Below, in pieces: positions 1 to 64,000 of a DNA stretch of 64,000 nt (positions are counted from its first letter, which is position 1; each line of letters starts with the position of its first letter). Below the pieces are notes generated by a model. The model saw only the letters and a list, made by a program, of their open reading frames with translations, was not told where the DNA came from and searched no databases. Source of the stretch: Ignavibacteria bacterium (GTDB taxonomy: Bacteria; Bacteroidota; Ignavibacteria; Ignavibacteriales; SURF-24). The position numbers were made by a program, and so were the translations under genes. The stretch covers positions 1 through 64,000 of the forward strand of contig JAAXKQ010000013.1 of NCBI GenBank assembly GCA_025612245.1, in the 5' to 3' direction.

Positions 1-41
1 GGCTCTCCAACTCCGGCGTCCGCCCGTATCAAAATGAGAAA

Positions 42-72
42 CAAATATAGCCCTATCTTTTTAAAAAAGCAA
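42..72 (-). promoter_or_regulatory. Bacteroidota-type promoter firing off the left edge
   Basis: On the minus strand a perfect TAnnTTTG minus-7 element (TATATTTG, 49 to 42) follows a TTG at 72 to 70 with a 20-nt spacer, which fits the minus-33/minus-7 promoters known from Bacteroidota. Transcription would run left. Bases 1-30 just downstream are abruptly GC-rich and show no start codon, so the gene served lies outside the window or is an RNA gene. I could not fold the 30 bases into a tRNA. Confidence 0.4.
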
Positions 73-161
73 GCTTTGACTGAAGAATTTTTTCCGATTT
101 TCCCATTAAATAAAATATTCAGAAAATTAATGGGGTTTAAGGTAAAATTTAGTGCATAAAT

Positions 162-1700
162 TTAATTCTTCCACAGCTCTCTGTCAAGCGTCCTGTACTG
201 AATTGCCTCGCTGACGTGCTGCGGCTTGATGCATTCACTCGACTCCAGGTCTGCTATTGAGCGGCTTACCTTCAGTATCCTGTCGTATGCACGTGCTGAA
301 AGCCCAAGTTTACTCATTGCCATCCTTAATATGTCAGATCCGGCGCTGTCGAGCCTGCAGAACTGCCTTACCTCGCGGGAACCCATGTCGGCATTTGTAA
401 AGATATGTTTCATCTCGGAAAACCTTTTCATCTGTATCTCGCGAGCCAGTATTACCCTGGCTCTTATTGCCTCCGAAGCCTCGCCGCGCGAGTTGTCGGA
501 AAGCTCCTTGTACTTTACTGCCGGTACCTCAATATGTATGTCTATCCTGTCCAGCAACGGGCCGGATACCTTTGCCATATAGTGCTGTATCTGCGGGGGT
601 GCGCAGGTGCAGCGCCGCCCGGGGTCCGAATAATAGCCGCATGGGCATGGGTTCATTGCCGCGGCAAGCATAAAATTGGCCGGAAATTCAATGGACATCT
701 TGGACCGGCTTACCGTAACACGGCTATCCTCAAGCGGCTGCCTTAAGACCTCAAGCACATTTTTCTTAAATTCCGGCAGCTCGTCTAAAAACAGCACCCC
801 GTGATGCGCAAAGGATACCTCGCCTGGTCTGGGGAAACTACCGCCTCCTACCAATGCAGCATCTGAAACCGTGTGGTGGGGACTTCTAAAGGGGCGCACG
901 GTTACAAGGGCCTTGTCTTTCGGCAGTATGCCCGCCACGGAATGAATTTTCGTTGTTTCCAGGGCCTCCTCAAAACTCAAGGGAGGCAGTATGGTAGGGA
1001 TTCTTTTGGCCAGCATGGTCTTGCCCGAGCCCGGAGGTCCTATCATCAGTATATTGTGCCCCCCTGCGGCAGCCACCTCCAGGGCGCGCTTCACGTTCTC
1101 CTGCCCTTTTACGTCCGAAAAATCCACGTGGTACTGGTTTACCTGCGAAAATATAGCCTCCTTGTCCGCAACCACGGGTTCTTTTTCCATGCTGTCATTA
1201 AGGAGCCTTACAACCTCCTCCAGGTCTTCGACCGGGAAAACGTCTATGCCGTCCACAATGGAAGCCTCGCCTGCGCATTCGGAAGGAAGGAGTATCCTTT
1301 TAATCCCCTTTTTCTTTGCCTCGGCGGCAATGGGAAGTGCCCCTTTAATGGCCCTCAGGTGCCCGTCAAGGGCAAGCTCTCCTAAGAATACGGTATCCCG
1401 AAGCCACCGGTCTTTTATCATCTCGTTTGCCGAAAGAAGGCCTATTGCAATCGGCAGGTCGAATGAGCTTCCCTCCTTCTTTATGTCGGCAGGAGCAAGG
1501 TTGACCGTAATTTTCCTTGCCGGGAAATCGAACCCCGAGTTTTTAATTGCAGCAAGCACCCTTTCGCGGCTTTCCTTGACCGCGTTGTCTGGAAGGCCTA
1601 CGATGTTAAAGGCAGGAATTTTCTTTTCTATGTGGGTTTCCACTTCAACTAGGAAGGCATCAATTCCGAAGGTGGCACTGGAAAGTATTTTCGAGAGCAT
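162..1700 (-). CDS. comM: ComM/YifB family Mg-chelatase-like AAA ATPase
   Basis: The 512-residue protein has the standard ComM layout: an N-terminal Lon-protease-like S5 fold (about 1-170), an AAA Mg-chelatase domain with Walker A GPPGSGKT at 221-228 and Walker B VLFLDE at 302-307, a cysteine-rich NPCPCGYY segment near 350, and a C-terminal Mg_chelatase_C domain. In well-studied bacteria ComM is a hexameric helicase that promotes branch migration during natural transformation; it is not a true chelatase. Length matches the family (about 500-510). The ATG at 1700 has a GAGG ribosome site. It is transcribed alone from a TTGACA-type promoter just upstream. A ComEA-like gene elsewhere in the window fits a DNA-uptake role, but that link is inference. 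Confidence 0.93.
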
Positions 1701-1734
1701 GACCTCTAACCCCTCAAATTTGAAGACATGCTTT

Positions 1735-1763
1735 TATTTAAAAATTTATTACCTTAATGTCAA
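1735..1763 (-). promoter_or_regulatory. Sigma-70-like promoter of comM
   Basis: On the minus strand TTGACA (1763 to 1758) and TAAATA (1740 to 1735) are separated by exactly 17 bp. The comM ATG lies about 35 nt downstream of the minus-10, leaving a short leader containing the GAGG ribosome site. Confidence 0.5.
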
Positions 1764-1845
1764 ACTTTTAATTCAGGCTACATCAAAACATGAGTAAAAA
1801 GGAATATCTCTTTCTGTGAAAAAAAGACGGATTTACTTAAAGCCT

Positions 1846-2454
1846 TCACGAAGAAAAATTTACAATTCTTTTTTCAAGCGGCAGGTAAAATGCGCTCTGG
1901 CCCGCAGAATAGCACACCCATCGCCTTAGTGCGAGGTGAGAGGTTGCATCCTTTAGATACCCCGTACAAACGTACCAGGCCAGCACAAGATTGACCTGTC
2001 CCTGGCGGTTGCGCAAGGGATATTTGGAGAGTTTCTTTCTGGAAATTTTCAGATGATAGATCCTGCTTAGCTTGTCCTTAAGTATGATAAGGCTGTCTAA
2101 AAAGTAGTTTTTAAGCACAGGCTCCGCACCACCGGATTGATAATTCAATGAATCCCCGTATAAAACAAATGCATCGAGATATATTACAGCTGCATTTACC
2201 TCGACATTGCCCTGCCCGTAATTGACTTCGGGCCACGCGTACAGGCTCTTATCGAAGTCCAGCTTCAGCTGGAACGTGTAGAACTGCAGGCTGTCGGGGC
2301 TGTTTGCCTCTATCTCCCATTTCCCCATGTAAAAAGCCTTGCCGTTTCCGGCCTGCGCAGTCAGGAGGTCTCTGAAAGCCAAAGGCCCGGAGTCCTTTTG
2401 GCAGCCCAGTATTAGCGCCAAAAGGACTAAAACAAAAAGTAATTTGCCATTCAT
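1846..2454 (-). CDS. Hypothetical outer-membrane-type lipoprotein
   Basis: The 202-residue product starts with a short basic end, a hydrophobic run and a lipobox ending LILGC at about residue 18, so it should be lipidated by the Lgt/LspA pathway. No recognised domain follows. The rest is a mixed alpha/beta sequence rich in aromatic residues, and the C-terminal half contains basic segments (KISRKKLSKYPLRNRQGQ). The start at 2454 gives the lipobox at the right distance. It is followed by comM on the same strand after a 145-bp gap that contains a comM promoter, so the two are probably separate units. Function unknown. Confidence 0.65.
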   Translation of the reverse strand: MNGKLLFVLVLLALILGCQKDSGPLAFRDLLTAQAGNGKAFYMGKWEIEANSPDSLQFYTFQLKLDFDKSLYAWPEVNYGQGNVEVNAAVIYLDAFVLYGDSLNYQSGGAEPVLKNYFLDSLIILKDKLSRIYHLKISRKKLSKYPLRNRQGQVNLVLAWYVCTGYLKDATSHLALRRWVCYSAGQSAFYLPLEKRIVNFSS

Positions 2455-2782
2455 GGTTTACACACACAACAGTCTGTTGCAGAATATTCATTTAATTAAA
2501 AAAATGAGGACACCCATGCCCGGGAATAAAAAAAAATGCCTCGGCGGATCAAAATCCCCTGGTTCTTACGGGCAAAAAGAGCATGTCACAAAAACTTTTT
2601 TCCTGTATACTGATATAATATGGTGACGGGGGCCGGATTCGGAAAAATTCCATAAAAATTATTAAAAATTCTGAGCTATTTAGCTTTTTCAGGCAGCTAA
2701 ACTAAAATTGCTTCTTAGGATCAAAAGACGTAATTTGAGTATATTTTTAAAGATTCTTAATCCATAAACAGGAGTAAATCTG
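2455..2782. other. Gene-free stretch between divergent lipoprotein and rocA genes
   Basis: These 328 bases separate divergent genes and must hold both promoters. The half near rocA is AT-rich. A TAATTTGAGTATA string at about 2731-2743 resembles TTTGAGTAT-like strings near 45690, but it is one base short of the TAnnTTTG consensus. No convincing ORF or hairpin was seen. Confidence 0.4.
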
Positions 2783-4330
2783 ATGAAAGTTAAACCATTC
2801 AAAAATGAACCTATTCAGAACTTTAACGACAAAAAGATCCACGCCAAACAGGCGGAGGCTCTTGAGGCCGTTTGCAAAAAATTAGGCAAAACCTATGAAA
2901 TAATGATTGGGGGAAAGAAGGTTAAAACTGACAGTAAGCTCAATTCCTATAACCCCTCAAACAAAACCGAGGTGGTCGCTTCGTTCTATAAAGGGACAAA
3001 GGAACTTGCCGACAGGGCGATCAGGGAAGCTGCAAAGAAATTCGCACAGTGGAAGCTTGTGCCTGCCGTGGAAAGGGCAGCCATTCTCTTCAGGGCGGCT
3101 GAAATTGCCCGCAGGAGAAGGTTCGAAATTAACGCCTGGATGATCTACGAAGCCGGGAAGAATTTTGTTGAGGCTGATGCAGATACAGCAGAGGCAATTG
3201 ACTTCATGGAATTTTACGCCCGCGAAATGCTCCGCTATGCCGATAAGCAGCCGATTACTCCTGTTAAGGGTGAAGAAAATGAACTGGTTTACATACCGCT
3301 TGGCGTAGGCGTCGTGGTTCCGCCATGGAACTTCCCCTTTGCAATCCTGGTCGGAATGTCTTCTGCTGCAATTGTTACCGGAAACACGGTTGTCCTTAAG
3401 CCCTCGAGCGATACACCCATGATGGGAAGGCTTTATTATGAAATCATGCAGGAAGCAGGCCTCCCGGCCGGTGTGCTTAATTTTATGCCCGGCTCAGGAA
3501 ATGAAGTAGGCGATACACTGGTCTCACACCCGTTGACACGCTTTGTATCCTTTACAGGCTCTATGGAAGTAGGAATCCATATCAATAAACTTGCTGCCGA
3601 GGTGCAGCCAGGACAGAAATGGCTAAAGAGAGTTGTTGCCGAAATGGGAGGCAAAGACAGCATTATTGTCGACAGTGAAACCAACGTGGATGAAGCTGTA
3701 AAAGGCGTTGTTACTTCGGCCTTCGGCTTCCAGGGGCAGAAGTGTTCAGCCTGCTCAAGAGCAATCGTCGATGCCAAGGTATATAATGAATTTGTAAAAA
3801 AGCTGAAAGACATGGTCTCTAAGCTTGAGGTTGGCTCTGCAACGGATAACGTTGCCATTGGCCCTGTAATCAACGACTCGGCCAGAAAGAACATACTTTC
3901 CTACATCGAGAAGGGCAAGAAGGAAAGCAGGCTTCTTGTTGGCGGAGAGGCCGCCGATGGAGAAGGATTCTTCATCAAGCCGACAGTTTTTGTGGACGTA
4001 AAACCCGAGGCAAAGATTTCTCAGGAAGAAATTTTTGGGCCGGTTCTGGCGGTAATTAAAGCCAGGAATTTCGACAACGCCCTTGAAATTGCAAACAACA
4101 CTCAGTACGGCCTTACAGGTGCGGTTTTTACGGATAACCGCGAAAAGCTTGAAAAGGCAAAAGAACACTTCTTTGTAGGCAACCTGTATTTTAACAGGAA
4201 ATGCACTGGCGCACTCGTAGGCGGACATCCTTTCGGCGGCTTTAACATGTCGGGTACCGACTCCAAGGCAGGCGGAAGGGATTATTTGCTCCTCTTCATG
4301 CAGGCCAAGGCAATTAGTGAAAAAGTTTAG
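2783..4330 (+). CDS. rocA: L-glutamate gamma-semialdehyde (1-pyrroline-5-carboxylate) dehydrogenase
   Basis: This 515-residue aldehyde dehydrogenase oxidises glutamate semialdehyde to glutamate with NAD, the second step of proline degradation. The length and N-terminal extension fit the RocA/PutA-type P5C dehydrogenase branch. Visible family marks are VVPPWNFPF at 178-186, the general base region VAEMGGKD with Glu287, and the catalytic cysteine in GQKCSACSR at Cys321. The ATG at 2783 has an AGGAG site 9 nt upstream. No proline dehydrogenase gene is adjacent; the flanking genes are sucC and a divergent lipoprotein. The next gene, sucC, is separated by a strong inverted repeat, so rocA is probably transcribed alone. 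Confidence 0.9.
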   Translation: MKVKPFKNEPIQNFNDKKIHAKQAEALEAVCKKLGKTYEIMIGGKKVKTDSKLNSYNPSNKTEVVASFYKGTKELADRAIREAAKKFAQWKLVPAVERAAILFRAAEIARRRRFEINAWMIYEAGKNFVEADADTAEAIDFMEFYAREMLRYADKQPITPVKGEENELVYIPLGVGVVVPPWNFPFAILVGMSSAAIVTGNTVVLKPSSDTPMMGRLYYEIMQEAGLPAGVLNFMPGSGNEVGDTLVSHPLTRFVSFTGSMEVGIHINKLAAEVQPGQKWLKRVVAEMGGKDSIIVDSETNVDEAVKGVVTSAFGFQGQKCSACSRAIVDAKVYNEFVKKLKDMVSKLEVGSATDNVAIGPVINDSARKNILSYIEKGKKESRLLVGGEAADGEGFFIKPTVFVDVKPEAKISQEEIFGPVLAVIKARNFDNALEIANNTQYGLTGAVFTDNREKLEKAKEHFFVGNLYFNRKCTGALVGGHPFGGFNMSGTDSKAGGRDYLLLFMQAKAISEKV

Positions 4331-4374
4331 TTATTTTTAACTAGTATTCTTATTTTTGAAATAATGGACTATTT

Positions 4375-4413
4375 GGCGGCTATCACCTGAAAAAGCTTTC
4401 TTTGATAGCCGCC
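4375..4413. terminator. Strong 11-bp inverted repeat between rocA and sucC
   Basis: GGCGGCTATCA (4375-4385) pairs perfectly with TGATAGCCGCC (4403-4413) around a 17-nt loop that contains its own AAAGCTTT palindrome. No U-tract follows on either strand, so it may be a factor-dependent terminator, an RNA-stability stem or an attenuator for sucC, whose start is 35 nt downstream. Confidence 0.5.
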
Positions 4414-4448
4414 TCATAATGACTTCTCATTCAACAGAGGGATATCAG

Positions 4449-5609
4449 ATGAAAATTCATGAGTATCAGGCGAAAGAAATATTTCGCAGGTTCAATGTAC
4501 CCGTTCCAAAAGGAAAAGTGGCTTTCTCAGTGGAAGAAGCCGTAGAGGCAGCCGCGGAAATCGGCGGAAATATCTGGGTCGTTAAGGCACAGATACATGC
4601 CGGCGGAAGAGGTAAAGGCGGCGGGGTTAAGCTGGCAAAAAGCCCCGATGAAGTCAGGCAGCTTGCCGGAGAGATCCTTGGAATGACACTCGTAACGCAT
4701 CAGACAGGCCCCGAGGGCAAGCTCGTAAAACGCCTTCTGATAGAACAGGGCGTTAATATCGAAAAAGAGCTTTATGTTGGCATTACACTCGACCGCGCTA
4801 AATCTAAAATCACTTTCATGGCTTCCACAGAAGGCGGTGTTGAAATTGAAAAAGTTGCAGCCGAGAGCCCGGAGAAAATCCTTAAGGAAACGGTTGACCC
4901 TGAAGTCGGACTGCAGCCCTACCAGGCAAGAAAACTGGCCTTCGGTCTCGGGCTTTCAGGCCAGCAGTATAAAAATGCCGTCAACTTCCTCCTCTCCCTT
5001 TACAAGGCCTACCAGGCAACTGATGCTTCACTGGCAGAGATCAACCCCCTGGTCGTGACAAAAGAAGGTGAGGTTATTGCACTCGATGCAAAGATGAATT
5101 TTGACGACAATGCGCTCTACCGCCACCCTGAAATCCTGGAATACAGGGACCTCGACGAAGAAGCCCCGCTTGAAATTGAGGCTTCAAAGTTCAATCTTAA
5201 CTACATTAAGCTAGACGGCAACGTCGGCTGCATGGTTAACGGGGCGGGACTGGCAATGGCTACGATGGACATAATTAAGCTAGCTGGCGGTGAACCGGCT
5301 AACTTTCTGGACGTCGGCGGAACGGCTAACAAGGAAACTGTCGCCAACGGCTTTAAGATAATTCTCTCGGACCCCAACGTCAGGGCTATTCTGATTAACA
5401 TCTTTGGCGGAATCGTCAGGTGCGACCGCGTAGCTCAGGGCGTAATTGACGCCGTAAATGAAATTAAGGTGGAAATTCCCGTTGTCGTACGCCTGGAAGG
5501 CACAAACGCTAAGGAAGCCGGAGATCTGTTAAAGAATTCGGGGCTGAACTTCGAAGTGGCAAAAAGCCTCAGTGAAGCTGCCGAAAAGGTAACCGCAGTG
5601 CTGCGCTGA
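4449..5609 (+). CDS. sucC: Succinate-CoA ligase (ADP-forming) beta subunit
   Basis: The protein carries the canonical SucC start [12 protein letters not shown], an ATP-grasp fold in the N-terminal half and the C-terminal ligase-CoA domain with the [14 protein letters not shown] segment. It forms the nucleotide-binding subunit of the TCA-cycle enzyme interconverting succinyl-CoA and succinate. I set the start at 4449, where AGAGGG sits 7 nt upstream and the product is 386 residues, close to the 388 of E. coli; an in-frame ATG at 4419 would add a non-family extension that overlaps no signal. Unusually, sucD is not next to it. A terminator follows directly. Confidence 0.93.
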
Positions 5610-5685
5610 ATTCCACGCTGAACAGGCGAAAAACCGGCTCAAAACGCAGAATTATTCAACTTTAATAATTTCAAAAACTTTACAG

Positions 5686-5712
5686 AAGGCGGAACTATCC
5701 GCCTTTCTTTTT
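5686..5712 (+). terminator. Rho-independent terminator after sucC
   Basis: AAGGCGGA and TCCGCCTT form an 8-bp perfect stem around an ACTA loop (5686-5705), followed by TCTTTTT. Confidence 0.85.
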
Positions 5713-5767
5713 GATTTATCATATTGTATTGCTGCTTATTTAATTGCCCGTATGACTGAAAGTTATC

Positions 5768-5797
5768 TTGCAGTTTTCATAAGCATTATGTTATATT
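5768..5797 (+). promoter_or_regulatory. Possible sigma-70-like promoter of the TPR gene
   Basis: TTGCAG (5768-5773) and TTATAT (5791-5796) are 17 bp apart, just after the sucC terminator and about 60 nt before the TPR protein start. No experimental support is implied. Confidence 0.35.
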
Positions 5798-5857
5798 TCA
5801 ACTTGATTTTGAGCAGAGAGAATAATAGATTTTCACCTAAGGTAAACTGGAGTTAGA

Positions 5858-7279
5858 ATGAATTATTCCGATGATAAATTCGGAAACAGTGGCGATGAAT
5901 ATTTCTTTGATGAAAACGAGCTGAAGGAAAAGATTGAAAAATACAGGGACCTTATAGCTGAAGGGGCCATTTTCATTTACATGGAATCAATTGAAGAGCT
6001 CATTGAGGCATGCCTTGACTATGATTATACCGAAGACGGGCTTTATTTTACGAACGCTCTGCTGGAAATTGCTCCTTATAATTCAGAACTGTGGCAATTT
6101 AAGGGAATTTTCCTGAATAATTCCTTTGAATTTGAAGAAGCTTATAACTGCTTCAATAGAGCATTGTCCATGAATCCGAATGATGCTGAAACACTCATTA
6201 ATAAAGCCCTCTCCGAGGATAACCTCGGCCTTGCTGAGGATGCCATGGAGTCGCTCCTGGCAGCCTTAAGGCTCGAACCTGAAAACGAGGAAGCTCATTT
6301 CAGCCTGGGCGTCATATATGAAAGAGACGAAAAATTCGACCTTGCAATTGAATGCTTTAAGAAAGCCGTACAGATAGATCCCGAATACAGCGAGGCATAT
6401 TATGAACTTGGCTACTGCTATGAGGACACAGAAGAATACGATAAATCTCTTGAAGCTTATAATAAATTCCTGGATCTTGAACCCTACAGCATAACCGGGT
6501 GGTATAACCGCGGGATCATCCACATTCGCATGAATAACTACAAGGAAGCCGTAGATGACTTCGACCTTGCTCTTGCGCTAAAGGAAGATTTCTGCAATGC
6601 ATGGTTCAATAAGGGAATCGCCCTGGCCAACCTGGGAAAGCTGACCGAGGCCCTTGAAGCCTTCCAGAAGGCTTCGGAACTCGACAAGACAGACGAGGCA
6701 ATTTTCTTTAATATCGGACAGATCCACGAGGAATTGGACGACCTGGAAAACGCCGTTAAAAATTACACTGAAGCCATAAGGTGTAAGAATGACTATTTTG
6801 AGGCTTATCTCTCCCGCGGCTACTGCTACAGCAGCATGGAAAGGCTTCACATGGCGCTTAAGGATTTTGAAGTGGCCATCAAGCTAAACGACAGCTCACC
6901 GGATGCATGGATTGCAAAAGGCGACCTGGACCTTTCTTTAGGAAAGCTGGACGAGGCGGCCGAAAGCTATAAAAACGCCCTTTCAACCGACCCGGGCAAT
7001 TACCAGATATGGTACAAACTGGCCGAAATTGACCTGGAACTTGGCAACTGGACCGAAGGCATGTCGGCATACAACGAATGCATCAGGCTTAATCCTTCTG
7101 ATGCAAATTCATATTACGGCAAGGCAAAGGTTAATTTTATACTGAGCAAGACCCAGGAGGCTATTGAATGCCTTAAGAATGCATTCAGGCTGGATCCTTC
7201 CATTAAAAAGGAATTCGCAAAGGAATACCCTGAAATAAAGGCTTCCAAGCTGTTTAGAAAGTTACTCGACGAAAACTAA
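5858..7279 (+). CDS. Tetratricopeptide-repeat protein
   Basis: The 473-residue product is made almost wholly of about eleven consecutive 34-residue TPR units from roughly residue 75 to 450. Repeated signs are AWFNKGIALANLGKLTEALEAFQKA-like helices with conserved G/Y, A and P positions (for example LDPEN, IDPEYSEAYYELG). The first 70 residues are acidic and lack a signal peptide, so a cytoplasmic scaffold or protein-interaction role is likely. Partners cannot be read from the sequence. The ATG at 5858 has a GGAG site. It lies 21 nt before aroE and the two may be co-transcribed, but the pairing gives no functional clue. Confidence 0.85.
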   Translation: MNYSDDKFGNSGDEYFFDENELKEKIEKYRDLIAEGAIFIYMESIEELIEACLDYDYTEDGLYFTNALLEIAPYNSELWQFKGIFLNNSFEFEEAYNCFNRALSMNPNDAETLINKALSEDNLGLAEDAMESLLAALRLEPENEEAHFSLGVIYERDEKFDLAIECFKKAVQIDPEYSEAYYELGYCYEDTEEYDKSLEAYNKFLDLEPYSITGWYNRGIIHIRMNNYKEAVDDFDLALALKEDFCNAWFNKGIALANLGKLTEALEAFQKASELDKTDEAIFFNIGQIHEELDDLENAVKNYTEAIRCKNDYFEAYLSRGYCYSSMERLHMALKDFEVAIKLNDSSPDAWIAKGDLDLSLGKLDEAAESYKNALSTDPGNYQIWYKLAEIDLELGNWTEGMSAYNECIRLNPSDANSYYGKAKVNFILSKTQEAIECLKNAFRLDPSIKKEFAKEYPEIKASKLFRKLLDEN

Positions 7280-7300
7280 TTTATCCATAAAATACACTTT

Positions 7301-8182
7301 ATGACATCATACAACAAATTTAATCTGGATACACAGATTATTGGCATCATCGGGCACCCGATCAAACATACTTATTCCCCGCTGATGCACAATATATCTT
7401 TTGAACTGAAAAACCTGAATTACATCTACCTGCCTTTTGACGTCCCTTTCAATACGCTTAAGGCTGCAATTAACGGAATGGTAGCCCTTGGCATCAAGGG
7501 CTTTAATATTACACTGCCCCACAAGGAAAACATTCTTCAGTACCTGAAGAATGTTTCCGAAGAAGCAAGCGTTATAGGAGCCGTTAATACAATTGTAAAC
7601 GACAACGGCTCGCTTAATGGCTATAACACAGACGTTTACGGCATCACAGAATCGCTCATGCCGTATAAAGATGAACTCATGGGATCCGAAATGACCGTAA
7701 TCGGAGCCGGCGGCGCTGCAAGAAGCGCAATTTACGCTTTGATCAGAAATTTCAGGCCTAAGAACATTAACATTGTCAACAGAACGGAGCAGAAGGCGGA
7801 ATCGCTGAAGGAATACTTCTATTCCAAGATGCATTTTGGCAATATCTGTTCTTATGAGCTCGTGCCTTTTGACCTCGTGGAGGTGTTCAGAAATTCAAAG
7901 CTGATCATAAACGCCACCTCGCTCGGCATGATCCCGAATGTGGATGACGCAATTACAACAATTCCGCAGTCTTTTACAAAAGGACAGATTGTTTTTGATT
8001 TTGTCTATAATCCGCTCCAGACAAAACTGTTGAGGATTGCAGAAATCGAGGGGGCTACGGTAATTGACGGGCTGAAGATGCTGGTCTACCAGGGGGCTAA
8101 ATCCTTCGAACTGTGGACGGGAGAACAGATGCCCGTGGACCATATACTGAAAGCCTTAAAGCTCTATATCTCCACGAACTAG
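7301..8182 (+). CDS. aroE: Shikimate dehydrogenase
   Basis: AroE reduces 3-dehydroshikimate to shikimate with NADPH in the chorismate pathway. The 293-residue sequence shows the substrate-binding GHPIKHTYSPLMHN motif near residue 17, the catalytic lysine region NITLPHKE near residue 70, the GAGGAARSA dinucleotide loop near residue 132 and NATSLGM near residue 205. Chorismate made by this route feeds MenF/MenD encoded later in the window. No clear Shine-Dalgarno site precedes the ATG at 7301, which lies 21 nt after the TPR gene, consistent with translation within an operon. Confidence 0.93.
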   Translation: MTSYNKFNLDTQIIGIIGHPIKHTYSPLMHNISFELKNLNYIYLPFDVPFNTLKAAINGMVALGIKGFNITLPHKENILQYLKNVSEEASVIGAVNTIVNDNGSLNGYNTDVYGITESLMPYKDELMGSEMTVIGAGGAARSAIYALIRNFRPKNINIVNRTEQKAESLKEYFYSKMHFGNICSYELVPFDLVEVFRNSKLIINATSLGMIPNVDDAITTIPQSFTKGQIVFDFVYNPLQTKLLRIAEIEGATVIDGLKMLVYQGAKSFELWTGEQMPVDHILKALKLYISTN

Positions 8183-8194
8183 TATTTTAACCTC

Positions 8195-8228
8195 AAAAAA
8201 AGCGGATCACTTCTGATCCGCTTTTTTT
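8195..8228. terminator. Bidirectional terminator between aroE and aspC
   Basis: AAAAAAAGCGGATCA (8195-8209) pairs over 15 bp with TGATCCGCTTTTTTT (8214-8228) around a CTTC loop. The A-tract/T-tract flanks let it terminate both convergent genes. Confidence 0.92.
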
Positions 8229-8239
8229 TATGCCTTACA

Positions 8240-9430
8240 CTATTTTAATTTCCCGAGGGCCGAAATAATCCTTTCTACCCCTTTTACAATGTTTTCCATG
8301 GAAGTTGAATATGAAATTCTTATGTAATTATCCTCTCCAAAGGCAATCCCCGGCACAACAGCCACCTTTGCCTCTTCAAGAATAAACAAAGCCATCTCAC
8401 TTGAATTTGTAATCTGCCTGCCGTTAAACGCTTTGCCGTAGAAACCTGACAGGTCCGGGAATATATAAAAAGCGCCGGAAGGCCTTGTAGCCTTAATGCC
8501 GGGAACAGAAGTAAGCTTCTTGTAAATATAATCCCTTCTTTTTTTGAACTCCGAAGTCATTACACTGATCTCATCCTGAGGGCCGCTTAGGGCTGCAATA
8601 CCGGCATACTGTGAGACCGAAGAAGCCCCGGAAGTACTGTGGCTCTGTAGCTTTGAGGCCCCTGCAATTACCTCCCTCCTGCCTGCAACGTAGCCTATCC
8701 TCCAGCCTGTCATTGCATAGGATTTGGAAAGCCCGTTTACAACGGCTGTAAGCTCCTTTAACTTCGGGCTCACGGCAGCCATGCTGGTAAAAGGGATGTC
8801 GTCGTAGATGAGCTTTTCATAAACCTCGTCCGAAATGACGCATATATTTTTCTCTTCAATTACTTCTGCCAGGCCTTTAAGCTCGCTTTCCGTATAAACA
8901 AGTCCCGTAGGGTTTGAAGGAGAACAAAGTATGAGTGCTTTTGTTTTTTCATTTATCGCACTTTTAAGAGTTCCGGGCAAGAGCTTAAAGCCATCTTCGG
9001 GCCTGGTTTTAAGTATAACCGGCTTTCCTCCGGCAATCTTAACCATTTCCGGGTAGGACACGTAGTATGGGGCTGGAATCAGCACCTCATCGCCGTTATC
9101 AACGAGCGCCATGACGGCATTAAAAAGAGCCTGCTTTGCGCCGTTTGAGACCAGTATATCCTTGGGGTCGTAATCCAGGTTATTCTCGCGCTTTAGCTTT
9201 TCTGCAATTGCAATACGGAGTTCAACCATCCCCTCGTTAACGGTATATTTCGTAAAGTTATTATTTATGCCAATTTTCGCGGCCTCTTTTATGTGCTCGG
9301 GAGTAGGAAAGTCGGGCTCACCAACGCTGAAATCCACTAGGTCCACGCCTTCGGCTTTCATGATAATAGCCTTGGCTGCAACTCTCATGGTTGGCGAGGC
9401 GGCAATATTTTTTACTCGTTCTGAAATCAA
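8240..9430 (-). CDS. aspC: Aspartate aminotransferase family enzyme (class I PLP)
   Basis: The 396-residue protein is a fold-type I aminotransferase of the subgroup that includes thermophile and Rhizobium aspartate aminotransferases. Marks are the PLP-phosphate loop SNGAKQA at 95-101, SNPTG at 172-176, DEVY at 201-204, the Schiff-base Lys236 in GLSKSYAMTGWRIGY and the C-terminal arginine in IRISYS. It should exchange amino groups between aspartate, 2-oxoglutarate and perhaps other substrates. The start is TTG at 9430 with a GGACAG ribosome site; no ATG is available nearby. A paralogue coupled to pckA lies 1.9 kb upstream. Exact substrate preference is not determined by sequence. Confidence 0.85.
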   Translation of the reverse strand: MISERVKNIAASPTMRVAAKAIIMKAEGVDLVDFSVGEPDFPTPEHIKEAAKIGINNNFTKYTVNEGMVELRIAIAEKLKRENNLDYDPKDILVSNGAKQALFNAVMALVDNGDEVLIPAPYYVSYPEMVKIAGGKPVILKTRPEDGFKLLPGTLKSAINEKTKALILCSPSNPTGLVYTESELKGLAEVIEEKNICVISDEVYEKLIYDDIPFTSMAAVSPKLKELTAVVNGLSKSYAMTGWRIGYVAGRREVIAGASKLQSHSTSGASSVSQYAGIAALSGPQDEISVMTSEFKKRRDYIYKKLTSVPGIKATRPSGAFYIFPDLSGFYGKAFNGRQITNSSEMALFILEEAKVAVVPGIAFGEDNYIRISYSTSMENIVKGVERIISALGKLK

Positions 9431-9442
9431 TATGATCTGTCC

Positions 9443-9470
9443 TTTATATCTTCAATTCTTTATTTCTCAA
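9443..9470 (-). promoter_or_regulatory. Possible promoter of aspC
   Basis: On the minus strand TTGAGA (9470 to 9465) and TATAAA (9448 to 9443) are 16 bp apart, 13 nt ahead of the TTG start codon. A leader this short would just include the GGACAG ribosome site. Confidence 0.4.
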
Positions 9471-9553
9471 TTTGAACCTGAAAGGTATTTAAATTCCTGT
9501 AATTGTTCAATTCTTTTAATTCCTCTTCGGAAATTATGTCCTCATTTCTGCCT

Positions 9554-9601
9554 AAAAAACAAAATCCCCCTACTTCCCGTCCATGCAGGAAGTAGGGGGA
9601 T
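9554..9601 (-). terminator. Rho-independent terminator after pckA
   Basis: A 14-bp perfect stem, ATCCCCCTACTTCC (9564-9577) with GGAAGTAGGGGGAT (9588-9601), has a 10-nt loop. Read on the minus strand it is followed by TTTTGTTTTTT. Confidence 0.88.
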
Positions 9602-9632
9602 AAAAATACTCCCCCGGGAATGGAAATTTTTT

Positions 9633-11303
9633 CTAGTATTGGAGCTGCTGAAGCTGCGAGAGGCGTACCGGGCCCGACTTAACAACTTCATTACTGCAGC
9701 CCTTGGCAAAGAGCTTAAAGTTCTCTATAAATCTGGCTGCCAGTGCGTCGTACTTTTCCCAGTATTCGTTCTTGTCGCCCCAGGAGTTTGAGGGTTCCAG
9801 CACGTCTTCGGGAACATCAGGACATGAAAGCGGCACTTCAAAGCCGAAGAGTTTGTCCCTGCGGTACTCAACGTCGCAGAGCTTCCCATCCAGCGCAGCA
9901 TTGAGCAGGTTACGCGTATGGCGGATGCTGATGCGCTTTCCAACGCCGAAGCGCCCGCCTACCCAGCCCGTATTAACCAGCCAGCAGCTGACGTTATGCT
10001 TCAGCATTCTCTGCTTCAGCATTTCTGCGTATTCGAAGGGGTGGCGCACCATAAACGGCGCCCCGAAGCATGCGCTGAAGGTGATCTGCGGCTCTATGCC
10101 GAGGCCTATTTCTGTTCCTGCAATCTTTGAGGTATAGCCGCTAATAAAATGATACTGCGCCTGCTCTGGGTTAAGCCTTGCAATCGGCGGCATAACGCCC
10201 GAGGCGTCGCAGGTAAGGAATATTATGTTCTTTGGATGCGACTGCACCATCTTTTCGGGCACTATGTTTGGAATAAATTCAAGAGGGTAAGAGGCTCTTG
10301 TATTTTCCGTAATGTGGTCGTCGTTCAGGTCTATTAGGCGTGAGACCGGGTCGTAGACCACGTTCTCCAGTATTGTCCCGAACCTCTTCGTGCATGCATG
10401 TATCTCTGGCTCATGGTCCGGTGAAAGGCGTATTACCTTGGCATAGCAGCCGCTTTCGAAGTTGAATACGCCACGGCTGCTCCAGCCGTGCTCGTCATCC
10501 CCAATTAGTCTTTTTTTCGGGTCGGCTGAAAGCGTGGTCTTACCCGTCCCCGAAAGGCCGAAGAAAATTGCCACGTCGCCCTCCTTACCCACGTTTGCCG
10601 AGCAGTGCATGGGAAGAACGTCCCTGAATGTAAGCAGGAAATTCAAAACTGTAAAAACAGATTTTTTTATTTCACCGCCATAAAGGGAGTTTGCAATGAT
10701 GCAGATCCTTTCGGCAAAGTTCAGTATTATTGCCGTTTCCGAACGAGTGCCGTCAATGATCGGGTCAACCTTAAAGCCGGGAACTGCAATTACCGTAAAC
10801 TCCGGCACAAAGTTCTTTAAGACGTTCTGGTCCTGAGTGGTAATGAACATATTGCGTGCAAAAAGGCTGTGCCACGCCTTTTCAGTCACTATTCTTACCG
10901 GCAGGCGGTACTCCGGATCTGCCCCGGCGTAGCAGTCCTGCACAAAAAGCTCTTCACCCTGAGCCCAGGCCTGGAAGCGGTTAAACAGAGCGTTAAACTT
11001 TTCAAGGCTGTAGGGACGGTTATAAATGCCCCACCAGATCTTGTCTTCTGTAGATTCTTCCTTTACTATAAACTTATCGGCTGCGGCACGCGCCGTATGC
11101 TTGCCGGTATTTACAAGAAGAGGCCCTCCTTTTGAGAGGTGCCCTTCATTGCGGAAGATAACCTCCTCGTACAATGCTGCCTCAGGCAGGTTCCAGTAAA
11201 CCCTGTCCAGATAGTTTATACCCTGGTTTTTCAGCCTGAAATCCGATGCCAGCTCCATTGCCTCCCTGCTGGCTGGGGTGTTAAATTCTAAATATTTACT
11301 CAT
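9633..11303 (-). CDS. pckA: Phosphoenolpyruvate carboxykinase (ATP)
   Basis: PckA converts oxaloacetate and ATP to PEP, CO2 and ADP, the entry step of gluconeogenesis. The 556-residue protein shows the kinase loop GLSGTGKTT at 249-257, the metal-binding GDDEHGWS at 268-275 and the ATP-family RSETAI and GYTSKIAGTE segments, so it is the ATP-dependent, not GTP-dependent, form. Its ATG at 11303 overlaps the TGA of the upstream aminotransferase gene by 4 nt, implying translational coupling, and a strong terminator follows. The pairing of an oxaloacetate-producing aminotransferase with PckA suggests flux from aspartate to PEP (inference). Confidence 0.95.
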   Translation of the reverse strand: MSKYLEFNTPASREAMELASDFRLKNQGINYLDRVYWNLPEAALYEEVIFRNEGHLSKGGPLLVNTGKHTARAAADKFIVKEESTEDKIWWGIYNRPYSLEKFNALFNRFQAWAQGEELFVQDCYAGADPEYRLPVRIVTEKAWHSLFARNMFITTQDQNVLKNFVPEFTVIAVPGFKVDPIIDGTRSETAIILNFAERICIIANSLYGGEIKKSVFTVLNFLLTFRDVLPMHCSANVGKEGDVAIFFGLSGTGKTTLSADPKKRLIGDDEHGWSSRGVFNFESGCYAKVIRLSPDHEPEIHACTKRFGTILENVVYDPVSRLIDLNDDHITENTRASYPLEFIPNIVPEKMVQSHPKNIIFLTCDASGVMPPIARLNPEQAQYHFISGYTSKIAGTEIGLGIEPQITFSACFGAPFMVRHPFEYAEMLKQRMLKHNVSCWLVNTGWVGGRFGVGKRISIRHTRNLLNAALDGKLCDVEYRRDKLFGFEVPLSCPDVPEDVLEPSNSWGDKNEYWEKYDALAARFIENFKLFAKGCSNEVVKSGPVRLSQLQQLQY

Positions 11304-12517
11304 GACCAGTCCCTCACTAATTTGCGGTCGCCAATGTAGAGTTCATTTGGTGAATTGGGATCCAGAGCCCATTTCATGCGTTCAATACCATCAGTAATAT
11401 CCTTAATCGTTCCGCAGTAACTGAGCCTCAGGTAACCTTCAAGCCCGAATTCAGCTCCCGGAACCGTAAGAACCTGGACCTTATCGATCAGGAATTCTGA
11501 AAGCTTATTTGAGCTCTTCATGTAATGGCTGAAATCTGCAAAGCAGTAGAACGTACCGTCGGGTTTGTTGACCCTGACGCCTTCGAAAGAGTTTAGCTGA
11601 TCTATCATTACGTTGCGGTTATTTTCAAGCGTGCACCTGAGGCTTTCGACGCTGGACTGGACCCCGTTAAGAGCTCCTACGGCAGCCTGCTGCAGCACAA
11701 CCGAAGGCCCGGAGGTCTGGTGACCCTGTATGTTTGTCATGGCCTCAATCAGCTTTTTATTTGCCACGGCCCATCCGATCCTGAAACCCGTCATGGCATA
11801 CTGCTTCGAAATTCCGTTTATAACGATGAGCTTTGAATTTTCCGTGAGGTCTTTGGCATAATCGTAGCAGCTTACAGGCTTTCTGTTGTCGAAAATCAGG
11901 CGGTGGTAGATGTCATCCATAATCAAATACAGGTCGCGCTTCTCGCAGAAGTCCACTATGTCTGCAATAAACTCCCCGGAATACATTGCGCCTGTAGGGT
12001 TGTTAGGGCTATTGATAATGACCGCTTTGGTGTAAGGGCCCACCCTTTGCTCGATGTCCTGTATTGTGGGATAGAACGAACCGTCCTCAGGCAGGGCCGG
12101 AACCCCGATAGCCCCGCAGAGTTTTGCCATTTCGGGATAGCTCACCCAGTAAGGAGCCGGGAAAATTACCTCTTCCTGCGGATTTAGAATGGCCTGAAGT
12201 GCTACCATAATGGCCTGCTTTGCGCCGCCTGAAGCCATGACGTTCAGGGGTGAAACTTTTCTGTGATAGAATTCTTCTGTATAGCGGATAATGGCTTTTT
12301 TGAGGGCTGGAATGCCGTCAGCCGGGGTATATCTGACCTCCCCAGTATTCAGATTTGCTACGGCAGTAAGCAAGGCATCCATGGGAGCTTTGCTTTTTGG
12401 CTCGCCTCCGCCAAGGTGGATGACAGGATCACCTTTTTCCCTTAAAATTGCAGCCTTCTCGTTAAGCTTAAGAGTAGGTGAAGCGCAAATAGTTCTGGCA
12501 ATTTGACTTAGACTCAT
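11300..12517 (-). CDS. Aspartate aminotransferase-like enzyme coupled to pckA
   Basis: This is a second class I aminotransferase, clearly a paralogue of the 8240-9430 gene. It shows SGGAKQA at 96-102, NNPTG at 172-176, DDIYHRL, Schiff-base Lys238 in GISKQYAMTGFRIGW and the C-terminal LRLSYCG arginine. I place the start at 12517, where AAAGGG lies just upstream and the product (405 residues) begins MSLSQIART like its relatives; the longer frame from 12592 would add 25 residues with no homology. The stop overlaps the pckA ATG by 4 nt. Aspartate or another amino acid giving a 2-oxoacid is the likely donor; the pckA link favours oxaloacetate as product. Confidence 0.82.
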   Translation of the reverse strand: MSLSQIARTICASPTLKLNEKAAILREKGDPVIHLGGGEPKSKAPMDALLTAVANLNTGEVRYTPADGIPALKKAIIRYTEEFYHRKVSPLNVMASGGAKQAIMVALQAILNPQEEVIFPAPYWVSYPEMAKLCGAIGVPALPEDGSFYPTIQDIEQRVGPYTKAVIINSPNNPTGAMYSGEFIADIVDFCEKRDLYLIMDDIYHRLIFDNRKPVSCYDYAKDLTENSKLIVINGISKQYAMTGFRIGWAVANKKLIEAMTNIQGHQTSGPSVVLQQAAVGALNGVQSSVESLRCTLENNRNVMIDQLNSFEGVRVNKPDGTFYCFADFSHYMKSSNKLSEFLIDKVQVLTVPGAEFGLEGYLRLSYCGTIKDITDGIERMKWALDPNSPNELYIGDRKLVRDWS

Positions 12518-12773
12518 TGAACACCCTTTGTTTATTTGTAATGAAAACACACGAGTGCAACTTAATCTTACTGCCTTACTGTCCCCAGGCATCTGTTTTG
12601 CCAGGGATTTTCCCGGTACTTTGCTTTTTTAGTCCCCGGTGTGAAAGCAATATTCAACTAATTGAAGAACAAAGTCAATAGAACTTAAAATATTTACCCA
12701 AATGCCGGCGCCGCATTTTACTTTTAAAAAAAACCGGCTTCGTCCGGATTAACAGTTTAACCCGGATTTTCAT

Positions 12774-13253
12774 TCATCCGAATTTTTCGCGCAGTGCCCT
12801 GGAGACGTTCTCAGGCACAAAATCGCTTACGTCGCTTTTCAGGCTTGCAAGGTTGCGTATGATGGAAGAGTTCAGATATGTATATTTTTCGTGGGGCATG
12901 AGGAATATGGTTGAAACGTCTCCATCCAGCTTGCGGTTCATAAGAGCCATCTGGAACTCATACTCAAAGTCGCTTACTGCACGCAACCCTCTGATAATGC
13001 CTACAGCACCAACCTTCCTTGCATACTCTACTGTCAGACCGTCAAAGGAATCCACCTCAACGTTCGGGAACTCCTTCAGGCTTTCTTTCAGCAATTCAAT
13101 TCTCTCTTCAACCGTGAAAAGAGGGGTCAGCTTGTTCGGGTTTAGCGCAATCGTAACAATCACGCTGTCGAAGAGCTCACAGGCGCGTTTAATTATATCT
13201 ACATGCCCGAATGTAACGGGATCGAAAGTGCCGGGATAAATTACTTTTCTCAT
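12774..13253 (-). CDS. coaD: Pantetheine-phosphate adenylyltransferase
   Basis: CoaD transfers AMP to 4'-phosphopantetheine, the penultimate step of coenzyme A synthesis. The 159-residue protein fits the family length exactly. It opens with YPGTFDPVTFGHVDII, carrying the nucleotidyltransferase TxGH motif, and contains the GLRAVSDFEYEFQMALMN-type segment near residue 90 and the S-S/T-x-x-R motif (YLNSSIIRNLA) near residue 125. It is the last gene of the minus-strand cluster, 170 nt after rsmD, the same neighbour it has in many bacteria. A GC stem near 12735-12748 followed by a T-run on the minus strand may terminate it. Confidence 0.94.
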   Translation of the reverse strand: MRKVIYPGTFDPVTFGHVDIIKRACELFDSVIVTIALNPNKLTPLFTVEERIELLKESLKEFPNVEVDSFDGLTVEYARKVGAVGIIRGLRAVSDFEYEFQMALMNRKLDGDVSTIFLMPHEKYTYLNSSIIRNLASLKSDVSDFVPENVSRALREKFG

Positions 13254-13331
13254 TGTCTAATATAGCATTTTTATTTCATCTGCCCTACAATTATAAGAAC
13301 TTAATTGGTGCAAGGCAAGCACTATAAAAAG

Positions 13332-13373
13332 AAAGGTCCAAAGGGTCCCAGGTTCGAAGTTCAAGGTTTGAAG
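13332..13373. repeat. Short degenerate repeat patch between rsmD and coaD
   Basis: The gap holds imperfect tandem words of the form GGTTCGAA, GTTCAA, GGTTTGAAG preceded by AAAGGTCC and AAAGGGTCCC. Such low-complexity intergenic patches look non-coding. I cannot tell from one window whether the unit recurs in the genome. Confidence 0.3.
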
Positions 13374-13423
13374 CCCAGTATCCGAAGTTTTCTCCTTTAG
13401 AGTAGACGAGGTCACGTCGAGCT

Positions 13424-13981
13424 TTATTCTGAAGCGGAGTTTTCGAAGCTATAGAGCAGCGTGTCGCCAATGCGCTTAAAGGGTTCAGTGCCAAAGTTCT
13501 TAATGTCATTATCCTTGGTCTGTATCGAACGCTCAATAATTATTAACCCCTCTTCAGCAAGGAAACCGTTCCTCAGGAGGTTCTTCACCACAGTGTGTAT
13601 GTCGTCCTTGAAAAATGGAGGATCTGCAAGTATCAGATCGTACCTGGCGTGGTCGGTAATGGTGGAAAACCTAACGGCTTCCATTTTAAAAATCTTGAAG
13701 GGAAAGTCCCCTTTCACGGATTTTATATTTTCTTCCAGTATTTTATAGATCGGGAAGTTCTTTTCAATGAAATGCACCTCACCTGCCCCTCGGCTGGCGG
13801 CTTCAAGCCCCAGGGCCCCGGAACCGGAATAAATATCAAGGACCCTTATGCCTTCAAAACTAATGCGGTTATTCAGCAGGTTAAAAAGCGTTTCCCTGAC
13901 CCTGTCAGTTGTAGGGCGCGTAAACTTCGAATCCGGAGCCTTAAGGCTTCTGCCCTTGAATTGTCCTGAAATTATCCTCAT
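13424..13981 (-). CDS. rsmD: 16S rRNA (guanine966-N2)-methyltransferase
   Basis: RsmD methylates G966 of 16S rRNA using S-adenosylmethionine. The 185-residue sequence has the signature N-terminus MRIISGQFKGR, the PTTDRVRETLFNLL helix, the SAM loop LDIYSGSGALGLEAASRGA and the catalytic ADPPF motif near residue 121. It starts 3 nt after the PilM-like gene ends, so the two are co-translated from one transcript. The rsmD-coaD order is common in bacteria and supports both calls. Confidence 0.93.
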   Translation of the reverse strand: MRIISGQFKGRSLKAPDSKFTRPTTDRVRETLFNLLNNRISFEGIRVLDIYSGSGALGLEAASRGAGEVHFIEKNFPIYKILEENIKSVKGDFPFKIFKMEAVRFSTITDHARYDLILADPPFFKDDIHTVVKNLLRNGFLAEEGLIIIERSIQTKDNDIKNFGTEPFKRIGDTLLYSFENSASE

Positions 13982-13984
13982 AGT

Positions 13985-14905
13985 CTAAACCAGTCTGAAA
14001 GCTATTGCCGCAGCGGGTGAAAAGGAGTTTGCTTTTTCGGTAAACGCGCGTGATTCAAACAGATCAGGATTTACCTTAAGTTCCTCAAAGGGATTAAAAC
14101 GGATGAAATCGATACTCAGGCTTTTTGCCGCTTTTTCAAGCAGAGAGTCGGGTATGTTATCCCCCGAAATAAATGCTTTTGAAATGCTTGCCGGGTTAAT
14201 TTTGATGCTCTTGCCCGCTTCAAGCTCCTCAGAAAGCCTTGTCAGTATTTCACCGGCATTGGACAATTGAACGATGTCGAAATAGATCGGTTTCCCCCTG
14301 AAAAGAAATGTAACCGAAAGCGCCTCGCCTGCAATGTATACGCTTAGAATTACCTCCCTGTCGCTCGGGGAATTGCCAAGAGAAATCAGCCTGTCGGAAG
14401 CTATGTGAACGTTATCAACGTACTTAAGCTTCAGACCGTTTTTAAGGCAGAAGTTATTTAAGAGTTTAAGATATTTTCTGTATGTGGCAACGACAATGGC
14501 AGAAGAAAAAGTTTTCTTGTTGTCTTCGACCTTTATGCTCTGAACGACCATTTCCTCCCTGGAGGATTTGGGAAAGAGATTTGAAAGCTCCCACTTGAAC
14601 TCTTCCAGCATATCGTCCTGAACGAGCGTATTTTCGTATGGAAGCCTTACGACGTGAAAAAGGCTGTTCGGCAGTGTAAAAGATACCAGTTTGCTTTTAA
14701 GCGGCCTTCGCATTACAAGTTCATCGAATGCACCCTGAAGAGTTGCCAAAACTTTTGTCTCTTTTGCATTCAAGTCGAGAAACTCGCTAAAGTATTCTTC
14801 ATCGGCATTTTCAACAATAAATTCTTCATCAGAATAATTGACTTCAACCAGCTGCATTTTAGCGCTGGTAAGGTTTATTCCCGCATGATTCTGAAATCCC
14901 GGCAT
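13985..14905 (-). CDS. PilM-like actin-fold protein
   Basis: The 306-residue protein resembles the PilM/FtsA-like actin fold of type IV pilus and type II secretion systems: an N-terminal GINLTSAKMQLVEV strand pair, a long acidic middle with LPYENTLVQDDMLEEFKWEL resembling the PilM segment that binds the inner-membrane face, and a C-terminal FNPFEELKVNP...SPAAAIAFRLV ending typical of PilM. The start at 14905 is chosen because GTGGAG lies upstream and the first residues then enter the fold; the longer frame from 14953 lacks this. No pilN/O/Q genes follow; instead rsmD does. The family assignment is by pattern and is moderately secure; the function in pilus assembly is inference. Confidence 0.6.
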   Translation of the reverse strand: MPGFQNHAGINLTSAKMQLVEVNYSDEEFIVENADEEYFSEFLDLNAKETKVLATLQGAFDELVMRRPLKSKLVSFTLPNSLFHVVRLPYENTLVQDDMLEEFKWELSNLFPKSSREEMVVQSIKVEDNKKTFSSAIVVATYRKYLKLLNNFCLKNGLKLKYVDNVHIASDRLISLGNSPSDREVILSVYIAGEALSVTFLFRGKPIYFDIVQLSNAGEILTRLSEELEAGKSIKINPASISKAFISGDNIPDSLLEKAAKSLSIDFIRFNPFEELKVNPDLFESRAFTEKANSFSPAAAIAFRLV

Positions 14906-15007
14906 TTTTACTCCACTTCCATGCTGCACAAGAGGAGCAGCAGTAGAAAACAATAATTTTAAGAGTTAAAAAAATTGCACCCCATTTATCACAGAGTGCA
15001 ATATAAG

Positions 15008-15562
15008 CTATTTCACAAAAACATACTTCCGGATTTTATTCATTTTTGAAGGCCCGATTCCTTTTACGTCCAAGAGCTGATCTACGGAATTGAACCTCCC
15101 TTTCCGGCTTCTAAGTTCCAGTATTTTCCCGGCCGTCTTTTGACCTATGCCTGGCAGCTTCATTAAGTCCTCCAATCTGGCAGCATTTATGTCAATGCTG
15201 TTTTCTTCAGCCAATACTTTCTTTTTGAAGGAAGTGCCGCCTGCCTTGGGAGCGCTTTCTTCTTTGCCCTCATCTGAAAAAGCGGCATTTTTCAGGCTGC
15301 CCGTGGCCAAAGTACCCCCGCCTGACGGTTCATCCGATTGCCCTGAATAAGCCTTTCCCGAAGAAGAATCTTCCACTGAAGAATCTCCTGCCAGAAACAG
15401 GCTGTCGCTGGCAGTATAGTCAAAATCCCTGTAGGAAGCCGGGCTTTCTTTGAGAGAATATTTAATTAATACTCCGGCCAGGAACATCCCGACGAGGGAT
15501 GAAACTACAATAAATTCAGTCCGTGTAAACCCCAGCCGGCTGGCGGCTTTACTGAATTGCAT
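15008..15562 (-). CDS. ComEA-like membrane-anchored helix-hairpin-helix protein
   Basis: The 184-residue protein has an N-terminal transmembrane helix (about 15-34), a low-complexity Ser/Gly/Glu linker (about 45-115) and a C-terminal pair of helix-hairpin-helix motifs, LPGIGQKTAGKI and VKGIGPSKMNKI, preceded by IDINAA. This matches ComEA-type DNA-binding proteins that capture incoming DNA at the membrane during transformation. Its gene begins 10 nt after dnaJ ends and precedes the PilM-like gene, so the three probably share a transcript. A general DNA-binding role is well supported; competence is inference. Confidence 0.78.
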   Translation of the reverse strand: MQFSKAASRLGFTRTEFIVVSSLVGMFLAGVLIKYSLKESPASYRDFDYTASDSLFLAGDSSVEDSSSGKAYSGQSDEPSGGGTLATGSLKNAAFSDEGKEESAPKAGGTSFKKKVLAEENSIDINAARLEDLMKLPGIGQKTAGKILELRSRKGRFNSVDQLLDVKGIGPSKMNKIRKYVFVK

Positions 15563-15572
15563 TTTAATGTTT

Positions 15573-16706
15573 TTAGTTTGAGACTTTTATGTTAGGCATT
15601 TCAGCCAGTTCTTTCAAAAGCTCTTTTTCCTTGGAATTAACCTTGCCCGGCACGTGTATATTAATCCTTACCAGCTCATCCCCGGCTCCGTGGCGGTTGA
15701 GGTGCTGAATCCCCTTTTCGCGCATCTTGAGGAATTTCCCGGGCTGCGTGCCAGGATCTATCTTCAGCTTTGCCTTCCCGTTAAGAGTCGGGACCTCAGC
15801 TTCTGTACCCAGAACCACCTGCGGATAGCTCAGGTACAGTTCATAGATAATATCGTCACCTTCGCGCACGAAGTAATCGTGAGGCATCTCCTCGAAAACC
15901 ACAATTATGTTGCCTGCCTGGCCGTTTCTTTTTCCTGCGTTACCTTCGCCGCGCATAGTCATGTAGCTTCCGCTTGTAACGCCTGATGGAACATTTACCT
16001 TTATGGTGTCTTCGCCATAAACTCTTCCGTCGCCCGAGCAGTTCTTGCATGGGCTGTCAACAACGGTCCCTTCACCGTCGCAGTTTGAGCACGCCGCAAT
16101 GTTGACGAACTGTCCAAAGACGGATCTCGATACGTTTCTTACTTCGCCGCTGCCGTTGCACACAGGGCAGGTCTTTACGGAAGTACCGCCCTTGGCGCCT
16201 GTTCCGCTGCAGACCTCGCACTTAATGTATTTCTTAATTTTAATTTTCTTTGTAACACCGGTCGCAATTTCCTCAAGTGTAAGTTTCAGAACAACCTTCA
16301 AATCCGAGCCCGGTGTACCGGTTCCCCTTTTCCTGCCTCTCGACTGAGAGGATTGCCCGCCGAAAAAGTCGTCGAATATTGATCCGCCGCCCCCGGCAAA
16401 TCCGCCGCCGAAAATATCCGAGAAGTGTGAGAATATGTCGTTTATATTGCTGAAACCCTCAAAATCCTGTGCTCCGCCGCCTCTGAGGCCGCTGTGGCCG
16501 TAACGGTCGTACTTTGCTTTCTTCTCTTCATTGCTTAAAACTTCGTATGCCTCGGCAGCTTCCTTAAATTTTTCTTCTGCATCCTTGTCATCCGGGTTCC
16601 TGTCCGGATGATACTGCATTGCAAGTTTTCTGTAAGCCTTTTTTATGTCATCTTTTGAAGCATTTTTATCAACACCCAATACTTCGTAATAATCTCTTTT
16701 ATCCAT
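15573..16706 (-). CDS. dnaJ: Chaperone protein DnaJ
   Basis: The 377-residue co-chaperone stimulates DnaK ATPase and delivers substrates. Domain order is complete: J domain with HPD at 33-35, a Gly/Phe-rich linker (about 75-130), four zinc-binding CxxCxGxG repeats ([32 protein letters not shown]) near 160-230 and two C-terminal beta-barrel substrate domains. It lies third in hrcA-grpE-dnaJ, and there is no dnaK in the window. The start ATG at 16706 is the conserved [12 protein letters not shown]. Confidence 0.97.
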
Positions 16707-16827
16707 TTTCTATATTTAACCCTTTAGATTTCCTATTAATAATTGTACGGACATTCTATCTCTTGCCTTGGGCAGATCTATAAGCCTGAATTACTTCAAA
16801 CAACCAACATGAAACAAAGGAAACGCT

Positions 16828-17511
16828 TTATTTAGTTTCCGATGAATTTTCATCACTTACAATCACCTTGGCATGGCGTATAACCTTATCCTTATACATG
16901 TAACCCGGCTCCACTACCTCAATTACGGTATGAGGTGCTACACCCGGCACTGTCTGCTGAAGCAGAGCCTCATGAAAGTTAAAGTCAAACGGCTTCCCCT
17001 TGGCATCTATTTTCTTAACCCCCTGCTCATCAAGAACCCTGGAGAACTTGTTAAGAACCATGTTCAGCCCTTCCTTAATAGCATCCTGGTTATTAGCCTC
17101 TTTTGCATGCAGCATCGACCTTTCAAGGTCGTCATAAACGGGAAGAATTTTGACAATAAAAGACTCAGCTGCATATTTTAGCCAGTTGAGCTGCTCGTTT
17201 TCAGTTCTTCTTTTGTAGTTCTCAAATTCGGCAGCTTTCCTTAAAAGCTTGTCCTTCATTTCGGCTACTTCTCTGGACAGGTTTTCATTTTCCTCTCTTA
17301 AGGCTTTGAATTCAGGGCTTTCCACGACTGATTCTGCAGACTTTTCCTGTGCTGCATTATCGGCAGCACCAACATTTTGATTAGCGTCTTTTATCTCCTG
17401 TCCGCCCTTATCCTGCGAAACATTCTTTGGAGCGCTGCTCTTTGAGCTTCTTTCAACTTTAATCTGATGCGATTCATGATCCCTGTTTTTTTCTTCCTTT
17501 TTATCCTTCAT
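16828..17511 (-). CDS. grpE: Nucleotide exchange factor GrpE
   Basis: GrpE releases ADP from DnaK. The protein has a long charged, low-complexity N-terminus (about 1-65), a coiled-coil alpha helix (about 70-125, including LREENENLSREVAEMKDKLLRKAAEFENYKRR-like heptads) and the C-terminal beta domain with GYMYKDKVIRHAKV. I place the start at 17511, where GGAG is 6 nt upstream; an ATG at 17523 would add four residues but has no ribosome site. It sits between hrcA and dnaJ. Confidence 0.93.
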   Translation of the reverse strand: MKDKKEEKNRDHESHQIKVERSSKSSAPKNVSQDKGGQEIKDANQNVGAADNAAQEKSAESVVESPEFKALREENENLSREVAEMKDKLLRKAAEFENYKRRTENEQLNWLKYAAESFIVKILPVYDDLERSMLHAKEANNQDAIKEGLNMVLNKFSRVLDEQGVKKIDAKGKPFDFNFHEALLQQTVPGVAPHTVIEVVEPGYMYKDKVIRHAKVIVSDENSSETK

Positions 17512-17601
17512 TATCTTCTCCATTTCAATTTTTATTTATAAGACAATGTCTTTTTCCGCTCTAGGCAAGGTCCTTTTTAACCCTTATTCCTTGCAGTAGC
17601 A

Positions 17602-18657
17602 TTACTCGGGGCTGCCTTTTCTCATGTATTCCGAAAGCACCTCAGCCACGTAGACTATGGATGCAATCATCTTGGAATACTGCATTCTCCTGGGGCCTAC
17701 AATACCTATCGTGCCGGAGACATCACCTATTGTGTAATCTTTAGTAATAAGGCTGTAGTCGTTAAGCCTTTCAGATTCATTTTCTTTCCCGATCTTAATG
17801 ACCAGGTCGTTCTCAGAGCTGATTTTATTATTCATCACGTGAACAATAACATCTTTATCCTCAATGAGCTCAATAATGCCCTGGAATTGTTCATGTTTTT
17901 CAAATTCGGGCTGCTTTAAAATATTTTTTGCACCCGTAATGACAGCCCTCTCGGAGCTCTTAAAGCCCGCGAATATCCTGTCGGCCGAATCAAGGAACAC
18001 CCTGATAATAGGCCTGTAGTTTTCGCTGATATCCCTGAAGCGCTCCCCAATAGTGCGCTTGATCTCGGACAGAGTAAGTCCTGCGAGGCGTTCATTGAGG
18101 AGCCTTTGTACCGCCTCGATATGGTCGCTGTTAAACTCGGCGTTGATCTCCAGCGTAATAGTCTTCACCAGGCCGCTAACAATACTCACCACAACAAGAA
18201 TGCGCGAGGATGTAAGCTGTACGATCTGTATCTTTTCAAGGCGCCCTGTCTCCAGTTTAGGATACGTAACCAGGGCGAGCTGGTTAGTGATATCGCTCAA
18301 AATTGCAGAAGTCACCTGAATAAGGTCGTCCGTCTCCTGCATAAAAACTCTGAGCTCACGCAATATGGTTTCTTTTTCGTCCTCCTGCAGAACCGGAGGT
18401 TCCATGAGGCTGTTTACAAAGAAACGATACCCTTTGTCTGTAGGAACACGCCCGGCAGAGGTATGAGGATGATTAAGGTATCCGGCATCTTCCAGGTCGG
18501 CCATAATGTTTCTTATGGTTGCCGCTGAAAGCCCCAGCCCGTATTTTTTTGTCAGGTTGCTTGAACCTACCGGGTTAGCAGTCAGAACAAACTGCTGAAT
18601 TATGTTCCTTAAGATCGTCTTTTCCCTGTCGCTTAATTCTATCGGTTCCATATCCAT
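17602..18657 (-). CDS. hrcA: Heat-inducible transcription repressor HrcA
   Basis: HrcA represses heat-shock operons by binding CIRCE elements. The protein shows the N-terminal winged helix with LSDREKTILRNIIQQFVLTANPVGS and GLSAATIRNIMADLEDAGYLNHPHTSAGRVPT, then the GAF-like and dimerisation domains and a C-terminal GIVGPRRMQYSKMIASIVYV, giving a family-typical 350 residues. I use the ATG at 18657; a TTG at 18681 would add eight residues but lies almost at the predicted transcript start. No CIRCE (TTAGCACTC-N9-GAGTGCTAA) is visible upstream, so self-repression through a standard CIRCE is not supported here. Confidence 0.9.
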   Translation of the reverse strand: MDMEPIELSDREKTILRNIIQQFVLTANPVGSSNLTKKYGLGLSAATIRNIMADLEDAGYLNHPHTSAGRVPTDKGYRFFVNSLMEPPVLQEDEKETILRELRVFMQETDDLIQVTSAILSDITNQLALVTYPKLETGRLEKIQIVQLTSSRILVVVSIVSGLVKTITLEINAEFNSDHIEAVQRLLNERLAGLTLSEIKRTIGERFRDISENYRPIIRVFLDSADRIFAGFKSSERAVITGAKNILKQPEFEKHEQFQGIIELIEDKDVIVHVMNNKISSENDLVIKIGKENESERLNDYSLITKDYTIGDVSGTIGIVGPRRMQYSKMIASIVYVAEVLSEYMRKGSPE

Positions 18658-18691
18658 GCACTGATTGAATTTACTTGCCAAATCATTTTTT

Positions 18692-18699
18692 CAAATTTA
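18692..18699 (-). promoter_or_regulatory. TAnnTTTG minus-7 element upstream of hrcA
   Basis: On the minus strand TAAATTTG matches the Bacteroidota minus-7 consensus exactly and would start transcription near 18684, about 27 nt before the hrcA ATG. No clear TTG at the minus-33 position was seen, so this is tentative. Confidence 0.3.
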
Positions 18700-18878
18700 A
18701 ATATATTAAAAAAAACGGAATTTTTCACGAAACAATGCCCTGCCGCAATCCCGGGCCTTCCTAGTTTAAGCCCGGTGCCCATGGGTAAAAAGGTTTAACA
18801 CGCAAAGGAGCTAAATCCCTTTTCTTTTGAATAAGAGGCAAATATTAGCTAATTTAGGGAAAAGAATTTGAGGTACAT

Positions 18879-19877
18879 TTGGAATCCAACTATAAATCAG
18901 CCGGCGTAGACATACAGGCCGGAGAAGAAACCGTGCAGAGGATTAAGTCGCACGTAAAGTCCACTTTCAACAAAAACGTCCTGATGGAAATCGGGCATTT
19001 CGGGGCCTTTTATGATGCAAAATTCCCTGACTACGAGCACCCCGTCCTGGTCTCAAGCGTCGATGGCGTGGGAACAAAGCTCAAAATAGCCTTTCTCATG
19101 GATAAGCACGACACCGTAGGACAGGATCTGGTAAACCACTGCGTTAACGATATTGCAGTCTGCGGGGCAAAACCGCTTTACTTCATGGATTATATGGCCT
19201 TCGGCAAGCTTTACCCATACAAAGCCGAGAAGATCATTGAGGGCTTTTCCGTTGCCTGCAGACAGAACGGATGCGCTCTTATTGGCGGGGAAACCGCGGA
19301 AATGCCTGGGCTCTATGCCGAAAATGACTACGACCTTTCGGGCACTATAGTAGGAGTAGTTGAAAAATCGCGCATCATAGACGGAAAGAACATTTCAAAG
19401 GGCGACCTCCTTTTGGGCTTCCGCTCAAACGGACTCCACACTAACGGTTATTCACTGGCCCGCAAAGTGCTCCTTGAAAAGTTCAGCGTAAACGACAGGC
19501 CTGAAGAACTCTCCGGGGCTTCCCTGGGCGAAGAGCTCCTGAGGGTGCATAAATCATACCTCTCACTCATTGCACAGCTGAAGGATAACATGGATGTAAA
19601 GGGCTTCTCCCATATTACCGGGGGCGGCATAATTGGAAACACAAAACGGATCATTCCGCAGGGACTCAGCCTTAAGGTCGACTGGCAGAGCTGGCAGTGG
19701 CCTGCAATGTTCAAGCTGATACAGAAGACCGGGAACGTCAAAGATGAAGAGATGAGGGAAGTCTTTAACCTCGGCATAGGCCTCATAGCCGTTGTTGGAA
19801 AAGACATGGCCTCAAAAGCCGTGGAACTAGCAAAGGCCGTTGGTGAAGAAGCAATTTTAATTGGCGAAGTGGCCTGA
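18879..19877 (+). CDS. purM: Phosphoribosylformylglycinamidine cyclo-ligase (AIR synthetase)
   Basis: PurM makes 5-aminoimidazole ribonucleotide in purine synthesis, closing the imidazole ring with ATP. The 332-residue protein begins YKSAGVDIQAGEE and shows the FGAFYD, DGVGTKLK, DLVNHCVNDI, GGETAEMPGLY and GLHTNGYSLAR motifs in family order, ending GEVA-like. The start is TTG at 18879, with a GAGG site 5 nt upstream and no better ATG. It is divergent from hrcA and monocistronic, with a strong terminator immediately after. Confidence 0.95.
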   Translation: MESNYKSAGVDIQAGEETVQRIKSHVKSTFNKNVLMEIGHFGAFYDAKFPDYEHPVLVSSVDGVGTKLKIAFLMDKHDTVGQDLVNHCVNDIAVCGAKPLYFMDYMAFGKLYPYKAEKIIEGFSVACRQNGCALIGGETAEMPGLYAENDYDLSGTIVGVVEKSRIIDGKNISKGDLLLGFRSNGLHTNGYSLARKVLLEKFSVNDRPEELSGASLGEELLRVHKSYLSLIAQLKDNMDVKGFSHITGGGIIGNTKRIIPQGLSLKVDWQSWQWPAMFKLIQKTGNVKDEEMREVFNLGIGLIAVVGKDMASKAVELAKAVGEEAILIGEVA

Positions 19878-19916
19878 AACTCAGGCCCTGTCTTATCTGC
19901 TGCAAAATAGTTTCAC

Positions 19917-19952
19917 ATGCAGGGCAAGTAATTATGCCCTGCATTTTTTATT
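19917..19952 (+). terminator. Rho-independent terminator after purM
   Basis: ATGCAGGGCA (19917-19926) and TGCCCTGCAT (19935-19944) form a 10-bp stem around an 8-nt loop, followed by a T-rich run. Confidence 0.88.
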
Positions 19953-20130
19953 TTTCCCCGTCACTTTAAAAATTCCTTTTTATCCTTATCTTGTAAATAC
20001 ATACCTCGTAATGGTCTGTTTGTTAGCTCTGGCCTATATGATTTGTCAGTGTACGTCCAGTTTATCTTTTTTCAGTAATGTGCCAGTAAGAAAAAACCAT
20101 CTGAATGCAAATAAACTTATCGGGACAAAC

Positions 20131-21174
20131 ATGAAAAAGCCACTTCTTCTTCTGATGATTCTTGTACTCCAGCCGGCCGGATATTCTCAGGAAAAGAGCC
20201 CCGCGCCAAAACTGAGCCTGCTCATGTTCGGGGATTACTTCTACAACATAGAACAGGTTGACGCCAGGAAAAAAGACCTGAACGGTTTCCAGTTCAGAAG
20301 AATATTTCTTACGGCGGACTTTGCATTGTCTGAGTCATTCGATTCCAGATTCCGCCTCGAATCCGAGCAGACGCAGGCTTCACTTACACCGGGCGGAAGG
20401 CTTGGATTTATGCTTAAAGATGCCTTTATAAAGTGGAAAGGCATTTTCCAGGGTTCCGACTTCATTTTCGGTCTCTCCCCCACCCCGGCTTTTGACGTAA
20501 TTGAGGGCGCCTGGGGCTACCGGGCGGTTGAAAAAACAATCATGGATTATTCGGGCGTGCTTGCAACGCGCGATCTGGGAATAGACCTGAAAGGAAGGCT
20601 CAATGAAGCAGCATCAATTAACTACTGGGTTAAAATCGGCAACAACTCGGTCAACTCGCCTGAAGTAAATAAATATAAAAGATACTACGCACAGCTTCAT
20701 TTTATTCCTTTTCCAAATTTCCAGGTCGCAATCTACGGCGACTATGCCTCAAATGCAGCCATTATGGATTCCGTAGAGAATACTTCAAAAGAGCACGGCA
20801 TAATTCTAGGAAACGTTTTCCTGAACTTTATGCAAAAGGATCAGTATTCAATCGGCACAGAATTCTTCTACCGCTCGGACCGCAACAGTTCCAGGCCGAA
20901 CGCCGGAAGGCCGCTTGAGACTGTAAACGGAATTGGAATATCCGTTTTCGGATGGCTCAGGCTAACCGACCTAATCCGCATTCTGGCCAGGTATGATACA
21001 ATTGACCCTAACATTGACCGTGGGAACAACAATTCAAACCTGCTGATTGGTGGCATCGATTTCCATATAAATAAAAACGTCAGCATAATTCCCAATATCG
21101 AATCGGCTTTCTACCAGGGCGTCAGCTCAAAAGACGTGGTAGGCAGGGTTACATTCTCCTACCAGTACCAATAA
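20131..21174 (+). CDS. Porin-like outer-membrane beta-barrel protein
   Basis: From the ATG at 20131 the product has 347 residues: a signal peptide ending near QPAGYSQ, then alternating hydrophobic/polar strands with frequent aromatic residues and a terminal TFSYQYQ strand, as in outer-membrane barrels. The arrangement GDYFYNIEQ, FQFRRIFLTADFALSESFDSRFRLE, LKDAFIKW and WGYRAVEKTI resembles phosphate-selective porin-like proteins. The in-frame stretch upstream of 20131 runs through the purM terminator and is not part of the gene. Substrate unknown. It is followed by a 332-bp gap with a repeat element. Confidence 0.65.
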   Translation: MKKPLLLLMILVLQPAGYSQEKSPAPKLSLLMFGDYFYNIEQVDARKKDLNGFQFRRIFLTADFALSESFDSRFRLESEQTQASLTPGGRLGFMLKDAFIKWKGIFQGSDFIFGLSPTPAFDVIEGAWGYRAVEKTIMDYSGVLATRDLGIDLKGRLNEAASINYWVKIGNNSVNSPEVNKYKRYYAQLHFIPFPNFQVAIYGDYASNAAIMDSVENTSKEHGIILGNVFLNFMQKDQYSIGTEFFYRSDRNSSRPNAGRPLETVNGIGISVFGWLRLTDLIRILARYDTIDPNIDRGNNNSNLLIGGIDFHINKNVSIIPNIESAFYQGVSSKDVVGRVTFSYQYQ

Positions 21175-21506
21175 ACAGAAATTATGTTGAAATATGAATG
21201 GGAAGAAGGAATGCTAAGCTTTGAGTTATGAGTGAAAATTGCATAAAATAAAAGTCAATCCATCTAGGCATATGAGCACAAAGCACAGAAATCCGGGACT
21301 GTAAAATAACGCACCTACCAGGTCCTCGGCAAGAAAGGAAAAATATATCTGTCTTCATTCAACATTAAGCATTTTGCGTTAGGCATTAATCATTCCTTTT
21401 CCCCCTCCATTCATATTTCAACATTCCTTATAAACATTTTATTTATTATATTATTTTCATACCAGACCCCTGAAATTTTATTGGATTAAAAGAAAGACAT
21501 TACGGC
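21175..21506. other. Gene-free stretch holding an inverted-repeat element
   Basis: The stretch contains no convincing ORF. It is dominated by the inverted-repeat-bounded element at 21184-21424, with low-complexity words such as TTGAGTTATGAGTG and TTAATGTTGAATG near its ends. The last 80 bases are AT-rich and probably hold the promoter of the following lipoprotein gene. Confidence 0.5.
21184..21424. repeat. 241-bp element with perfect 18-bp terminal inverted repeats
   Basis: ATGTTGAAATATGAATGG (21184-21201) recurs as its exact reverse complement at 21407-21424. The symmetry continues inward imperfectly: GAAGAAGGAATG on the left matches AAAAGGAATG on the right. No target-site duplication is seen outside the ends and nothing inside codes for a transposase. 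It could be a MITE-like non-autonomous element or a long RNA stem. Confidence 0.6.
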
Positions 21507-22025
21507 GTGAAAAAACTTATTTGCTTTGTTTTCCTCTCCACTATCCTTTTCTTTTACGGTTGCGACGGCGGTATTAGTCCTGAGGCTGAAGATAACCGCC
21601 CCCACGACGCGGCGGGCTTCGGAGGTACGGTCTCCTTTAAGGGCTCCTGGCCACAGGGCGTTACAAGGACGCACATTGTTGCATTCAGAAATCCACTTGT
21701 TTCAGCAGGCGACTTTAACGCACTTAATCTCGCTTTCGTAAGCGACAGCATTCCCTTTGGCGTAAGCGGAATTGTCTATAGCTCACTTGTTAATCCCCAG
21801 CTCCAGATAAAAGCCGGTAAGTATGCCTACATTGCAGTGGCTCAGTCCAAAACCCCGGCACTTTCTCTAGACCGTAAGGACTGGTTCGTTGCCGGCGTTT
21901 ACTACGCAAGCGGGGATACTGCCACGCCGGGCACGCTTGTCATTCCGGAAAATACCTTTGTAGGAGATATAAACATAACATGCGACTTTAATCATCCTCC
22001 ACAGCAGCCTCCCGGAGGAGAATAG
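21507..22025 (+). CDS. Hypothetical lipoprotein
   Basis: This 172-residue product begins with a signal sequence and a lipobox FFYGC at about residue 19, followed by a low-charge domain of about 110 residues with beta-strand-like segments (GTVSFKGSWPQGVTRTHIVAFRNP, and IKAGKYAYIAVAQSKTP) and a proline-rich tail. The start is GTG at 21507. It lies 88 bp before the TonB receptor gene and could be a surface-exposed lipoprotein partner of it, as in other TonB-linked pairs, but no such homology is visible. Function unknown. Confidence 0.6.
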   Translation: MKKLICFVFLSTILFFYGCDGGISPEAEDNRPHDAAGFGGTVSFKGSWPQGVTRTHIVAFRNPLVSAGDFNALNLAFVSDSIPFGVSGIVYSSLVNPQLQIKAGKYAYIAVAQSKTPALSLDRKDWFVAGVYYASGDTATPGTLVIPENTFVGDINITCDFNHPPQQPPGGE

Positions 22026-22113
22026 TGTTTTGATACAATGATGAGTGCTTTATGAAAACCGTTAAAGTTTAATGTTCAATTAGGAATGTCTAACAAAATT
22101 CGAGTGCAGACGG

Positions 22114-24282
22114 ATGAGGCGGATCTTAATCCTTATGTTACTTTTCTCCGGCGCCTGGAACGTTGCAGCCCAGACCGGAACAATATACGGCAAAATTACG
22201 GATCTTAAGGGTTCTCCCCTTGCCGGAGCCAATGTCGTTGTGCTCGGAACAACCACCGGCACTTCAACCGATACTTCCGGCACTTACCGGCTTAGCGGGC
22301 TTAAGCCTGGGATCTACCGCCTCGAAATTTCCATGATCGGCTACAGAAAAAGTATTACCGGAGAGGTTGAACTCAGGAAGACCCCTGTTGAATTAAATTT
22401 TACTCTGGAGGAAACTGCTCTGCAGTCTAAGCAGGTGGTTGTAACCGCCAGCAAATACGAGCAGCAGCTTTCGGAGCTCCCCGTAAGCGCTTCCATTCTA
22501 AGCTCAGCTGAAATCACAAACAGAAACGTGGTCTCTTTGGATTACGCGCTCAGGTATGCCCCCGGCGTAAATATGAACATGGACCAGGTATCCATACGCG
22601 GCTCCAGCGGATATAGCCGCGGAGCAGGAACGCGCGTCCTGGTTGCAATGGACGGAATCCCTCTTTATACGGGAGATACTGGCGAAATAATCTATGAGAT
22701 TATTCCCGTTACACAGATTGACAGGGTCGAAATAATCAAGGGCGCCGCAAGTTCACTCTACGGGTCAACCGCTATCGGAGGGGTAATAAACGTAATTACA
22801 AAGAGTATTGACGAAAAGCCTCAGCTTTACCTGAAAACTTACTATGGACTTTATGACCATCCTTCTTATAAGGAGTGGGACTGGTCGGGAGAGCGCAGGC
22901 CATTTAATGGTCAAACCCTGACGCACTCCAATTCTTTCGGTAGCCTGGGCTACGTCGTTTCCTTTACCCGTTCTGAAAACCTGGGCTACAGACAGGACGA
23001 CTACTATAAGAGATATACGGGATTTATAAAAACAGATTACAGGCTAAGCCGGCTTTCCTCACTGACATTCCTTGGCAGCTACCTCGGACAGAACAGGGGC
23101 AACTTCATTTACTGGAAAGATTCCAGGCACGCCCTTCAGCCGCGCGACATAGACCAGGGGCAGAAGGTGAAGTCTAACCGGTACATGCTGGCTTTAATGT
23201 ACTCGAATGTCCTCAGCCCCGATTTTTTCCTTAAGCTAAGAACCAGCTATTACAGAACCAGGTGGCTCGACGAGACCTCAAGCCACGACACCTCAACAAC
23301 AGGACTTCTTGAAGGAGAGCTACAGAGCAGCTACAGGATTATGAAAAGCCTTTTTGTTACTTCAGGAGTCGAGGCCGGAAGCGGCAAGGTAAACTCAAAT
23401 CTCTTCGGAAAACCGGGCTCCTTCAATATAGGAGTCTACCTGCAGACGGAATTAAAGTTTTCTTTTCCTCTCAGGCTTACACTTGGGGCAAGATATGACT
23501 TCAGCCGCCTGGATACGCTCAAGGGTTTCGGCTCATTTTCCCCAAAGGCCGCGCTTAACTACGCGCTTTCTGAAAATACGTCATTCAGAGCCTCAGTTGG
23601 CAAGGGCTTCCGCGCGCCTACTCTTGCCGAGACCTTTACGAGCACCACGGCCGGCGGAATAAAAATCAAGCCCAATCCACACCTTGAACCCGAGAACAGC
23701 ATTTCCATGGAAATCGGAATTAATCATCGCTTCAGCAGCTTTATTGCCTCCGACATTGCCCTTTTCCAGAATGAATACTACCACTTTATTGAACCCGGAG
23801 TGGATCCTGTGGACGGTCTGGTTACATTCCGTAACCTCACGCGGGCCAGGATTCAGGGCCTTGAGTCAAATTTCACGTTTAGTCTTATACCCGAAAGGCT
23901 TCTTCTTTCCGCAAACTACACTTACCTGTGGGCACGGGATATAGAGAAAAAAACTCCCCTTAAGTACAGACCGCGCCACCAGGCACTGGCTTCACTGAAC
24001 TATTATTCCGGATGGCTGGAATTTGGAACAGATTTCAGGTACTGGAGTAAAATAGAAGCCTTGGATTTTGAACTGGTGGACCTGGGCGTGGTAACTGACG
24101 GTGATAAAAGGGTTCCGGTTTATCTTTTAGATTTCAGAACTGGATATAATTTATTATCTTTGGGACTGCCGGGGAAGGTATTTTTAAATATTAATAACCT
24201 GCTGAATTACAATTACATAGAAATAATCGGCAATCTTTCCCCTATCAGGAACGCATCCTTGAGCCTGGAATTTTCCTTCTAG
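22114..24282 (+). CDS. TonB-dependent outer-membrane receptor
   Basis: The 722-residue protein has a signal peptide (ending AAQ near 20), a carboxypeptidase-regulatory-like beta domain (about 22-100, GTIYGKITDLKGSPLAGANVVV), a TonB box-like VVVTASKYEQ, a plug domain (about 105-235, with VSIRGSSGYSRGAGTRVLVAMDGIPLY and EIIKGAASSLYGSTAIGGVINV) and a 22-strand barrel ending in phenylalanine (SLSLEFSF). It imports a scarce ligand, commonly a siderophore or cobalamin, with energy from TonB. The N-terminal domain is typical of the FCB group. No transport partner genes are nearby, so the ligand stays open. Confidence 0.88.
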   Translation: MRRILILMLLFSGAWNVAAQTGTIYGKITDLKGSPLAGANVVVLGTTTGTSTDTSGTYRLSGLKPGIYRLEISMIGYRKSITGEVELRKTPVELNFTLEETALQSKQVVVTASKYEQQLSELPVSASILSSAEITNRNVVSLDYALRYAPGVNMNMDQVSIRGSSGYSRGAGTRVLVAMDGIPLYTGDTGEIIYEIIPVTQIDRVEIIKGAASSLYGSTAIGGVINVITKSIDEKPQLYLKTYYGLYDHPSYKEWDWSGERRPFNGQTLTHSNSFGSLGYVVSFTRSENLGYRQDDYYKRYTGFIKTDYRLSRLSSLTFLGSYLGQNRGNFIYWKDSRHALQPRDIDQGQKVKSNRYMLALMYSNVLSPDFFLKLRTSYYRTRWLDETSSHDTSTTGLLEGELQSSYRIMKSLFVTSGVEAGSGKVNSNLFGKPGSFNIGVYLQTELKFSFPLRLTLGARYDFSRLDTLKGFGSFSPKAALNYALSENTSFRASVGKGFRAPTLAETFTSTTAGGIKIKPNPHLEPENSISMEIGINHRFSSFIASDIALFQNEYYHFIEPGVDPVDGLVTFRNLTRARIQGLESNFTFSLIPERLLLSANYTYLWARDIEKKTPLKYRPRHQALASLNYYSGWLEFGTDFRYWSKIEALDFELVDLGVVTDGDKRVPVYLLDFRTGYNLLSLGLPGKVFLNINNLLNYNYIEIIGNLSPIRNASLSLEFSF

Positions 24283-24295
24283 GAAAGGCTGTTCC

Positions 24296-24328
24296 TGCTG
24301 AAAATAAAGTGAATTCAGCAAATTTTTT
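24296..24328 (+). terminator. Probable terminator after the TonB receptor
   Basis: TGCTGAA (24296-24302) pairs with TTCAGCA (24314-24320), and AATTTTTT follows. The 7-bp stem is modest. Confidence 0.55.
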
Positions 24329-24337
24329 ACAAAGAAA

Positions 24338-25696
24338 ATGTTTGTAGATACACACGCACACTTATTCTATCCCAATTTTAACGGCGAATTAGAAGAAGTA
24401 ATTGAAAGAGCAAAAAATTCCGGCGTCGATTTCATTATCGTTCCCGGAACCGATATCGCGAGCTCTGTACAGGCCGTACAGCTGGCCGAAAAATATGATT
24501 TTATTTATGCCGCCGTAGGCATACACCCTCACGACACAAAGGAGTGGAAAGATTCACTTTTAGACGACATCGAAGCGCTGGCAAAACACGAGAAAGTGGT
24601 TGCAATAGGAGAAATCGGGCTCGATTATTACTACGACTTCTCTCCCCGGGATAAACAGATTGACGCCCTGGACAGCCAGATCCTGCTGGCACTGAAGCTG
24701 AACCTTCCCGTTATTCTCCATAGCCGCGAGGCCGATACAGACACGATGAACATACTAAGGTCGTACAAAGATACCAGTCTCAGGGCACAGATGCACTGCT
24801 TTTCCGGATCTGTTGCCGACGCCAGGGAACTGGTTTCCATGCACCACATGCTCTCCTTTACGGGCAATATCACCTTCAGCAGGTCCGACAGCCTAAGGGA
24901 GATCCTTCAGCACGTGCAGGTAGAAAACCTGCTGCTTGAAACAGACTCGCCTTTTATGACGCCGGTACCGAACCGCGGCAAAAGAAATGAGCCTTCTTAT
25001 ATTAGACTCGTGGCTCAGAAAATAGCAGAGGTCCAGAACATCACGCTGGAGAATGTTGCACAGGCAACTTCATTCAATGCCTTTAAGCTCTTCGGCATCG
25101 GACACAAACCGGGCGTAAGCTACACGTATAAAATCGGCAATTCACTCTATATTAACGTTACCAACCGCTGCAATGCCAATTGCGTCTTCTGCGACAGGAA
25201 GGGTAACGCAGTCATTAAAGGCTACAGCCTCAGAATGAATAAGTCTGAGGAGCCGGAAGCTGAAGTTTATATTAAGGAAATCGGCGATCCGTCACAGTTC
25301 GACGAAATCGTTTTCTGCGGATACGGTGAGCCTACAATTCGCTGGGACGTCGTAAAGAAAGTCGCACAATACGTGAAGGATCATAACGGGAAAACCAGGA
25401 TGAACACAGACGGCCATGGCAACTTCATCAATAAGCGCGACATATCGCCGGAACTAAAGGGTGTTATTGATACCGTATCCATAAGCCTTAACTCCATCGA
25501 CCCGCAGCAGTATGCTAAGCTCATGCAGGTCGACCCGGGCCTGCACGCCGAAATGCTCGACTTTGCCAGAAAAGCAAAACAGTTCACCAATGTAGTAATG
25601 ACTGTTGTGGGCCTTAATGAAATTGATACCGAAGAGGCTAAAAAGTTTGTCGAAAATAACGTAGGCGTGGCTTTTAGAACACGGCCTTACTTTTAG
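24338..25696 (+). CDS. TatD-family nuclease fused to a radical SAM domain
   Basis: Residues 1-255 are a complete TatD-type metal-dependent hydrolase: DTHAHLF with His6 and His8, GEIGLDY with Glu92, LHSREA with His128, MHCFSG with His153 and TDSP with Asp203. Residues 260-452 are a radical SAM domain with the cluster motif Cys278-x3-Cys282-x2-Cys285, followed by FCGYGEPT and SISLNS. The fused form corresponds to the known TatD-associated radical SAM family, whose substrate is unresolved. The frame is continuous with no internal start. The gene stands alone between a terminator-like stem and the dacB unit. DNase or other hydrolase activity, and any SAM-dependent reaction, are inferred from family only. 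Confidence 0.85.
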   Translation: MFVDTHAHLFYPNFNGELEEVIERAKNSGVDFIIVPGTDIASSVQAVQLAEKYDFIYAAVGIHPHDTKEWKDSLLDDIEALAKHEKVVAIGEIGLDYYYDFSPRDKQIDALDSQILLALKLNLPVILHSREADTDTMNILRSYKDTSLRAQMHCFSGSVADARELVSMHHMLSFTGNITFSRSDSLREILQHVQVENLLLETDSPFMTPVPNRGKRNEPSYIRLVAQKIAEVQNITLENVAQATSFNAFKLFGIGHKPGVSYTYKIGNSLYINVTNRCNANCVFCDRKGNAVIKGYSLRMNKSEEPEAEVYIKEIGDPSQFDEIVFCGYGEPTIRWDVVKKVAQYVKDHNGKTRMNTDGHGNFINKRDISPELKGVIDTVSISLNSIDPQQYAKLMQVDPGLHAEMLDFARKAKQFTNVVMTVVGLNEIDTEEAKKFVENNVGVAFRTRPYF

Positions 25697-25724
25697 GCTT
25701 TTTCCGGACCTGAATTTTCAAGAT

Positions 25725-25761
25725 GGCGGTATAAGGGGGCTTATTGCCCACTTATACCGCC
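25725..25761 (+). terminator. Hairpin after the TatD/radical SAM gene
   Basis: GGCGGTATAAG (25725-25735) pairs with CTTATACCGCC (25751-25761), with an inner GGGC/GCCC stem. It is followed by TTAAAAT rather than a long T-run, so terminator activity is likely but weaker. Confidence 0.6.
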
Positions 25762-25831
25762 TTAAAATACATTCTACCGTAGAACCGGGTATTTTCCGGC
25801 AATTATTTCCACAAAATCGAACTAAGTCTCC

Positions 25832-27274
25832 ATGAAAACTCTAACTAAAATTCCATATTTCTTGCTTTTTTTAGTTCTGTCTTCTTCACTTTCTTTTTCA
25901 CAATCGGCTCTCAAAACAAAACTCGATGCCGCCTTAAGCGATAGCATGTTCCTTTCTACACTCGCTTCGGTTAATGTTTATGACCTTACGGCAAAAGAGC
26001 CTCTTTACCAGAACAAAATTCAGATGCTCCTTAAGCCTGCCTCAAATATGAAGGTAATTACCACGGCAGCAGGACTTTGTTTCCTTGGTCCAGATTACAA
26101 GTTCCAGACGTCGGTCTACTGCACCGGCAGCATCACTCCCGATTCCGTCTTAACGGGCGACCTCTTCGTTGAGGGCAAAGGGGACCCCGACTTTAGCCTG
26201 ACGGACCTGGACTCGCTGGTCAAATACATTAAGCTCGCCGGAATTAAGGAAATTAAAGGCCACATTTATGCCGATGTTTCCTATATGGATTCCCTCTTCT
26301 GGGGTAAAGGCTGGATGTGGGACGACGACCCTTCGACCGACGCTCCTTACATGTCACCATTAAACATCAACAGCAACAACGTCGTTGTTAATATCGCTCC
26401 CGGCCTTCCCGGCGACCCTGCCGTTGCAAGGACTATCCCCGAGACTTCTTACTTTACGATTAAGAACCGCTCAATGACCATACCGGGCACAGTATCAACC
26501 TTCAGGTGGGACCGCGACTGGCTGCACAGGACTAACGACATCGTCTTAAGCGGGAACCTGCCCTTTAAGGCTTCCCCTTCCTCAAACGAGATAAATGTCT
26601 ATGACCCGCCGCGCTACTTTCTTACGCTCTTAAGGGAAAGACTTGAGACCTCGCGCGTGCTTGTTCTGGGCACAATCGACACGGCAAGGGTACCCATGAA
26701 TGCAAAGCTCGTTTACACATTTAACAGGCCTTTCGGCGAAGTGATAATTAACCTCAATAAAACCAGTGACAACCTGAGCGCAGAGATGACTCTGAGGGCA
26801 ATGGCTAATAAGTACTTCGGTAAACCTGCCACGCCTGAAAACGGGATTAAAATGGTGGACAGCCTCATTACTCTCTCGGGACTAAACTATAAAAACTACA
26901 GGATTGTAGACGGCTCGGGCGTTTCGCACTACAACCTCGTAAGCACTGAGCTTTTATTAAACGTCATTAAGTACATTTATAACCAGAGACCCGAGCTTTT
27001 TACAATACTTTATAACTCCTTCCCCAATGCGGGTGTAGACGGCTCACTTGGATACAGAATGAAAAACACGGAAGCTTTCAACAACCTGCACGCTAAAACG
27101 GGCACCTTGAGCGGAATAAGCTCGCTTACCGGATACGTAACGGCAAAGAATAAACACATGCTGGCCTTCTCGGCAATTATTCAGAATTACGTCGGAAGCT
27201 CTTCCAGGGCCGTAAAGGTTCTCGATGAAATAGGACGCATTCTGGCTGAATACGGGCAGGAAGCATCCGAATAA
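25832..27274 (+). CDS. dacB: D-alanyl-D-alanine carboxypeptidase/endopeptidase (PBP4 type)
   Basis: The 480-residue protein belongs to peptidase family S13 and trims or cleaves peptidoglycan peptides in the periplasm. It has a signal peptide (about 1-24, ending SFSQ) and the three active-site motifs in order: Ser71-x-x-Lys74 in PASNMK, Ser312-Asp-Asn314 in KTSDN, and Lys422-Thr-Gly. The large insertion between the first two motifs is normal for this family. It starts with ATG at 25832 and lies 73 bp before an M28 peptidase gene on the same strand. Confidence 0.92.
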   Translation: MKTLTKIPYFLLFLVLSSSLSFSQSALKTKLDAALSDSMFLSTLASVNVYDLTAKEPLYQNKIQMLLKPASNMKVITTAAGLCFLGPDYKFQTSVYCTGSITPDSVLTGDLFVEGKGDPDFSLTDLDSLVKYIKLAGIKEIKGHIYADVSYMDSLFWGKGWMWDDDPSTDAPYMSPLNINSNNVVVNIAPGLPGDPAVARTIPETSYFTIKNRSMTIPGTVSTFRWDRDWLHRTNDIVLSGNLPFKASPSSNEINVYDPPRYFLTLLRERLETSRVLVLGTIDTARVPMNAKLVYTFNRPFGEVIINLNKTSDNLSAEMTLRAMANKYFGKPATPENGIKMVDSLITLSGLNYKNYRIVDGSGVSHYNLVSTELLLNVIKYIYNQRPELFTILYNSFPNAGVDGSLGYRMKNTEAFNNLHAKTGTLSGISSLTGYVTAKNKHMLAFSAIIQNYVGSSSRAVKVLDEIGRILAEYGQEASE

Positions 27275-27347
27275 AATTCTTTTTGTTTCAACTGTAATTA
27301 TATTTATTTAGATTTTAGAAACCTGATTTTAGGAAAAATTAAACACT

Positions 27348-28346
27348 ATGAAACAAACAATCATCCTGTTAATAATTATGTCTATTGGTTTTATATCCTG
27401 CAACAAAAAAGAAGAGACACCGAAGGCCACAGGCCCCTCGTACTCTCTAAAGGCCCAGGTTAATCCTCCGGCTTTTGACGCAAAAAACGCCTACGATGAA
27501 ACCGCAAAACAGGTTTCTTTCGGCCCCCGCAACCCCGGATCCTCCGGCCACCAGGCGGCAATGTCCTACATTATAAATCAGGTAAGAAAGTATGCCGACA
27601 GCGTACAGATCCAGAACTTTAACTACTCGGGCTACAATAACCAGACATTGAGCCTCACGAACATTATCGCAAAGTTCAACCCCAGGGCCCAAAACAGGAT
27701 CTTTATTTCGGCTCACTGGGATACACGCCCAAGGGCGGAACACGACACTGATCCTAAGAAAAGAGACCTCCCGATACTTGGAGCCAACGACGGCGCAAGC
27801 GGCGTTGGAGTCCTCCTGGAACTGGCACGCATACTGAAAGAAAAACCGGTCAGCTACGGCGTGGACCTCGTTTTCTTTGACGGCGAGGACTACGGACAGG
27901 AAAGCGACCTCGGAAACTATTTCCTCGGCTCAAAGTATTTTGCCACACAAAAGCCATCGGACTATAACCCTGCCTTCGGAATTCTGCTCGATATGGTGGG
28001 CGACAAAGAGGCAGTTTTTAACAAAGAGGGTAAATCCATGCTCTATGCACCTGAAGTAGTCAATATGGTCTGGAGCATCGCAAGAAAACTGAATGCAGGC
28101 AGCTTTTCCGAGGCCGAGGGCAGCCAGATTGAAGACGACCACGTCCCTTTGAACGAGTCGGGAATAAACACTATTGACATTATTGACATTGACCTCGTTG
28201 GAGCAAATTCCGGAGTGCAGAGACGGAACTACTGGCATTCTCACAAAGATACGATGGACAACATCAGCCAGGCTACTCTTCAGCAGGTCGGAGACGTCCT
28301 GACATATTTACTTTACAGCCTGGATTTCCAAAAGCCGGCTGTCTGA
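27348..28346 (+). CDS. M28-family zinc peptidase lipoprotein (glutaminyl cyclase-like)
   Basis: The 332-residue protein has a lipobox ending FISC with Cys18, then a single M28 domain. Candidate zinc ligands and catalytic residues appear as HWDTRP (His123), GANDGASG (Asp148) and FFDGED (Glu180), with a late histidine in YWHSHKDT. GANDGASGVGVLLELAR and the HWDTRP pair are shared with glutaminyl-peptide cyclotransferases of this family, so either aminopeptidase or glutaminyl-cyclase activity is possible. It should be anchored to a membrane on the periplasmic side. It sits between dacB and prmA on the same strand with small gaps. Confidence 0.82.
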   Translation: MKQTIILLIIMSIGFISCNKKEETPKATGPSYSLKAQVNPPAFDAKNAYDETAKQVSFGPRNPGSSGHQAAMSYIINQVRKYADSVQIQNFNYSGYNNQTLSLTNIIAKFNPRAQNRIFISAHWDTRPRAEHDTDPKKRDLPILGANDGASGVGVLLELARILKEKPVSYGVDLVFFDGEDYGQESDLGNYFLGSKYFATQKPSDYNPAFGILLDMVGDKEAVFNKEGKSMLYAPEVVNMVWSIARKLNAGSFSEAEGSQIEDDHVPLNESGINTIDIIDIDLVGANSGVQRRNYWHSHKDTMDNISQATLQQVGDVLTYLLYSLDFQKPAV

Positions 28347-28388
28347 TATTTTTTTAGATTTATACAATTGATTTCCGGAGAAAATAAT

Positions 28389-29234
28389 TTGAAGCACTTT
28401 AAAGAATTTGTAATAAATACTGAACCTGAACTTTATGAACTCGTTTCCGGCGTCCTCTGGAAGCTGGATATTACAGGAGTTACGGTCGAAGAACCCTACG
28501 TAAAGGCTTTTTCAGAATCTGGTAAGGTAAAGAAGTCTGAAATCGAAACGCTTCTTGAGTCACTCGTCCAAGAAAAACTGATTGAAAGCTACGCAGTAGA
28601 CGAAAACGAGTTCGAGGAAAGGAACTGGAACGAGGAATGGGAAAAGTCACTGAATATAATTGAGGTCTCAGATAAAATAGTAATAAGACCAAGCACAAAA
28701 GAATACAAGGCGCGCGAAGGTCAGCTCGTCTTGACGATCGACCCCAAAATGTCTTTCGGCACGGGTGAACACGCTACAACACGCCTTATGCTCCTTATGG
28801 TTGAAAAGTACGTAAAAGAGGGAATGAATGTCCTGGACGTAGGCACCGGAACAGGAGTCCTGGCCATTGCAGCCGTCAGGCTCGGGGCTTCTCATGCCGT
28901 GGCAATTGACAACGATGAATGGTGCTACGACAACGGGATCGAAAACTGCCAGGTAAATTCTGTCGGCAGCAAGGTCGACATAAGGCTTGGCGAAATAAGC
29001 CAGGTGGAAGACAAAAACTTCGATCTTGTGCTGGCAAACATAAACAAGAATATTCTCATGGATATAAGCCAGGAGCTTACAGCCCACGTGAAACCGGGAG
29101 GAACGCTCATACTCTCGGGACTTTTATTCAGTGACGAAGAGGATATTACAGGACGCTACGGCAAAGAAGGTTTTATCGTAACCGACAAGAAACAGATTGA
29201 CGAATGGATTTCGCTTGTGATGAAAAGGAAATAA
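28389..29234 (+). CDS. prmA: Ribosomal protein L11 methyltransferase
   Basis: PrmA methylates ribosomal protein L11. The sequence shows the linker ending WNEEWEKSL, the SAM-binding loop VLDVGTGTGVLAIAAVRLG and the FGTGEHATTRLML and VLANINKNIL motifs of the family. I set the start at the TTG at 28389, because GGAG lies 8 nt before it and the product then begins MKHFKEFVINTEPE; the longer TTG frame from 28368 would read through the ribosome site. It is 281 residues, family length. The stop codon lies inside the stem of a 15-bp bidirectional terminator. Confidence 0.88.
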   Translation: MKHFKEFVINTEPELYELVSGVLWKLDITGVTVEEPYVKAFSESGKVKKSEIETLLESLVQEKLIESYAVDENEFEERNWNEEWEKSLNIIEVSDKIVIRPSTKEYKAREGQLVLTIDPKMSFGTGEHATTRLMLLMVEKYVKEGMNVLDVGTGTGVLAIAAVRLGASHAVAIDNDEWCYDNGIENCQVNSVGSKVDIRLGEISQVEDKNFDLVLANINKNILMDISQELTAHVKPGGTLILSGLLFSDEEDITGRYGKEGFIVTDKKQIDEWISLVMKRK

Positions 29235-29259
29235 AGAGCAGTTTCTGCTCTTTATTTCC
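29227..29259. terminator. Bidirectional terminator overlapping the prmA stop
   Basis: GGAAATAAAGAGCAG (29227-29241) pairs over 15 bp with CTGCTCTTTATTTCC (29245-29259) around a TTT loop. The prmA stop codon (29232-29234) is inside the left arm. It can also serve the convergent MarR gene. Confidence 0.8.
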
Positions 29260-29276
29260 ATTGCCCTATATAGCCC

Positions 29277-29720
29277 CTATTCTTCCTTATTTTCCGTATC
29301 AAGCTTGTTCAGGAGTTTCATCAGCTCGTCCTGTTCTTCATGGCTCAGAGCCTCTGTCATCTTAAGTATATTCTGAGCCTGGAGCGGGAAAAGCTTTTCA
29401 ATTTTTTCCCTCCCCTTATTCGTCAGCTCTGCTATTATTATCCTCCTGTCGTCAGAGGAAGGGACCCTGCGCACGAGTTCCTCTTTTTCAAGGTTGTCAA
29501 CTACACAGGTTATGTTTGCCCCGCTGACATAAAGTCTTTCACCGATCTTCTTCAAGGGCATTGGACCGGCACTGAAGAGCACCTCCAGGACACTGTACTG
29601 CGGCCCGGTAAGGTGATGTTCAAAAACTGTTTTTACCTGCATCTTCCTGTATTTTTCGTACGTGTGGAAGAGCTTTTCCCAGATTGTTATTGCATGCTTT
29701 GTTCTTACGTCTGTCATCAT
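29277..29720 (-). CDS. MarR-family transcriptional regulator
   Basis: The 147-residue protein has the MarR winged-helix arrangement: a helical N-terminus, YSVLEVLFSAGPMPLKKIGERLYVSGANITCVVDNLEKEELVRRVPSSDDRRIIIAELTNKGREKIE-type sequence (recognition helix around residue 72, wing with the D-D-R-R motif) and a C-terminal dimerisation helix. It lies 28 nt downstream of the YgjP-like gene, in the same direction, so the pair may be co-transcribed. Its target and ligand cannot be read from the sequence. Confidence 0.85.
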   Translation of the reverse strand: MMTDVRTKHAITIWEKLFHTYEKYRKMQVKTVFEHHLTGPQYSVLEVLFSAGPMPLKKIGERLYVSGANITCVVDNLEKEELVRRVPSSDDRRIIIAELTNKGREKIEKLFPLQAQNILKMTEALSHEEQDELMKLLNKLDTENKEE

Positions 29721-29748
29721 AGTCGTTGTCTGATAATACTTAATAAAT

Positions 29749-30420
29749 TTATGCTGTTTTCTTGAGTTCTTTTCTCAAAGCCTTGTAATCGGGCACAATT
29801 TTTTCAACCAGTGCCCAGAACCTCTTCGAATGATTCATCTCTCTGGTGTGGCATAGCTCATGAACAATAACGTAATCAATAATTTCCCTGTTGTATGCCA
29901 TGAGCCGGAAATTAAAAGATAAATTGTTTCCCCTGGAGCAGCTTCCCCAGCGCGTCTTTTGCCCACGGATGGAAATCCTGTTCACTTGAAAACCGTATTT
30001 TACGGCAATTTCCCTCACCCTCTGAGGTATATATGCCTCTGCTTTTAATTTGAGCCATGCGCTGTAAATACTTTTCAGCGGCGCCGTGTCGCTGGCAGGA
30101 CTCAGTATCTTAAGCGTGGTGTCCTTAAGCTCCAGACGGTGCCTTCTTATAAGTGCGTCATGCTTATGGTCTACTGTCAGGCTTTTTCCAAGAAACCGGA
30201 AGCTTTCTTCTCTATCCGAAATCTTTTTCAGGTGCTTAATTACCCAGTCGCTCTTGCTCAAAAGAAAGTTTTCAGCTTCCTTAAGCGATATACCGTAGGG
30301 AACAACAAGCTCCAGCCCCCTTTCAGGGCTTACCTGCAGCCTCATGTACATGGCTTTTTTACTGACCCTGAAGGTGTAATTGTAGTCGGCACCTCCTATT
30401 GTTATTCTTCTTAGATTCAC
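29749..30420 (-). CDS. YgjP/SprT-like zinc metallopeptidase
   Basis: The 223-residue protein matches the YgjP-like metallopeptidase (DUF45) family. Signs are RGQKTRWGSCS near 152-162 and the zinc motif HELCH at 187-191 with a later His197. There is no signal peptide, so it should be cytoplasmic. The natural substrate of this family is unknown. It is the first gene of a small minus-strand pair with MarR. Confidence 0.85.
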   Translation of the reverse strand: MNLRRITIGGADYNYTFRVSKKAMYMRLQVSPERGLELVVPYGISLKEAENFLLSKSDWVIKHLKKISDREESFRFLGKSLTVDHKHDALIRRHRLELKDTTLKILSPASDTAPLKSIYSAWLKLKAEAYIPQRVREIAVKYGFQVNRISIRGQKTRWGSCSRGNNLSFNFRLMAYNREIIDYVIVHELCHTREMNHSKRFWALVEKIVPDYKALRKELKKTA

Positions 30421-30601
30421 TTTTATTTTAATGACTTTGAAATAACCATATAAAAATATAGTTATTTTTTTCCTATAACAGTATAGAAATGAGAGTGGAA
30501 AAATTAAGAACTTTAATTATTTGAATTATCAGCATATAAATAAATTTCCGGCACATAAGACGGAATTCATACCCCGTTTTTCATACTTAATTTTCTTGTG
30601 A

Positions 30602-30629
30602 TTGTAATTTGAAAGTTTTTTCTTATAAT
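30602..30629 (+). promoter_or_regulatory. Possible sigma-70-like promoter of menF
   Basis: TTGTAA (30602-30607) and a perfect TATAAT (30624-30629) lie 16 bp apart, 17 nt ahead of the menF frame. The leader would be very short, which agrees with the absence of a Shine-Dalgarno site. Confidence 0.45.
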
Positions 30630-30646
30630 TTATATTTACGGTATGT

Positions 30647-32068
30647 ATGTTTAACAACAATATTATGGAATTGAATACGAACTCTGAAAAATTCAGACAC
30701 TTTGTTTTAAATGCCTTAGAGAAAAGAACCTTCCCCTCTTCACTGGCTTCCTTTGCCTTCAGAGCGGAAGAACCTCTAATGATCGAAAAGATAAAAAAAC
30801 TTTCAAACGAATACGAGAAGTCCTTTTACTGGGAGAAGCCCAGCGAGGGAATTGCCGTAATTGCACTGGGCGAACTTGTCTCAATAAGTGAAAACGGCAA
30901 GGGCAGGTTTGCAGCAATTGAGAAAAAGACTAAAGCCATTAAGGAAGGATTTGTCTCAAACTGGGATGAATTAAACATAGACCACCTCCCATTGTTTGTC
31001 GGAGGAATGAAATTTGCGCCGGAAAACCACACGGAAATCTGGGAAAATTACCCGGATGCCAACTGGTTTGTCCCGAAAGTTCTTATTTACTCTAACGGAG
31101 ATGAAAATCTCATTGTCTGCAATTTCCTCCTGTCTTCGGAAGTCTCCAGGAACAGGCTGGAAAGCGAGTTTGAGCTCAGGATCTCCCAGATCCTGTCTCC
31201 CAGGGAAAGCCCAGCAGCCCCAATAAAACCAAAGATTTCAGCCATCACGGGCAATACGCCCAAGGACAAGAAAAAATGGATGGAAGGGGTAAAGAAGGCT
31301 ATAAGCACTATTGAAGCCGGCGAACTGCAGAAAATAGTGCTTTCACGCCAGGTGGAACTGAAGCTTAACGAAGAGCCCTATGTCTATGGACTCTTGGACC
31401 AGCTAAAGCAGAATTATCCCGAGTGCTACCTCTTTGCCTTTCATTCCGGGAAGTCAACCTTCTTCGGAGCCTCCCCCGAGAAGCTCATGAAACTTACGGG
31501 AGAATGGATAGAAGCGGACGCCCTTGCAGGCTCTGCCCCAAGAGGCAGGGATGAGAAAGAAGACAAAGAGTTTGAAGAACAGCTCCTTAAAAGCAACAAA
31601 GACATACTGGAGCACAATACTGTCATAAATTACCTTGAGAACCTGTTTAAGGATTATTCGGCCGAAATAAATTACGAGGCAACTCCCCAAATCAAGAAGC
31701 TCAAGAACATACAGCATTTGTGGACGCCACTGAAGGTAAGGCTCAATCCTTCACACAGGATATTTTCAATCATGGAAGGGCTTCACCCCACGCCTGCCGT
31801 CTGCGGGGTACCGCAGGCAGATGCAATAAACGTGATAAGGAAAATGGAGGATTACCACAGGGGCATGTACGCCGGGATCATCGGCTGGTTTAACTTCAAA
31901 AAAGAAGGTGAATTTGCCGTGGCCATCCGCTCGGCACTCCTCAAAGGCAAGAAGCTCTATGCATTTGCCGGAGGCGGAATTGTCGAGGGCTCGGACCCCG
32001 CAGTAGAATACAAGGAAACTGAACTGAAATTAAAACCAATCCTGGCGCTTTTTGATAATGAAAATTAA
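30647..32068 (+). CDS. menF: Isochorismate synthase
   Basis: MenF isomerises chorismate to isochorismate, the committing step of menaquinone synthesis. The 473-residue protein has the chorismate-binding fold with KIVLSRQVEL, FGASPEKLM, ADALAGSAPRG, ILEHNTVI, HLWTPL, HPTPAVCGVP and the end GGGIVEGSDP. The genomic partner menD overlaps its 3' end, which separates it from anthranilate synthase relatives. An ATG at 30665 is an alternative start. A promoter TTGTAA-N16-TATAAT is just upstream. Confidence 0.92.
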   Translation: MFNNNIMELNTNSEKFRHFVLNALEKRTFPSSLASFAFRAEEPLMIEKIKKLSNEYEKSFYWEKPSEGIAVIALGELVSISENGKGRFAAIEKKTKAIKEGFVSNWDELNIDHLPLFVGGMKFAPENHTEIWENYPDANWFVPKVLIYSNGDENLIVCNFLLSSEVSRNRLESEFELRISQILSPRESPAAPIKPKISAITGNTPKDKKKWMEGVKKAISTIEAGELQKIVLSRQVELKLNEEPYVYGLLDQLKQNYPECYLFAFHSGKSTFFGASPEKLMKLTGEWIEADALAGSAPRGRDEKEDKEFEEQLLKSNKDILEHNTVINYLENLFKDYSAEINYEATPQIKKLKNIQHLWTPLKVRLNPSHRIFSIMEGLHPTPAVCGVPQADAINVIRKMEDYHRGMYAGIIGWFNFKKEGEFAVAIRSALLKGKKLYAFAGGGIVEGSDPAVEYKETELKLKPILALFDNEN

Positions 32069-33830
32069 AGTTAACCGTAATAGCCTCTGGTCTGAAATAT
32101 TTGTCAAGGAATTAGCTGATAAAGGTGTTAAATATGCGTGTATTTCCCCCGGATCCAGAAACACTCCTTTAACCCTGGCCTTCAGCAGTAACAAGGAGAT
32201 CAAAACACACATTCTTGTAGACGAACGTTCAAACGGGTTCTTTGCCCTGGGGCTTGCCAGGGCTTCAGGAACTCCGGTTGCACTTGTCTGTACCTCGGGA
32301 ACGGCCGTAGCCGAGTTTTACCCCGCAATAATTGAGGCTTTTCAGCAGAATATACCGCTCATAGTATGCACCGCCGACCGTCCGCCGGAACTGCAGAACT
32401 GCGGAGCAAACCAGACAATACACCAGAATAATATCTATAAGAACCATATATTCTGGTCTGCGAATGCGGGACTGCCTGCCCTGAGCAGCAAAAAGCTCTC
32501 TTTCATCAGGTCACTGGCAAAAAAGGCTTTTCTAGAAAGCAGTGCAAAGGGACCTGTTCACGTGAACTTTCCTTTTAGAAAACCGCTTGAACCTTTTATT
32601 TTTACCGATGAGGTAAATGAAACCCTCCTGCGCGGGGAGGATACCGGGAGAAATGCGGTCAGTTCCGTAAAAGAACCCGCTTCCATGAAAGCCAAAGCCA
32701 TGAATAGCCCCATGGACATAATTTATAATAAGCTCAAGGCTTCACAAAAATGCATCATTCTTACAGGCCCTGACGAGCCTTCGGAGACTCTCCCGTGCAG
32801 CCTTCAGAATCTGGCTTCGGTTTTCGGGCTACCCATACTTGCCGACGGCGCCTCACAGCTCAGGTACGGTAGCCACGATAAAAAAAACGTATTCATTAAC
32901 TTTGAAGGCTTCCTGCGCTCAAAGGAGTTTTCAAAGAAAATTGAGCCCGAATTGATACTGCACTTTGGACGGACCATGACCTCCAAGGGGATGGAAATTT
33001 TCCTCGAAAATACTACTTCCGAATACTGTATCATTAATGAAATGGGAAACATTTTTGACCCCTTCAACAAGTCGGCCCAGGTCCTTCAGCTAAATCCCGG
33101 TGAGTTCTGCCTCGGGATGGTAAAAAAAGCAGAGAGGGAGGGCTTCCTGAGGAAGGATTCTTCCTGGCTTGAACTGTTCAGAAATGCAGAGCTAAAGGCC
33201 GAAAGGCTGAAGCAGGAGCTTATCTTAAGTGCGGAATTCCCCTTCGAAGGCAGGATAATTTCCGAAACCATCAGCCTAATGCCCCAGGATTCCAACCTGA
33301 TGATATCCAACAGCATGCCCATACGCGACCTGGATTACTTTGCACCCAGGCTTAACTGTCACATAAATGTATTTAACAACAGGGGCGCCAGCGGAATTGA
33401 CGGAATTATCTCCACGGCTCTTGGCATTGCACAGGCTACACAGAAGCCTACCGTGCTTTTTACGGGGGATCTGGCTTTCTATTACGACATGAATGGCCTT
33501 CTTGCCTCAAAGAAATATTCCATTCCCCTTGTTGTTGTTCTCATAAATAACGACGGCGGAGGCATTTTCCAGATGCTCCCTGTCTCGGAATGTGATGAAA
33601 AGCTTTTCAAAAACTGCTTCCAGACTCCACAGGAACTCGATTACTCGCACTTTGTAAAAGGCTACGGCGGGGACTTCCGGGACGTTAAAAGCTGGCAGGA
33701 TTTCAAGAGCAGCTTTACCCGGGCACTGAAAAATGAGGGTCTATCTGTTCTTCAGTTGAAAACGGACCCTAAAAAATCCACCTCATTAAGAAGACACTTC
33801 TGGAAAGAAGTCTCAAAATCGATCCTCTGA
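32058..33830 (+). CDS. menD: SEPHCHC synthase (MenD)
   Basis: MenD adds the 2-oxoglutarate-derived succinic semialdehyde unit to isochorismate, using thiamine diphosphate and Mg2+. The sequence has the N-terminal SPGSRNTPLTLAF, DERSNGFFALGLARASGTPVALVCTSGTAVAEFYPAIIEA, TADRPPEL, NRGASGIDGI, FTGDLAFYYDMNGLL and NNDGGGIF motifs in family order. I place the start at the ATG at 32058, which overlaps the menF stop by 11 nt, so translation is likely coupled. A terminator follows. Confidence 0.95.
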   Translation: MKIKVNRNSLWSEIFVKELADKGVKYACISPGSRNTPLTLAFSSNKEIKTHILVDERSNGFFALGLARASGTPVALVCTSGTAVAEFYPAIIEAFQQNIPLIVCTADRPPELQNCGANQTIHQNNIYKNHIFWSANAGLPALSSKKLSFIRSLAKKAFLESSAKGPVHVNFPFRKPLEPFIFTDEVNETLLRGEDTGRNAVSSVKEPASMKAKAMNSPMDIIYNKLKASQKCIILTGPDEPSETLPCSLQNLASVFGLPILADGASQLRYGSHDKKNVFINFEGFLRSKEFSKKIEPELILHFGRTMTSKGMEIFLENTTSEYCIINEMGNIFDPFNKSAQVLQLNPGEFCLGMVKKAEREGFLRKDSSWLELFRNAELKAERLKQELILSAEFPFEGRIISETISLMPQDSNLMISNSMPIRDLDYFAPRLNCHINVFNNRGASGIDGIISTALGIAQATQKPTVLFTGDLAFYYDMNGLLASKKYSIPLVVVLINNDGGGIFQMLPVSECDEKLFKNCFQTPQELDYSHFVKGYGGDFRDVKSWQDFKSSFTRALKNEGLSVLQLKTDPKKSTSLRRHFWKEVSKSIL

Positions 33831-33843
33831 AATAGTTTTAATT

Positions 33844-33882
33844 AAGAAAGGCCTGAACAATTTTTCAAGGCCTTTCTTTTTT
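33844..33882 (+). terminator. Rho-independent terminator after menD
   Basis: AAGAAAGGCCT (33844-33854) pairs with AGGCCTTTCTT (33868-33878), and the T-run TTTTTT overlaps the end. Confidence 0.85.
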
Positions 33883-33990
33883 ACGGCATATAAAGCCCCT
33901 CACCCAAATTATTTACCCTTATTTTACGATAAAAACCCGTTTTTAGCTCAAATTCAAACAAAATAAAATAAATATTTTTTGATCAACATC

Positions 33991-34019
33991 TTGACAAGTG
34001 CTCAATTGTTTACTATTAT
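33991..34019 (+). promoter_or_regulatory. Near-consensus sigma-70 promoter of lexA
   Basis: TTGACA (33991-33996) and TATTAT (34014-34019) are exactly 17 bp apart. The predicted start is near 34026, giving a leader of about 17 nt with no Shine-Dalgarno site. Confidence 0.75.
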
Positions 34020-34040
34020 TGTAGTAAACAATTGAGCACT
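33997..34040. promoter_or_regulatory. 44-bp perfect palindromic operator upstream of lexA
   Basis: AGTGCTCAATTGTTTACTA (33997-34015) recurs as its exact reverse complement at 34022-34040, with a 6-nt spacer TTATTG. The repeat covers the promoter spacer and minus-10 and ends 2 nt before the lexA ATG. The likely role is binding of LexA itself for autoregulation; that is inference. Each arm contains a CAATTG sub-palindrome, so several overlapping half-sites are possible. Confidence 0.75.
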
Positions 34041-34042
34041 AT

Positions 34043-34729
34043 ATGAAAAATAAACTGACTGACCGACAGGCCGAAATCCTGAATTTCATCCAAGGCTATA
34101 TTGAGCAAAACGGATACGCGCCTACTTTAAGGGAGATCGGGAAGAATTTCGCCATAGCCTCAACCTTCGGCGTAAAAAGACACCTGGATGCTTTGAGCAA
34201 AAAGGGATACTTAAACATTGGGAGCAACATCAGCCGTGCGCTTTCCCTGACAAACTGCAAGGAACAGGAAGATTTCCCCGCAAAGAGCAGCATCACCTCA
34301 GTTAAAACGGGCAACAGCCTGAGTGAAGAGCTGTATAACAGTTTCAGTCAGATACCAATCGTTGGACGCGTGGCAGCAGGAATGCCCATTCTTGCCATTG
34401 AAAACATAGACGGCAATGTGGTAATTGATCCTGCCATTAGCAAGAATAATCCAGGCTGCTTTGCACTCAAGGTCAAAGGCGACAGCATGATAAATGCCGG
34501 CATTTTTGAAGGGGACCTGATCATTATTTCTCCGCAGCCCTATGCCACAAATGGAGAAATTGTTGTTGCACTGCTTGGAGATGAGGCAACGGTAAAAAGG
34601 TTTGAGAAAAGGGATGACGACATCTATCTCATACCTGAGAACAGCAGTTACCCCCCTATACCGGTTCATCACAGGGAGGATTTTTCTATAGTTGGTAAAG
34701 TGGTCGGCGTTATCAGATGGTATAATTGA
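34043..34729 (+). CDS. lexA: LexA repressor
   Basis: LexA represses the SOS regulon and self-cleaves with RecA help. The 228-residue protein has an N-terminal winged helix-turn-helix (LTDRQAEILNFIQGYIEQNGYAPTLREIGKNF) at 5-57, then the cleavage site Ala112-Gly113 in GRVAAGMPI, Ser148 in GDSMINAG and Lys185 in EATVKRF. The 37-residue Ser-Lys distance equals that of E. coli LexA (119 and 156). The start has no ribosome site and follows a palindrome-covered promoter. A WYL-like mini-protein gene follows 10 nt later. Confidence 0.95.
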   Translation: MKNKLTDRQAEILNFIQGYIEQNGYAPTLREIGKNFAIASTFGVKRHLDALSKKGYLNIGSNISRALSLTNCKEQEDFPAKSSITSVKTGNSLSEELYNSFSQIPIVGRVAAGMPILAIENIDGNVVIDPAISKNNPGCFALKVKGDSMINAGIFEGDLIIISPQPYATNGEIVVALLGDEATVKRFEKRDDDIYLIPENSSYPPIPVHHREDFSIVGKVVGVIRWYN

Positions 34730-34739
34730 GGGAAAAACA

Positions 34740-34988
34740 ATGAAATCTCAGATTTTTACTTCGGCAATTTACAACAGGTTTAAGATCAAATTTCTTTACG
34801 GGCTCCAGGAGGTCGTGCTTGATCCTTACTTTTTAAGCTACGACAAGAACGGGCAAAAAGTAATCTACGGAAAAACATACCTCAGCAATGAGATAAAAAA
34901 GTACGAGTTCGCAAGAATTGCGAATATTAAGATACTGGACAGGAACAGGTTTTCCCCGGTTCTGCCCATTGCATCCAGAATTAACTAA
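34740..34988 (+). CDS. WYL-domain-like mini-protein next to lexA
   Basis: This 82-residue protein resembles a single WYL domain: KIKFLYGLQEVVLDPYFLSYDKNGQKVIYGKTYLSNEIKKYEFARIANIKIL follows the family pattern of a tyrosine-containing first strand, a DPY turn, a YGKTYL-like strand and an R-I turn. I set the start at 34740, where GAGGGA lies 7 nt upstream. The gene lies 10 nt after lexA and probably shares its transcript. WYL domains are thought to bind nucleic acids or ligands in bacterial regulators and defence proteins; here there is no DNA-binding partner domain. Function unknown. Confidence 0.5.
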   Translation: MKSQIFTSAIYNRFKIKFLYGLQEVVLDPYFLSYDKNGQKVIYGKTYLSNEIKKYEFARIANIKILDRNRFSPVLPIASRIN

Positions 34989-35014
34989 GTAACGTGGCTT
35001 AAAGGTTTTATTCG

Positions 35015-35044
35015 TTGACGTTTAATGTGTTTCGTATTTATAAT
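35015..35044 (+). promoter_or_regulatory. Possible sigma-70-like promoter of the 35067-35516 gene
   Basis: TTGACG (35015-35020) and a perfect TATAAT (35039-35044) are 18 bp apart, 23 nt before the GTG start. This gives the gene its own promoter beside the lexA unit. Confidence 0.5.
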
Positions 35045-35066
35045 GATTTGACAATGTAGAGAGAAA

Positions 35067-35516
35067 GTGAAAGTTATGAAGAATAATTCAAACAGAGAAA
35101 GCATAGATCAGCTCATAAAGCATTTCTGGCAGAATGGTTATCTGACCGTAAGCAGGAAATACGGCACCTATCTTCCGGCACCGGACCCGGTTGGCACATA
35201 CAGCATTGATGCCGTAGGAAGGTACGACAGAAAATACGCACTGGGGATTGTGCTCTCAACGCAGGACCTAGACGACAGCAGCATATTCAGCAAGCTGAAC
35301 TACCTGGCAACCAGGCAGACCAGGTTCAGCAATAATAAGGTTATGCTCTTTGTCGGAGTCGATCCTCTGAACCTCTCCAAGGCAAGGCTGACCGTGGAAA
35401 GCCTCAGCGAGGAGGCTAAAAAGAACATAAAGCTTGTAGTGCTGAGTGACAGTAAGGCAAGCGAACTGCCGAGAAAAGGGCAGCAGGGATTTAATACCGG
35501 TTTTTTGGGCCGCTAG
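35067..35516 (+). CDS. Small protein of unknown function, possibly nuclease-fold related
   Basis: The 149-residue product is predicted cytoplasmic. Its core IDAVGRYDRKYALGIVLSTQDLDD, then a helix SKLNYLATRQTRF and a strand VMLFVGVD, has the outline of restriction-endonuclease-like PD-(D/E)xK folds (an Asp-bearing strand, a hydrophobic strand, a helix, a strand). The catalytic E-x-K is not visible where expected, so nuclease activity is not supported. It starts with GTG at 35067, or ATG at 35076. It follows lexA and a WYL-like gene, but has its own TTGACG/TATAAT promoter. I do not recognise the family. Confidence 0.5.
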   Translation: MKVMKNNSNRESIDQLIKHFWQNGYLTVSRKYGTYLPAPDPVGTYSIDAVGRYDRKYALGIVLSTQDLDDSSIFSKLNYLATRQTRFSNNKVMLFVGVDPLNLSKARLTVESLSEEAKKNIKLVVLSDSKASELPRKGQQGFNTGFLGR

Positions 35517-36183
35517 TCTCTTTTCTTCCCTTTTTCTTTTGGGCTCTTTTTCTCCCCTGGTTTCCTCTTTTCTTATGGGGGCATTATTCAGCGCCCTTTC
35601 AGGGGAAAAGTTGAAGAGAAGGAACTCTTTTCACCATTCTTCCGTTAAAACACTGTTAGACTCCCAGTAAAAAAGTGTTCCTGTACCTTTTCCCCGGAAG
35701 AAAATGCTATTTCACAGGCAATTTTTTTGGCCTGCCCGCTTAATGTGCTGATTCCTGAGAAGAAAATTACATTTTATTTATTCCTCCTTCATATTGAATC
35801 ATCAGTCTTCACAAAGATTTTTAGCCCGGAGGCTGATGATTCATTCTAAAAACCCGTTTTACCCCCTGTTAAGAAAAATATCCGTCTTTTTCAGAAACAA
35901 AATCAAGCATGCAAATGTCTAAAGAGCAGTCCTTTATGGCTTTAGTCAAAGCCGCGGAGGTAGGGTGTCAGGAGCTTATCGAAGTGTCTGTAGCAGGCAT
36001 CACGTGACCGCAATTTTGAATTGATTCTTTCCCGGCGGCTCATGAATTTTGCACTATCAATAATTATTTTCATTATAAGCACTTAAAGAGAAATAATTGA
36101 GGGACCGTTTCAACTTCTATTACCTTGACATTTTATGTCCGTTAAAGTATTTTTTGGATTCTAATTGATTTTATAGAGTAAAA
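35517..36183. other. 667-bp gene-free stretch before uppS
   Basis: No convincing gene was found. A perfect 11-bp inverted repeat, TGAATCATCAG with CTGATGATTCA (35795-35805 and 35833-35843), encloses a 27-nt loop. A 32-codon ORF (35909-36007, MQMSKEQSFMALVK...) has no ribosome site. The first 180 bases are T-rich and could terminate the preceding gene. AT-rich sequence before 36184 probably carries the promoter of the uppS operon. Whether an RNA gene lies here is unknown. Confidence 0.5.
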
Positions 36184-36969
36184 TTGGCAAAAGAAGAAAA
36201 AGATCTAGACTTAAAAGCTCAGAATTCGTTAAAAAAGTCAGGCGACATTCCCAGACACATTGCAATTATAATGGACGGGAATGGCAGATGGGCGCGCAAG
36301 CGGGGCTTGCCAAGAGCCGCAGGTCACAAACAGGGCGTTGAGACCGTACGCGATATGGTCAAGGCATGCGTCGGCTTGGGCGTCAAATATCTCACCCTTT
36401 ATACATTTTCCACGGAAAACTGGAAAAGGCCTAAAGATGAAGTGACAACTCTGATGCGGCTGATAGTAAAAAGCCTTCAGAATGAAACTAATGAACTAAA
36501 TGCAAATAATGTCAGGCTTTCGACCATTGGCAACAGGGATTCCCTTCCGGAAACGGTACGCCGTGAGCTGGAACAGGCAATCGGGATAACTTCAGGCAAT
36601 ACGGCTCTTACGTTAAATCTTGCCTTAAGCTATAGCGGGCGCTGGGAAATACTTGAAGCCGCAAAAAAAATTGCCCTTATGGTTAAAGACAATAATATTC
36701 AGGCCGAAGACGTCACGGAATCTCTGTTTTCCTCTTTTCTGACCACCAGGGACATGCCGGATCCGGATCTGCTTATCAGAAGCGGCGGTGAATTCCGCGT
36801 CAGCAATTTCTTATTATGGCAGATCGCGTATTCGGAATTTTTTGTTACAGATGTGCTATGGCCTGAATTCAAACGCCAGCATCTCTATGAAGCCATAAAA
36901 GACTACCAGAAAAGGGAACGCAGGTTTGGCCTTGTCAGTGAACAAATATCCAGAACTTCAAAGGTTTAA
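36184..36969 (+). CDS. uppS: Undecaprenyl diphosphate synthase
   Basis: UppS extends farnesyl diphosphate with eight isoprenyl units to make the C55 lipid carrier for peptidoglycan and LPS. The 261-residue protein has IIMDGNGRWA with catalytic Asp31, HKQGVETVRDM, YTFSTENWKRP and the end RSGGEFRVSNFLLWQ. It starts with TTG at 36184 and no ATG is available. It is the first gene of a long envelope operon running to panB; bamA begins 2 nt after its stop. Confidence 0.95.
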   Translation: MAKEEKDLDLKAQNSLKKSGDIPRHIAIIMDGNGRWARKRGLPRAAGHKQGVETVRDMVKACVGLGVKYLTLYTFSTENWKRPKDEVTTLMRLIVKSLQNETNELNANNVRLSTIGNRDSLPETVRRELEQAIGITSGNTALTLNLALSYSGRWEILEAAKKIALMVKDNNIQAEDVTESLFSSFLTTRDMPDPDLLIRSGGEFRVSNFLLWQIAYSEFFVTDVLWPEFKRQHLYEAIKDYQKRERRFGLVSEQISRTSKV

Positions 36970-36971
36970 GA

Positions 36972-39479
36972 ATGACAAAAATTCGTTTTAATACACCGTT
37001 TTTATCCGGTCTAGTGGCTTTATTTATAGCTTTTACGCTTACTTCACACGCCCAGATGAACAGAACTCAATACAAAGTTCTCGGAATCTCTGTCCAGGGC
37101 AATAAATCAGCCGATGCTTCCACAATTATTGCCAACAGCGGCCTTAAAGTGGGCGATGAGATAGATATACCAGGCGACCAGACAATAAACGCTATCAGGC
37201 ACCTCTGGAGCCTTAACATATTTTCAGATGTACAGATTTTAATAGACAAACAGCTCGAAAACGGAGTCTTCCTTTTAATTAAGGTTGCAGAGTTCCCCAG
37301 AGTCGAAAAGGTGGTCTTCGAGGGCAACGACGACGTTAGCGAAAAGGATATTGAAGGCAAAGTAAGCTTTGTAAGAGGACAGATCCTTAAACCACAGGAC
37401 CTCTATAACGCAAAGACAAGAATTCAGGGGCTTTACGATGAAGAAGGGCTCCTTAATGCCAAAATAAATATCTTAAGATACAGCTTCCTCGGCGCCGACA
37501 CGACGGATGACGAAATAAAGGCAACATGGCGCAATAATGCGGATTTTTCTGATGAGTATACAACCACTTACGAAATTAAGGAAAACCCTACGAACCTCGT
37601 TTCCAAGCTGAAGGAAAGGATACTTGTAAAATTCAAGATCGACGAGGGAGGCAAGGTTACTGTAAGGGAAATCGCATTTAACGGCAATAACTCACTCTCT
37701 GCCGGCGACCTTAAGGGCTCCTTTAAGGAAACCTCAGAGGCTAAATGGTGGAAGTTCTGGAGCAGCGCAAAGCTGAATAAGAAAAAATTTGAGGAAGATG
37801 AAAAGCTCCTGGTTGACTACTACAAGTCGCAGGGCTTCCGCGATATGGAAATTCTTTCAGATTCCCTCATCTTCAGCAATGGGAAAAAAGACGTTAAGAT
37901 TTTAATAAATGTTGCAGAAGGCCCGCAGTATAAGATCAGAAACATCAACTGGGATGGTAACACCGTCTATAAGACCGACGTCTTGAATGACCGCCTCGGC
38001 TTAAAGAAAGGCGACCTCTATAATTATGAAAAATTCCAGCAGAACCTGCGCGGAAATGAAAAACAGAACGACGTTGCAGCCCTCTACCAGGATAATGGAT
38101 ACCTGATGTCAAACTTCAGGGCTAATGAAATTAAAGTAGGCAAGGATTCAGTTGACCTCGACATTACTGTCGGCGAAGGCAACCAGTTCAAGATCGGACG
38201 GATTGACATCAGGGGTAACGATAAAACCGAAGACAAGGTAATAAGAAGAGAGCTTTTCACGGTGCCGACTTATTATTTCAGCAGAAGCGCTGTTATGTCC
38301 AGCCTCCAGCAGCTTGCTAACCTCCAGTATTTTAATGTTGAAAAACTCTATAAGGACGGAGCAGCCCCGGAACCGATGCCCGACGACAGTACGGTTAACA
38401 TCACCTATTCTGTTGAAGAAAAGTCAAGCGACTACCTGAATGCTTCTATTGGCTATAGCGGCAGCTTCGGCTTCTCGGGCTCTGTTGGCGTAACCTTAAC
38501 AAACTTCTCTCTGGCCAACCCCTTCAAACTGGGAGGCGGCCAGGTGCTTAACTTTAACTGGCAGTTCGGCGTGGGCAACTACTACAGAACATTCACACTC
38601 GGCTTTACTGAACCCTGGCTATACGACACCCCGACACTGCTCGGCTTTGAGGTCTTCGATACGAGACAGGCTTATTACTACGATTTAAGCCAATACGGCG
38701 GTACACTCAGACTCGGAAGACGCCTTACCTGGCCCGATCATTACTTCAACATCCAGGGTACATTTAAGTACCAGAATAACGACATTAAAAATGGCGGCGG
38801 ATACTATAAGGAAGGTAAATCCGAACAGTATACCGTTGGCGCTACAATCAGCAGAAAGAATATAGATAACCCTATATTCCCTTCTCAGGGATCTTCAGTC
38901 GTACTCGACGGCGAACTCTCTGGTGGAGCCTTTCTGCCGGGCGACCTGAACTACTACAAAATGCAGTTTAAGGCAGAGTGGTACAAGAGACTTTTCAATA
39001 CGAGCCGCATTGCATTTTATACGGTTGCAGACCTGGGTTACATGCAGGAATTCGACCAGCAGACCAGGGAAAAGATCAACCCGTTTGAAAAATTCTTCAT
39101 GGGCGGTAACGGCCTTGTAATTGCAACTACGCCTTTAAGAGGCTATGACGACAGAACCATAGGCCCTAAGAACTCTCTGGGCGATAACCTTGGCGGCAAC
39201 GTAATGACACGCTACACCGCTGAATTAAGAGCCGCACTGGCACTGGAGCCTATTCCAATCTATATCCTGGCTTTTGCCGAGGCCGGAAACGTCTGGTCAA
39301 ATATAAGTCAGGACACAAACCTGTTTGACCTGAAACGTTCTGCCGGTTTTGGAGCCAGAATTTTAATCAACCCGATCGGTCTGATAGGCTTTGACTTCGG
39401 TTACGGATTTGACAGAAAGAGCGTGGACGGAAAAGATCCATCCTGGCTGTTCCACTTCCAGTTCGGACGTGGATTCTAA
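36972..39479 (+). CDS. bamA: Outer-membrane protein assembly factor BamA
   Basis: BamA inserts beta-barrel proteins into the outer membrane. The 835-residue protein has a signal peptide (ending SHAQ near 28), POTRA-type repeats over about residues 33-480, for example FEGNDDVSEKDIEGKV, FNGNNSLSAGD and IRGNDKTEDKVIRRELF, and a C-terminal Omp85 barrel ending in phenylalanine (FHFQFGRGF). The neighbours skp, lpxD and lpxA match the order in many diderms. It begins 2 nt after uppS. Confidence 0.96.
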   Translation: MTKIRFNTPFLSGLVALFIAFTLTSHAQMNRTQYKVLGISVQGNKSADASTIIANSGLKVGDEIDIPGDQTINAIRHLWSLNIFSDVQILIDKQLENGVFLLIKVAEFPRVEKVVFEGNDDVSEKDIEGKVSFVRGQILKPQDLYNAKTRIQGLYDEEGLLNAKINILRYSFLGADTTDDEIKATWRNNADFSDEYTTTYEIKENPTNLVSKLKERILVKFKIDEGGKVTVREIAFNGNNSLSAGDLKGSFKETSEAKWWKFWSSAKLNKKKFEEDEKLLVDYYKSQGFRDMEILSDSLIFSNGKKDVKILINVAEGPQYKIRNINWDGNTVYKTDVLNDRLGLKKGDLYNYEKFQQNLRGNEKQNDVAALYQDNGYLMSNFRANEIKVGKDSVDLDITVGEGNQFKIGRIDIRGNDKTEDKVIRRELFTVPTYYFSRSAVMSSLQQLANLQYFNVEKLYKDGAAPEPMPDDSTVNITYSVEEKSSDYLNASIGYSGSFGFSGSVGVTLTNFSLANPFKLGGGQVLNFNWQFGVGNYYRTFTLGFTEPWLYDTPTLLGFEVFDTRQAYYYDLSQYGGTLRLGRRLTWPDHYFNIQGTFKYQNNDIKNGGGYYKEGKSEQYTVGATISRKNIDNPIFPSQGSSVVLDGELSGGAFLPGDLNYYKMQFKAEWYKRLFNTSRIAFYTVADLGYMQEFDQQTREKINPFEKFFMGGNGLVIATTPLRGYDDRTIGPKNSLGDNLGGNVMTRYTAELRAALALEPIPIYILAFAEAGNVWSNISQDTNLFDLKRSAGFGARILINPIGLIGFDFGYGFDRKSVDGKDPSWLFHFQFGRGF

Positions 39480-39506
39480 GCGGCCCGTGGGTGTGAAATA
39501 AAAAGA

Positions 39507-39514
39507 TAATTTTG
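39507..39514 (+). promoter_or_regulatory. TAnnTTTG minus-7 element upstream of skp
   Basis: TAATTTTG lies 60 nt before the GTG start of the first skp gene. No minus-33 TTG was found at 19-21 nt. It could provide a promoter inside the envelope operon, but support is weak. Confidence 0.25.
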
Positions 39515-39573
39515 AGTAATTTTCAATATTCAAATAACATAAAACAAAAAAACACTAGAAAAATGAGGTTAAA

Positions 39574-40107
39574 GTGAAAAAATTCCTTTTAATTGCAGCT
39601 GTATTACTTACCGGATCGATCAGTTCATTTGCCCAGCAGACACCACAGTCTCAGAAGATCGGATATGTAGATTCTCAGACAATTCTGAAAGCTTTGCCTG
39701 AAGCCATAAAGGCTCAGGGAGACCTGGATGATCTTACTAAAAAATACTATGGCCACGTAGACAGCCTTACGGCACAGCTCCAGGACATGTATAACGACTT
39801 CCAGAAGCAGCAGGGTAAAATGAATCAGAATCAGCAAAAGGAAGCACAGCAGAAATTTGTAACAAAACAGCAGGAACTTGAAAACTTCAAGCAGCAGAAA
39901 TTCGGGCAGGCAGGCGAGCTCGCAAAAAAATCTGACGAACTCTTTGCCCCGATTAAAGAGAGAATCTTAAAAGGTATTCAGGATGTCGCTAAAGACGAAG
40001 GCATGAGCTTTGTATTCGACAAGACTGGCGACGTTGTACTCTTGTTTGCAGATTCCACATACGATGTTACATATAAGGTACTTGACAAGCTTAAAAGAGG
40101 AAAATAA
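39574..40107 (+). CDS. skp: Skp/OmpH-family periplasmic chaperone (first copy)
   Basis: Skp holds unfolded outer-membrane proteins in the periplasm for BamA. The 177-residue protein has a signal peptide (ending SSFAQ near 22), then KIGYVDSQTILKALPEAIKAQGDLDDL, a long Gln/Lys-rich coiled coil (about 45-125) and a C-terminal beta region with FVFDKTGDVVLLFAD. The start is GTG at 39574 with GAGG upstream. A paralogue follows 28 nt later. Confidence 0.9.
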   Translation: MKKFLLIAAVLLTGSISSFAQQTPQSQKIGYVDSQTILKALPEAIKAQGDLDDLTKKYYGHVDSLTAQLQDMYNDFQKQQGKMNQNQQKEAQQKFVTKQQELENFKQQKFGQAGELAKKSDELFAPIKERILKGIQDVAKDEGMSFVFDKTGDVVLLFADSTYDVTYKVLDKLKRGK

Positions 40108-40135
40108 TTACTCTTAAAAAATATTAGGTACATTA

Positions 40136-40648
40136 ATGAAAAAATATGCTTTTTTAGTCTCTCTATTCTTTTTCGGTTTAACTCAGCTCGCCCATGCTCA
40201 GCTGAAAATCGGCTACGTCGATTCGGATACTATCATGGACAAGCTGCCCGATGCACAGGACGCACAGCAGAAGCTGGATGCCTTGATCAAGGACTGGCAG
40301 ACAGAACTCAACAAGCTGGAAAAAAACTGGAAAGACAAGTACGACGATTATGAAAAGCGCAAGCTTATCATGAGCGATCAGACCAGGGCTGAAACCGAAG
40401 CAGAACTGGTCAAACTTGAAGAGAAGATGAATGATTACAGGCAGAAAAAATTCGGCACCAACGGAGAACTCTTCCAGAAACAGGATGAGCTGATGAAACC
40501 GATACAAAACAGGGTTTTTGACGCCATTAAGAAAGTTGCTGAAGAACAGGACCTCGATTTTGTCTTCGACAGAAGCGGCGATGTTCTCTTCCTTTATGCC
40601 AAAGATAAATACGATATTACAAATCTTGTGCTACAAAAATTAAAATAA
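40136..40648 (+). CDS. skp: Skp/OmpH-family periplasmic chaperone (second copy)
   Basis: This 170-residue protein is a second Skp-like chaperone with a signal peptide (ending AHAQ near 22), KIGYVDSDTIMDKLPDAQDAQQKLDAL, a coiled-coil middle and FVFDRSGDVLFLYA near the end. The motif order matches the first copy, so the pair looks like an old tandem duplication. lpxD begins 6 nt after its stop. Confidence 0.9.
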   Translation: MKKYAFLVSLFFFGLTQLAHAQLKIGYVDSDTIMDKLPDAQDAQQKLDALIKDWQTELNKLEKNWKDKYDDYEKRKLIMSDQTRAETEAELVKLEEKMNDYRQKKFGTNGELFQKQDELMKPIQNRVFDAIKKVAEEQDLDFVFDRSGDVLFLYAKDKYDITNLVLQKLK

Positions 40649-40654
40649 TGCTTC

Positions 40655-41719
40655 ATGGAAATAAAATTAAAAGATGTCGCCGACCTAGTCGGCGGCAATA
40701 TTATTGGTGATGAAAATGTTATTATCGAAAATATTGCTAAGATTGAAGAGGCAAAGAAAAACGACTTAACATTCCTTTATCACCCTTCTTACGAAAAATA
40801 CTTTTCAAACACTCAGGCCTCGGCCATACTCGTCAAACCAGATTTTCCCAAAAGCAGAACGGATATTACCTACATAGAGGTAAAAAGCCCTAATGCCGCA
40901 TTCCTGAATATAGTTAATCATTTCTTCAAACCGGAATTTAGATTGACCGGAATAGATGACTCTGCTTATATTGCACCCGGAGTTTCCGTGGGCAATAGCA
41001 CAGCCTTAGGGAAGAATGTCGTCGTTTCTGAAGGATGCAAACTTGGCAGCAACGTAAAGATTTTTCATAACTGCGTCCTGCTGGAAAACGTGGAAATCGG
41101 GGACGATACAATCATATTCCCAAACGTAACCATCCGCGAAGGCTGCAAAATCGGCAGCCGCGCCATTATACACAGCGGAAGCGTCATCGGCTCGGATGGC
41201 TTCGGCTATTCGCCGGATGCAAACGGCGTGTACCACAAAATTCCGCAGATCGGAATTGTAGTTCTTGAAGATGACGTTGAGCTGGGTGCAAACGTTACGG
41301 TGGACAGGGCAGCCCTCGGGGCTACCGTCATTAAAAAAGGAACGAAATTAGACAACCTGGTGCAGATTGCACATAACGTTCAGGTTGGTGAAAATACCGT
41401 CATGTCGGCTCAAACCGGGGTATCCGGCAGCACAAAGATCGGACGCAACTGCATCCTTGCCGGACAGGTTGGCGTAGTCGGGCACATTGAACTTGCAGAC
41501 AACGTAATTGTTGGCGCAAAAAGCGGAGTTTCAAAGTCGCTGCCAAAGGCGGGCACTTACTGGGGCTCCCCTGCTAAGGAACTCAAAGCGGCATTAAGGC
41601 TGGAAGGACACGTAAGAAACCTCCCTTCTTATGCCGATAAAATAAAGGAAATGGAAAAACAGATAAAAGAACTTAAGGAACTAATCAGTACTACTATTGA
41701 GTCAAAGAGGAATAAATAA
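40655..41719 (+). CDS. lpxD: UDP-3-O-acylglucosamine N-acyltransferase
   Basis: LpxD adds the second acyl chain in lipid A synthesis. The 354-residue protein has an N-terminal uridine-binding domain (about 1-105), then the left-handed beta-helix of hexapeptide repeats (about 105-305, VSVGNSTALGKNVVVSEGCKLGSNV) including the GSVIGSDGFGYSPD and VTVDRAALG landmarks, and a C-terminal coiled helix. Its stop overlaps the start of lpxC (TAATG). Confidence 0.96.
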   Translation: MEIKLKDVADLVGGNIIGDENVIIENIAKIEEAKKNDLTFLYHPSYEKYFSNTQASAILVKPDFPKSRTDITYIEVKSPNAAFLNIVNHFFKPEFRLTGIDDSAYIAPGVSVGNSTALGKNVVVSEGCKLGSNVKIFHNCVLLENVEIGDDTIIFPNVTIREGCKIGSRAIIHSGSVIGSDGFGYSPDANGVYHKIPQIGIVVLEDDVELGANVTVDRAALGATVIKKGTKLDNLVQIAHNVQVGENTVMSAQTGVSGSTKIGRNCILAGQVGVVGHIELADNVIVGAKSGVSKSLPKAGTYWGSPAKELKAALRLEGHVRNLPSYADKIKEMEKQIKELKELISTTIESKRNK

Positions 41720-43131
41720 TGTTAGAAAAACAAAGGACTATCTGCAAGGCGGTCTCCATGTCAGGCACGGGGCTCCATACGGGCACCTCATGCACCATGA
41801 CATTTAAGCCGGCTCCTGAAAACTGCGGAATTAAATTCGTCCGCGTAGATCTTGGCGGCAACCCGGAAATCCCTGCCATTGCGGATAATGTCATTGATAT
41901 ATCAAGAGGAACTACTATCGGTATAGGTGAGGCCAAGGTTCACACGGTTGAACACGTACTGGCTTCAATTGCAGGCCTTCAGATCGACAATATTATCATT
42001 GAGCTCGACGGCATGGAACCCCCCATTGGCGACGGAAGCGCCCTGCCATACGTTAATATACTCCTGGAGGCGGGACTCCAGCAGCAGGATGCCCCCAAGG
42101 ACTACCTGATCATAGACGAAACGGTACAGTACCATAACGAAGATGGACAAACTGACATCGTTGCCCTGCCACTGGACAGCTACAGGGTAACAGTCATGGT
42201 TGACTACCAGAACCCCGCACTCGGAAGCCAGCACAGCGGCCTCTTCGACCTCGAGAAGGAATTTGTAAGCGAGTTTGCCCCAGCCAGAACATTCAGCTTT
42301 CTGAGTGAAATTGAAATGCTGGCCGATCGCGGGCTCATTAAAGGCGGCAACCTCGATAACGCCGTCGTTATAGTGGATAAACAGGTCTCCAACGGAGAGC
42401 TGGAAGAACTGACTAAAAAAATCGGGCTTGAAGGGAAAATTACACTGGGCTCCACCGGATTCTTAAACGACAAGACCTTGAGATTCAGAAATGAACCCGT
42501 GCGCCATAAACTTCTTGATATGCTTGGCGACCTGGCGCTCATCGGTGCCCCGATCAAGGCACAGATACTGGCCGCCCGCCCGGGGCACAAGGCTAACGTT
42601 GAATTTGCAAAGCAGGTAAGAAAACTCTACCAGCAGAAAAAACTCGTAAAAAAATACCAGTTCTTGAAGACCGAAGGGGTGGTTTTTGACGCAAACGCAA
42701 TTCAGAGGATTTTGCCCCACCGCTACCCTTTCCTGCTCGTAGATAAGATTACTCACCTTGAGCTGGATAAAAAAGTAGTTGGTGTTAAATCCGTTACACA
42801 GAATGAGCCTTTCTTCCCCGGACACTTCCCGGGAAGGCCTATCATGCCGGGAGTCCTGATACTGGAAGCCATGGCACAGACCGGCGGAATACTTCTGCTG
42901 AATGCTTTCCTGGATCCTTCAGAAAAGCTCGTCTTATTCATGCAGATTAATAACGTAAAGTTCAGAAAGACGGTCACTCCGGGTGACCAGCTGGTAATGG
43001 AAGTTGAACTGATAAACAGGAAAAGCAAGACGGCCATCCTTCAGGCAAAGGCTTACGTCAATAATGTTCTTGTAACTGAAGCCGAATTCATGGCAGCAAT
43101 TGTAGACAATACGGAAAATAAGAACAAATAA
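41719..43131 (+). CDS. lpxC-fabZ: LpxC deacetylase fused to FabZ dehydratase
   Basis: The 470-residue protein joins two enzymes. Residues 1-about 315 are LpxC, the zinc UDP-3-O-acyl-GlcNAc deacetylase committing to lipid A, with HTVEHVLAS giving His79, LIKGGNLDNAVV and HKLLDMLGDLALIGAP. The rest is FabZ, the beta-hydroxyacyl-ACP dehydratase, with ILPHRYPFLLVDKI near residue 334, then FFPGHFPGRPIMPGVLILEAMAQ. Such fusions are known in the Bacteroidota/Chlorobi group. Both activities appear intact. It overlaps lpxD by one nt and precedes lpxA, after a hairpin-bearing gap. Confidence 0.96.
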   Translation: MLEKQRTICKAVSMSGTGLHTGTSCTMTFKPAPENCGIKFVRVDLGGNPEIPAIADNVIDISRGTTIGIGEAKVHTVEHVLASIAGLQIDNIIIELDGMEPPIGDGSALPYVNILLEAGLQQQDAPKDYLIIDETVQYHNEDGQTDIVALPLDSYRVTVMVDYQNPALGSQHSGLFDLEKEFVSEFAPARTFSFLSEIEMLADRGLIKGGNLDNAVVIVDKQVSNGELEELTKKIGLEGKITLGSTGFLNDKTLRFRNEPVRHKLLDMLGDLALIGAPIKAQILAARPGHKANVEFAKQVRKLYQQKKLVKKYQFLKTEGVVFDANAIQRILPHRYPFLLVDKITHLELDKKVVGVKSVTQNEPFFPGHFPGRPIMPGVLILEAMAQTGGILLLNAFLDPSEKLVLFMQINNVKFRKTVTPGDQLVMEVELINRKSKTAILQAKAYVNNVLVTEAEFMAAIVDNTENKNK

Positions 43132-43149
43132 AGAATATAGGAAAATAAG

Positions 43150-43189
43150 CGCCTACCCGCATAAAACATGGATTTTTTGCGGGCAGGCG
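43150..43189. other. Intra-operon hairpin between fabZ and lpxA
   Basis: CGCCT-A-CCCGCA (43150-43161) pairs with TGCGGG-C-AGGCG (43178-43189), with one A/C mismatch and a 16-nt loop. No T-run follows. It may act as an RNA-processing or stability stem between the fabZ half and lpxA. Confidence 0.5.
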
Positions 43190-43217
43190 GAACTGTTAAT
43201 TAAATAAAAGTTATACT

Positions 43218-43997
43218 ATGAACAATATACACCCTACTGCTATTGTCAGTAAAAAGGCAATGCTTGGAGAGGATATTACAATCGGTCCAGGCGCAATAAT
43301 TCACGACGACGTGGAAATAGGTGACGGCTCTACGATCGGCCCTTATGCGGTTCTCTACGACGGAGCCAGAATAGGCAAGCGCGTCAGGATCCACCAGTCT
43401 GCTTCAATTGCAAATATACCTCAGGACCTGAAATTCAACGGCGAACCCACAAAATTCTTTGTCGGAGACGACACTACGATCCACGAGTTCGTTACGCTCC
43501 ACAGGGGAACCCATGAAACCGGATTCTCAAGGGTCGGCAGCAACTGCCTCCTTATGGCATACTCCCACGTCGCGCACGACACGGTCGTAGGTAATAACTG
43601 CATACTCTCTAACGGAGTGCAGCTTGCTGGGCACGTGGAACTGGAGGACTGGGTAATCATTGGCGGACTTACACCCGTACACCAGTTCTGCCGCGTCGGC
43701 CAGCATTCAATGATCGGAGGCGGCTTCCGTATCGTACAGGACGTTCCACCCTTCGTTCTTGCAGGCAATGAACCCTTGAGATTCTCAGGCCTCAACGTAA
43801 TTGGCCTTAGACGCAGGGGCTTCAGCAATGACCAGATTGCAGGACTAAAACAGGTCTACGGCATCATTTACAGCTCCGGTCTGACGCTTTCACTGGCAAA
43901 GGCAAAGCTGAGGCAGGAATACTGCAATGATCCCCTGGCAATGACTGTAGTTGAATTTTTCGACAAGTGCGGCAACAGAGGCTTTATACGCAGATGA
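43218..43997 (+). CDS. lpxA: UDP-N-acetylglucosamine acyltransferase
   Basis: LpxA transfers the first acyl chain from ACP to UDP-GlcNAc. The 259-residue protein is a left-handed beta helix with hexapeptide repeats (IHPTAIVSKKAMLGEDITIGPGAIIHDDVEIGDG), the TIHEFVTLHRGTHE and LLMAYSHVAHDTVVGNNC landmarks with the catalytic histidine, and the C-terminal helical domain (GLNVIGLRRRGFSNDQIAGLKQVY). Its stop overlaps the next start by 4 nt. Confidence 0.96.
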   Translation: MNNIHPTAIVSKKAMLGEDITIGPGAIIHDDVEIGDGSTIGPYAVLYDGARIGKRVRIHQSASIANIPQDLKFNGEPTKFFVGDDTTIHEFVTLHRGTHETGFSRVGSNCLLMAYSHVAHDTVVGNNCILSNGVQLAGHVELEDWVIIGGLTPVHQFCRVGQHSMIGGGFRIVQDVPPFVLAGNEPLRFSGLNVIGLRRRGFSNDQIAGLKQVYGIIYSSGLTLSLAKAKLRQEYCNDPLAMTVVEFFDKCGNRGFIRR

Positions 43998-44746
43998 AAT
44001 GGCACCTTCTGGATACCGGCTTTAATTCCGGCAAATTTAACATGGATTTCGACATCGAGCTTGCCAGAAACTGCCCGGATGACGAGGCTTTCTTCAGGCT
44101 CTACCGTTGGAAGCCTTTCTGCATCTCCCTGGGCGCAAATCAGAAGTTTGAAGACATTGACCTTCTGAAGGCTTCGGAATGCGGAATTGAGGTCGTTAAA
44201 AGGCCTACCGGGGGCCGTGCAATTCTCCACGCCGAGGAACTGACCTATTCGGTCGTACTGCCTGTAAAGGCAGGATTTTCTTCTAATGAGATCTACAGGA
44301 AAGTCAGCCTTGCACTCGTCAGGGCTTTAAGAAGCTTTGACCGGAGGCTTAACCCGGTGGAACTTGAAAGCATTCAGCCCGACTTTGCCAGCCTGCTTAA
44401 AGACCCCAGGGGAATTGCCTGCTTTGCAAGCACGGCTAAAAGCGAAGTAAAATTCCTGGGCAAAAAGCTCATCGGGAGCGCACAAAGAAAAATGGGACAT
44501 GCAATACTTCAGCACGGCTCTTTACTTTGCGGAAATTTTCATTTACAATTAATTGATTTCCTGAACCAGCCCGTTAACGAAATAGAACTTGTTAAGGATG
44601 ATCTCTTGCATAAAACTACCGATCTGGCTTCCATTCTTGGTTGCACGATCGATTACGATTTGCTTTCCGAAACTGTAGTAAAAGGCTTTGAAGAGGAATG
44701 GAATATTAAATTCGATAAATTAGCTGAAACGGATCTGAAACTATGA
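43994..44746 (+). CDS. Biotin/lipoate ligase-fold protein (LipM/LplA-like)
   Basis: The 250-residue protein has the biotin/lipoate A/B ligase fold: [32 protein letters not shown], a [24 protein letters not shown] stretch with a cysteine and lysine, and ILQHGSLL. These match octanoyltransferases of the LipM type and lipoate-protein ligases; the cysteine in ACFAS is in a position used as catalytic thiol in LipM, so an octanoyl transfer role is favoured. It should attach or move lipoyl precursors onto E2 or GcvH proteins. The ATG at 43994 overlaps the lpxA stop by 4 nt; the stop overlaps panB by 4 nt. Confidence 0.75.
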
Positions 44747-45558
44747 GCACTTATACGGATTTCAGGAAAATCACCACAAAGTCACTGTTCCTTTCCAAAC
44801 AGAAAGGGACTAAAATTGCCGCCCTTACGGCTTACGATTTTATTACAGCCAAGCTTTTGGACCAGGCCGGCATAGACCTTATACTTGTTGGTGATTCCTT
44901 AAGCAACGTTTTTCAGGGCAACGAGACCACTCTGCCTGTTACGATGGACGAAATGATCTATCACACGAAAGCCGTAAGCAAGGGCGTCGAAAGAGCCATG
45001 GTTGTAGTGGATATGCCTTTTATGTCTTACCAGACAAACCTCGACGAGGCCTTCCGGAACGCCGGACGCATAATGAAGGAGACACCTGCCGGAGGCGTTA
45101 AGCTCGAAGGCGGCGAACGCGTGGCTGAAACGGTAAGAAAAATTACAGAGGCAGGCATCCCTGTCATGGGTCATATCGGCCTTACACCGCAGAGCATTCA
45201 CCAGTTCGGAAGCTATAAGGCCCGCGGCAAGGACGAAGAGGAAGCCAGGCAGCTCATTAAGGACGCAAAAATACTCGAGGAATCGGGTGCCTTTTCTGTG
45301 GTACTGGAAAAAATTCCAGCCGAACTGGCAAAGGAGATCACCGAAAGCATTTCAATACCTACTATTGGCATCGGCGCCGGGGTTTTCTGCGACGGACAGA
45401 TACTCGTTACACCAGACATGCTTGGACTGAATGTGGACTTTAACCCGCGCTTTGTCAGGCATTATGCAAACCTTGCCGGGGATATGGTGGAGGCCGTAAA
45501 AAATTACGTTAAGGATGTTAAAGAAAAAGGCTTCCCTTCCGGGAAGGAAAGCTACTAG
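44743..45558 (+). CDS. panB: 3-methyl-2-oxobutanoate hydroxymethyltransferase
   Basis: PanB makes ketopantoate from oxoisovalerate and methylene-tetrahydrofolate, the first step of pantothenate synthesis. The 271-residue protein has [64 protein letters not shown] and [15 protein letters not shown] in family order. It is the last gene of the envelope operon and starts with an ATG overlapping the previous stop. Its presence there is likely convenience rather than function; coaD, a later step of CoA synthesis, is elsewhere in the window. Confidence 0.96.
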
Positions 45559-45739
45559 CTATTGAGAAAACTGTCAGTTAATTTGTTTAATTTATGTGTG
45601 CTTTCCTGGAGAGCGCTTTGCAGGAAAAAAGCGGTAAAACTGCCTCAGGCCTCTAATTGAGAAAGCCATTTTATCAGGATAAGCCCGGTTTGAGTATTTT
45701 TAAGAACGGGATTGTTTAATTTTGAGTCAGAATGTTCAT

Positions 45740-46822
45740 ATGAGAAAGTTATTTTATATTTTATTTCTGGTATTTAGTTTTTCCACATTCCTGCACGCCG
45801 AAATTTCTCCGTCGATTGAGTCATTTCTTGACGGCGCAATTGTTTCTCAGATCTCGGGCGACGGAAACGACATCTGGGTGGCAACTTACGGCAAGGGAAT
45901 CTATCACTTCTCTGCAAAGGACAACAGCTGGACGAACTACTCCACCTCTAAGGGTAACCTTCAGCAGGATTTCTTCTATTGCATTGCGGTCAACAAGGAT
46001 TATGTCTGGGCAGGCTGCAGCGACGGGCTCTTTACACTCGATAAGAGAAATAATACCTGGATGAAAAGGAAATTCGGCAAAGGCGGTGAACTGGGACAGT
46101 GGGTGCGTGCTTTGGCATACGACCAGTCAATCAATGCTCTCTGGATCGGACGATTCAAGTTCCTCACAAAGCTTGAAATCGCAAAACAGAAGTACACCGA
46201 CTACGACCTTACCATTAACGGGGATGCCAAGACGAACAATATTAAAACCGTTAAGGTCGACGGCGACAGCCTCGTCTGGTTCGGTACCGAGGTTGGAATC
46301 CATAAATACGACAAGAAATTCGAGCTTGAGGATGCCAAGTCGCTTCAGTTCATTACCAGCAAGGATAATAACTTTAACGGCGACGGCGACGCAATCTCAC
46401 CGGCCGATATCCTCTTTGAGACAAAAAATATCTGGTTCGGCCTGGATGAATTCGTAACACTTCAGAAACCTAACTTTAATATCGGCGGAGTCTATTTCTA
46501 CGACAGGAAACTGGACTGGGAACGATTCGGCAAGGCCAATGGGCTCCAGGCAAACGGAGTATTCTGCCTGGCAAGAACGGGCAACTATATCTGGGCCAGC
46601 GTCTATGAGTTTAACAAGGCAAAAAAAGAACAGATGGGCCAGGGTGTGGCGCTCATTAACCGCTATACGAAAAAAGTAACCAGGATCAGCAAAGATGAGC
46701 TGAACCTGCGCTCGGATAAGATCCTTTCCATGTTCTATGACGGCAACAGTATGTGGCTTGGAACTGAAGCAGGACTGCTGAAAGTAAAAATAACAAATGA
46801 TTTTGCGCTTCTGAAGAAGTGA
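45740..46822 (+). CDS. Secreted beta-propeller protein
   Basis: The product of about 360 residues has a signal peptide (RKLFYILFLVFSFSTFLHAE) and repeating two-component-regulator-type propeller blades: GNDIWVATYGKGIYHF, DYVWAGCSDGLFTLDKR, ALWIGRFKF, DSLVWFGTEVGIHKYD and NSMWLGTEAGLLKV. There is no transmembrane segment or kinase domain, so it is a free-standing sensor-like or structural propeller. I set the start at the ATG at 45740; a TTG at 45722 is possible but lies on a TAATTTTG minus-7-like string. Function unknown. Confidence 0.65.
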   Translation: MRKLFYILFLVFSFSTFLHAEISPSIESFLDGAIVSQISGDGNDIWVATYGKGIYHFSAKDNSWTNYSTSKGNLQQDFFYCIAVNKDYVWAGCSDGLFTLDKRNNTWMKRKFGKGGELGQWVRALAYDQSINALWIGRFKFLTKLEIAKQKYTDYDLTINGDAKTNNIKTVKVDGDSLVWFGTEVGIHKYDKKFELEDAKSLQFITSKDNNFNGDGDAISPADILFETKNIWFGLDEFVTLQKPNFNIGGVYFYDRKLDWERFGKANGLQANGVFCLARTGNYIWASVYEFNKAKKEQMGQGVALINRYTKKVTRISKDELNLRSDKILSMFYDGNSMWLGTEAGLLKVKITNDFALLKK

Positions 46823-46871
46823 GCACCCGAAGAAGTGATAATAACGCCTTAATAAAGGAACTTTTTAACAC

Positions 46872-46917
46872 AAAAGGCTTTACCGGAAGCTTAATGCTTC
46901 CATGGTAAAGCCTTTTT
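46872..46917. terminator. Bidirectional terminator between convergent genes
   Basis: AAAAGGCTTTACC (46872-46884) and GGTAAAGCCTTTTT (46904-46917) flank an inner GGAAGC/GCTTCC stem. A-rich and T-rich flanks serve both the propeller gene and the small coiled-coil gene. Confidence 0.9.
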
Positions 46918-46940
46918 CATATAAAGTTATTTCTTAGAAA

Positions 46941-47168
46941 CTATTCCATGTCAGAGACACTGTTCTGGACGTTCTGAAGGTTTTTCATTAAATCCTGCAT
47001 CCTGCCTTTCAAAGATGCCAGCTCACTTGAGAGGTCCTCTTTATCAAACGACTGAAGTCCGCGCTCTATGATTTTTTGTTTTGTAATACTAAGTGAAGAA
47101 AGCGAAGCGGCGATATTCAGAAAATGCTGTGTCAGCCTCTCCAGTTCTCTTAAAATCTCTTTTTCCAA
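46941..47168 (-). CDS. Small coiled-coil protein of unknown function
   Basis: The 75-residue protein consists mainly of a long amphipathic helix (EKEILRELERLTQHFLNIAASLSSLS, then ELASLKGRMQDLMKNLQNVQNSVSDME) with heptad-like spacing. The start is TTG at 47168 with AGGAGT 8 nt upstream, a strong ribosome site that supports real translation. No family was recognised; size and helical form resemble small division or structural regulators, but nothing proves it. A strong shared terminator follows. Confidence 0.55.
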   Translation of the reverse strand: MEKEILRELERLTQHFLNIAASLSSLSITKQKIIERGLQSFDKEDLSSELASLKGRMQDLMKNLQNVQNSVSDME

Positions 47169-47448
47169 TTTAGCACTCCTTGGATCTTTCGTGACTTTTT
47201 TTGGTTATTCAATTTATATGTTCGGAATTATCGTCATACCAAGATAAGCACCTTTTGCGATACTCACAAAGGTTAATTTAGAGCTTTTGACATAACAACG
47301 TTTTTCACCCGTTTTTGACTTTAATACTGAAGAAAAACAGCACACCTGAAGGCCCGGACCATTATCTCTGTCATTTGGTATTTATGGCCTAAAAACAGGC
47401 GTAAATACTGTAATTTTTACGGTTTATTTCAGAAATTATGAATATTTT

Positions 47449-47456
47449 TATATTTG
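47449..47456 (+). promoter_or_regulatory. TAnnTTTG minus-7 element of rfaE1
   Basis: TATATTTG is an exact match. A T-rich TTTA at 47423-47426 lies near the expected minus-33 but is not a full TTTG. Transcription would begin near 47463, upstream of the structured segment. Confidence 0.45.
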
Positions 47457-47470
47457 GATTTTTGCATTTA

Positions 47471-47540
47471 TGCCCGTGTAAAAGCAGGTCCGGCAGAGAG
47501 CCATAAAGCCTTTAACGGACGCCGGGAAAACCGGCGGGCA
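47471..47540 (+). ncRNA. Candidate structured leader RNA upstream of rfaE1
   Basis: An outer stem TGCCC/GGGCA (47471-47475 with 47536-47540) encloses two hairpins: GTCCG (47488-47492) with CGGAC (47516-47520), and GCCGG (47521-47525) with CCGGC (47531-47535) capped by GAAAA. The whole lies between a predicted minus-7 promoter and rfaE1, 37 nt from the start codon. It could be a regulatory leader; I matched it to no known riboswitch family. Confidence 0.4.
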
Positions 47541-47577
47541 GAAGAAATATTAGGCGGATTATAAATTTTGAGGCAGT

Positions 47578-48585
47578 ATGATAAAATTTACTAAAGAAGA
47601 GCTTGAAGAATTAAAGAGAAATTTTGAAGGCAAAAAGATTGCAGTTATTGGAGATATGATGCTGGACTGTTACTTCTGGGGCGACGTAAAAAGGATCTCC
47701 CCCGAGGCTCCGGTACCCGTCATTGAAATTGACAATGAGTTCTACCGCTTTGGCGGAGCAGCCAACGTTGCTCTGAATATCCAGAAACTGGGAGGAATTC
47801 CCCTGCCCGTTGGCATAATTGGTTACGACAACCACGGCTCAATATTCGGATCCCTGATAGAAGAGGCCGGAATCGAGTCCTCGGGAATAATTATTGACGA
47901 CACCAGGCCAACGACTGCCAAAACCAGGGTCATTGCACAGAACCAGCATATCGTCAGAATTGACCATGAATGCAAGTCATATATAAACAAGGAAACTGAG
48001 GCCAGGATACTTGACTTCGTAAAAAACAACATTAAGGATATTGACGGAATAATTCTTCAGGACTACAACAAAGGGGTGCTTACACCGATGCTGATCGAAG
48101 AAGTCATAAACTTATGCAACCTGAATAACGTTATAGTTAATGTGGACCCGAAGTTTAACAATTTCTTCAGCTATAAGAACGTTACTGTTTTTAAGCCGAA
48201 CAGGAAGGAAACCGAAGACGCCTTCGGCATAAGGATCAGGACTGAAGAAGACATAGTTAAAGCAGGAAGAATGCTCCTTGAAAGGCTCAACTCAAAATAC
48301 GTTCTCTTAACTCTGGGCGAACAGGGCATTGCAATCTTTGAAAACGGAGTAAAGGAAGTCAGGATACCTACAAAAGCCAGGAAAGTTGCCGACGTCTCCG
48401 GTGCCGGGGATACGGTAGTTTCAACGCTGACACTTGCACTGAGCGCAGGAGCCGGAATCTGTGAGGCTTCATACCTTGCCAATTATGCAGGCGGACTGGT
48501 CTGCGGAGAAGTAGGCATTGTGCCAATTGAGGCTTCAAAGCTTTTTTCGGAAGTGGAAAAAGAGATACTCAAAGGAAACTTATAG
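47578..48585 (+). CDS. rfaE1: D-glycero-beta-D-manno-heptose-7-phosphate kinase
   Basis: This PfkB/ribokinase-fold protein of 335 residues phosphorylates heptose-7-phosphate in ADP-heptose synthesis for LPS. Marks are IAVIGDMMLDCYFWGDVKRISPEAPVPV, RFGGAANVALNIQKLGG, and the C-terminal DVSGAGDTVVSTLTLAL with the catalytic Asp. It corresponds to the N-terminal half of E. coli HldE; the second half is the separate next gene, rfaE2, 53 nt later. It follows a structured leader. Confidence 0.9.
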   Translation: MIKFTKEELEELKRNFEGKKIAVIGDMMLDCYFWGDVKRISPEAPVPVIEIDNEFYRFGGAANVALNIQKLGGIPLPVGIIGYDNHGSIFGSLIEEAGIESSGIIIDDTRPTTAKTRVIAQNQHIVRIDHECKSYINKETEARILDFVKNNIKDIDGIILQDYNKGVLTPMLIEEVINLCNLNNVIVNVDPKFNNFFSYKNVTVFKPNRKETEDAFGIRIRTEEDIVKAGRMLLERLNSKYVLLTLGEQGIAIFENGVKEVRIPTKARKVADVSGAGDTVVSTLTLALSAGAGICEASYLANYAGGLVCGEVGIVPIEASKLFSEVEKEILKGNL

Positions 48586-48638
48586 GCACTCAAAAGGGTA
48601 AAAAACATTGTATATTCATTAAAGAATCGGAAATTAAG

Positions 48639-49121
48639 TTGGAAAGTAATATCTTAGATAGAAAGCAGATGGCCTCAGTGCGCAAGAGGCTGAAAGCCGA
48701 AGGTAGAAAGGTTGTCTTTACGAACGGCTGTTTCGACATACTTCATGCCGGACACGTGGATTATCTCTCAAAGGCCAGGCAACTGGGGGACATTTTAATC
48801 GTCGGAATGAACAGCGACTACTCGGTCAAAAATATCAAAGGATCTCTGCGCCCGATTATTGCTGAATCTGAAAGGGCTTTTCTGGTTGCAAACCTTAAGG
48901 CGGTGGATTATGTCACTTTGTTCGATGAGAATACTCCGGGCGAACTGATTGATGAACTGGTACCGGACGTGCTCGTAAAGGGGGCGGACTGGAAACTTGA
49001 AAACATCGTAGGGCGTGATACGGTCGAGAAAAACGGCGGAGAAGTTAAAACCATCACTTTTGTCAGCCAGCAGTCGACATCCAAAATTATAGACACAATT
49101 TTAGAGCGTTATAGTAAGTAA
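48639..49121 (+). CDS. rfaE2: D-glycero-beta-D-manno-heptose-1-phosphate adenylyltransferase
   Basis: The 160-residue cytidylyltransferase-fold protein activates heptose-1-phosphate with ATP. It has VFTNGCFDILHAGHVDYL with the HxGH motif, GMNSDYSVKNIKG, and VLVKGADW, and ends STSKIIDTIL. It starts with TTG at 48639. Its TAA overlaps the tamB ATG by 1 nt. Together with rfaE1 it shows that the split form of HldE is used. Confidence 0.92.
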   Translation: MESNILDRKQMASVRKRLKAEGRKVVFTNGCFDILHAGHVDYLSKARQLGDILIVGMNSDYSVKNIKGSLRPIIAESERAFLVANLKAVDYVTLFDENTPGELIDELVPDVLVKGADWKLENIVGRDTVEKNGGEVKTITFVSQQSTSKIIDTILERYSK

Positions 49122-52100
49122 TGGAACCAGTACCAGCAAAGCCAAAAACAAAAGCTAAACCGAAAAAAAGTGCGTTCAGGAAAGTTGTAAATATTTTCCT
49201 GTACTTTTTTATTGGGCTTAGTGTGTTCATGGTTTTGTTTATGGGTTTCACACAGACAAAAACATTCCGGGAACTCCTGCGTAAGGAAGTCATCTCGGAG
49301 GTTAATAAGTCAATTAACGGGAAGCTGAATATAGAGGCTATTGACGGAACTATCTTTACATCCCTCACACTGAGGAACACTTCCCTCCTGGTTGAGGGCG
49401 ACACGCTGCTTTATGCAAACAGGCTTGCCATTAAGACGAGCCCGCTGCAGATCCTGCTGAAGAAAATCTACGTCCGCAGCATAGAGCTCAGCGATGCCAG
49501 GATTAACCTCATTAAAGATTCACTGGGAGTATATAACTTCTCAAAACTCTCAAAAAAGCCGCCCGAAGAGGACACCACAAAGTCATCTTTCCCATTTACC
49601 ATTACCGTTGCCGACTTGAAGCTTAATAACATCAGCTTCAGGCACGCACTCTTTGAGAACAGGCACAGCCTTAAAAGCTACCCCATGCTGAATATGAATG
49701 ACCTCAGGGTCGACAGCTTCTACCTGGCTCTGGATGCCTTTGCAGATATCGATAACAATAACTTTCAGGTAAGGCTAAGCGGGGCAAAGGCAAAGGTTAA
49801 CCTGCAGAACTTCCGCCTCAGGGACCTGAGGGGTAACTTTTACCTGACGGACCACAACGCCAAGGTCGACTACCTGGTGGTTAAGAGCAATACTTCGGAT
49901 TTCGACCTTTATGCCTCACTCGACAAGGTCAATTTCTTTAAAGAATTCCGGATGTCCAATCTGAAAGACGCTCCCGTAAACCTGGAACTCAATGCAAGGG
50001 TATTCGACTTTGCCGACCTGGCCTCATTTGCCACTACAGACTTTCTTAAAGGCACTCTTAAGACAAAGCTTAAGCTCGCAGGCACATACGGCAATATTAT
50101 GCTTGAAAGGCTTTCACTCGACTACAGGCAGACACATCTTAATGCGACTGGAGAGATTAAAAACCTGCACGAGCCTAAAAACATGCTAATCAAGGCTGCC
50201 ATAAAGGACGGATACATAAATGAACCGGACCTTGCGGAGCTCATGCCGGGACAGAAATTCCCCGTCTACAAGAACCTCCAGGTCAAAAACATAAACATTG
50301 GCTATGAAGGCGACCTTAAGAGCTTCAAGGCTTCCTTAAAGGCTGACCTCCCGGAAGGATCCATTGCTTCCAAGGCGGAACTGGACTATTCCTCCCCTAT
50401 GCTGAAATATAACGTTGACCTTGAGACTTCAAAGCTGAACCTTGAGCCCATTATAAATACGAGCACTTACCTGAATACTTTTGCTTCAATTAAGGGTGAA
50501 GGCACTAAGCCTGAACTGATGAACATGCAGGCACAGATAAGGCTCCTGGATTCAAAGTTCAAAGAATATACGGTCGACTCCCTCAGGCTAAACACGGTTG
50601 CTAACGCCGGCAGGATAATCATGAGGATTAACTCTCTTGCCAGAAATGCCGGTCTCAATATGGACGCCAATTTGGACTACAGGGACAAGAATAACCCGGT
50701 TTATGAGATGACCGGGAGCGTCTCCAATCTGGACATAAGAAAATTTACGGCCGATACTTCCCTTTCAACAAACCTGAACTTTACCTTCGGGCTCAAGGGT
50801 AAGAGCTTTGACTTCCATAAAATGGAAAGTGAGTTTAACCTGGCACTTGCGCAAAGTGCATTTAAGAACAAGACGATTAAGCCGCTTAATATATCGCTGG
50901 TCTATACAAAGCCTTCACCGGCTGAAAGACTAATTAAAATCACCTCGGACGTTGCAGACCTGAACGTATGGGGCAATTATTCAATCGACGACGCAGCCGC
51001 GCTTTTAGGCTACGAGTATAAAATCATCTCGCAGTCGACACTGAAGAAAGCTTATGAGTTTAATCCGGTGGCGCTTTTTAACGATTCCCTCAAGGCAAAG
51101 GAATTTGAAGCCCAGCTGAAGCTGGATGAAACGAAGATACCTAAGATCATACGCAACGACATGATAATAAACTACTCGCTGAACATAAAGGATTTTGCCC
51201 TTATAAGCTCTCTTATGGACATAAACAAAATCAATATGGACGGCACTATTGGCGGAAGGATTACAAACGATGCTACGAATTTTACGGCTTCAAGCTATAT
51301 TAACCTGAATTACCTGAAGATCTTTACCCCGTCAAACCTTGTATATATTTCGGACCTGGCTTTTGACGTCAATGTAAGCCGCGATAACCGCGAGGTGTCT
51401 TTTAGCAATATGGGAGCCAGGCTTAATTTATCGACTAGCAGGATCTTCTCAGGCACAGACCTGAAGAATATCGGGGTCCACCTGAGCCTCGAAAACAACG
51501 CTCTTAAATATAATTTTGCCGCCGATATGGATACAACCCTAAAGGCCAGGATTGCCGGATCGGGCGACATTGCAAATAACCAGTTTAAGTTTGTTGTGGA
51601 CACACTTTCGGTTGACTATAAAAACCTCACACTTAACAACGACAGCGCACTGGTTGCAACTTATACAAAGGAAGCCTTTGAAATCCAGCACTTTGCACTT
51701 CGAAGGAACGGCTCAAAAATTAACCTCTCGGGCGCCCTTCTGGGTGACGGATCGATGCGCAACCTGAGCCTCAAGGTGGATAACCTTGGAACCGACATAC
51801 TGAAGGAACTTGGAGGCATTAAAAACGACATTTCCGCTAGCTTAAGTATGTCTGCAACGGCAAACGGTTACTTGGATAAGCCTGAAATTAAACTGAACCT
51901 GCTGGTAAATGACATTAAAACCGCAAAGGTTAACCTGGGCAATCTGCAATGCGACCTGGATTACGCCCCAAAACTCCTGAAGGCAAACGTGGTGTTCCTG
52001 GATTCTGTCAAAAACACCTCAAGCCCCCTTCTAACCATGACAGGCAGCATACCCGTCGACCTGGGTTTTATGAATGTAAAGGATAGAATTGTAACCGGGC

Positions 52101-53638
52101 AGCCGGTAAGCCTTTCCTTAAAGTCAACCAACTTTGACCTTACGCCCCTTGGCGCACTGGCCTCGGCCTATATAGGAAACCTTTCTGGCACAATGAATGC
52201 GGACCTTAATGTGGGCGGAACAATGGACAGGTTTATCTACGGAGGCCAGCTGGCACTCAGCAACACGAACTTCCTCTTAAAGCAGAACAACCTTAATTAC
52301 GCCCTGGATATGAACCTTTCACTGGCAAATGAGACCGTTACAATTGAAAACCTTGCGCTGAAAAATGCCGGGCAGACACAGCACCCGGGAACACTTAAGG
52401 GCACGGGAAAGATCAACTTTGCCGGAACAAAGCTGGATAACATAGATGCCACAATTTCAGGTAACCTTGCCGTCCTGGGTCCTAACTCGAAGGCGGTTTT
52501 ACCTGCCTACGGCGACCTTGTGCTTCAGAGCGACGGCAACTGGCGCTTTACCTATAACGGCGGATCGAGCGATTTTTCGGGCAAGGTGCTCCTTAAGAAT
52601 ACAGACGTTACCTTTGTTCCCCCGTCATCTTCTTACGGGCAGGATAATAAAAACGATTTTGTTTATCACTATGTAATTGATTCCTCAAAAATCGACAAGA
52701 AGCAGGCCGACTTTAACCAGATAGTTGCTTTGTCGCAGAAATACAGCCCGACGGGAAAGACAAAGCTTAAGACTGCAAGCACAGACTTCAGCTACGACCT
52801 GAATATTAAAATTGATGACGAGGCAAAGGTTGTTGTTGTTATTTACCCGGAATTTAACCAGCAGCTGACGGCCATTCTGGATGGGGACCTCACCTACGGA
52901 AGCAACGGCGTGGCACAGGGCGAATTCAAGCTCCTCGAAGGCTCAACTCTCTCTTTCTTCCAGACCTTCACCGTTACAGGAACTGTTTACTTTGAAAGCG
53001 ACCTGACAAACCCCAGGATGGATCTGGTTGCAACCTACGTTGGCGACCATAACGCTCCCGTGGACTCGGGCAAGATTGCCGTAAAAATCAAACTTAAGGG
53101 CTCCAGGGAGGATATAGCCAAAAGTCTGGCACAGAACAGCGAAAACATAGGCGTTTACGTTGGAGATGAAAACATAGAAAATGACGTCGCCTCGCCAAAA
53201 TACAACACCGCCGACGCAATCTCTTTCCTGATTTCTGGCAAATTTCCTAACGAACTTACCGCCAACGACCAGACAAAACAGGGGGATGCACTGGCAAATT
53301 ACACCAATAAGCTGACCGGCTATGGTTATTCCATTGCCAGCAGCCTGATTTCCAGCTACGCAAACTCCCAGCTTGGCGACGTCGTAAAAAGCATAGAGCT
53401 TGAACAAAGGGGCAGCCAGTACCAGTTCGGCATTTCCGGAAAAGTAGAGAATTTAAGATACTCCATTGGCGGCACAACCGAAGCACTGCAGGATTTTACA
53501 AAGGCTAACCTGAAATTTGAATACCCCTTCAGCGAATATTTCCTGATGAGATTTGAACGGAAAGACCCTATTATTCAGACTACAGGCATAAACGAAAAAA
53601 TTAATGAACTGGGACTACGTTATAAATTTATATTCTAA
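49121..53638 (+). CDS. tamB: TamB-like outer-membrane biogenesis / lipid transport protein
   Basis: The 1505-residue protein has an N-terminal transmembrane helix (about 25-46), a long repeating beta-rich region and a C-terminal TamB (DUF490) domain with GDLTYGSNGVAQGEFKLLEGSTLSFFQTFTVTGTVYFESDLTNPRMDLVATY. It spans the periplasm and is thought to help translocate proteins or lipids to the outer membrane with an Omp85-family partner. Length is in the family range. It lies between rfaE2 and rnr, each overlapping it by 1 nt. No TamA gene is adjacent. Confidence 0.88.
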   Translation: MEPVPAKPKTKAKPKKSAFRKVVNIFLYFFIGLSVFMVLFMGFTQTKTFRELLRKEVISEVNKSINGKLNIEAIDGTIFTSLTLRNTSLLVEGDTLLYANRLAIKTSPLQILLKKIYVRSIELSDARINLIKDSLGVYNFSKLSKKPPEEDTTKSSFPFTITVADLKLNNISFRHALFENRHSLKSYPMLNMNDLRVDSFYLALDAFADIDNNNFQVRLSGAKAKVNLQNFRLRDLRGNFYLTDHNAKVDYLVVKSNTSDFDLYASLDKVNFFKEFRMSNLKDAPVNLELNARVFDFADLASFATTDFLKGTLKTKLKLAGTYGNIMLERLSLDYRQTHLNATGEIKNLHEPKNMLIKAAIKDGYINEPDLAELMPGQKFPVYKNLQVKNINIGYEGDLKSFKASLKADLPEGSIASKAELDYSSPMLKYNVDLETSKLNLEPIINTSTYLNTFASIKGEGTKPELMNMQAQIRLLDSKFKEYTVDSLRLNTVANAGRIIMRINSLARNAGLNMDANLDYRDKNNPVYEMTGSVSNLDIRKFTADTSLSTNLNFTFGLKGKSFDFHKMESEFNLALAQSAFKNKTIKPLNISLVYTKPSPAERLIKITSDVADLNVWGNYSIDDAAALLGYEYKIISQSTLKKAYEFNPVALFNDSLKAKEFEAQLKLDETKIPKIIRNDMIINYSLNIKDFALISSLMDINKINMDGTIGGRITNDATNFTASSYINLNYLKIFTPSNLVYISDLAFDVNVSRDNREVSFSNMGARLNLSTSRIFSGTDLKNIGVHLSLENNALKYNFAADMDTTLKARIAGSGDIANNQFKFVVDTLSVDYKNLTLNNDSALVATYTKEAFEIQHFALRRNGSKINLSGALLGDGSMRNLSLKVDNLGTDILKELGGIKNDISASLSMSATANGYLDKPEIKLNLLVNDIKTAKVNLGNLQCDLDYAPKLLKANVVFLDSVKNTSSPLLTMTGSIPVDLGFMNVKDRIVTGQPVSLSLKSTNFDLTPLGALASAYIGNLSGTMNADLNVGGTMDRFIYGGQLALSNTNFLLKQNNLNYALDMNLSLANETVTIENLALKNAGQTQHPGTLKGTGKINFAGTKLDNIDATISGNLAVLGPNSKAVLPAYGDLVLQSDGNWRFTYNGGSSDFSGKVLLKNTDVTFVPPSSSYGQDNKNDFVYHYVIDSSKIDKKQADFNQIVALSQKYSPTGKTKLKTASTDFSYDLNIKIDDEAKVVVVIYPEFNQQLTAILDGDLTYGSNGVAQGEFKLLEGSTLSFFQTFTVTGTVYFESDLTNPRMDLVATYVGDHNAPVDSGKIAVKIKLKGSREDIAKSLAQNSENIGVYVGDENIENDVASPKYNTADAISFLISGKFPNELTANDQTKQGDALANYTNKLTGYGYSIASSLISSYANSQLGDVVKSIELEQRGSQYQFGISGKVENLRYSIGGTTEALQDFTKANLKFEYPFSEYFLMRFERKDPIIQTTGINEKINELGLRYKFIF

Positions 53639-55743
53639 TGAAAAAAAAAGTATTAGCATTTTTTAAGAAAAATCCGGGAAGAACCATTAAGTCCCGCGAT
53701 TTGGCAAAGCAGCTGGATATTGCCACTGAGCACGAATATGCCTCACTGAAAGCCATGCTGCACAACCTCGAGCGCGAAGGACTCCTGCAGAGAATTGGCA
53801 AAAGATACCGGCTGCACACTAAAATTGAAGGCAAACTTACCGGCACACTTCAGATTACCGAAGCCGGATACGCCTTCGTAATAATGAAAGAATCGGGGAT
53901 GAAAGATATCTTCGTTGCCCCACAGAATATTGGGACCGCCTTTAGCGGCGACCTGGTGCAGGTAAACCTGGTCAATAGAAAAAAGAGGGGCAAGAACCTG
54001 GAAGGCGAAGTCATTAACGTCGTTAAAAGGGGCCGGCAGGAAATCGTGGGCACGCTGGAGAAAACAAGCTCGTTTTACATTCTTAAGCCCGATGAGCCGG
54101 AAATCAGAAGGGATATTTATATTGCTCCCGAACACCTTAACGGAGCAAAAAACGGCGACAAGGTGGTAGTGCACGACATACTCTGGGATTCAGCCGAGCT
54201 TAATCCGGAAGGAAAGGTTAAGGAAGTCCTCGGTAAGGCAGGCTCTTATGACGCTGAAATCTCAGCCCTGGCCCGTGAGTTTAATCTGCCTTATGTTTTC
54301 CCCCGCTCTGTCTTAAGGCAGGCTGAATCGATCAAGGGGGAAATCCCCTCAGAAGAGCTGGCAAAACGTCTGGACCTCCGTAGCCAGGTGATCTTTACGA
54401 TTGATCCGGAGGATGCCAAGGATTTTGACGATGCCGTTTCAATTGAACCCCTTAAAAACGGCAACTTCCGCCTCGGAGTCCATATTGCAGACGTAAGCCA
54501 TTACGTTACAGATGGTTCCCACATAGACCAGACGGCACTAAACCGCGGAAACAGCGTCTACTTCGTGGGCAAGGTAATACCCATGCTCCCGGAGAAGCTT
54601 TCAAACGGGATATGCTCTCTGGTTCCATTTGAGGACAGGCTCACCTACTCCGTAATTGCCGAGGTCTCGCCAACGGGCGCAGTAATTGACTACGAGATAA
54701 AAAAATCCGTCATAAACAGCAAACGCCGCTTTACTTATGATGAGGCACAAAAGGTAATTGAAACCCGGGAAGGTGACTTTGTAGAGGAACTTACCCTGCT
54801 GAATTCACTGGCAAAAACACTCAGAAAAAAAAGAATGACAAAGGGGAGCATTAACTTCATTTCCCCTGAAGTCCGGTTTGAACTGGATAAAAAAGGCGTG
54901 CCCGTAAGCATTACGAAAAAGGAAATAAAAGAAAGCCACATGCTCATTGAGGAGTTCATGCTCCTGGCTAACCAGATAGTGGCAAAGCATATCGGAGGCG
55001 CCAGGAAAAAAGACCCTCTTCCCTTCCTCTACAGGGTGCATGACCTTCCGGACCAGGAAAAGATTTTTGAGTTTGCCAATTTCGTAAAATCGCTCGGCTA
55101 CTCGTTTGACCCTTCCTCAGCAAACAAAACAAAACAGTTTCAGAAGCTCCTGGAAAGTGTAAAAGGGACCGAGGAAGAGGCTCTCATAAATGAAGTTGCC
55201 ATTCGCTCGATGGCCAAGGCCATATATTCGCCGCAGAACATCGGGCACTACGGACTCGGCTTTAAGTTCTACTCACACTTTACCTCGCCAATAAGGCGTT
55301 ACCCCGATCTTGTCGTTCACAGGCTCCTTCATTTTTATACAGAAAACCAGGGCAAGCAGTTTTACAGCCTGGATGAACTTGAAGAAATTGCAGACCATAC
55401 CTCGGCAACGGAAAGAAACGCCATCAGTGCCGAAAGGCTTTCGGTGAAGCTAAAACAGGCCGAATTCCTGCAGAATCGCGTAGGCGAGGAGTTCCAGGGC
55501 GTCATCTCAGGCATTACAAGCTTCGGCATTTTCGTCGAGCTCACGCAGACGCTTGCCGAAGGACTCATACGCCTGAGAGATATGGAGGATGATTATTATA
55601 TTTACGATGAGAAGAAATATTCTTTAATTGGTAGAAGACACCACAAGGTTTACAGGCTCGGGGATAAGATTACGGTAAAGCTAATCCGTGTAGATCGGGA
55701 GAAAAGAGAGATAGATTTTTTAATTGCAAACGATGAAGACTGA
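53638..55743 (+). CDS. rnr: Ribonuclease R
   Basis: RNase R is a processive 3'-5' exoribonuclease acting on structured RNA. The 701-residue protein has an N-terminal helix-turn-helix, cold-shock domains, the RNB catalytic domain with IFTIDPEDAKDFDDAVSIE and YSVIAEVSPTG, the TSPIRRYPDLVVHRLL motif and a C-terminal S1 domain (GVISGITSFGIFVELTQTLAEGLI). It starts immediately at the tamB stop (TAATG) and is the last coupled gene of the unit. No terminator is evident before the next gene. Confidence 0.95.
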   Translation: MKKKVLAFFKKNPGRTIKSRDLAKQLDIATEHEYASLKAMLHNLEREGLLQRIGKRYRLHTKIEGKLTGTLQITEAGYAFVIMKESGMKDIFVAPQNIGTAFSGDLVQVNLVNRKKRGKNLEGEVINVVKRGRQEIVGTLEKTSSFYILKPDEPEIRRDIYIAPEHLNGAKNGDKVVVHDILWDSAELNPEGKVKEVLGKAGSYDAEISALAREFNLPYVFPRSVLRQAESIKGEIPSEELAKRLDLRSQVIFTIDPEDAKDFDDAVSIEPLKNGNFRLGVHIADVSHYVTDGSHIDQTALNRGNSVYFVGKVIPMLPEKLSNGICSLVPFEDRLTYSVIAEVSPTGAVIDYEIKKSVINSKRRFTYDEAQKVIETREGDFVEELTLLNSLAKTLRKKRMTKGSINFISPEVRFELDKKGVPVSITKKEIKESHMLIEEFMLLANQIVAKHIGGARKKDPLPFLYRVHDLPDQEKIFEFANFVKSLGYSFDPSSANKTKQFQKLLESVKGTEEEALINEVAIRSMAKAIYSPQNIGHYGLGFKFYSHFTSPIRRYPDLVVHRLLHFYTENQGKQFYSLDELEEIADHTSATERNAISAERLSVKLKQAEFLQNRVGEEFQGVISGITSFGIFVELTQTLAEGLIRLRDMEDDYYIYDEKKYSLIGRRHHKVYRLGDKITVKLIRVDREKREIDFLIANDED

Positions 55744-55831
55744 TTTTTGGACCTGCTTTCGTGAAACCTAAATAATATCCTGATTGTCTAATTTTTATAG
55801 CTAAAAACTTTCTAAACGACAGAGTAATACG

Positions 55832-58800
55832 ATGGGTAAAAAAATTCTTTTCCTTTTTGTTCTATTGCTCTCCTTTAAGGGTATATACGGTCAAGATACA
55901 CAATTCGGCCAGAACAAGGTGCAGTATAAAAACTATAGCTGGTATTACATACAGACCAGGCACTTTGACATATACTTTTCGGACGGAGGGGGTACGCTTG
56001 CTGAATTTACAGCCAAAGCTGCCGAAGATGCACTGGTTGCTCTCCAAAACAGTTTCCGGTACGCAATCAATAACCGGATTACCATAATTGTCTACAGATC
56101 GCATAACGATTTCCAGGAGACAAATGTTACTGATGAATACCTTGAGGAAGGCATTGGCGGCTTTACGGAAATCTTCAAAAACAGGGTCGTACTGCCTTTT
56201 GACGGATCATATAGCAACTTCAGGCACGTTATTCATCATGAATTATCGCACGCCGTTATTAACGATATGTTCTATGGCGGCTCTTTCCAGAATATCATTT
56301 CTAAAAATATAAATGTTCAGGTCCCTTTGTGGTTCAATGAAGGCTTGGCAGAATATGAATCCTTAGGCTGGGATACAAATACGGATATGTTCATTAGGGA
56401 TGCTATCATTAATGAATACCTCCCCGACCTGAACGGACTTAACGGTTACTTTGCCTACAGGGGCGGTCAGTCCGCTTTCTACTATATCTCTCAGAAGTAC
56501 GGCAAGGAAAAAATCAGCGAAATCATCAGCAAGACCAGGGGCTCTGGAGACTTTGAGGAGGCCCTTAAGTCTTCAATTGGACTGAATTACGAGGAGTTAA
56601 ACGACAGGTGGAAGAAAGATCTCAAAAAGACCTACTGGCCCGATATAGCAAAGATGGACGACCCGGAAGCTTTTGCAAAGAAACTGACGGACCAGAAAAA
56701 AGACAAGGGAGGATCCTATAACGTCATTCCTGCCATCTCCCCGCAGGGAGACAAGATTGCCTTCATTTCAAACCGCGATATTTATTTCGACGTTTATATA
56801 ATGAATGCAATTGACGGCAAGATTATCAAAAAGCTCATCGAGGGTAACAGATCCAGCGAATTTGAGGAATTAAATATCCTTGCCCCGGGACTTACCTGGT
56901 CGCCCGACGGCAAGAAAATCATACTTACGGCTAAGAGCAACGGCTACGACGTGGCTTACCTGATAGACGTGGACTCGGAAGACAAGGACATTCTGCCCAT
57001 AAAGCTTGACGGAATCTCCTCCATGAAGTGGTCACACGACGGCAAGCACCTGCTCTATGTCGGGCAGAACGGCACTGAAAGTGACCTCTACGTCTATAAT
57101 ATGGAGAGTAAAGAGATTACAAATATCACCGGCGATATCTTTACCGATACAGATCCCGTCTGGTCGCCTGACGACAAACTGGTCTATTTTGCCTCCGACA
57201 GGGGCCCTTATACAAATCCCTCTGCTGTTACGGATACATTCAGCCTGTTCCACATGAACTATCACCAGACAGACCTGTATGCACTGAATCCTGCCTCAAG
57301 GCAGATCGTAAGGCTGACAGACCTGCCCAAGAGCGACGAAAGCTCCCCGGTCATCTCACCCGACGGAAAACACATGCTCTTTGTTTCAAACATGAATGGA
57401 ATAAACAACATCTATGAAATGGATCTTAATACGAGCTCTCCCGATTCACTTCAGATGTTGACGGCAAGCAACCTGAGGCCCATTACAAACTCATTGAACG
57501 GACTTTCCCAGCTTTCACTCTCACAGGACGGGAAAAAACTTGTTTTCAGCTCCTTTTATGATGCGGCATATAACCTGTTCCTTATGATGAACCCTTTTGA
57601 ACCTAAAACGACAAAAAAACAGCTGGAACCAACGGTTTATTATGCGGGACTCTTAAATCCTGCCAAGGCCGACAGCATATCCCTGGCCATACATTCTACT
57701 ACCGTACCGGCCAGCACAACACTTCTTAAGGATACGACGGGAGTTAAGACTGCAGGCGGAAAAGAAACAGACTCTGTCAGATCCCATATCTTTACGGGCA
57801 ACGTTGAGGTAAACAAGGACTCAACTTCGGGCAAGGATTACAGCAGGTATGTCTTTGGCGGAAAAGCACTTACCTCCGACACGGCAGGAAATAAAAACCC
57901 GGAATTTAACCTTAAGAACAACCTGGATAAAAACGGCAACTTCTATGTGAACAAGTATAAGGTAAGCTTCTCTCCCGATATAGTTTATGCAAATGCCGGC
58001 TACAGCACGCTCTATGGACTCCTGGGTACGACTGTTCTTTCATTCAGCGACGTCCTGGGCAATCACCGCCTGATCGGAGTAACAAGCATGCAGATTGACC
58101 TTAAGAACAGCGACTACGGGCTTGCTTATTACTACCTGCCCAAGCGCGTTAACTACGGCATTGAAGCTTTCCATACGGCAAGGTTTGTTTACTTGGACCG
58201 CTCCAGCGCACTCGATCCCTACAGGTCCGATCTGTTCAGGTTCAGGAACTATGGCACCGTGCTTTCTGCCAGCTATCCGTTAAACAAATTCTACAGAATT
58301 GACGCCGGCCTGAGCTGGCTTAACGTATCGGCTGAAAACCTGGACAATACGGATGAGTCCCCTGAGAGAATATCATACATAATTCCTTCTCTCAGCTTCG
58401 TGCACGATAATACAATGTGGGGTTATACGGCTCCTATTGACGGAACAAGGTACAACCTTACGCTTTTCGGAAATCCTTTCAGCGGATCAAGAAATCTGAG
58501 CTTCTACTCCTTTAACTGGGACTTCAGGCACTACAGCCGCTTCTGGTTCGATAACGCTTTTGTATTCAGACTCTCGGGCGGCTACTCAGGTGGTGAAAAC
58601 CCGCAGAGGTTCTTTATCGGAGGAACGGATAACTGGATCAACAGAACTTTCTCCACGGGTGAAATCCCGCTCAGATCGGCATCCGACTTTGCGTTCCTTA
58701 CCCCGGCACTGCCTTTGAGAGGATATAATTATGCTGAAAAAATCGGCACTAAATATTCACTCCTGAATCTGGAACTCAGAATGCCCTTAATCAGATACCT

Positions 58801-59068
58801 GGTTACGGGACCCGTTCCATTGCTTTTCCAGAACATACTTGGCGCGGCATTTGTTGATGCTGGTACGGCATGGGATAAGACGGACAAGCTGCAGCTTCTG
58901 GCAAGGCAGGACGGCAGCTTGAAGACAAAGGACCTACTTATGGGTACCGGCGTGGGAGCAAGGATTTTCTTCCTTTACTTCCTTGTAAGGTTTGACGTTG
59001 CATGGCAGTACAACCTGGATCATTTCTCGACTCCGAAGTATTACTTCTCGCTCGGCGCCGACTTCTAA
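55832..59068 (+). CDS. Gluzincin-type peptidase, TolB propeller and barrel protein
   Basis: This 1078-residue protein combines three parts. Residues about 21-270 form a peptidase MA-like domain with His136-Glu-Leu-Ser-His140 and a WFNEGLAE segment at 167-174 that can supply the third zinc ligand. Residues about 300-640 are TolB/PD40 propeller repeats (TWSPDGKKIILTAKS, VWSPDDKLVYFASDRG, VISPDGKHMLFVSNMNG). The C-terminus (about 720-1078) looks like an Omp85/BamA-type barrel, ending in phenylalanine. A signal peptide (MGKKILFLFVLLLSFKGIYGQ) sends it to the envelope. It is followed by a strong terminator. Function unknown; likely a surface-anchored metallopeptidase. Confidence 0.75.
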   Translation: MGKKILFLFVLLLSFKGIYGQDTQFGQNKVQYKNYSWYYIQTRHFDIYFSDGGGTLAEFTAKAAEDALVALQNSFRYAINNRITIIVYRSHNDFQETNVTDEYLEEGIGGFTEIFKNRVVLPFDGSYSNFRHVIHHELSHAVINDMFYGGSFQNIISKNINVQVPLWFNEGLAEYESLGWDTNTDMFIRDAIINEYLPDLNGLNGYFAYRGGQSAFYYISQKYGKEKISEIISKTRGSGDFEEALKSSIGLNYEELNDRWKKDLKKTYWPDIAKMDDPEAFAKKLTDQKKDKGGSYNVIPAISPQGDKIAFISNRDIYFDVYIMNAIDGKIIKKLIEGNRSSEFEELNILAPGLTWSPDGKKIILTAKSNGYDVAYLIDVDSEDKDILPIKLDGISSMKWSHDGKHLLYVGQNGTESDLYVYNMESKEITNITGDIFTDTDPVWSPDDKLVYFASDRGPYTNPSAVTDTFSLFHMNYHQTDLYALNPASRQIVRLTDLPKSDESSPVISPDGKHMLFVSNMNGINNIYEMDLNTSSPDSLQMLTASNLRPITNSLNGLSQLSLSQDGKKLVFSSFYDAAYNLFLMMNPFEPKTTKKQLEPTVYYAGLLNPAKADSISLAIHSTTVPASTTLLKDTTGVKTAGGKETDSVRSHIFTGNVEVNKDSTSGKDYSRYVFGGKALTSDTAGNKNPEFNLKNNLDKNGNFYVNKYKVSFSPDIVYANAGYSTLYGLLGTTVLSFSDVLGNHRLIGVTSMQIDLKNSDYGLAYYYLPKRVNYGIEAFHTARFVYLDRSSALDPYRSDLFRFRNYGTVLSASYPLNKFYRIDAGLSWLNVSAENLDNTDESPERISYIIPSLSFVHDNTMWGYTAPIDGTRYNLTLFGNPFSGSRNLSFYSFNWDFRHYSRFWFDNAFVFRLSGGYSGGENPQRFFIGGTDNWINRTFSTGEIPLRSASDFAFLTPALPLRGYNYAEKIGTKYSLLNLELRMPLIRYLVTGPVPLLFQNILGAAFVDAGTAWDKTDKLQLLARQDGSLKTKDLLMGTGVGARIFFLYFLVRFDVAWQYNLDHFSTPKYYFSLGADF

Positions 59069-59087
59069 AAACTTTAGTTAAGCAAAT

Positions 59088-59123
59088 AAAAAAGCAGAAC
59101 AGTAAAGACTGTTCTGCTTTTTT
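59088..59123. terminator. Bidirectional terminator between 59068 and 59153 genes
   Basis: AAAAAAGCAGAACAG (59088-59102) pairs over 15 bp with CTGTTCTGCTTTTTT (59109-59123) around TAAAGA. Both convergent genes are served. Confidence 0.93.
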
Positions 59124-59152
59124 TATATCTTTTATGTTTGTACCCCAAAGTA

Positions 59153-60493
59153 CTAATTTTTCAGTGCCCTGCCCTTTTCATCATAGACCCTTTCCGAGAG
59201 GAGCTTTCCGTTTTCATACCTGGCTTCACTTTTTACAAATCCGTTCTGGTAGTAGCTTACGTACGCGCCGTCTATCTGGCCGTTCCTGTAATATGCGTAC
59301 TGAGAGACTTCGCCATTAGGGAAATACCAGGTTTTCACGCCGTCAGTAACCCCATTGCGGTAGTCTTCCTCGTATGCAAGCTTGCCGTTCTGATAGAATC
59401 CCCGCGCCTTGCCTTCTGGCTTGCCGTCTGAAAAATTAGTTTCGGACTTCAGGCTGCCGTCAGGATAGAACGTTTTTGCAATTCCCTGAATTACATCCTT
59501 ATAATAATTTGTTTCAGCTATTTCCCGCCCAAGGCTGTCATATTCGTAGGCGGTGCCTTTCTTAAGACCCGATTCATATGGCGTAACGGTCTTTACATAA
59601 CCGCTGTCGTGATAGGTCTTGCATACGCCCTCGGGATTGCCATTGACATAGTTAAAATCTGTTTTAATGTAGCCGCTGTTATAATAGTTTTTTTCCGGCC
59701 CGTTTTTCTTCCCATCCTTGAAGCTTATCTCAGACTTCAGTATCCCGTCATCATAATAATCCTTGAAGCTTTCTTCAACCTTGGCAAACTTGTTATCGAT
59801 GCCGTAGCGGACCCTCTTTATAATCTGGCCGTTTTCATACGTATCTATTACCTTTACCGAGCCGTCGATATAAAACAGTTTTGAAGTTCCTTCAAGCTTG
59901 TCGTTTTTGTAGTTTGCCTCAAGGGCAACTTTGCCGTTTTCAAAATAGGTTCTGCTTGGGCCTTCGAGCTTTCCATCCACATAATACTTTTCAACTTCAA
60001 CGCTTCCGCCATCGAAGAAAGTGCGTGAAAGCCCGTTCAGTATGCCGTTATGGTAGTTCCAGAGCCCCATAACATTGCCGCTTTTGTAGTATGTTTTGGT
60101 TATGCCTTCCTGGATGTTGTTGATATAGTTAGGTTCAGCCCACACTTCCCCGGTTTCATAATACCATTTCGAGGGGCCTTCAAGCTTTCCGTTGGAATAG
60201 TTCCATTCCATCGTAAGGCGCCCGTTTTCAAGGTACCACTGCGAGGTGCCGTCTTCCTTGTCATCATGGAAGTACCACAGCTTCCAGAGCTGCCCGCTTT
60301 CATAGTACTCCCTGTAAGTGCCCTCACGTTTATCATAGTGATAGGCTCCCTCGGTCTTTAATTTACCGCTGGGATAGTAGGTCTTTTTTATGTCATATTC
60401 TTTTTCCTGCGCACTAACGGGATAAAAAGCCGCAAAAATAAGACAAATCAGGAGGTGATATATTGAGAATTTAATAATATTGCTTGTTTTCAT
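59153..60493 (-). CDS. Secreted MORN-variant repeat protein
   Basis: From the ATG at 60493, chosen because GGAAGAA lies just upstream and a signal peptide (ending YPVSAQ) then starts the protein, the product has 446 residues. It is made of about sixteen repeats of 22-25 residues of the type KTYYPSGKLKTEGAYHYDKREG, each with Y-x-x-G-x-h and a G at the end, matching MORN_2/YwqK-like repeats. A longer insertion near residue 200 breaks the register once. Such repeats form elongated beta sheets; role unknown. There is no toxin partner nearby despite the YwqK family name. Confidence 0.8.
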   Translation of the reverse strand: MKTSNIIKFSIYHLLICLIFAAFYPVSAQEKEYDIKKTYYPSGKLKTEGAYHYDKREGTYREYYESGQLWKLWYFHDDKEDGTSQWYLENGRLTMEWNYSNGKLEGPSKWYYETGEVWAEPNYINNIQEGITKTYYKSGNVMGLWNYHNGILNGLSRTFFDGGSVEVEKYYVDGKLEGPSRTYFENGKVALEANYKNDKLEGTSKLFYIDGSVKVIDTYENGQIIKRVRYGIDNKFAKVEESFKDYYDDGILKSEISFKDGKKNGPEKNYYNSGYIKTDFNYVNGNPEGVCKTYHDSGYVKTVTPYESGLKKGTAYEYDSLGREIAETNYYKDVIQGIAKTFYPDGSLKSETNFSDGKPEGKARGFYQNGKLAYEEDYRNGVTDGVKTWYFPNGEVSQYAYYRNGQIDGAYVSYYQNGFVKSEARYENGKLLSERVYDEKGRALKN

Positions 60494-60677
60494 TTCTTCC
60501 GTAAATTTATAGCCTAAAACCAATAGCTGAAAATTCCGCCCACGAAATTTAAGAAAATTTCAGTTTAGTTTTAGGGGATTTATTAGGTATATATCTCTGA
60601 CCTTTCTTTATTTGAATTTTTTCCTCCGCTCAAGGCCGTAAGAAAAAGATTCCTGCAAATTAAACGCTATTTTTGCG

Positions 60678-60685
60678 TAAATTTG
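60678..60685 (+). promoter_or_regulatory. TAnnTTTG minus-7 element of the thioesterase gene
   Basis: TAAATTTG lies 21 nt upstream of the ATG at 60707, just far enough for a short leader that includes AAGGA. The minus-33 is not clear. Confidence 0.35.
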
Positions 60686-60706
60686 GTACAAAAATAAGGA
60701 TTTATA

Positions 60707-61102
60707 ATGTTCCGGACTGAAGTTACAGTCAACTTTTTCGACTGCGATCCCGCGGGGATCATGTTCTTCGGAAATATTTTTAAGATAGCACACGCGGCTT
60801 ATGAGGAAATGCTAAAGAAAGGCAACCTTAAAAGAGACTATTTTAACGATAGCCGGTTCGCTATCCCTATATTGCATTCGGAGGCAGACTTCCTTAAGGC
60901 TATCATGCCGGGCGAAAGAGTTGAAGCAGAAGTCAACGTTTCCCTTCTTAAGGAATCCTCTTTTGAGCTTTCCTACGAGGTACTGAATAAAAAAGGCGAA
61001 GTCCTGGCCCGTGTTAAAACCGTGCACGTTACGGTCAACAGGCAAACATGGGAAAAAGCTCCGCTTCCCGGGGATCTAAAGGATTATCTCAGGGGAATTT
61101 AA
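60707..61102 (+). CDS. 4-hydroxybenzoyl-CoA-type thioesterase, candidate DHNA-CoA thioesterase
   Basis: This 131-residue hotdog-fold protein has NFFDCDPAGIMFFGNIFKIAHAAYEEML, with the catalytic Asp in the DPAG motif, and FELSYEVLNKKGEVLARVKTVHVTV. Its position directly opposite menE, which makes the CoA-ester precursor, suggests 1,4-dihydroxy-2-naphthoyl-CoA thioesterase (MenI). That assignment is inference; other short acyl-CoA substrates are possible. The ATG at 60707 has AAGGA upstream. Confidence 0.6.
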   Translation: MFRTEVTVNFFDCDPAGIMFFGNIFKIAHAAYEEMLKKGNLKRDYFNDSRFAIPILHSEADFLKAIMPGERVEAEVNVSLLKESSFELSYEVLNKKGEVLARVKTVHVTVNRQTWEKAPLPGDLKDYLRGI

Positions 61103-61110
61103 GCTTTTCT

Positions 61111-62568
61111 TCACTTAAACTTAAACATTTCCCTAATATAGTCGCGCCTTAATTTTCCTAAGGAGGTTCTTGGCAGCTCATCTAAAAAGAATATCCTGCG
61201 CGGAACCTTGTAGGCAGCCAGATGGCCTCTTAAGAAACTATCCAGCTCCTCAGGCTGAAAGTCACCGTCTTTAACCAGTGCTGCTGCAACCCTCTGGCCC
61301 CACTGCCTGTCTTCAAGTGCAAATACACAGGCATCTTTTACTTTACCGTAACGCAATATTGCAGCCTCAACCTCCAGGGGGTTGACGTTCTCGCCACCTG
61401 AGATAATCAGGTCCGTCCTGCGGGCTTCAACGTAAAGATAGCCTTCGCTATCCAGGTGCCCCAGGTCACCCGTATAATAAAAGCCTTCTTTAAGGCTCTT
61501 TGAAGTCTCCTCAGGGTTCTCCCAGTATCCCTTCATAAGCGAAGGCCCCTGAATGGCTATTTCCCCGCTTTTACCTTTGGGCACTTCATGCCCGTACTCG
61601 TCAACAATAATAATCCTGTTGCCTGGTAGTGCCTTACCAACCGAACTTAGTTTACGTGTATTTTTTCCCACCTCAAGCGCCGTAACAAGCGTTGCCGTTT
61701 CAGTAGATCCGTATACCTTAACCGCTTTCCAGTTTTCCCTCAGTGCATCTTCTGCCAGGGCGTCATCTACGGGCCCCCCGCCCAGGAGCATAAAGCGCAG
61801 CTCTTTATTCGGCTTAACTCCCATTTCAAGTAAGCGCCTTAAGGTAGTTGTAACAAATGAGGTGAGTGTGGGCCTGAAGGTTTCAATTGCAAGGGCAATG
61901 TCTTCAGACTTTAATGAATCCGGAATTGCAACACATGCTCCGAAAAGAAGTGCGCGCACGGGAATTGAAAAGCCTCCTATGTGATAAAACGGCAGGCTGG
62001 CCAGCCAGGAATCCATATTAGTTTGCCTTAAAAGCACGTCGGAAGCCGTGGCGCTATAAAAAAGCGTGCTGAAAGAATGCATTACGCCTTTTGGGTTTCC
62101 TGTAGTGCCCGAAGTATAAAGTATCAAAGCCAGCTCATCCGGATTCCCGGACTCTTCGCACTGTATAAATGAAGCCTTGTTGGTCAGTTCATCCTGTGTA
62201 AACGGGAAAATAATTTTTTTAATTTCAGACTTAAGTCTGTCTTTTAGTTCCTCGTGCACAAAAACAAATTCCGCCTTTGAGTGCCGTATCAGCCTTTCCA
62301 AATCCAGGTCAAGAAGCCGGAGGTTAAGGGGTACCGGAACGGCTCCAATGTTCCACAAAGCCAGAAGAAGAATGATGAATTCGGGGTTATTGCCGCTAAG
62401 AATTGCGGCGTGGCTTCCTTTTTTAAGCCCCATGGCCTTCAGTAAAGCCGAATACCCTCCTGCACGCCTGACAAGTTCAGCATAAGAAATTATCCCGCCT
62501 TTGCCGACAATAGCAGGCCTGTTTTCATCAATTTCTATTTTTTTATTAAAGAAAATAAAATCCGTCAT
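61111..62568 (-). CDS. menE: O-succinylbenzoate--CoA ligase
   Basis: MenE activates o-succinylbenzoate with CoA and ATP. The 485-residue adenylate-forming enzyme has the P-loop-like LILYTSGTTGNPKGVMHS near 150, the STETATLV core near 300, the YYTGDLGHLDSEGYLYVEARRTDLIISGGENV hinge and the C-terminal lysine region SLGKLRRDYIRE. The ATG overlaps the menC stop by 4 nt and its 3' end is convergent with the thioesterase gene 8 nt away. It is the third of the menA-menC-menE row. Confidence 0.92.
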   Translation of the reverse strand: MTDFIFFNKKIEIDENRPAIVGKGGIISYAELVRRAGGYSALLKAMGLKKGSHAAILSGNNPEFIILLLALWNIGAVPVPLNLRLLDLDLERLIRHSKAEFVFVHEELKDRLKSEIKKIIFPFTQDELTNKASFIQCEESGNPDELALILYTSGTTGNPKGVMHSFSTLFYSATASDVLLRQTNMDSWLASLPFYHIGGFSIPVRALLFGACVAIPDSLKSEDIALAIETFRPTLTSFVTTTLRRLLEMGVKPNKELRFMLLGGGPVDDALAEDALRENWKAVKVYGSTETATLVTALEVGKNTRKLSSVGKALPGNRIIIVDEYGHEVPKGKSGEIAIQGPSLMKGYWENPEETSKSLKEGFYYTGDLGHLDSEGYLYVEARRTDLIISGGENVNPLEVEAAILRYGKVKDACVFALEDRQWGQRVAAALVKDGDFQPEELDSFLRGHLAAYKVPRRIFFLDELPRTSLGKLRRDYIREMFKFK

Positions 62569-63662
62569 AATAAGAACCTGCCTTTGAAAAACTCAGATCG
62601 GGGCTTAAGGCTGCCATGAAATAATGCGCTGCCAGATTCGATAGATCCGTCTTTAATTTCAAATGGGTCCTGAAAAGGCTCACTTTCAAGGAAGTCCTTT
62701 GTAGCAATCCCGTGCGCCATAGAAGAGTTAAGGCTTGCAGCAAGAAAGACCAGCATAGCCCTGCCAAGAGAAGTCTCAAAAGATGACGATATTACGGCTT
62801 TTACTCCCGAGGCCTCCGCGGCCTTCAGAATTTGAAGAGTTTTTCTTATTCCGCCAAGCATCATGGGTTTAAGTATGAGAACAATCCCCGGGTTTTTACC
62901 CATTGCGTCAAATGCCTCGGTGCTATTTCTTATTATCTCGTCTGCAGCAAGCGCGACGGGAGAGATTTTTGCGAGGTTAAAGAAATCTTCTTTTCCCAAA
63001 ACCGGCTGCTCGATATATTCCAGATTGAACTCTTCCAGTTCCTTAACATAATTTAAGGCATCACAAAACTGCCACTTCCCGTTTACATCAAGCCTCAGTT
63101 TTATTTTGTCCCCGAAGTGGCTCCTTATAGCTTCAAGAGACTTCCTGTCTTCGGAAAAGTCACTCCTGCCCGCCTTTAATTTGAGCGTCTTAAAGCCCTG
63201 CTCTACGAGCATTTGTGCCCTTAACAGGGCTTCCCCGGGGCTCATGAGGCCAATAAGCCCGTTAAGACTTACGCTCCTTTTAAGCTTTACACTGAGGAAT
63301 CTGTCAAGCGAAGTATTTTCCTTCAAAGCCCTGAAGCCAAGCCACGCCTGCTCCAGGCCGTGGCTTAAAGCCGGTAAAGATGCTATTTCACTGAGCTTGG
63401 TTTCAAAAAGGTCAGGCTCAATTATGCCCTCTTTATTTGGCAGAAGGCCGAACTGCTCATTGAGTGCCCTTTCGGCTTCAGAATAGGTTTCACTTCCAAA
63501 TTCGGGAAGCGGTGCGGCCTCCCCCCAGGCTATTTCATTTTCCCCGCCGGAGGAGATGCAAATAAAAAATCCCTTGCGTTTTTCAATTACCCGGCCCGAA
63601 GTAATAAAGGGCTCTTTTAATTTGATTTCGTAAGGGAGGTATTTTATACCAGGAAAGTTCAT
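62565..63662 (-). CDS. menC: O-succinylbenzoate synthase
   Basis: MenC dehydrates SHCHC to o-succinylbenzoate. The 365-residue enolase-superfamily protein has TLKLKAG with the K-x-K acid/base lysine, LRLDVNGKW with the first metal Asp, LEYIEQPV, LAADEII and the second lysine region LILKPMMLGGI, in correct order. It overlaps menE by 4 nt and its start overlaps the menA stop by 4 nt. Confidence 0.92.
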   Translation of the reverse strand: MNFPGIKYLPYEIKLKEPFITSGRVIEKRKGFFICISSGGENEIAWGEAAPLPEFGSETYSEAERALNEQFGLLPNKEGIIEPDLFETKLSEIASLPALSHGLEQAWLGFRALKENTSLDRFLSVKLKRSVSLNGLIGLMSPGEALLRAQMLVEQGFKTLKLKAGRSDFSEDRKSLEAIRSHFGDKIKLRLDVNGKWQFCDALNYVKELEEFNLEYIEQPVLGKEDFFNLAKISPVALAADEIIRNSTEAFDAMGKNPGIVLILKPMMLGGIRKTLQILKAAEASGVKAVISSSFETSLGRAMLVFLAASLNSSMAHGIATKDFLESEPFQDPFEIKDGSIESGSALFHGSLKPRSEFFKGRFLL

Positions 63663-64000
63663 ACAAGAATGCCAACTGCAAAAAGGAACCCGTATAAAGC
63701 AGAAAGCTTTGCCGTCAGCTCCAGCGTCTTATTCAGGTAAGAGCCTTCAAGCGAATAGATCATCTTTATCAGGTGAAGCGCCAGGGGTGTGGTAAGCAGG
63801 GGCAGAAATACCCAGATATCCTGTTTGTAGAGCGAAAAAATGACTACGGGGGTCAGATAGCTTACCAGAAGAAGGACTATATACTGCAGACGCGCGAACT
63901 TTTTCCCGAAGATAACGGCAGTAGTCCTCTTGCCTGCGGCCCTGTCTTCATCCCTGTCCCTGTAATTATTGACTACGAGTATGTTTGTAATAAGTGCGCC
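63659..64000 (-). CDS. menA: 1,4-dihydroxy-2-naphthoate polyprenyltransferase, 3' part
   Basis: Only the last 113 residues are inside the window; the gene runs off the right edge. The visible part has NILVVNNYRDRDEDRAAGKRTTAV, the second Asp-rich motif of UbiA-type prenyltransferases, then hydrophobic membrane segments. MenA attaches the polyprenyl tail to DHNA at the inner membrane. Its TGA overlaps the menC ATG by 4 nt, giving a coupled menA-menC-menE row. Confidence 0.88.
   Translation of the reverse strand, partial: GALITNILVVNNYRDRDEDRAAGKRTTAVIFGKKFARLQYIVLLLVSYLTPVVIFSLYKQDIWVFLPLLTTPLALHLIKMIYSLEGSYLNKTLELTAKLSALYGFLFAVGILV

What the first reader, a model, noticed from the sequence alone, without database searches (positions are those of the whole stretch)
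34043..35516. lexA followed by a WYL-like mini-protein and a small unknown protein
lexA, an 82-residue WYL-like protein 10 nt later, and a 149-residue protein with restriction-endonuclease-like outline but no visible catalytic E-x-K form a compact cassette. A stand-alone WYL domain linked to the SOS repressor is unusual, and the third gene has its own TTGACG/TATAAT promoter. This could be an undescribed damage-response or defence-linked module.
Basis: inference. Interest (0 to 1): 0.6.

Follow-up and report, generated by a model that had tools for sequence, protein, structure and literature searches.

The report
LexA-controlled operon with two new proteins
In one whole order of bacteria (Ignavibacteriales), a DNA-damage repressor gene sits in a fixed operon with two small, unstudied proteins and carries its own control sites, and the same sites sit in front of one half of a DNA polymerase that these bacteria appear to make from two separate genes.

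Summary
The three genes are real. They form a compact operon in nearly every Ignavibacteriales genome examined, and neither small gene was found outside the order. LexA here keeps its cleavage site and catalytic residues, and its promoter carries two 18-bp palindromes (AGTGnnCAnnTGnnCACT, 26 bp apart). The same palindrome precedes one other recurrent gene, a lone C-terminal half of DNA polymerase III alpha, in 37 of 41 genomes tested. Its N-terminal half lies elsewhere, often in a second LexA operon that has a different operator. recA carries neither site.

The 82-aa protein is a stand-alone WYL domain by profile and fold; its nearest solved relatives are damage or defence regulators (DriD, PafBC, CapW). 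It lacks their DNA-binding and dimerisation domains and most of the ssDNA-contacting residues. The 149-aa protein looks like a restriction-endonuclease fold without a catalytic ExK. Its "own promoter" is not conserved even in the sister species.

Damage response is supported by operators, not by induction data. Defence is not supported. What the two small proteins do remains inferred; a nucleic-acid-binding accessory pair induced with SOS is most likely. New variant of a known kind.

The parts
33991..34019 (+). lexA promoter: TTGACA (33991-33996), 17-nt spacer, TATTAT (34014-34019)
   Evidence: sequence; CTTGACA at or just before the first operator recurs in all 11 lexA upstreams printed
33997..34014 (.). 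LexA operator O1, AGTGCTCAATTGTTTACT, lying between -35 and -10
   Evidence: two sites in 57 upstreams, 26 bp apart in 53; shuffled upstreams reach 10 of 12 consensus bases in 1 of 1140 trials
34023..34040 (.). LexA operator O2, AGTAAACAATTGAGCACT; with O1 it makes an inverted repeat with 19-bp arms
34043..34729 (+). lexA1, cassette LexA repressor (228 aa), with Ala-Gly cleavage site, GDSM and VKR
34740..34988 (+). ORF2, stand-alone WYL-domain protein (82 aa), no HTH and no WCX
35076..35516 (+). ORF3 (146 aa from ATG; 149 aa from GTG 35067), restriction-endonuclease-like fold, no (D/E)xK, variable C-terminal tail
35015..35043 (+). promoter-like TTGACG...TATAAT before ORF3; not conserved, probably not a part
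   Evidence: the same-genus genome lacks it

Best explanation
This is an autoregulated SOS operon of the order Ignavibacteriales. SHOWN by sequence: LexA1 has the parts needed for RecA-stimulated self-cleavage; two operator-like palindromes overlap its promoter; lexA1, a stand-alone WYL protein (ORF2) and a nuclease-dead-looking restriction-fold protein (ORF3) are kept together in that order; the same palindrome sits in front of the C-terminal half of a split DNA polymerase III alpha. INFERRED: DNA damage lets RecA trigger LexA1 cleavage, which raises LexA1, ORF2, ORF3 and the polymerase half together. ORF2 (Sm-like barrel) and ORF3 (endonuclease-like fold without a nuclease centre) then bind single-stranded or damaged DNA as an accessory pair that works at stalled forks beside translesion synthesis, but not only as subunits of that polymerase, since 14 genomes keep the pair and have neither polymerase half.
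For: Operon: lexA1 is 9-19 nt before ORF2 in most genomes, and ORF2 is mostly -4 to 26 nt before ORF3; 57-58 of 59 genomes, and nearly all of 31 named loci. Operators; the read-backwards control pattern hits in 1 of 59 genomes. Second target: 37 of 41 DnaE-C genes score 14 or more, against 1 of 31 DnaE-N genes and none of 30 recA loci; random 3-Mb sequence gives 7 such sites. DnaE halves: N has PHP+palm with PPDVDLDF, C has fingers+HHH+OB, meeting at about TIGR00594 position 570. LexA1 cleavage motifs. WYL fold: the 13 best chains are all WYL regulators, DriD first at Z 12.6. REase-like fold. Distances of LexA1, ORF2 and ORF3 correlate with each other (rho 0.63-0.73) more than with RecA (0.22-0.37).
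Against: No induction, binding or mutant data. ORF2 lacks the residues that PafB needs for ssDNA, except two basic positions (PMC11804915). The ORF3 fold match does not exceed Z 8 and so may be only a common arrangement. Linkage is not absolute: G485 keeps ORF3 beside uppS without lexA1 or ORF2, and G035 and L205 keep lexA1 and ORF2 without a detected ORF3.
Confidence: 0.55

Rival explanations
1. ORF2 and ORF3 are co-regulators of LexA1 itself: they sense ssDNA or DNA ends and speed up or hold back LexA1 cleavage or operator binding, as a feedback arm of the switch.
For: Both genes follow the cassette lexA, while the second lexA (LexA2) has no WYL or ORF3 beside it in the six genomes read. The WYL domain is an allosteric ssDNA sensor in DriD and PafBC. 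Distances correlate with LexA1.
Against: ORF2 has no DNA-binding or WCX domain and lacks most ssDNA contacts. ORF3 persists without lexA1 in G485.
Confidence: 0.2
2. ORF2 and ORF3 are accessory subunits of the split DnaE polymerase, taking the place that ImuA and ImuB have in the ImuA-ImuB-DnaE2 mutasome.
For: The shared operator ties the operon to DnaE-C in 37 of 41 genomes. Two of the four genomes where dnaE-C lacks a LexA1 site have it under LexA2 instead.
Against: 14 genomes keep ORF2 and ORF3 with neither polymerase half.
Confidence: 0.13
3. The two small genes are neighbours by conserved synteny only; ORF3 belongs to the uppS-bamA neighbourhood and has nothing to do with SOS.
For: uppS follows ORF3 in nearly every named locus with enough DNA beyond ORF3; ORF3 stays beside uppS in G485 after lexA1 and ORF2 are gone.
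Against: Overlapping or near-touching genes behind one LexA-type promoter, and joint absence of ORF2 and ORF3 in G005, G498 and G515.
Confidence: 0.08
4. A phage-defence or toxin-antitoxin module.
For: WYL regulators of CBASS and BREX (CapW, BrxR) are among the fold matches, as are contact-dependent toxin nucleases for ORF3.
Against: Single copy, order-wide and next to uppS; no match in plasmids, phages or viral contigs; no ExK; no PADLOC match for ORF3.
Confidence: 0.03

Closest known systems
LexA-regulated SOS operons such as lexA-imuA-imuB-dnaE2 (Erill 2006, Abella 2004, cited in PMC3919608)
   Same: autoregulated lexA in an operon, LexA sites at a C-family polymerase outside the replicative DnaE1
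   Different: the downstream genes are a WYL mini-protein and a restriction-fold protein, not ImuA/ImuB; the polymerase is split in two genes; the operator AGTGnnCAnnTGnnCACT is not among the LexA boxes quoted in the passages read here
WYL damage regulators DriD and PafBC; CapW and BrxR
   Same: WYL (Sm-like) fold; ORF2 model Z 12.6 to DriD
   Different: no HTH, no WCX, WYL motif and most ssDNA-contacting residues not kept; ORF2 cannot be a transcription factor of that kind on its own
PD-(D/E)XK superfamily proteins (EndoMS/NucS, XisH, BspD6I)
   Same: core strand-helix arrangement of the ORF3 model (Z 7-8), one conserved Asp
   Different: no (D/E)xK; a resemblance of fold only
Bacteroidetes SOS with duplicated non-canonical LexA (PMC8565304)
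   Same: repressor duplication with diverged operators
   Different: there the repressor is not a LexA homologue and recA is in the regulon; here both are true LexA by profile and recA carries neither site

Membership tests
LexA repressor (TIGR00498) | profile score above the curated cut-off, winged-helix plus S24 peptidase domains | tested here: met
   210 bits vs 111; PF01726 and PF00717
LexA repressor (TIGR00498) | Ala-Gly cleavage site and Ser/Lys dyad | tested here: met
   VAAGMP, GDSM, ATVKR in the window protein
LexA repressor (TIGR00498) | binds a palindromic operator at its own promoter | tested here: inconclusive
   two conserved palindromes found; binding not testable
WYL domain | sequence-profile match | tested here: met
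   25 of 58 members hit PF13280, best 9e-4; the family profile finds 314-317-aa HTH-WYL regulators at 9e-6 to 2e-5; PADLOC WYL 5e-4. The window protein alone has no Pfam WYL hit
WYL domain | Sm-like fold | tested here: met
   model pLDDT 87; the 13 best chains are all WYL regulators, Z 9.7-12.6
WYL transcription factors (DriD/PafBC type) | N-terminal HTH and C-terminal WCX domain | tested here: not met
   82 aa, all of it spanned by the WYL match
WYL transcription factors (DriD/PafBC type) | ssDNA-binding residues (PafB R181, Y196, R204, R208, R211, R214) | tested here: not met
   chained alignment ORF2-L149-PafB: only R208 (K53) and R214 (R/K59) are basic; R211 is E56, Y196 is K40 (residues from PMC11804915). 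The alignment is chained and its residue numbering was inferred, so single positions are uncertain
PD-(D/E)XK superfamily | core fold | tested here: inconclusive
   many REase-fold chains at Z 6-8, none clearly above background
PD-(D/E)XK superfamily | catalytic (D/E)xK | tested here: not met
   Asp48 nearly invariant, then A-[IL]-G-[IL] where ExK would be
SOS regulon | LexA operator conserved upstream | tested here: met
SOS regulon | induced by DNA damage through RecA | not testable with these tools
   needs expression data
ImuA-ImuB-DnaE2 cassette | imuA and imuB in the operon | tested here: not met
   neither small protein matches these families; DinB in the LexA2 operon matches Pol IV models
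Defence system | patchy, mobile distribution or match to a known system | tested here: not met
   order-wide and single-copy; no plasmid, phage or viral-contig homologue found

The most novel reading that the evidence does not exclude
Ignavibacteriales run a minimal, mutagenesis-centred SOS system with two LexA repressors of different operator specificity, each controlling one half of a split C-family DNA polymerase, so that an active enzyme forms only when both are relieved. LexA1 also controls two new proteins, a WYL mini-protein and a nuclease-dead restriction-fold protein, that form a new kind of ssDNA-sensing accessory complex.
Probability: 0.2. Interest if true: 0.88.

Novelty: new variant of a known kind. 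Interest (0 to 1): 0.7.

Why it matters
Two order-wide protein families with no assigned function gain a regulatory context (SOS) and testable folds. A stand-alone WYL domain tied to LexA would link two damage-sensing strategies usually described as separate: LexA/RecA, and WYL-ssDNA. The operator makes the regulon directly testable, and the split polymerase under two repressors is a natural test of how bacteria gate mutagenic synthesis.

Tried and rejected
Defence or toxin module: rejected. ORF3's own promoter: present in the window, but the same-genus genome with an equally long gap lacks it and most other genomes have no room for it. Accessory to the split polymerase only: rejected as the sole role because 14 genomes keep ORF2/ORF3 without either half. 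recA under either LexA: no convincing site in the recA loci of 30 genomes. PDB sequence search with the ORF2 profile: no hit; with ORF3: only an RNase P protein at E 1.4. An intein in the split polymerase: none recognised at the N-half ends or C-half start (by eye), unlike the cyanobacterial split DnaE. The search for related loci with the full ORF2 alignment failed and was replaced by a narrower one. A first control on gene upstreams was spoilt because the fetched loci were themselves centred on the target genes; dnaE-N, recA and random sequence served as controls instead. Literature searches for a SOS study of Ignavibacteria or a split damage-inducible DnaE gave nothing direct; the library is open-access only, so this is not proof of absence.

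Full report
OBSERVATION. lexA (34043-34729), ORF2 (34740-34988, 82 aa) and ORF3 (35067-35516; ATG at 35076) are present as described. LexA passes TIGR00498 at 210 bits. ORF2 and ORF3 have no Pfam or NCBIfam assignment of their own.

CONSERVATION. In 59 genomes of the order, ORF2 has a relative in 58, ORF3 in 57 and lexA in 59. They are adjacent and in the same order, with lexA-ORF2 gaps mostly of 9-19 nt and ORF2-ORF3 gaps mostly between -4 and 26 nt. Named records are Ignavibacteriales, Ignavibacterium and Melioribacter, with some labelled only Bacteroidetes; nearly all of those 31 loci show all three genes. Outside the order ORF2 was not found: in 296 genomes of the phylum only WYL regulators match, weakly. 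ORF3 was not found in the rest of the class. G005, G498 and G515 lack both small genes. Exceptions are G485 (ORF3 beside uppS, without lexA1 or ORF2), G035 and L205 (ORF2 without a detected ORF3). uppS follows ORF3 in nearly every named locus with enough DNA beyond ORF3. Distances of the three proteins correlate with each other more than with RecA; RecA is slow-evolving, so this is only suggestive.

ORF2. The family profile finds 314-317-aa HTH-WYL regulators at E about 1e-5, and 25 of 58 members hit Pfam WYL. AlphaFold gives pLDDT 87; the 13 best solved chains are all WYL regulators, led by DriD at Z 12.6. Hfq and designed barrels follow at Z 9. It has neither HTH nor WCX. Mapped through L149 onto PafB, only two of the six residues shown to matter for ssDNA binding (PMC11804915) are basic. 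The fold is therefore WYL, but ssDNA as ligand is an inference.

ORF3. The conserved core is residues 2-132. Gly24, Arg30 and Pro39 are invariant and Asp48 nearly so. The model (pLDDT 83) resembles restriction-endonuclease folds such as EndoMS, XisH and BspD6I at Z 7-8, which the tool warns can be background. No (D/E)xK is conserved, so nuclease activity is unlikely. Many family members end in a short hydrophobic tip (..LFS..FIN) after a variable linker, as partner-binding tails do.

OPERATORS. Upstream of lexA1 lie two palindromes AGTGnnCAnnTGnnCACT, 26 bp apart in 53 of 57 genomes with full upstream sequence; every upstream has a site with at least 10 of 12 consensus bases, and shuffled upstreams reach 10 in 1 of 1140 trials. 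They flank and overlap the -10, with TTGACA just before O1. Across 59 genomes the exact pattern occurs 0-4 times each, and the read-backwards control hits in 1 of 59. In the window's genome, one mismatch allowed, five sites appear where the control gives three: two at lexA1, one at dnaE-C, the other two probably chance. On its own the genome-wide count in this one genome is therefore weak; the recurrence at the same gene across genomes carries the argument.

SECOND TARGET. Most of the remaining sites lie at the start of a ~560-aa protein with DNA_pol3_finger, HHH_6 and OB domains, the C-terminal half of DNA polymerase III alpha. A second ~555-aa protein carries PHP and palm with an intact PPDVDLDF. 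The two halves meet at about position 570 of TIGR00594. C is found in 41 genomes, N in 40, both in 38; a full-length DnaE1 is also present. 37 of 41 C genes have a LexA1 site. N can lie in lexA2-DUF72-dinB-dnaE-N (G000), whose operator is ACCATACAnnTGTATGGT, mostly one site per genome where found; elsewhere N has moved. In G029 one LexA2 operon holds both halves; in G016 C has a LexA2 site; in G047 and G055 both halves share a LexA1 site. So the halves are mostly LexA-linked and often brought together, which supports a split enzyme, though activity is not shown. recA has no convincing site in 30 genomes.

MECHANISM. Shown: a lexA1 operon with operator-like palindromes and the same palindrome at dnaE-C. 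From established LexA biology: cleavage on damage. Inferred: ORF2 and ORF3 act together on single-stranded or damaged DNA. They cannot be polymerase subunits only, because 14 genomes have them without either half.

LITERATURE. Repressor duplication with diverged operators is known (PMC8565304). DnaE1 plus DnaE2 was listed for one Ignavibacteria genome, and that study joined or removed fragmented sequences (PMC3919608). No SOS study of this order was found.

VERDICT. Damage-response module: supported by operators and synteny. Defence: not supported. Novelty: new variant of a known kind, with two uncharacterised families.

Noticed in passing
G000:C31:268932-270602 (L247) and G000:C15:59301-60911 (L257): A DNA polymerase III alpha encoded as two separate genes (PHP+palm; fingers+HHH+OB), without a visible intein, in 38 of 59 genomes of the order, next to a full-length DnaE1.
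   Followed up: partly
L257:3553-7978: Second LexA operon lexA2-DUF72-dinB-dnaE-N with its own operator ACCATACAnnTGTATGGT.
   Followed up: partly
L416:1931-8241; L417:4188: In one genus both polymerase halves are under LexA2 (one operon in G029, a separate LexA2 site at dnaE-C in G016), a switch of repressor.
   Followed up: partly
ORF3 C-termini of many relatives, e.g. L004, L007, L014, L098: A short conserved hydrophobic C-terminal tip (..VLFS, ..FIN) after a variable linker, like a partner- or clamp-binding tail; absent in one family.
   Followed up: no
L248:7340-8234: Three tandem copies of an 87-aa ORF (MFYTYIIESSANQRWYIGHT...), identical in the stretches printed, GIY-YIG-like by eye, near dnaE-C in G006.
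   Followed up: no
L123:1259-2970: G005, which lacks the cassette, has a small S24-peptidase (UmuD-like) gene directly before a UmuC-like polymerase gene.
   Followed up: no
L229:1486-2040 and L233:2037-2534: LexA1-type sites also lie near DinB-superfamily (PF05163, not polymerase) genes in G014 and G056.
   Followed up: no
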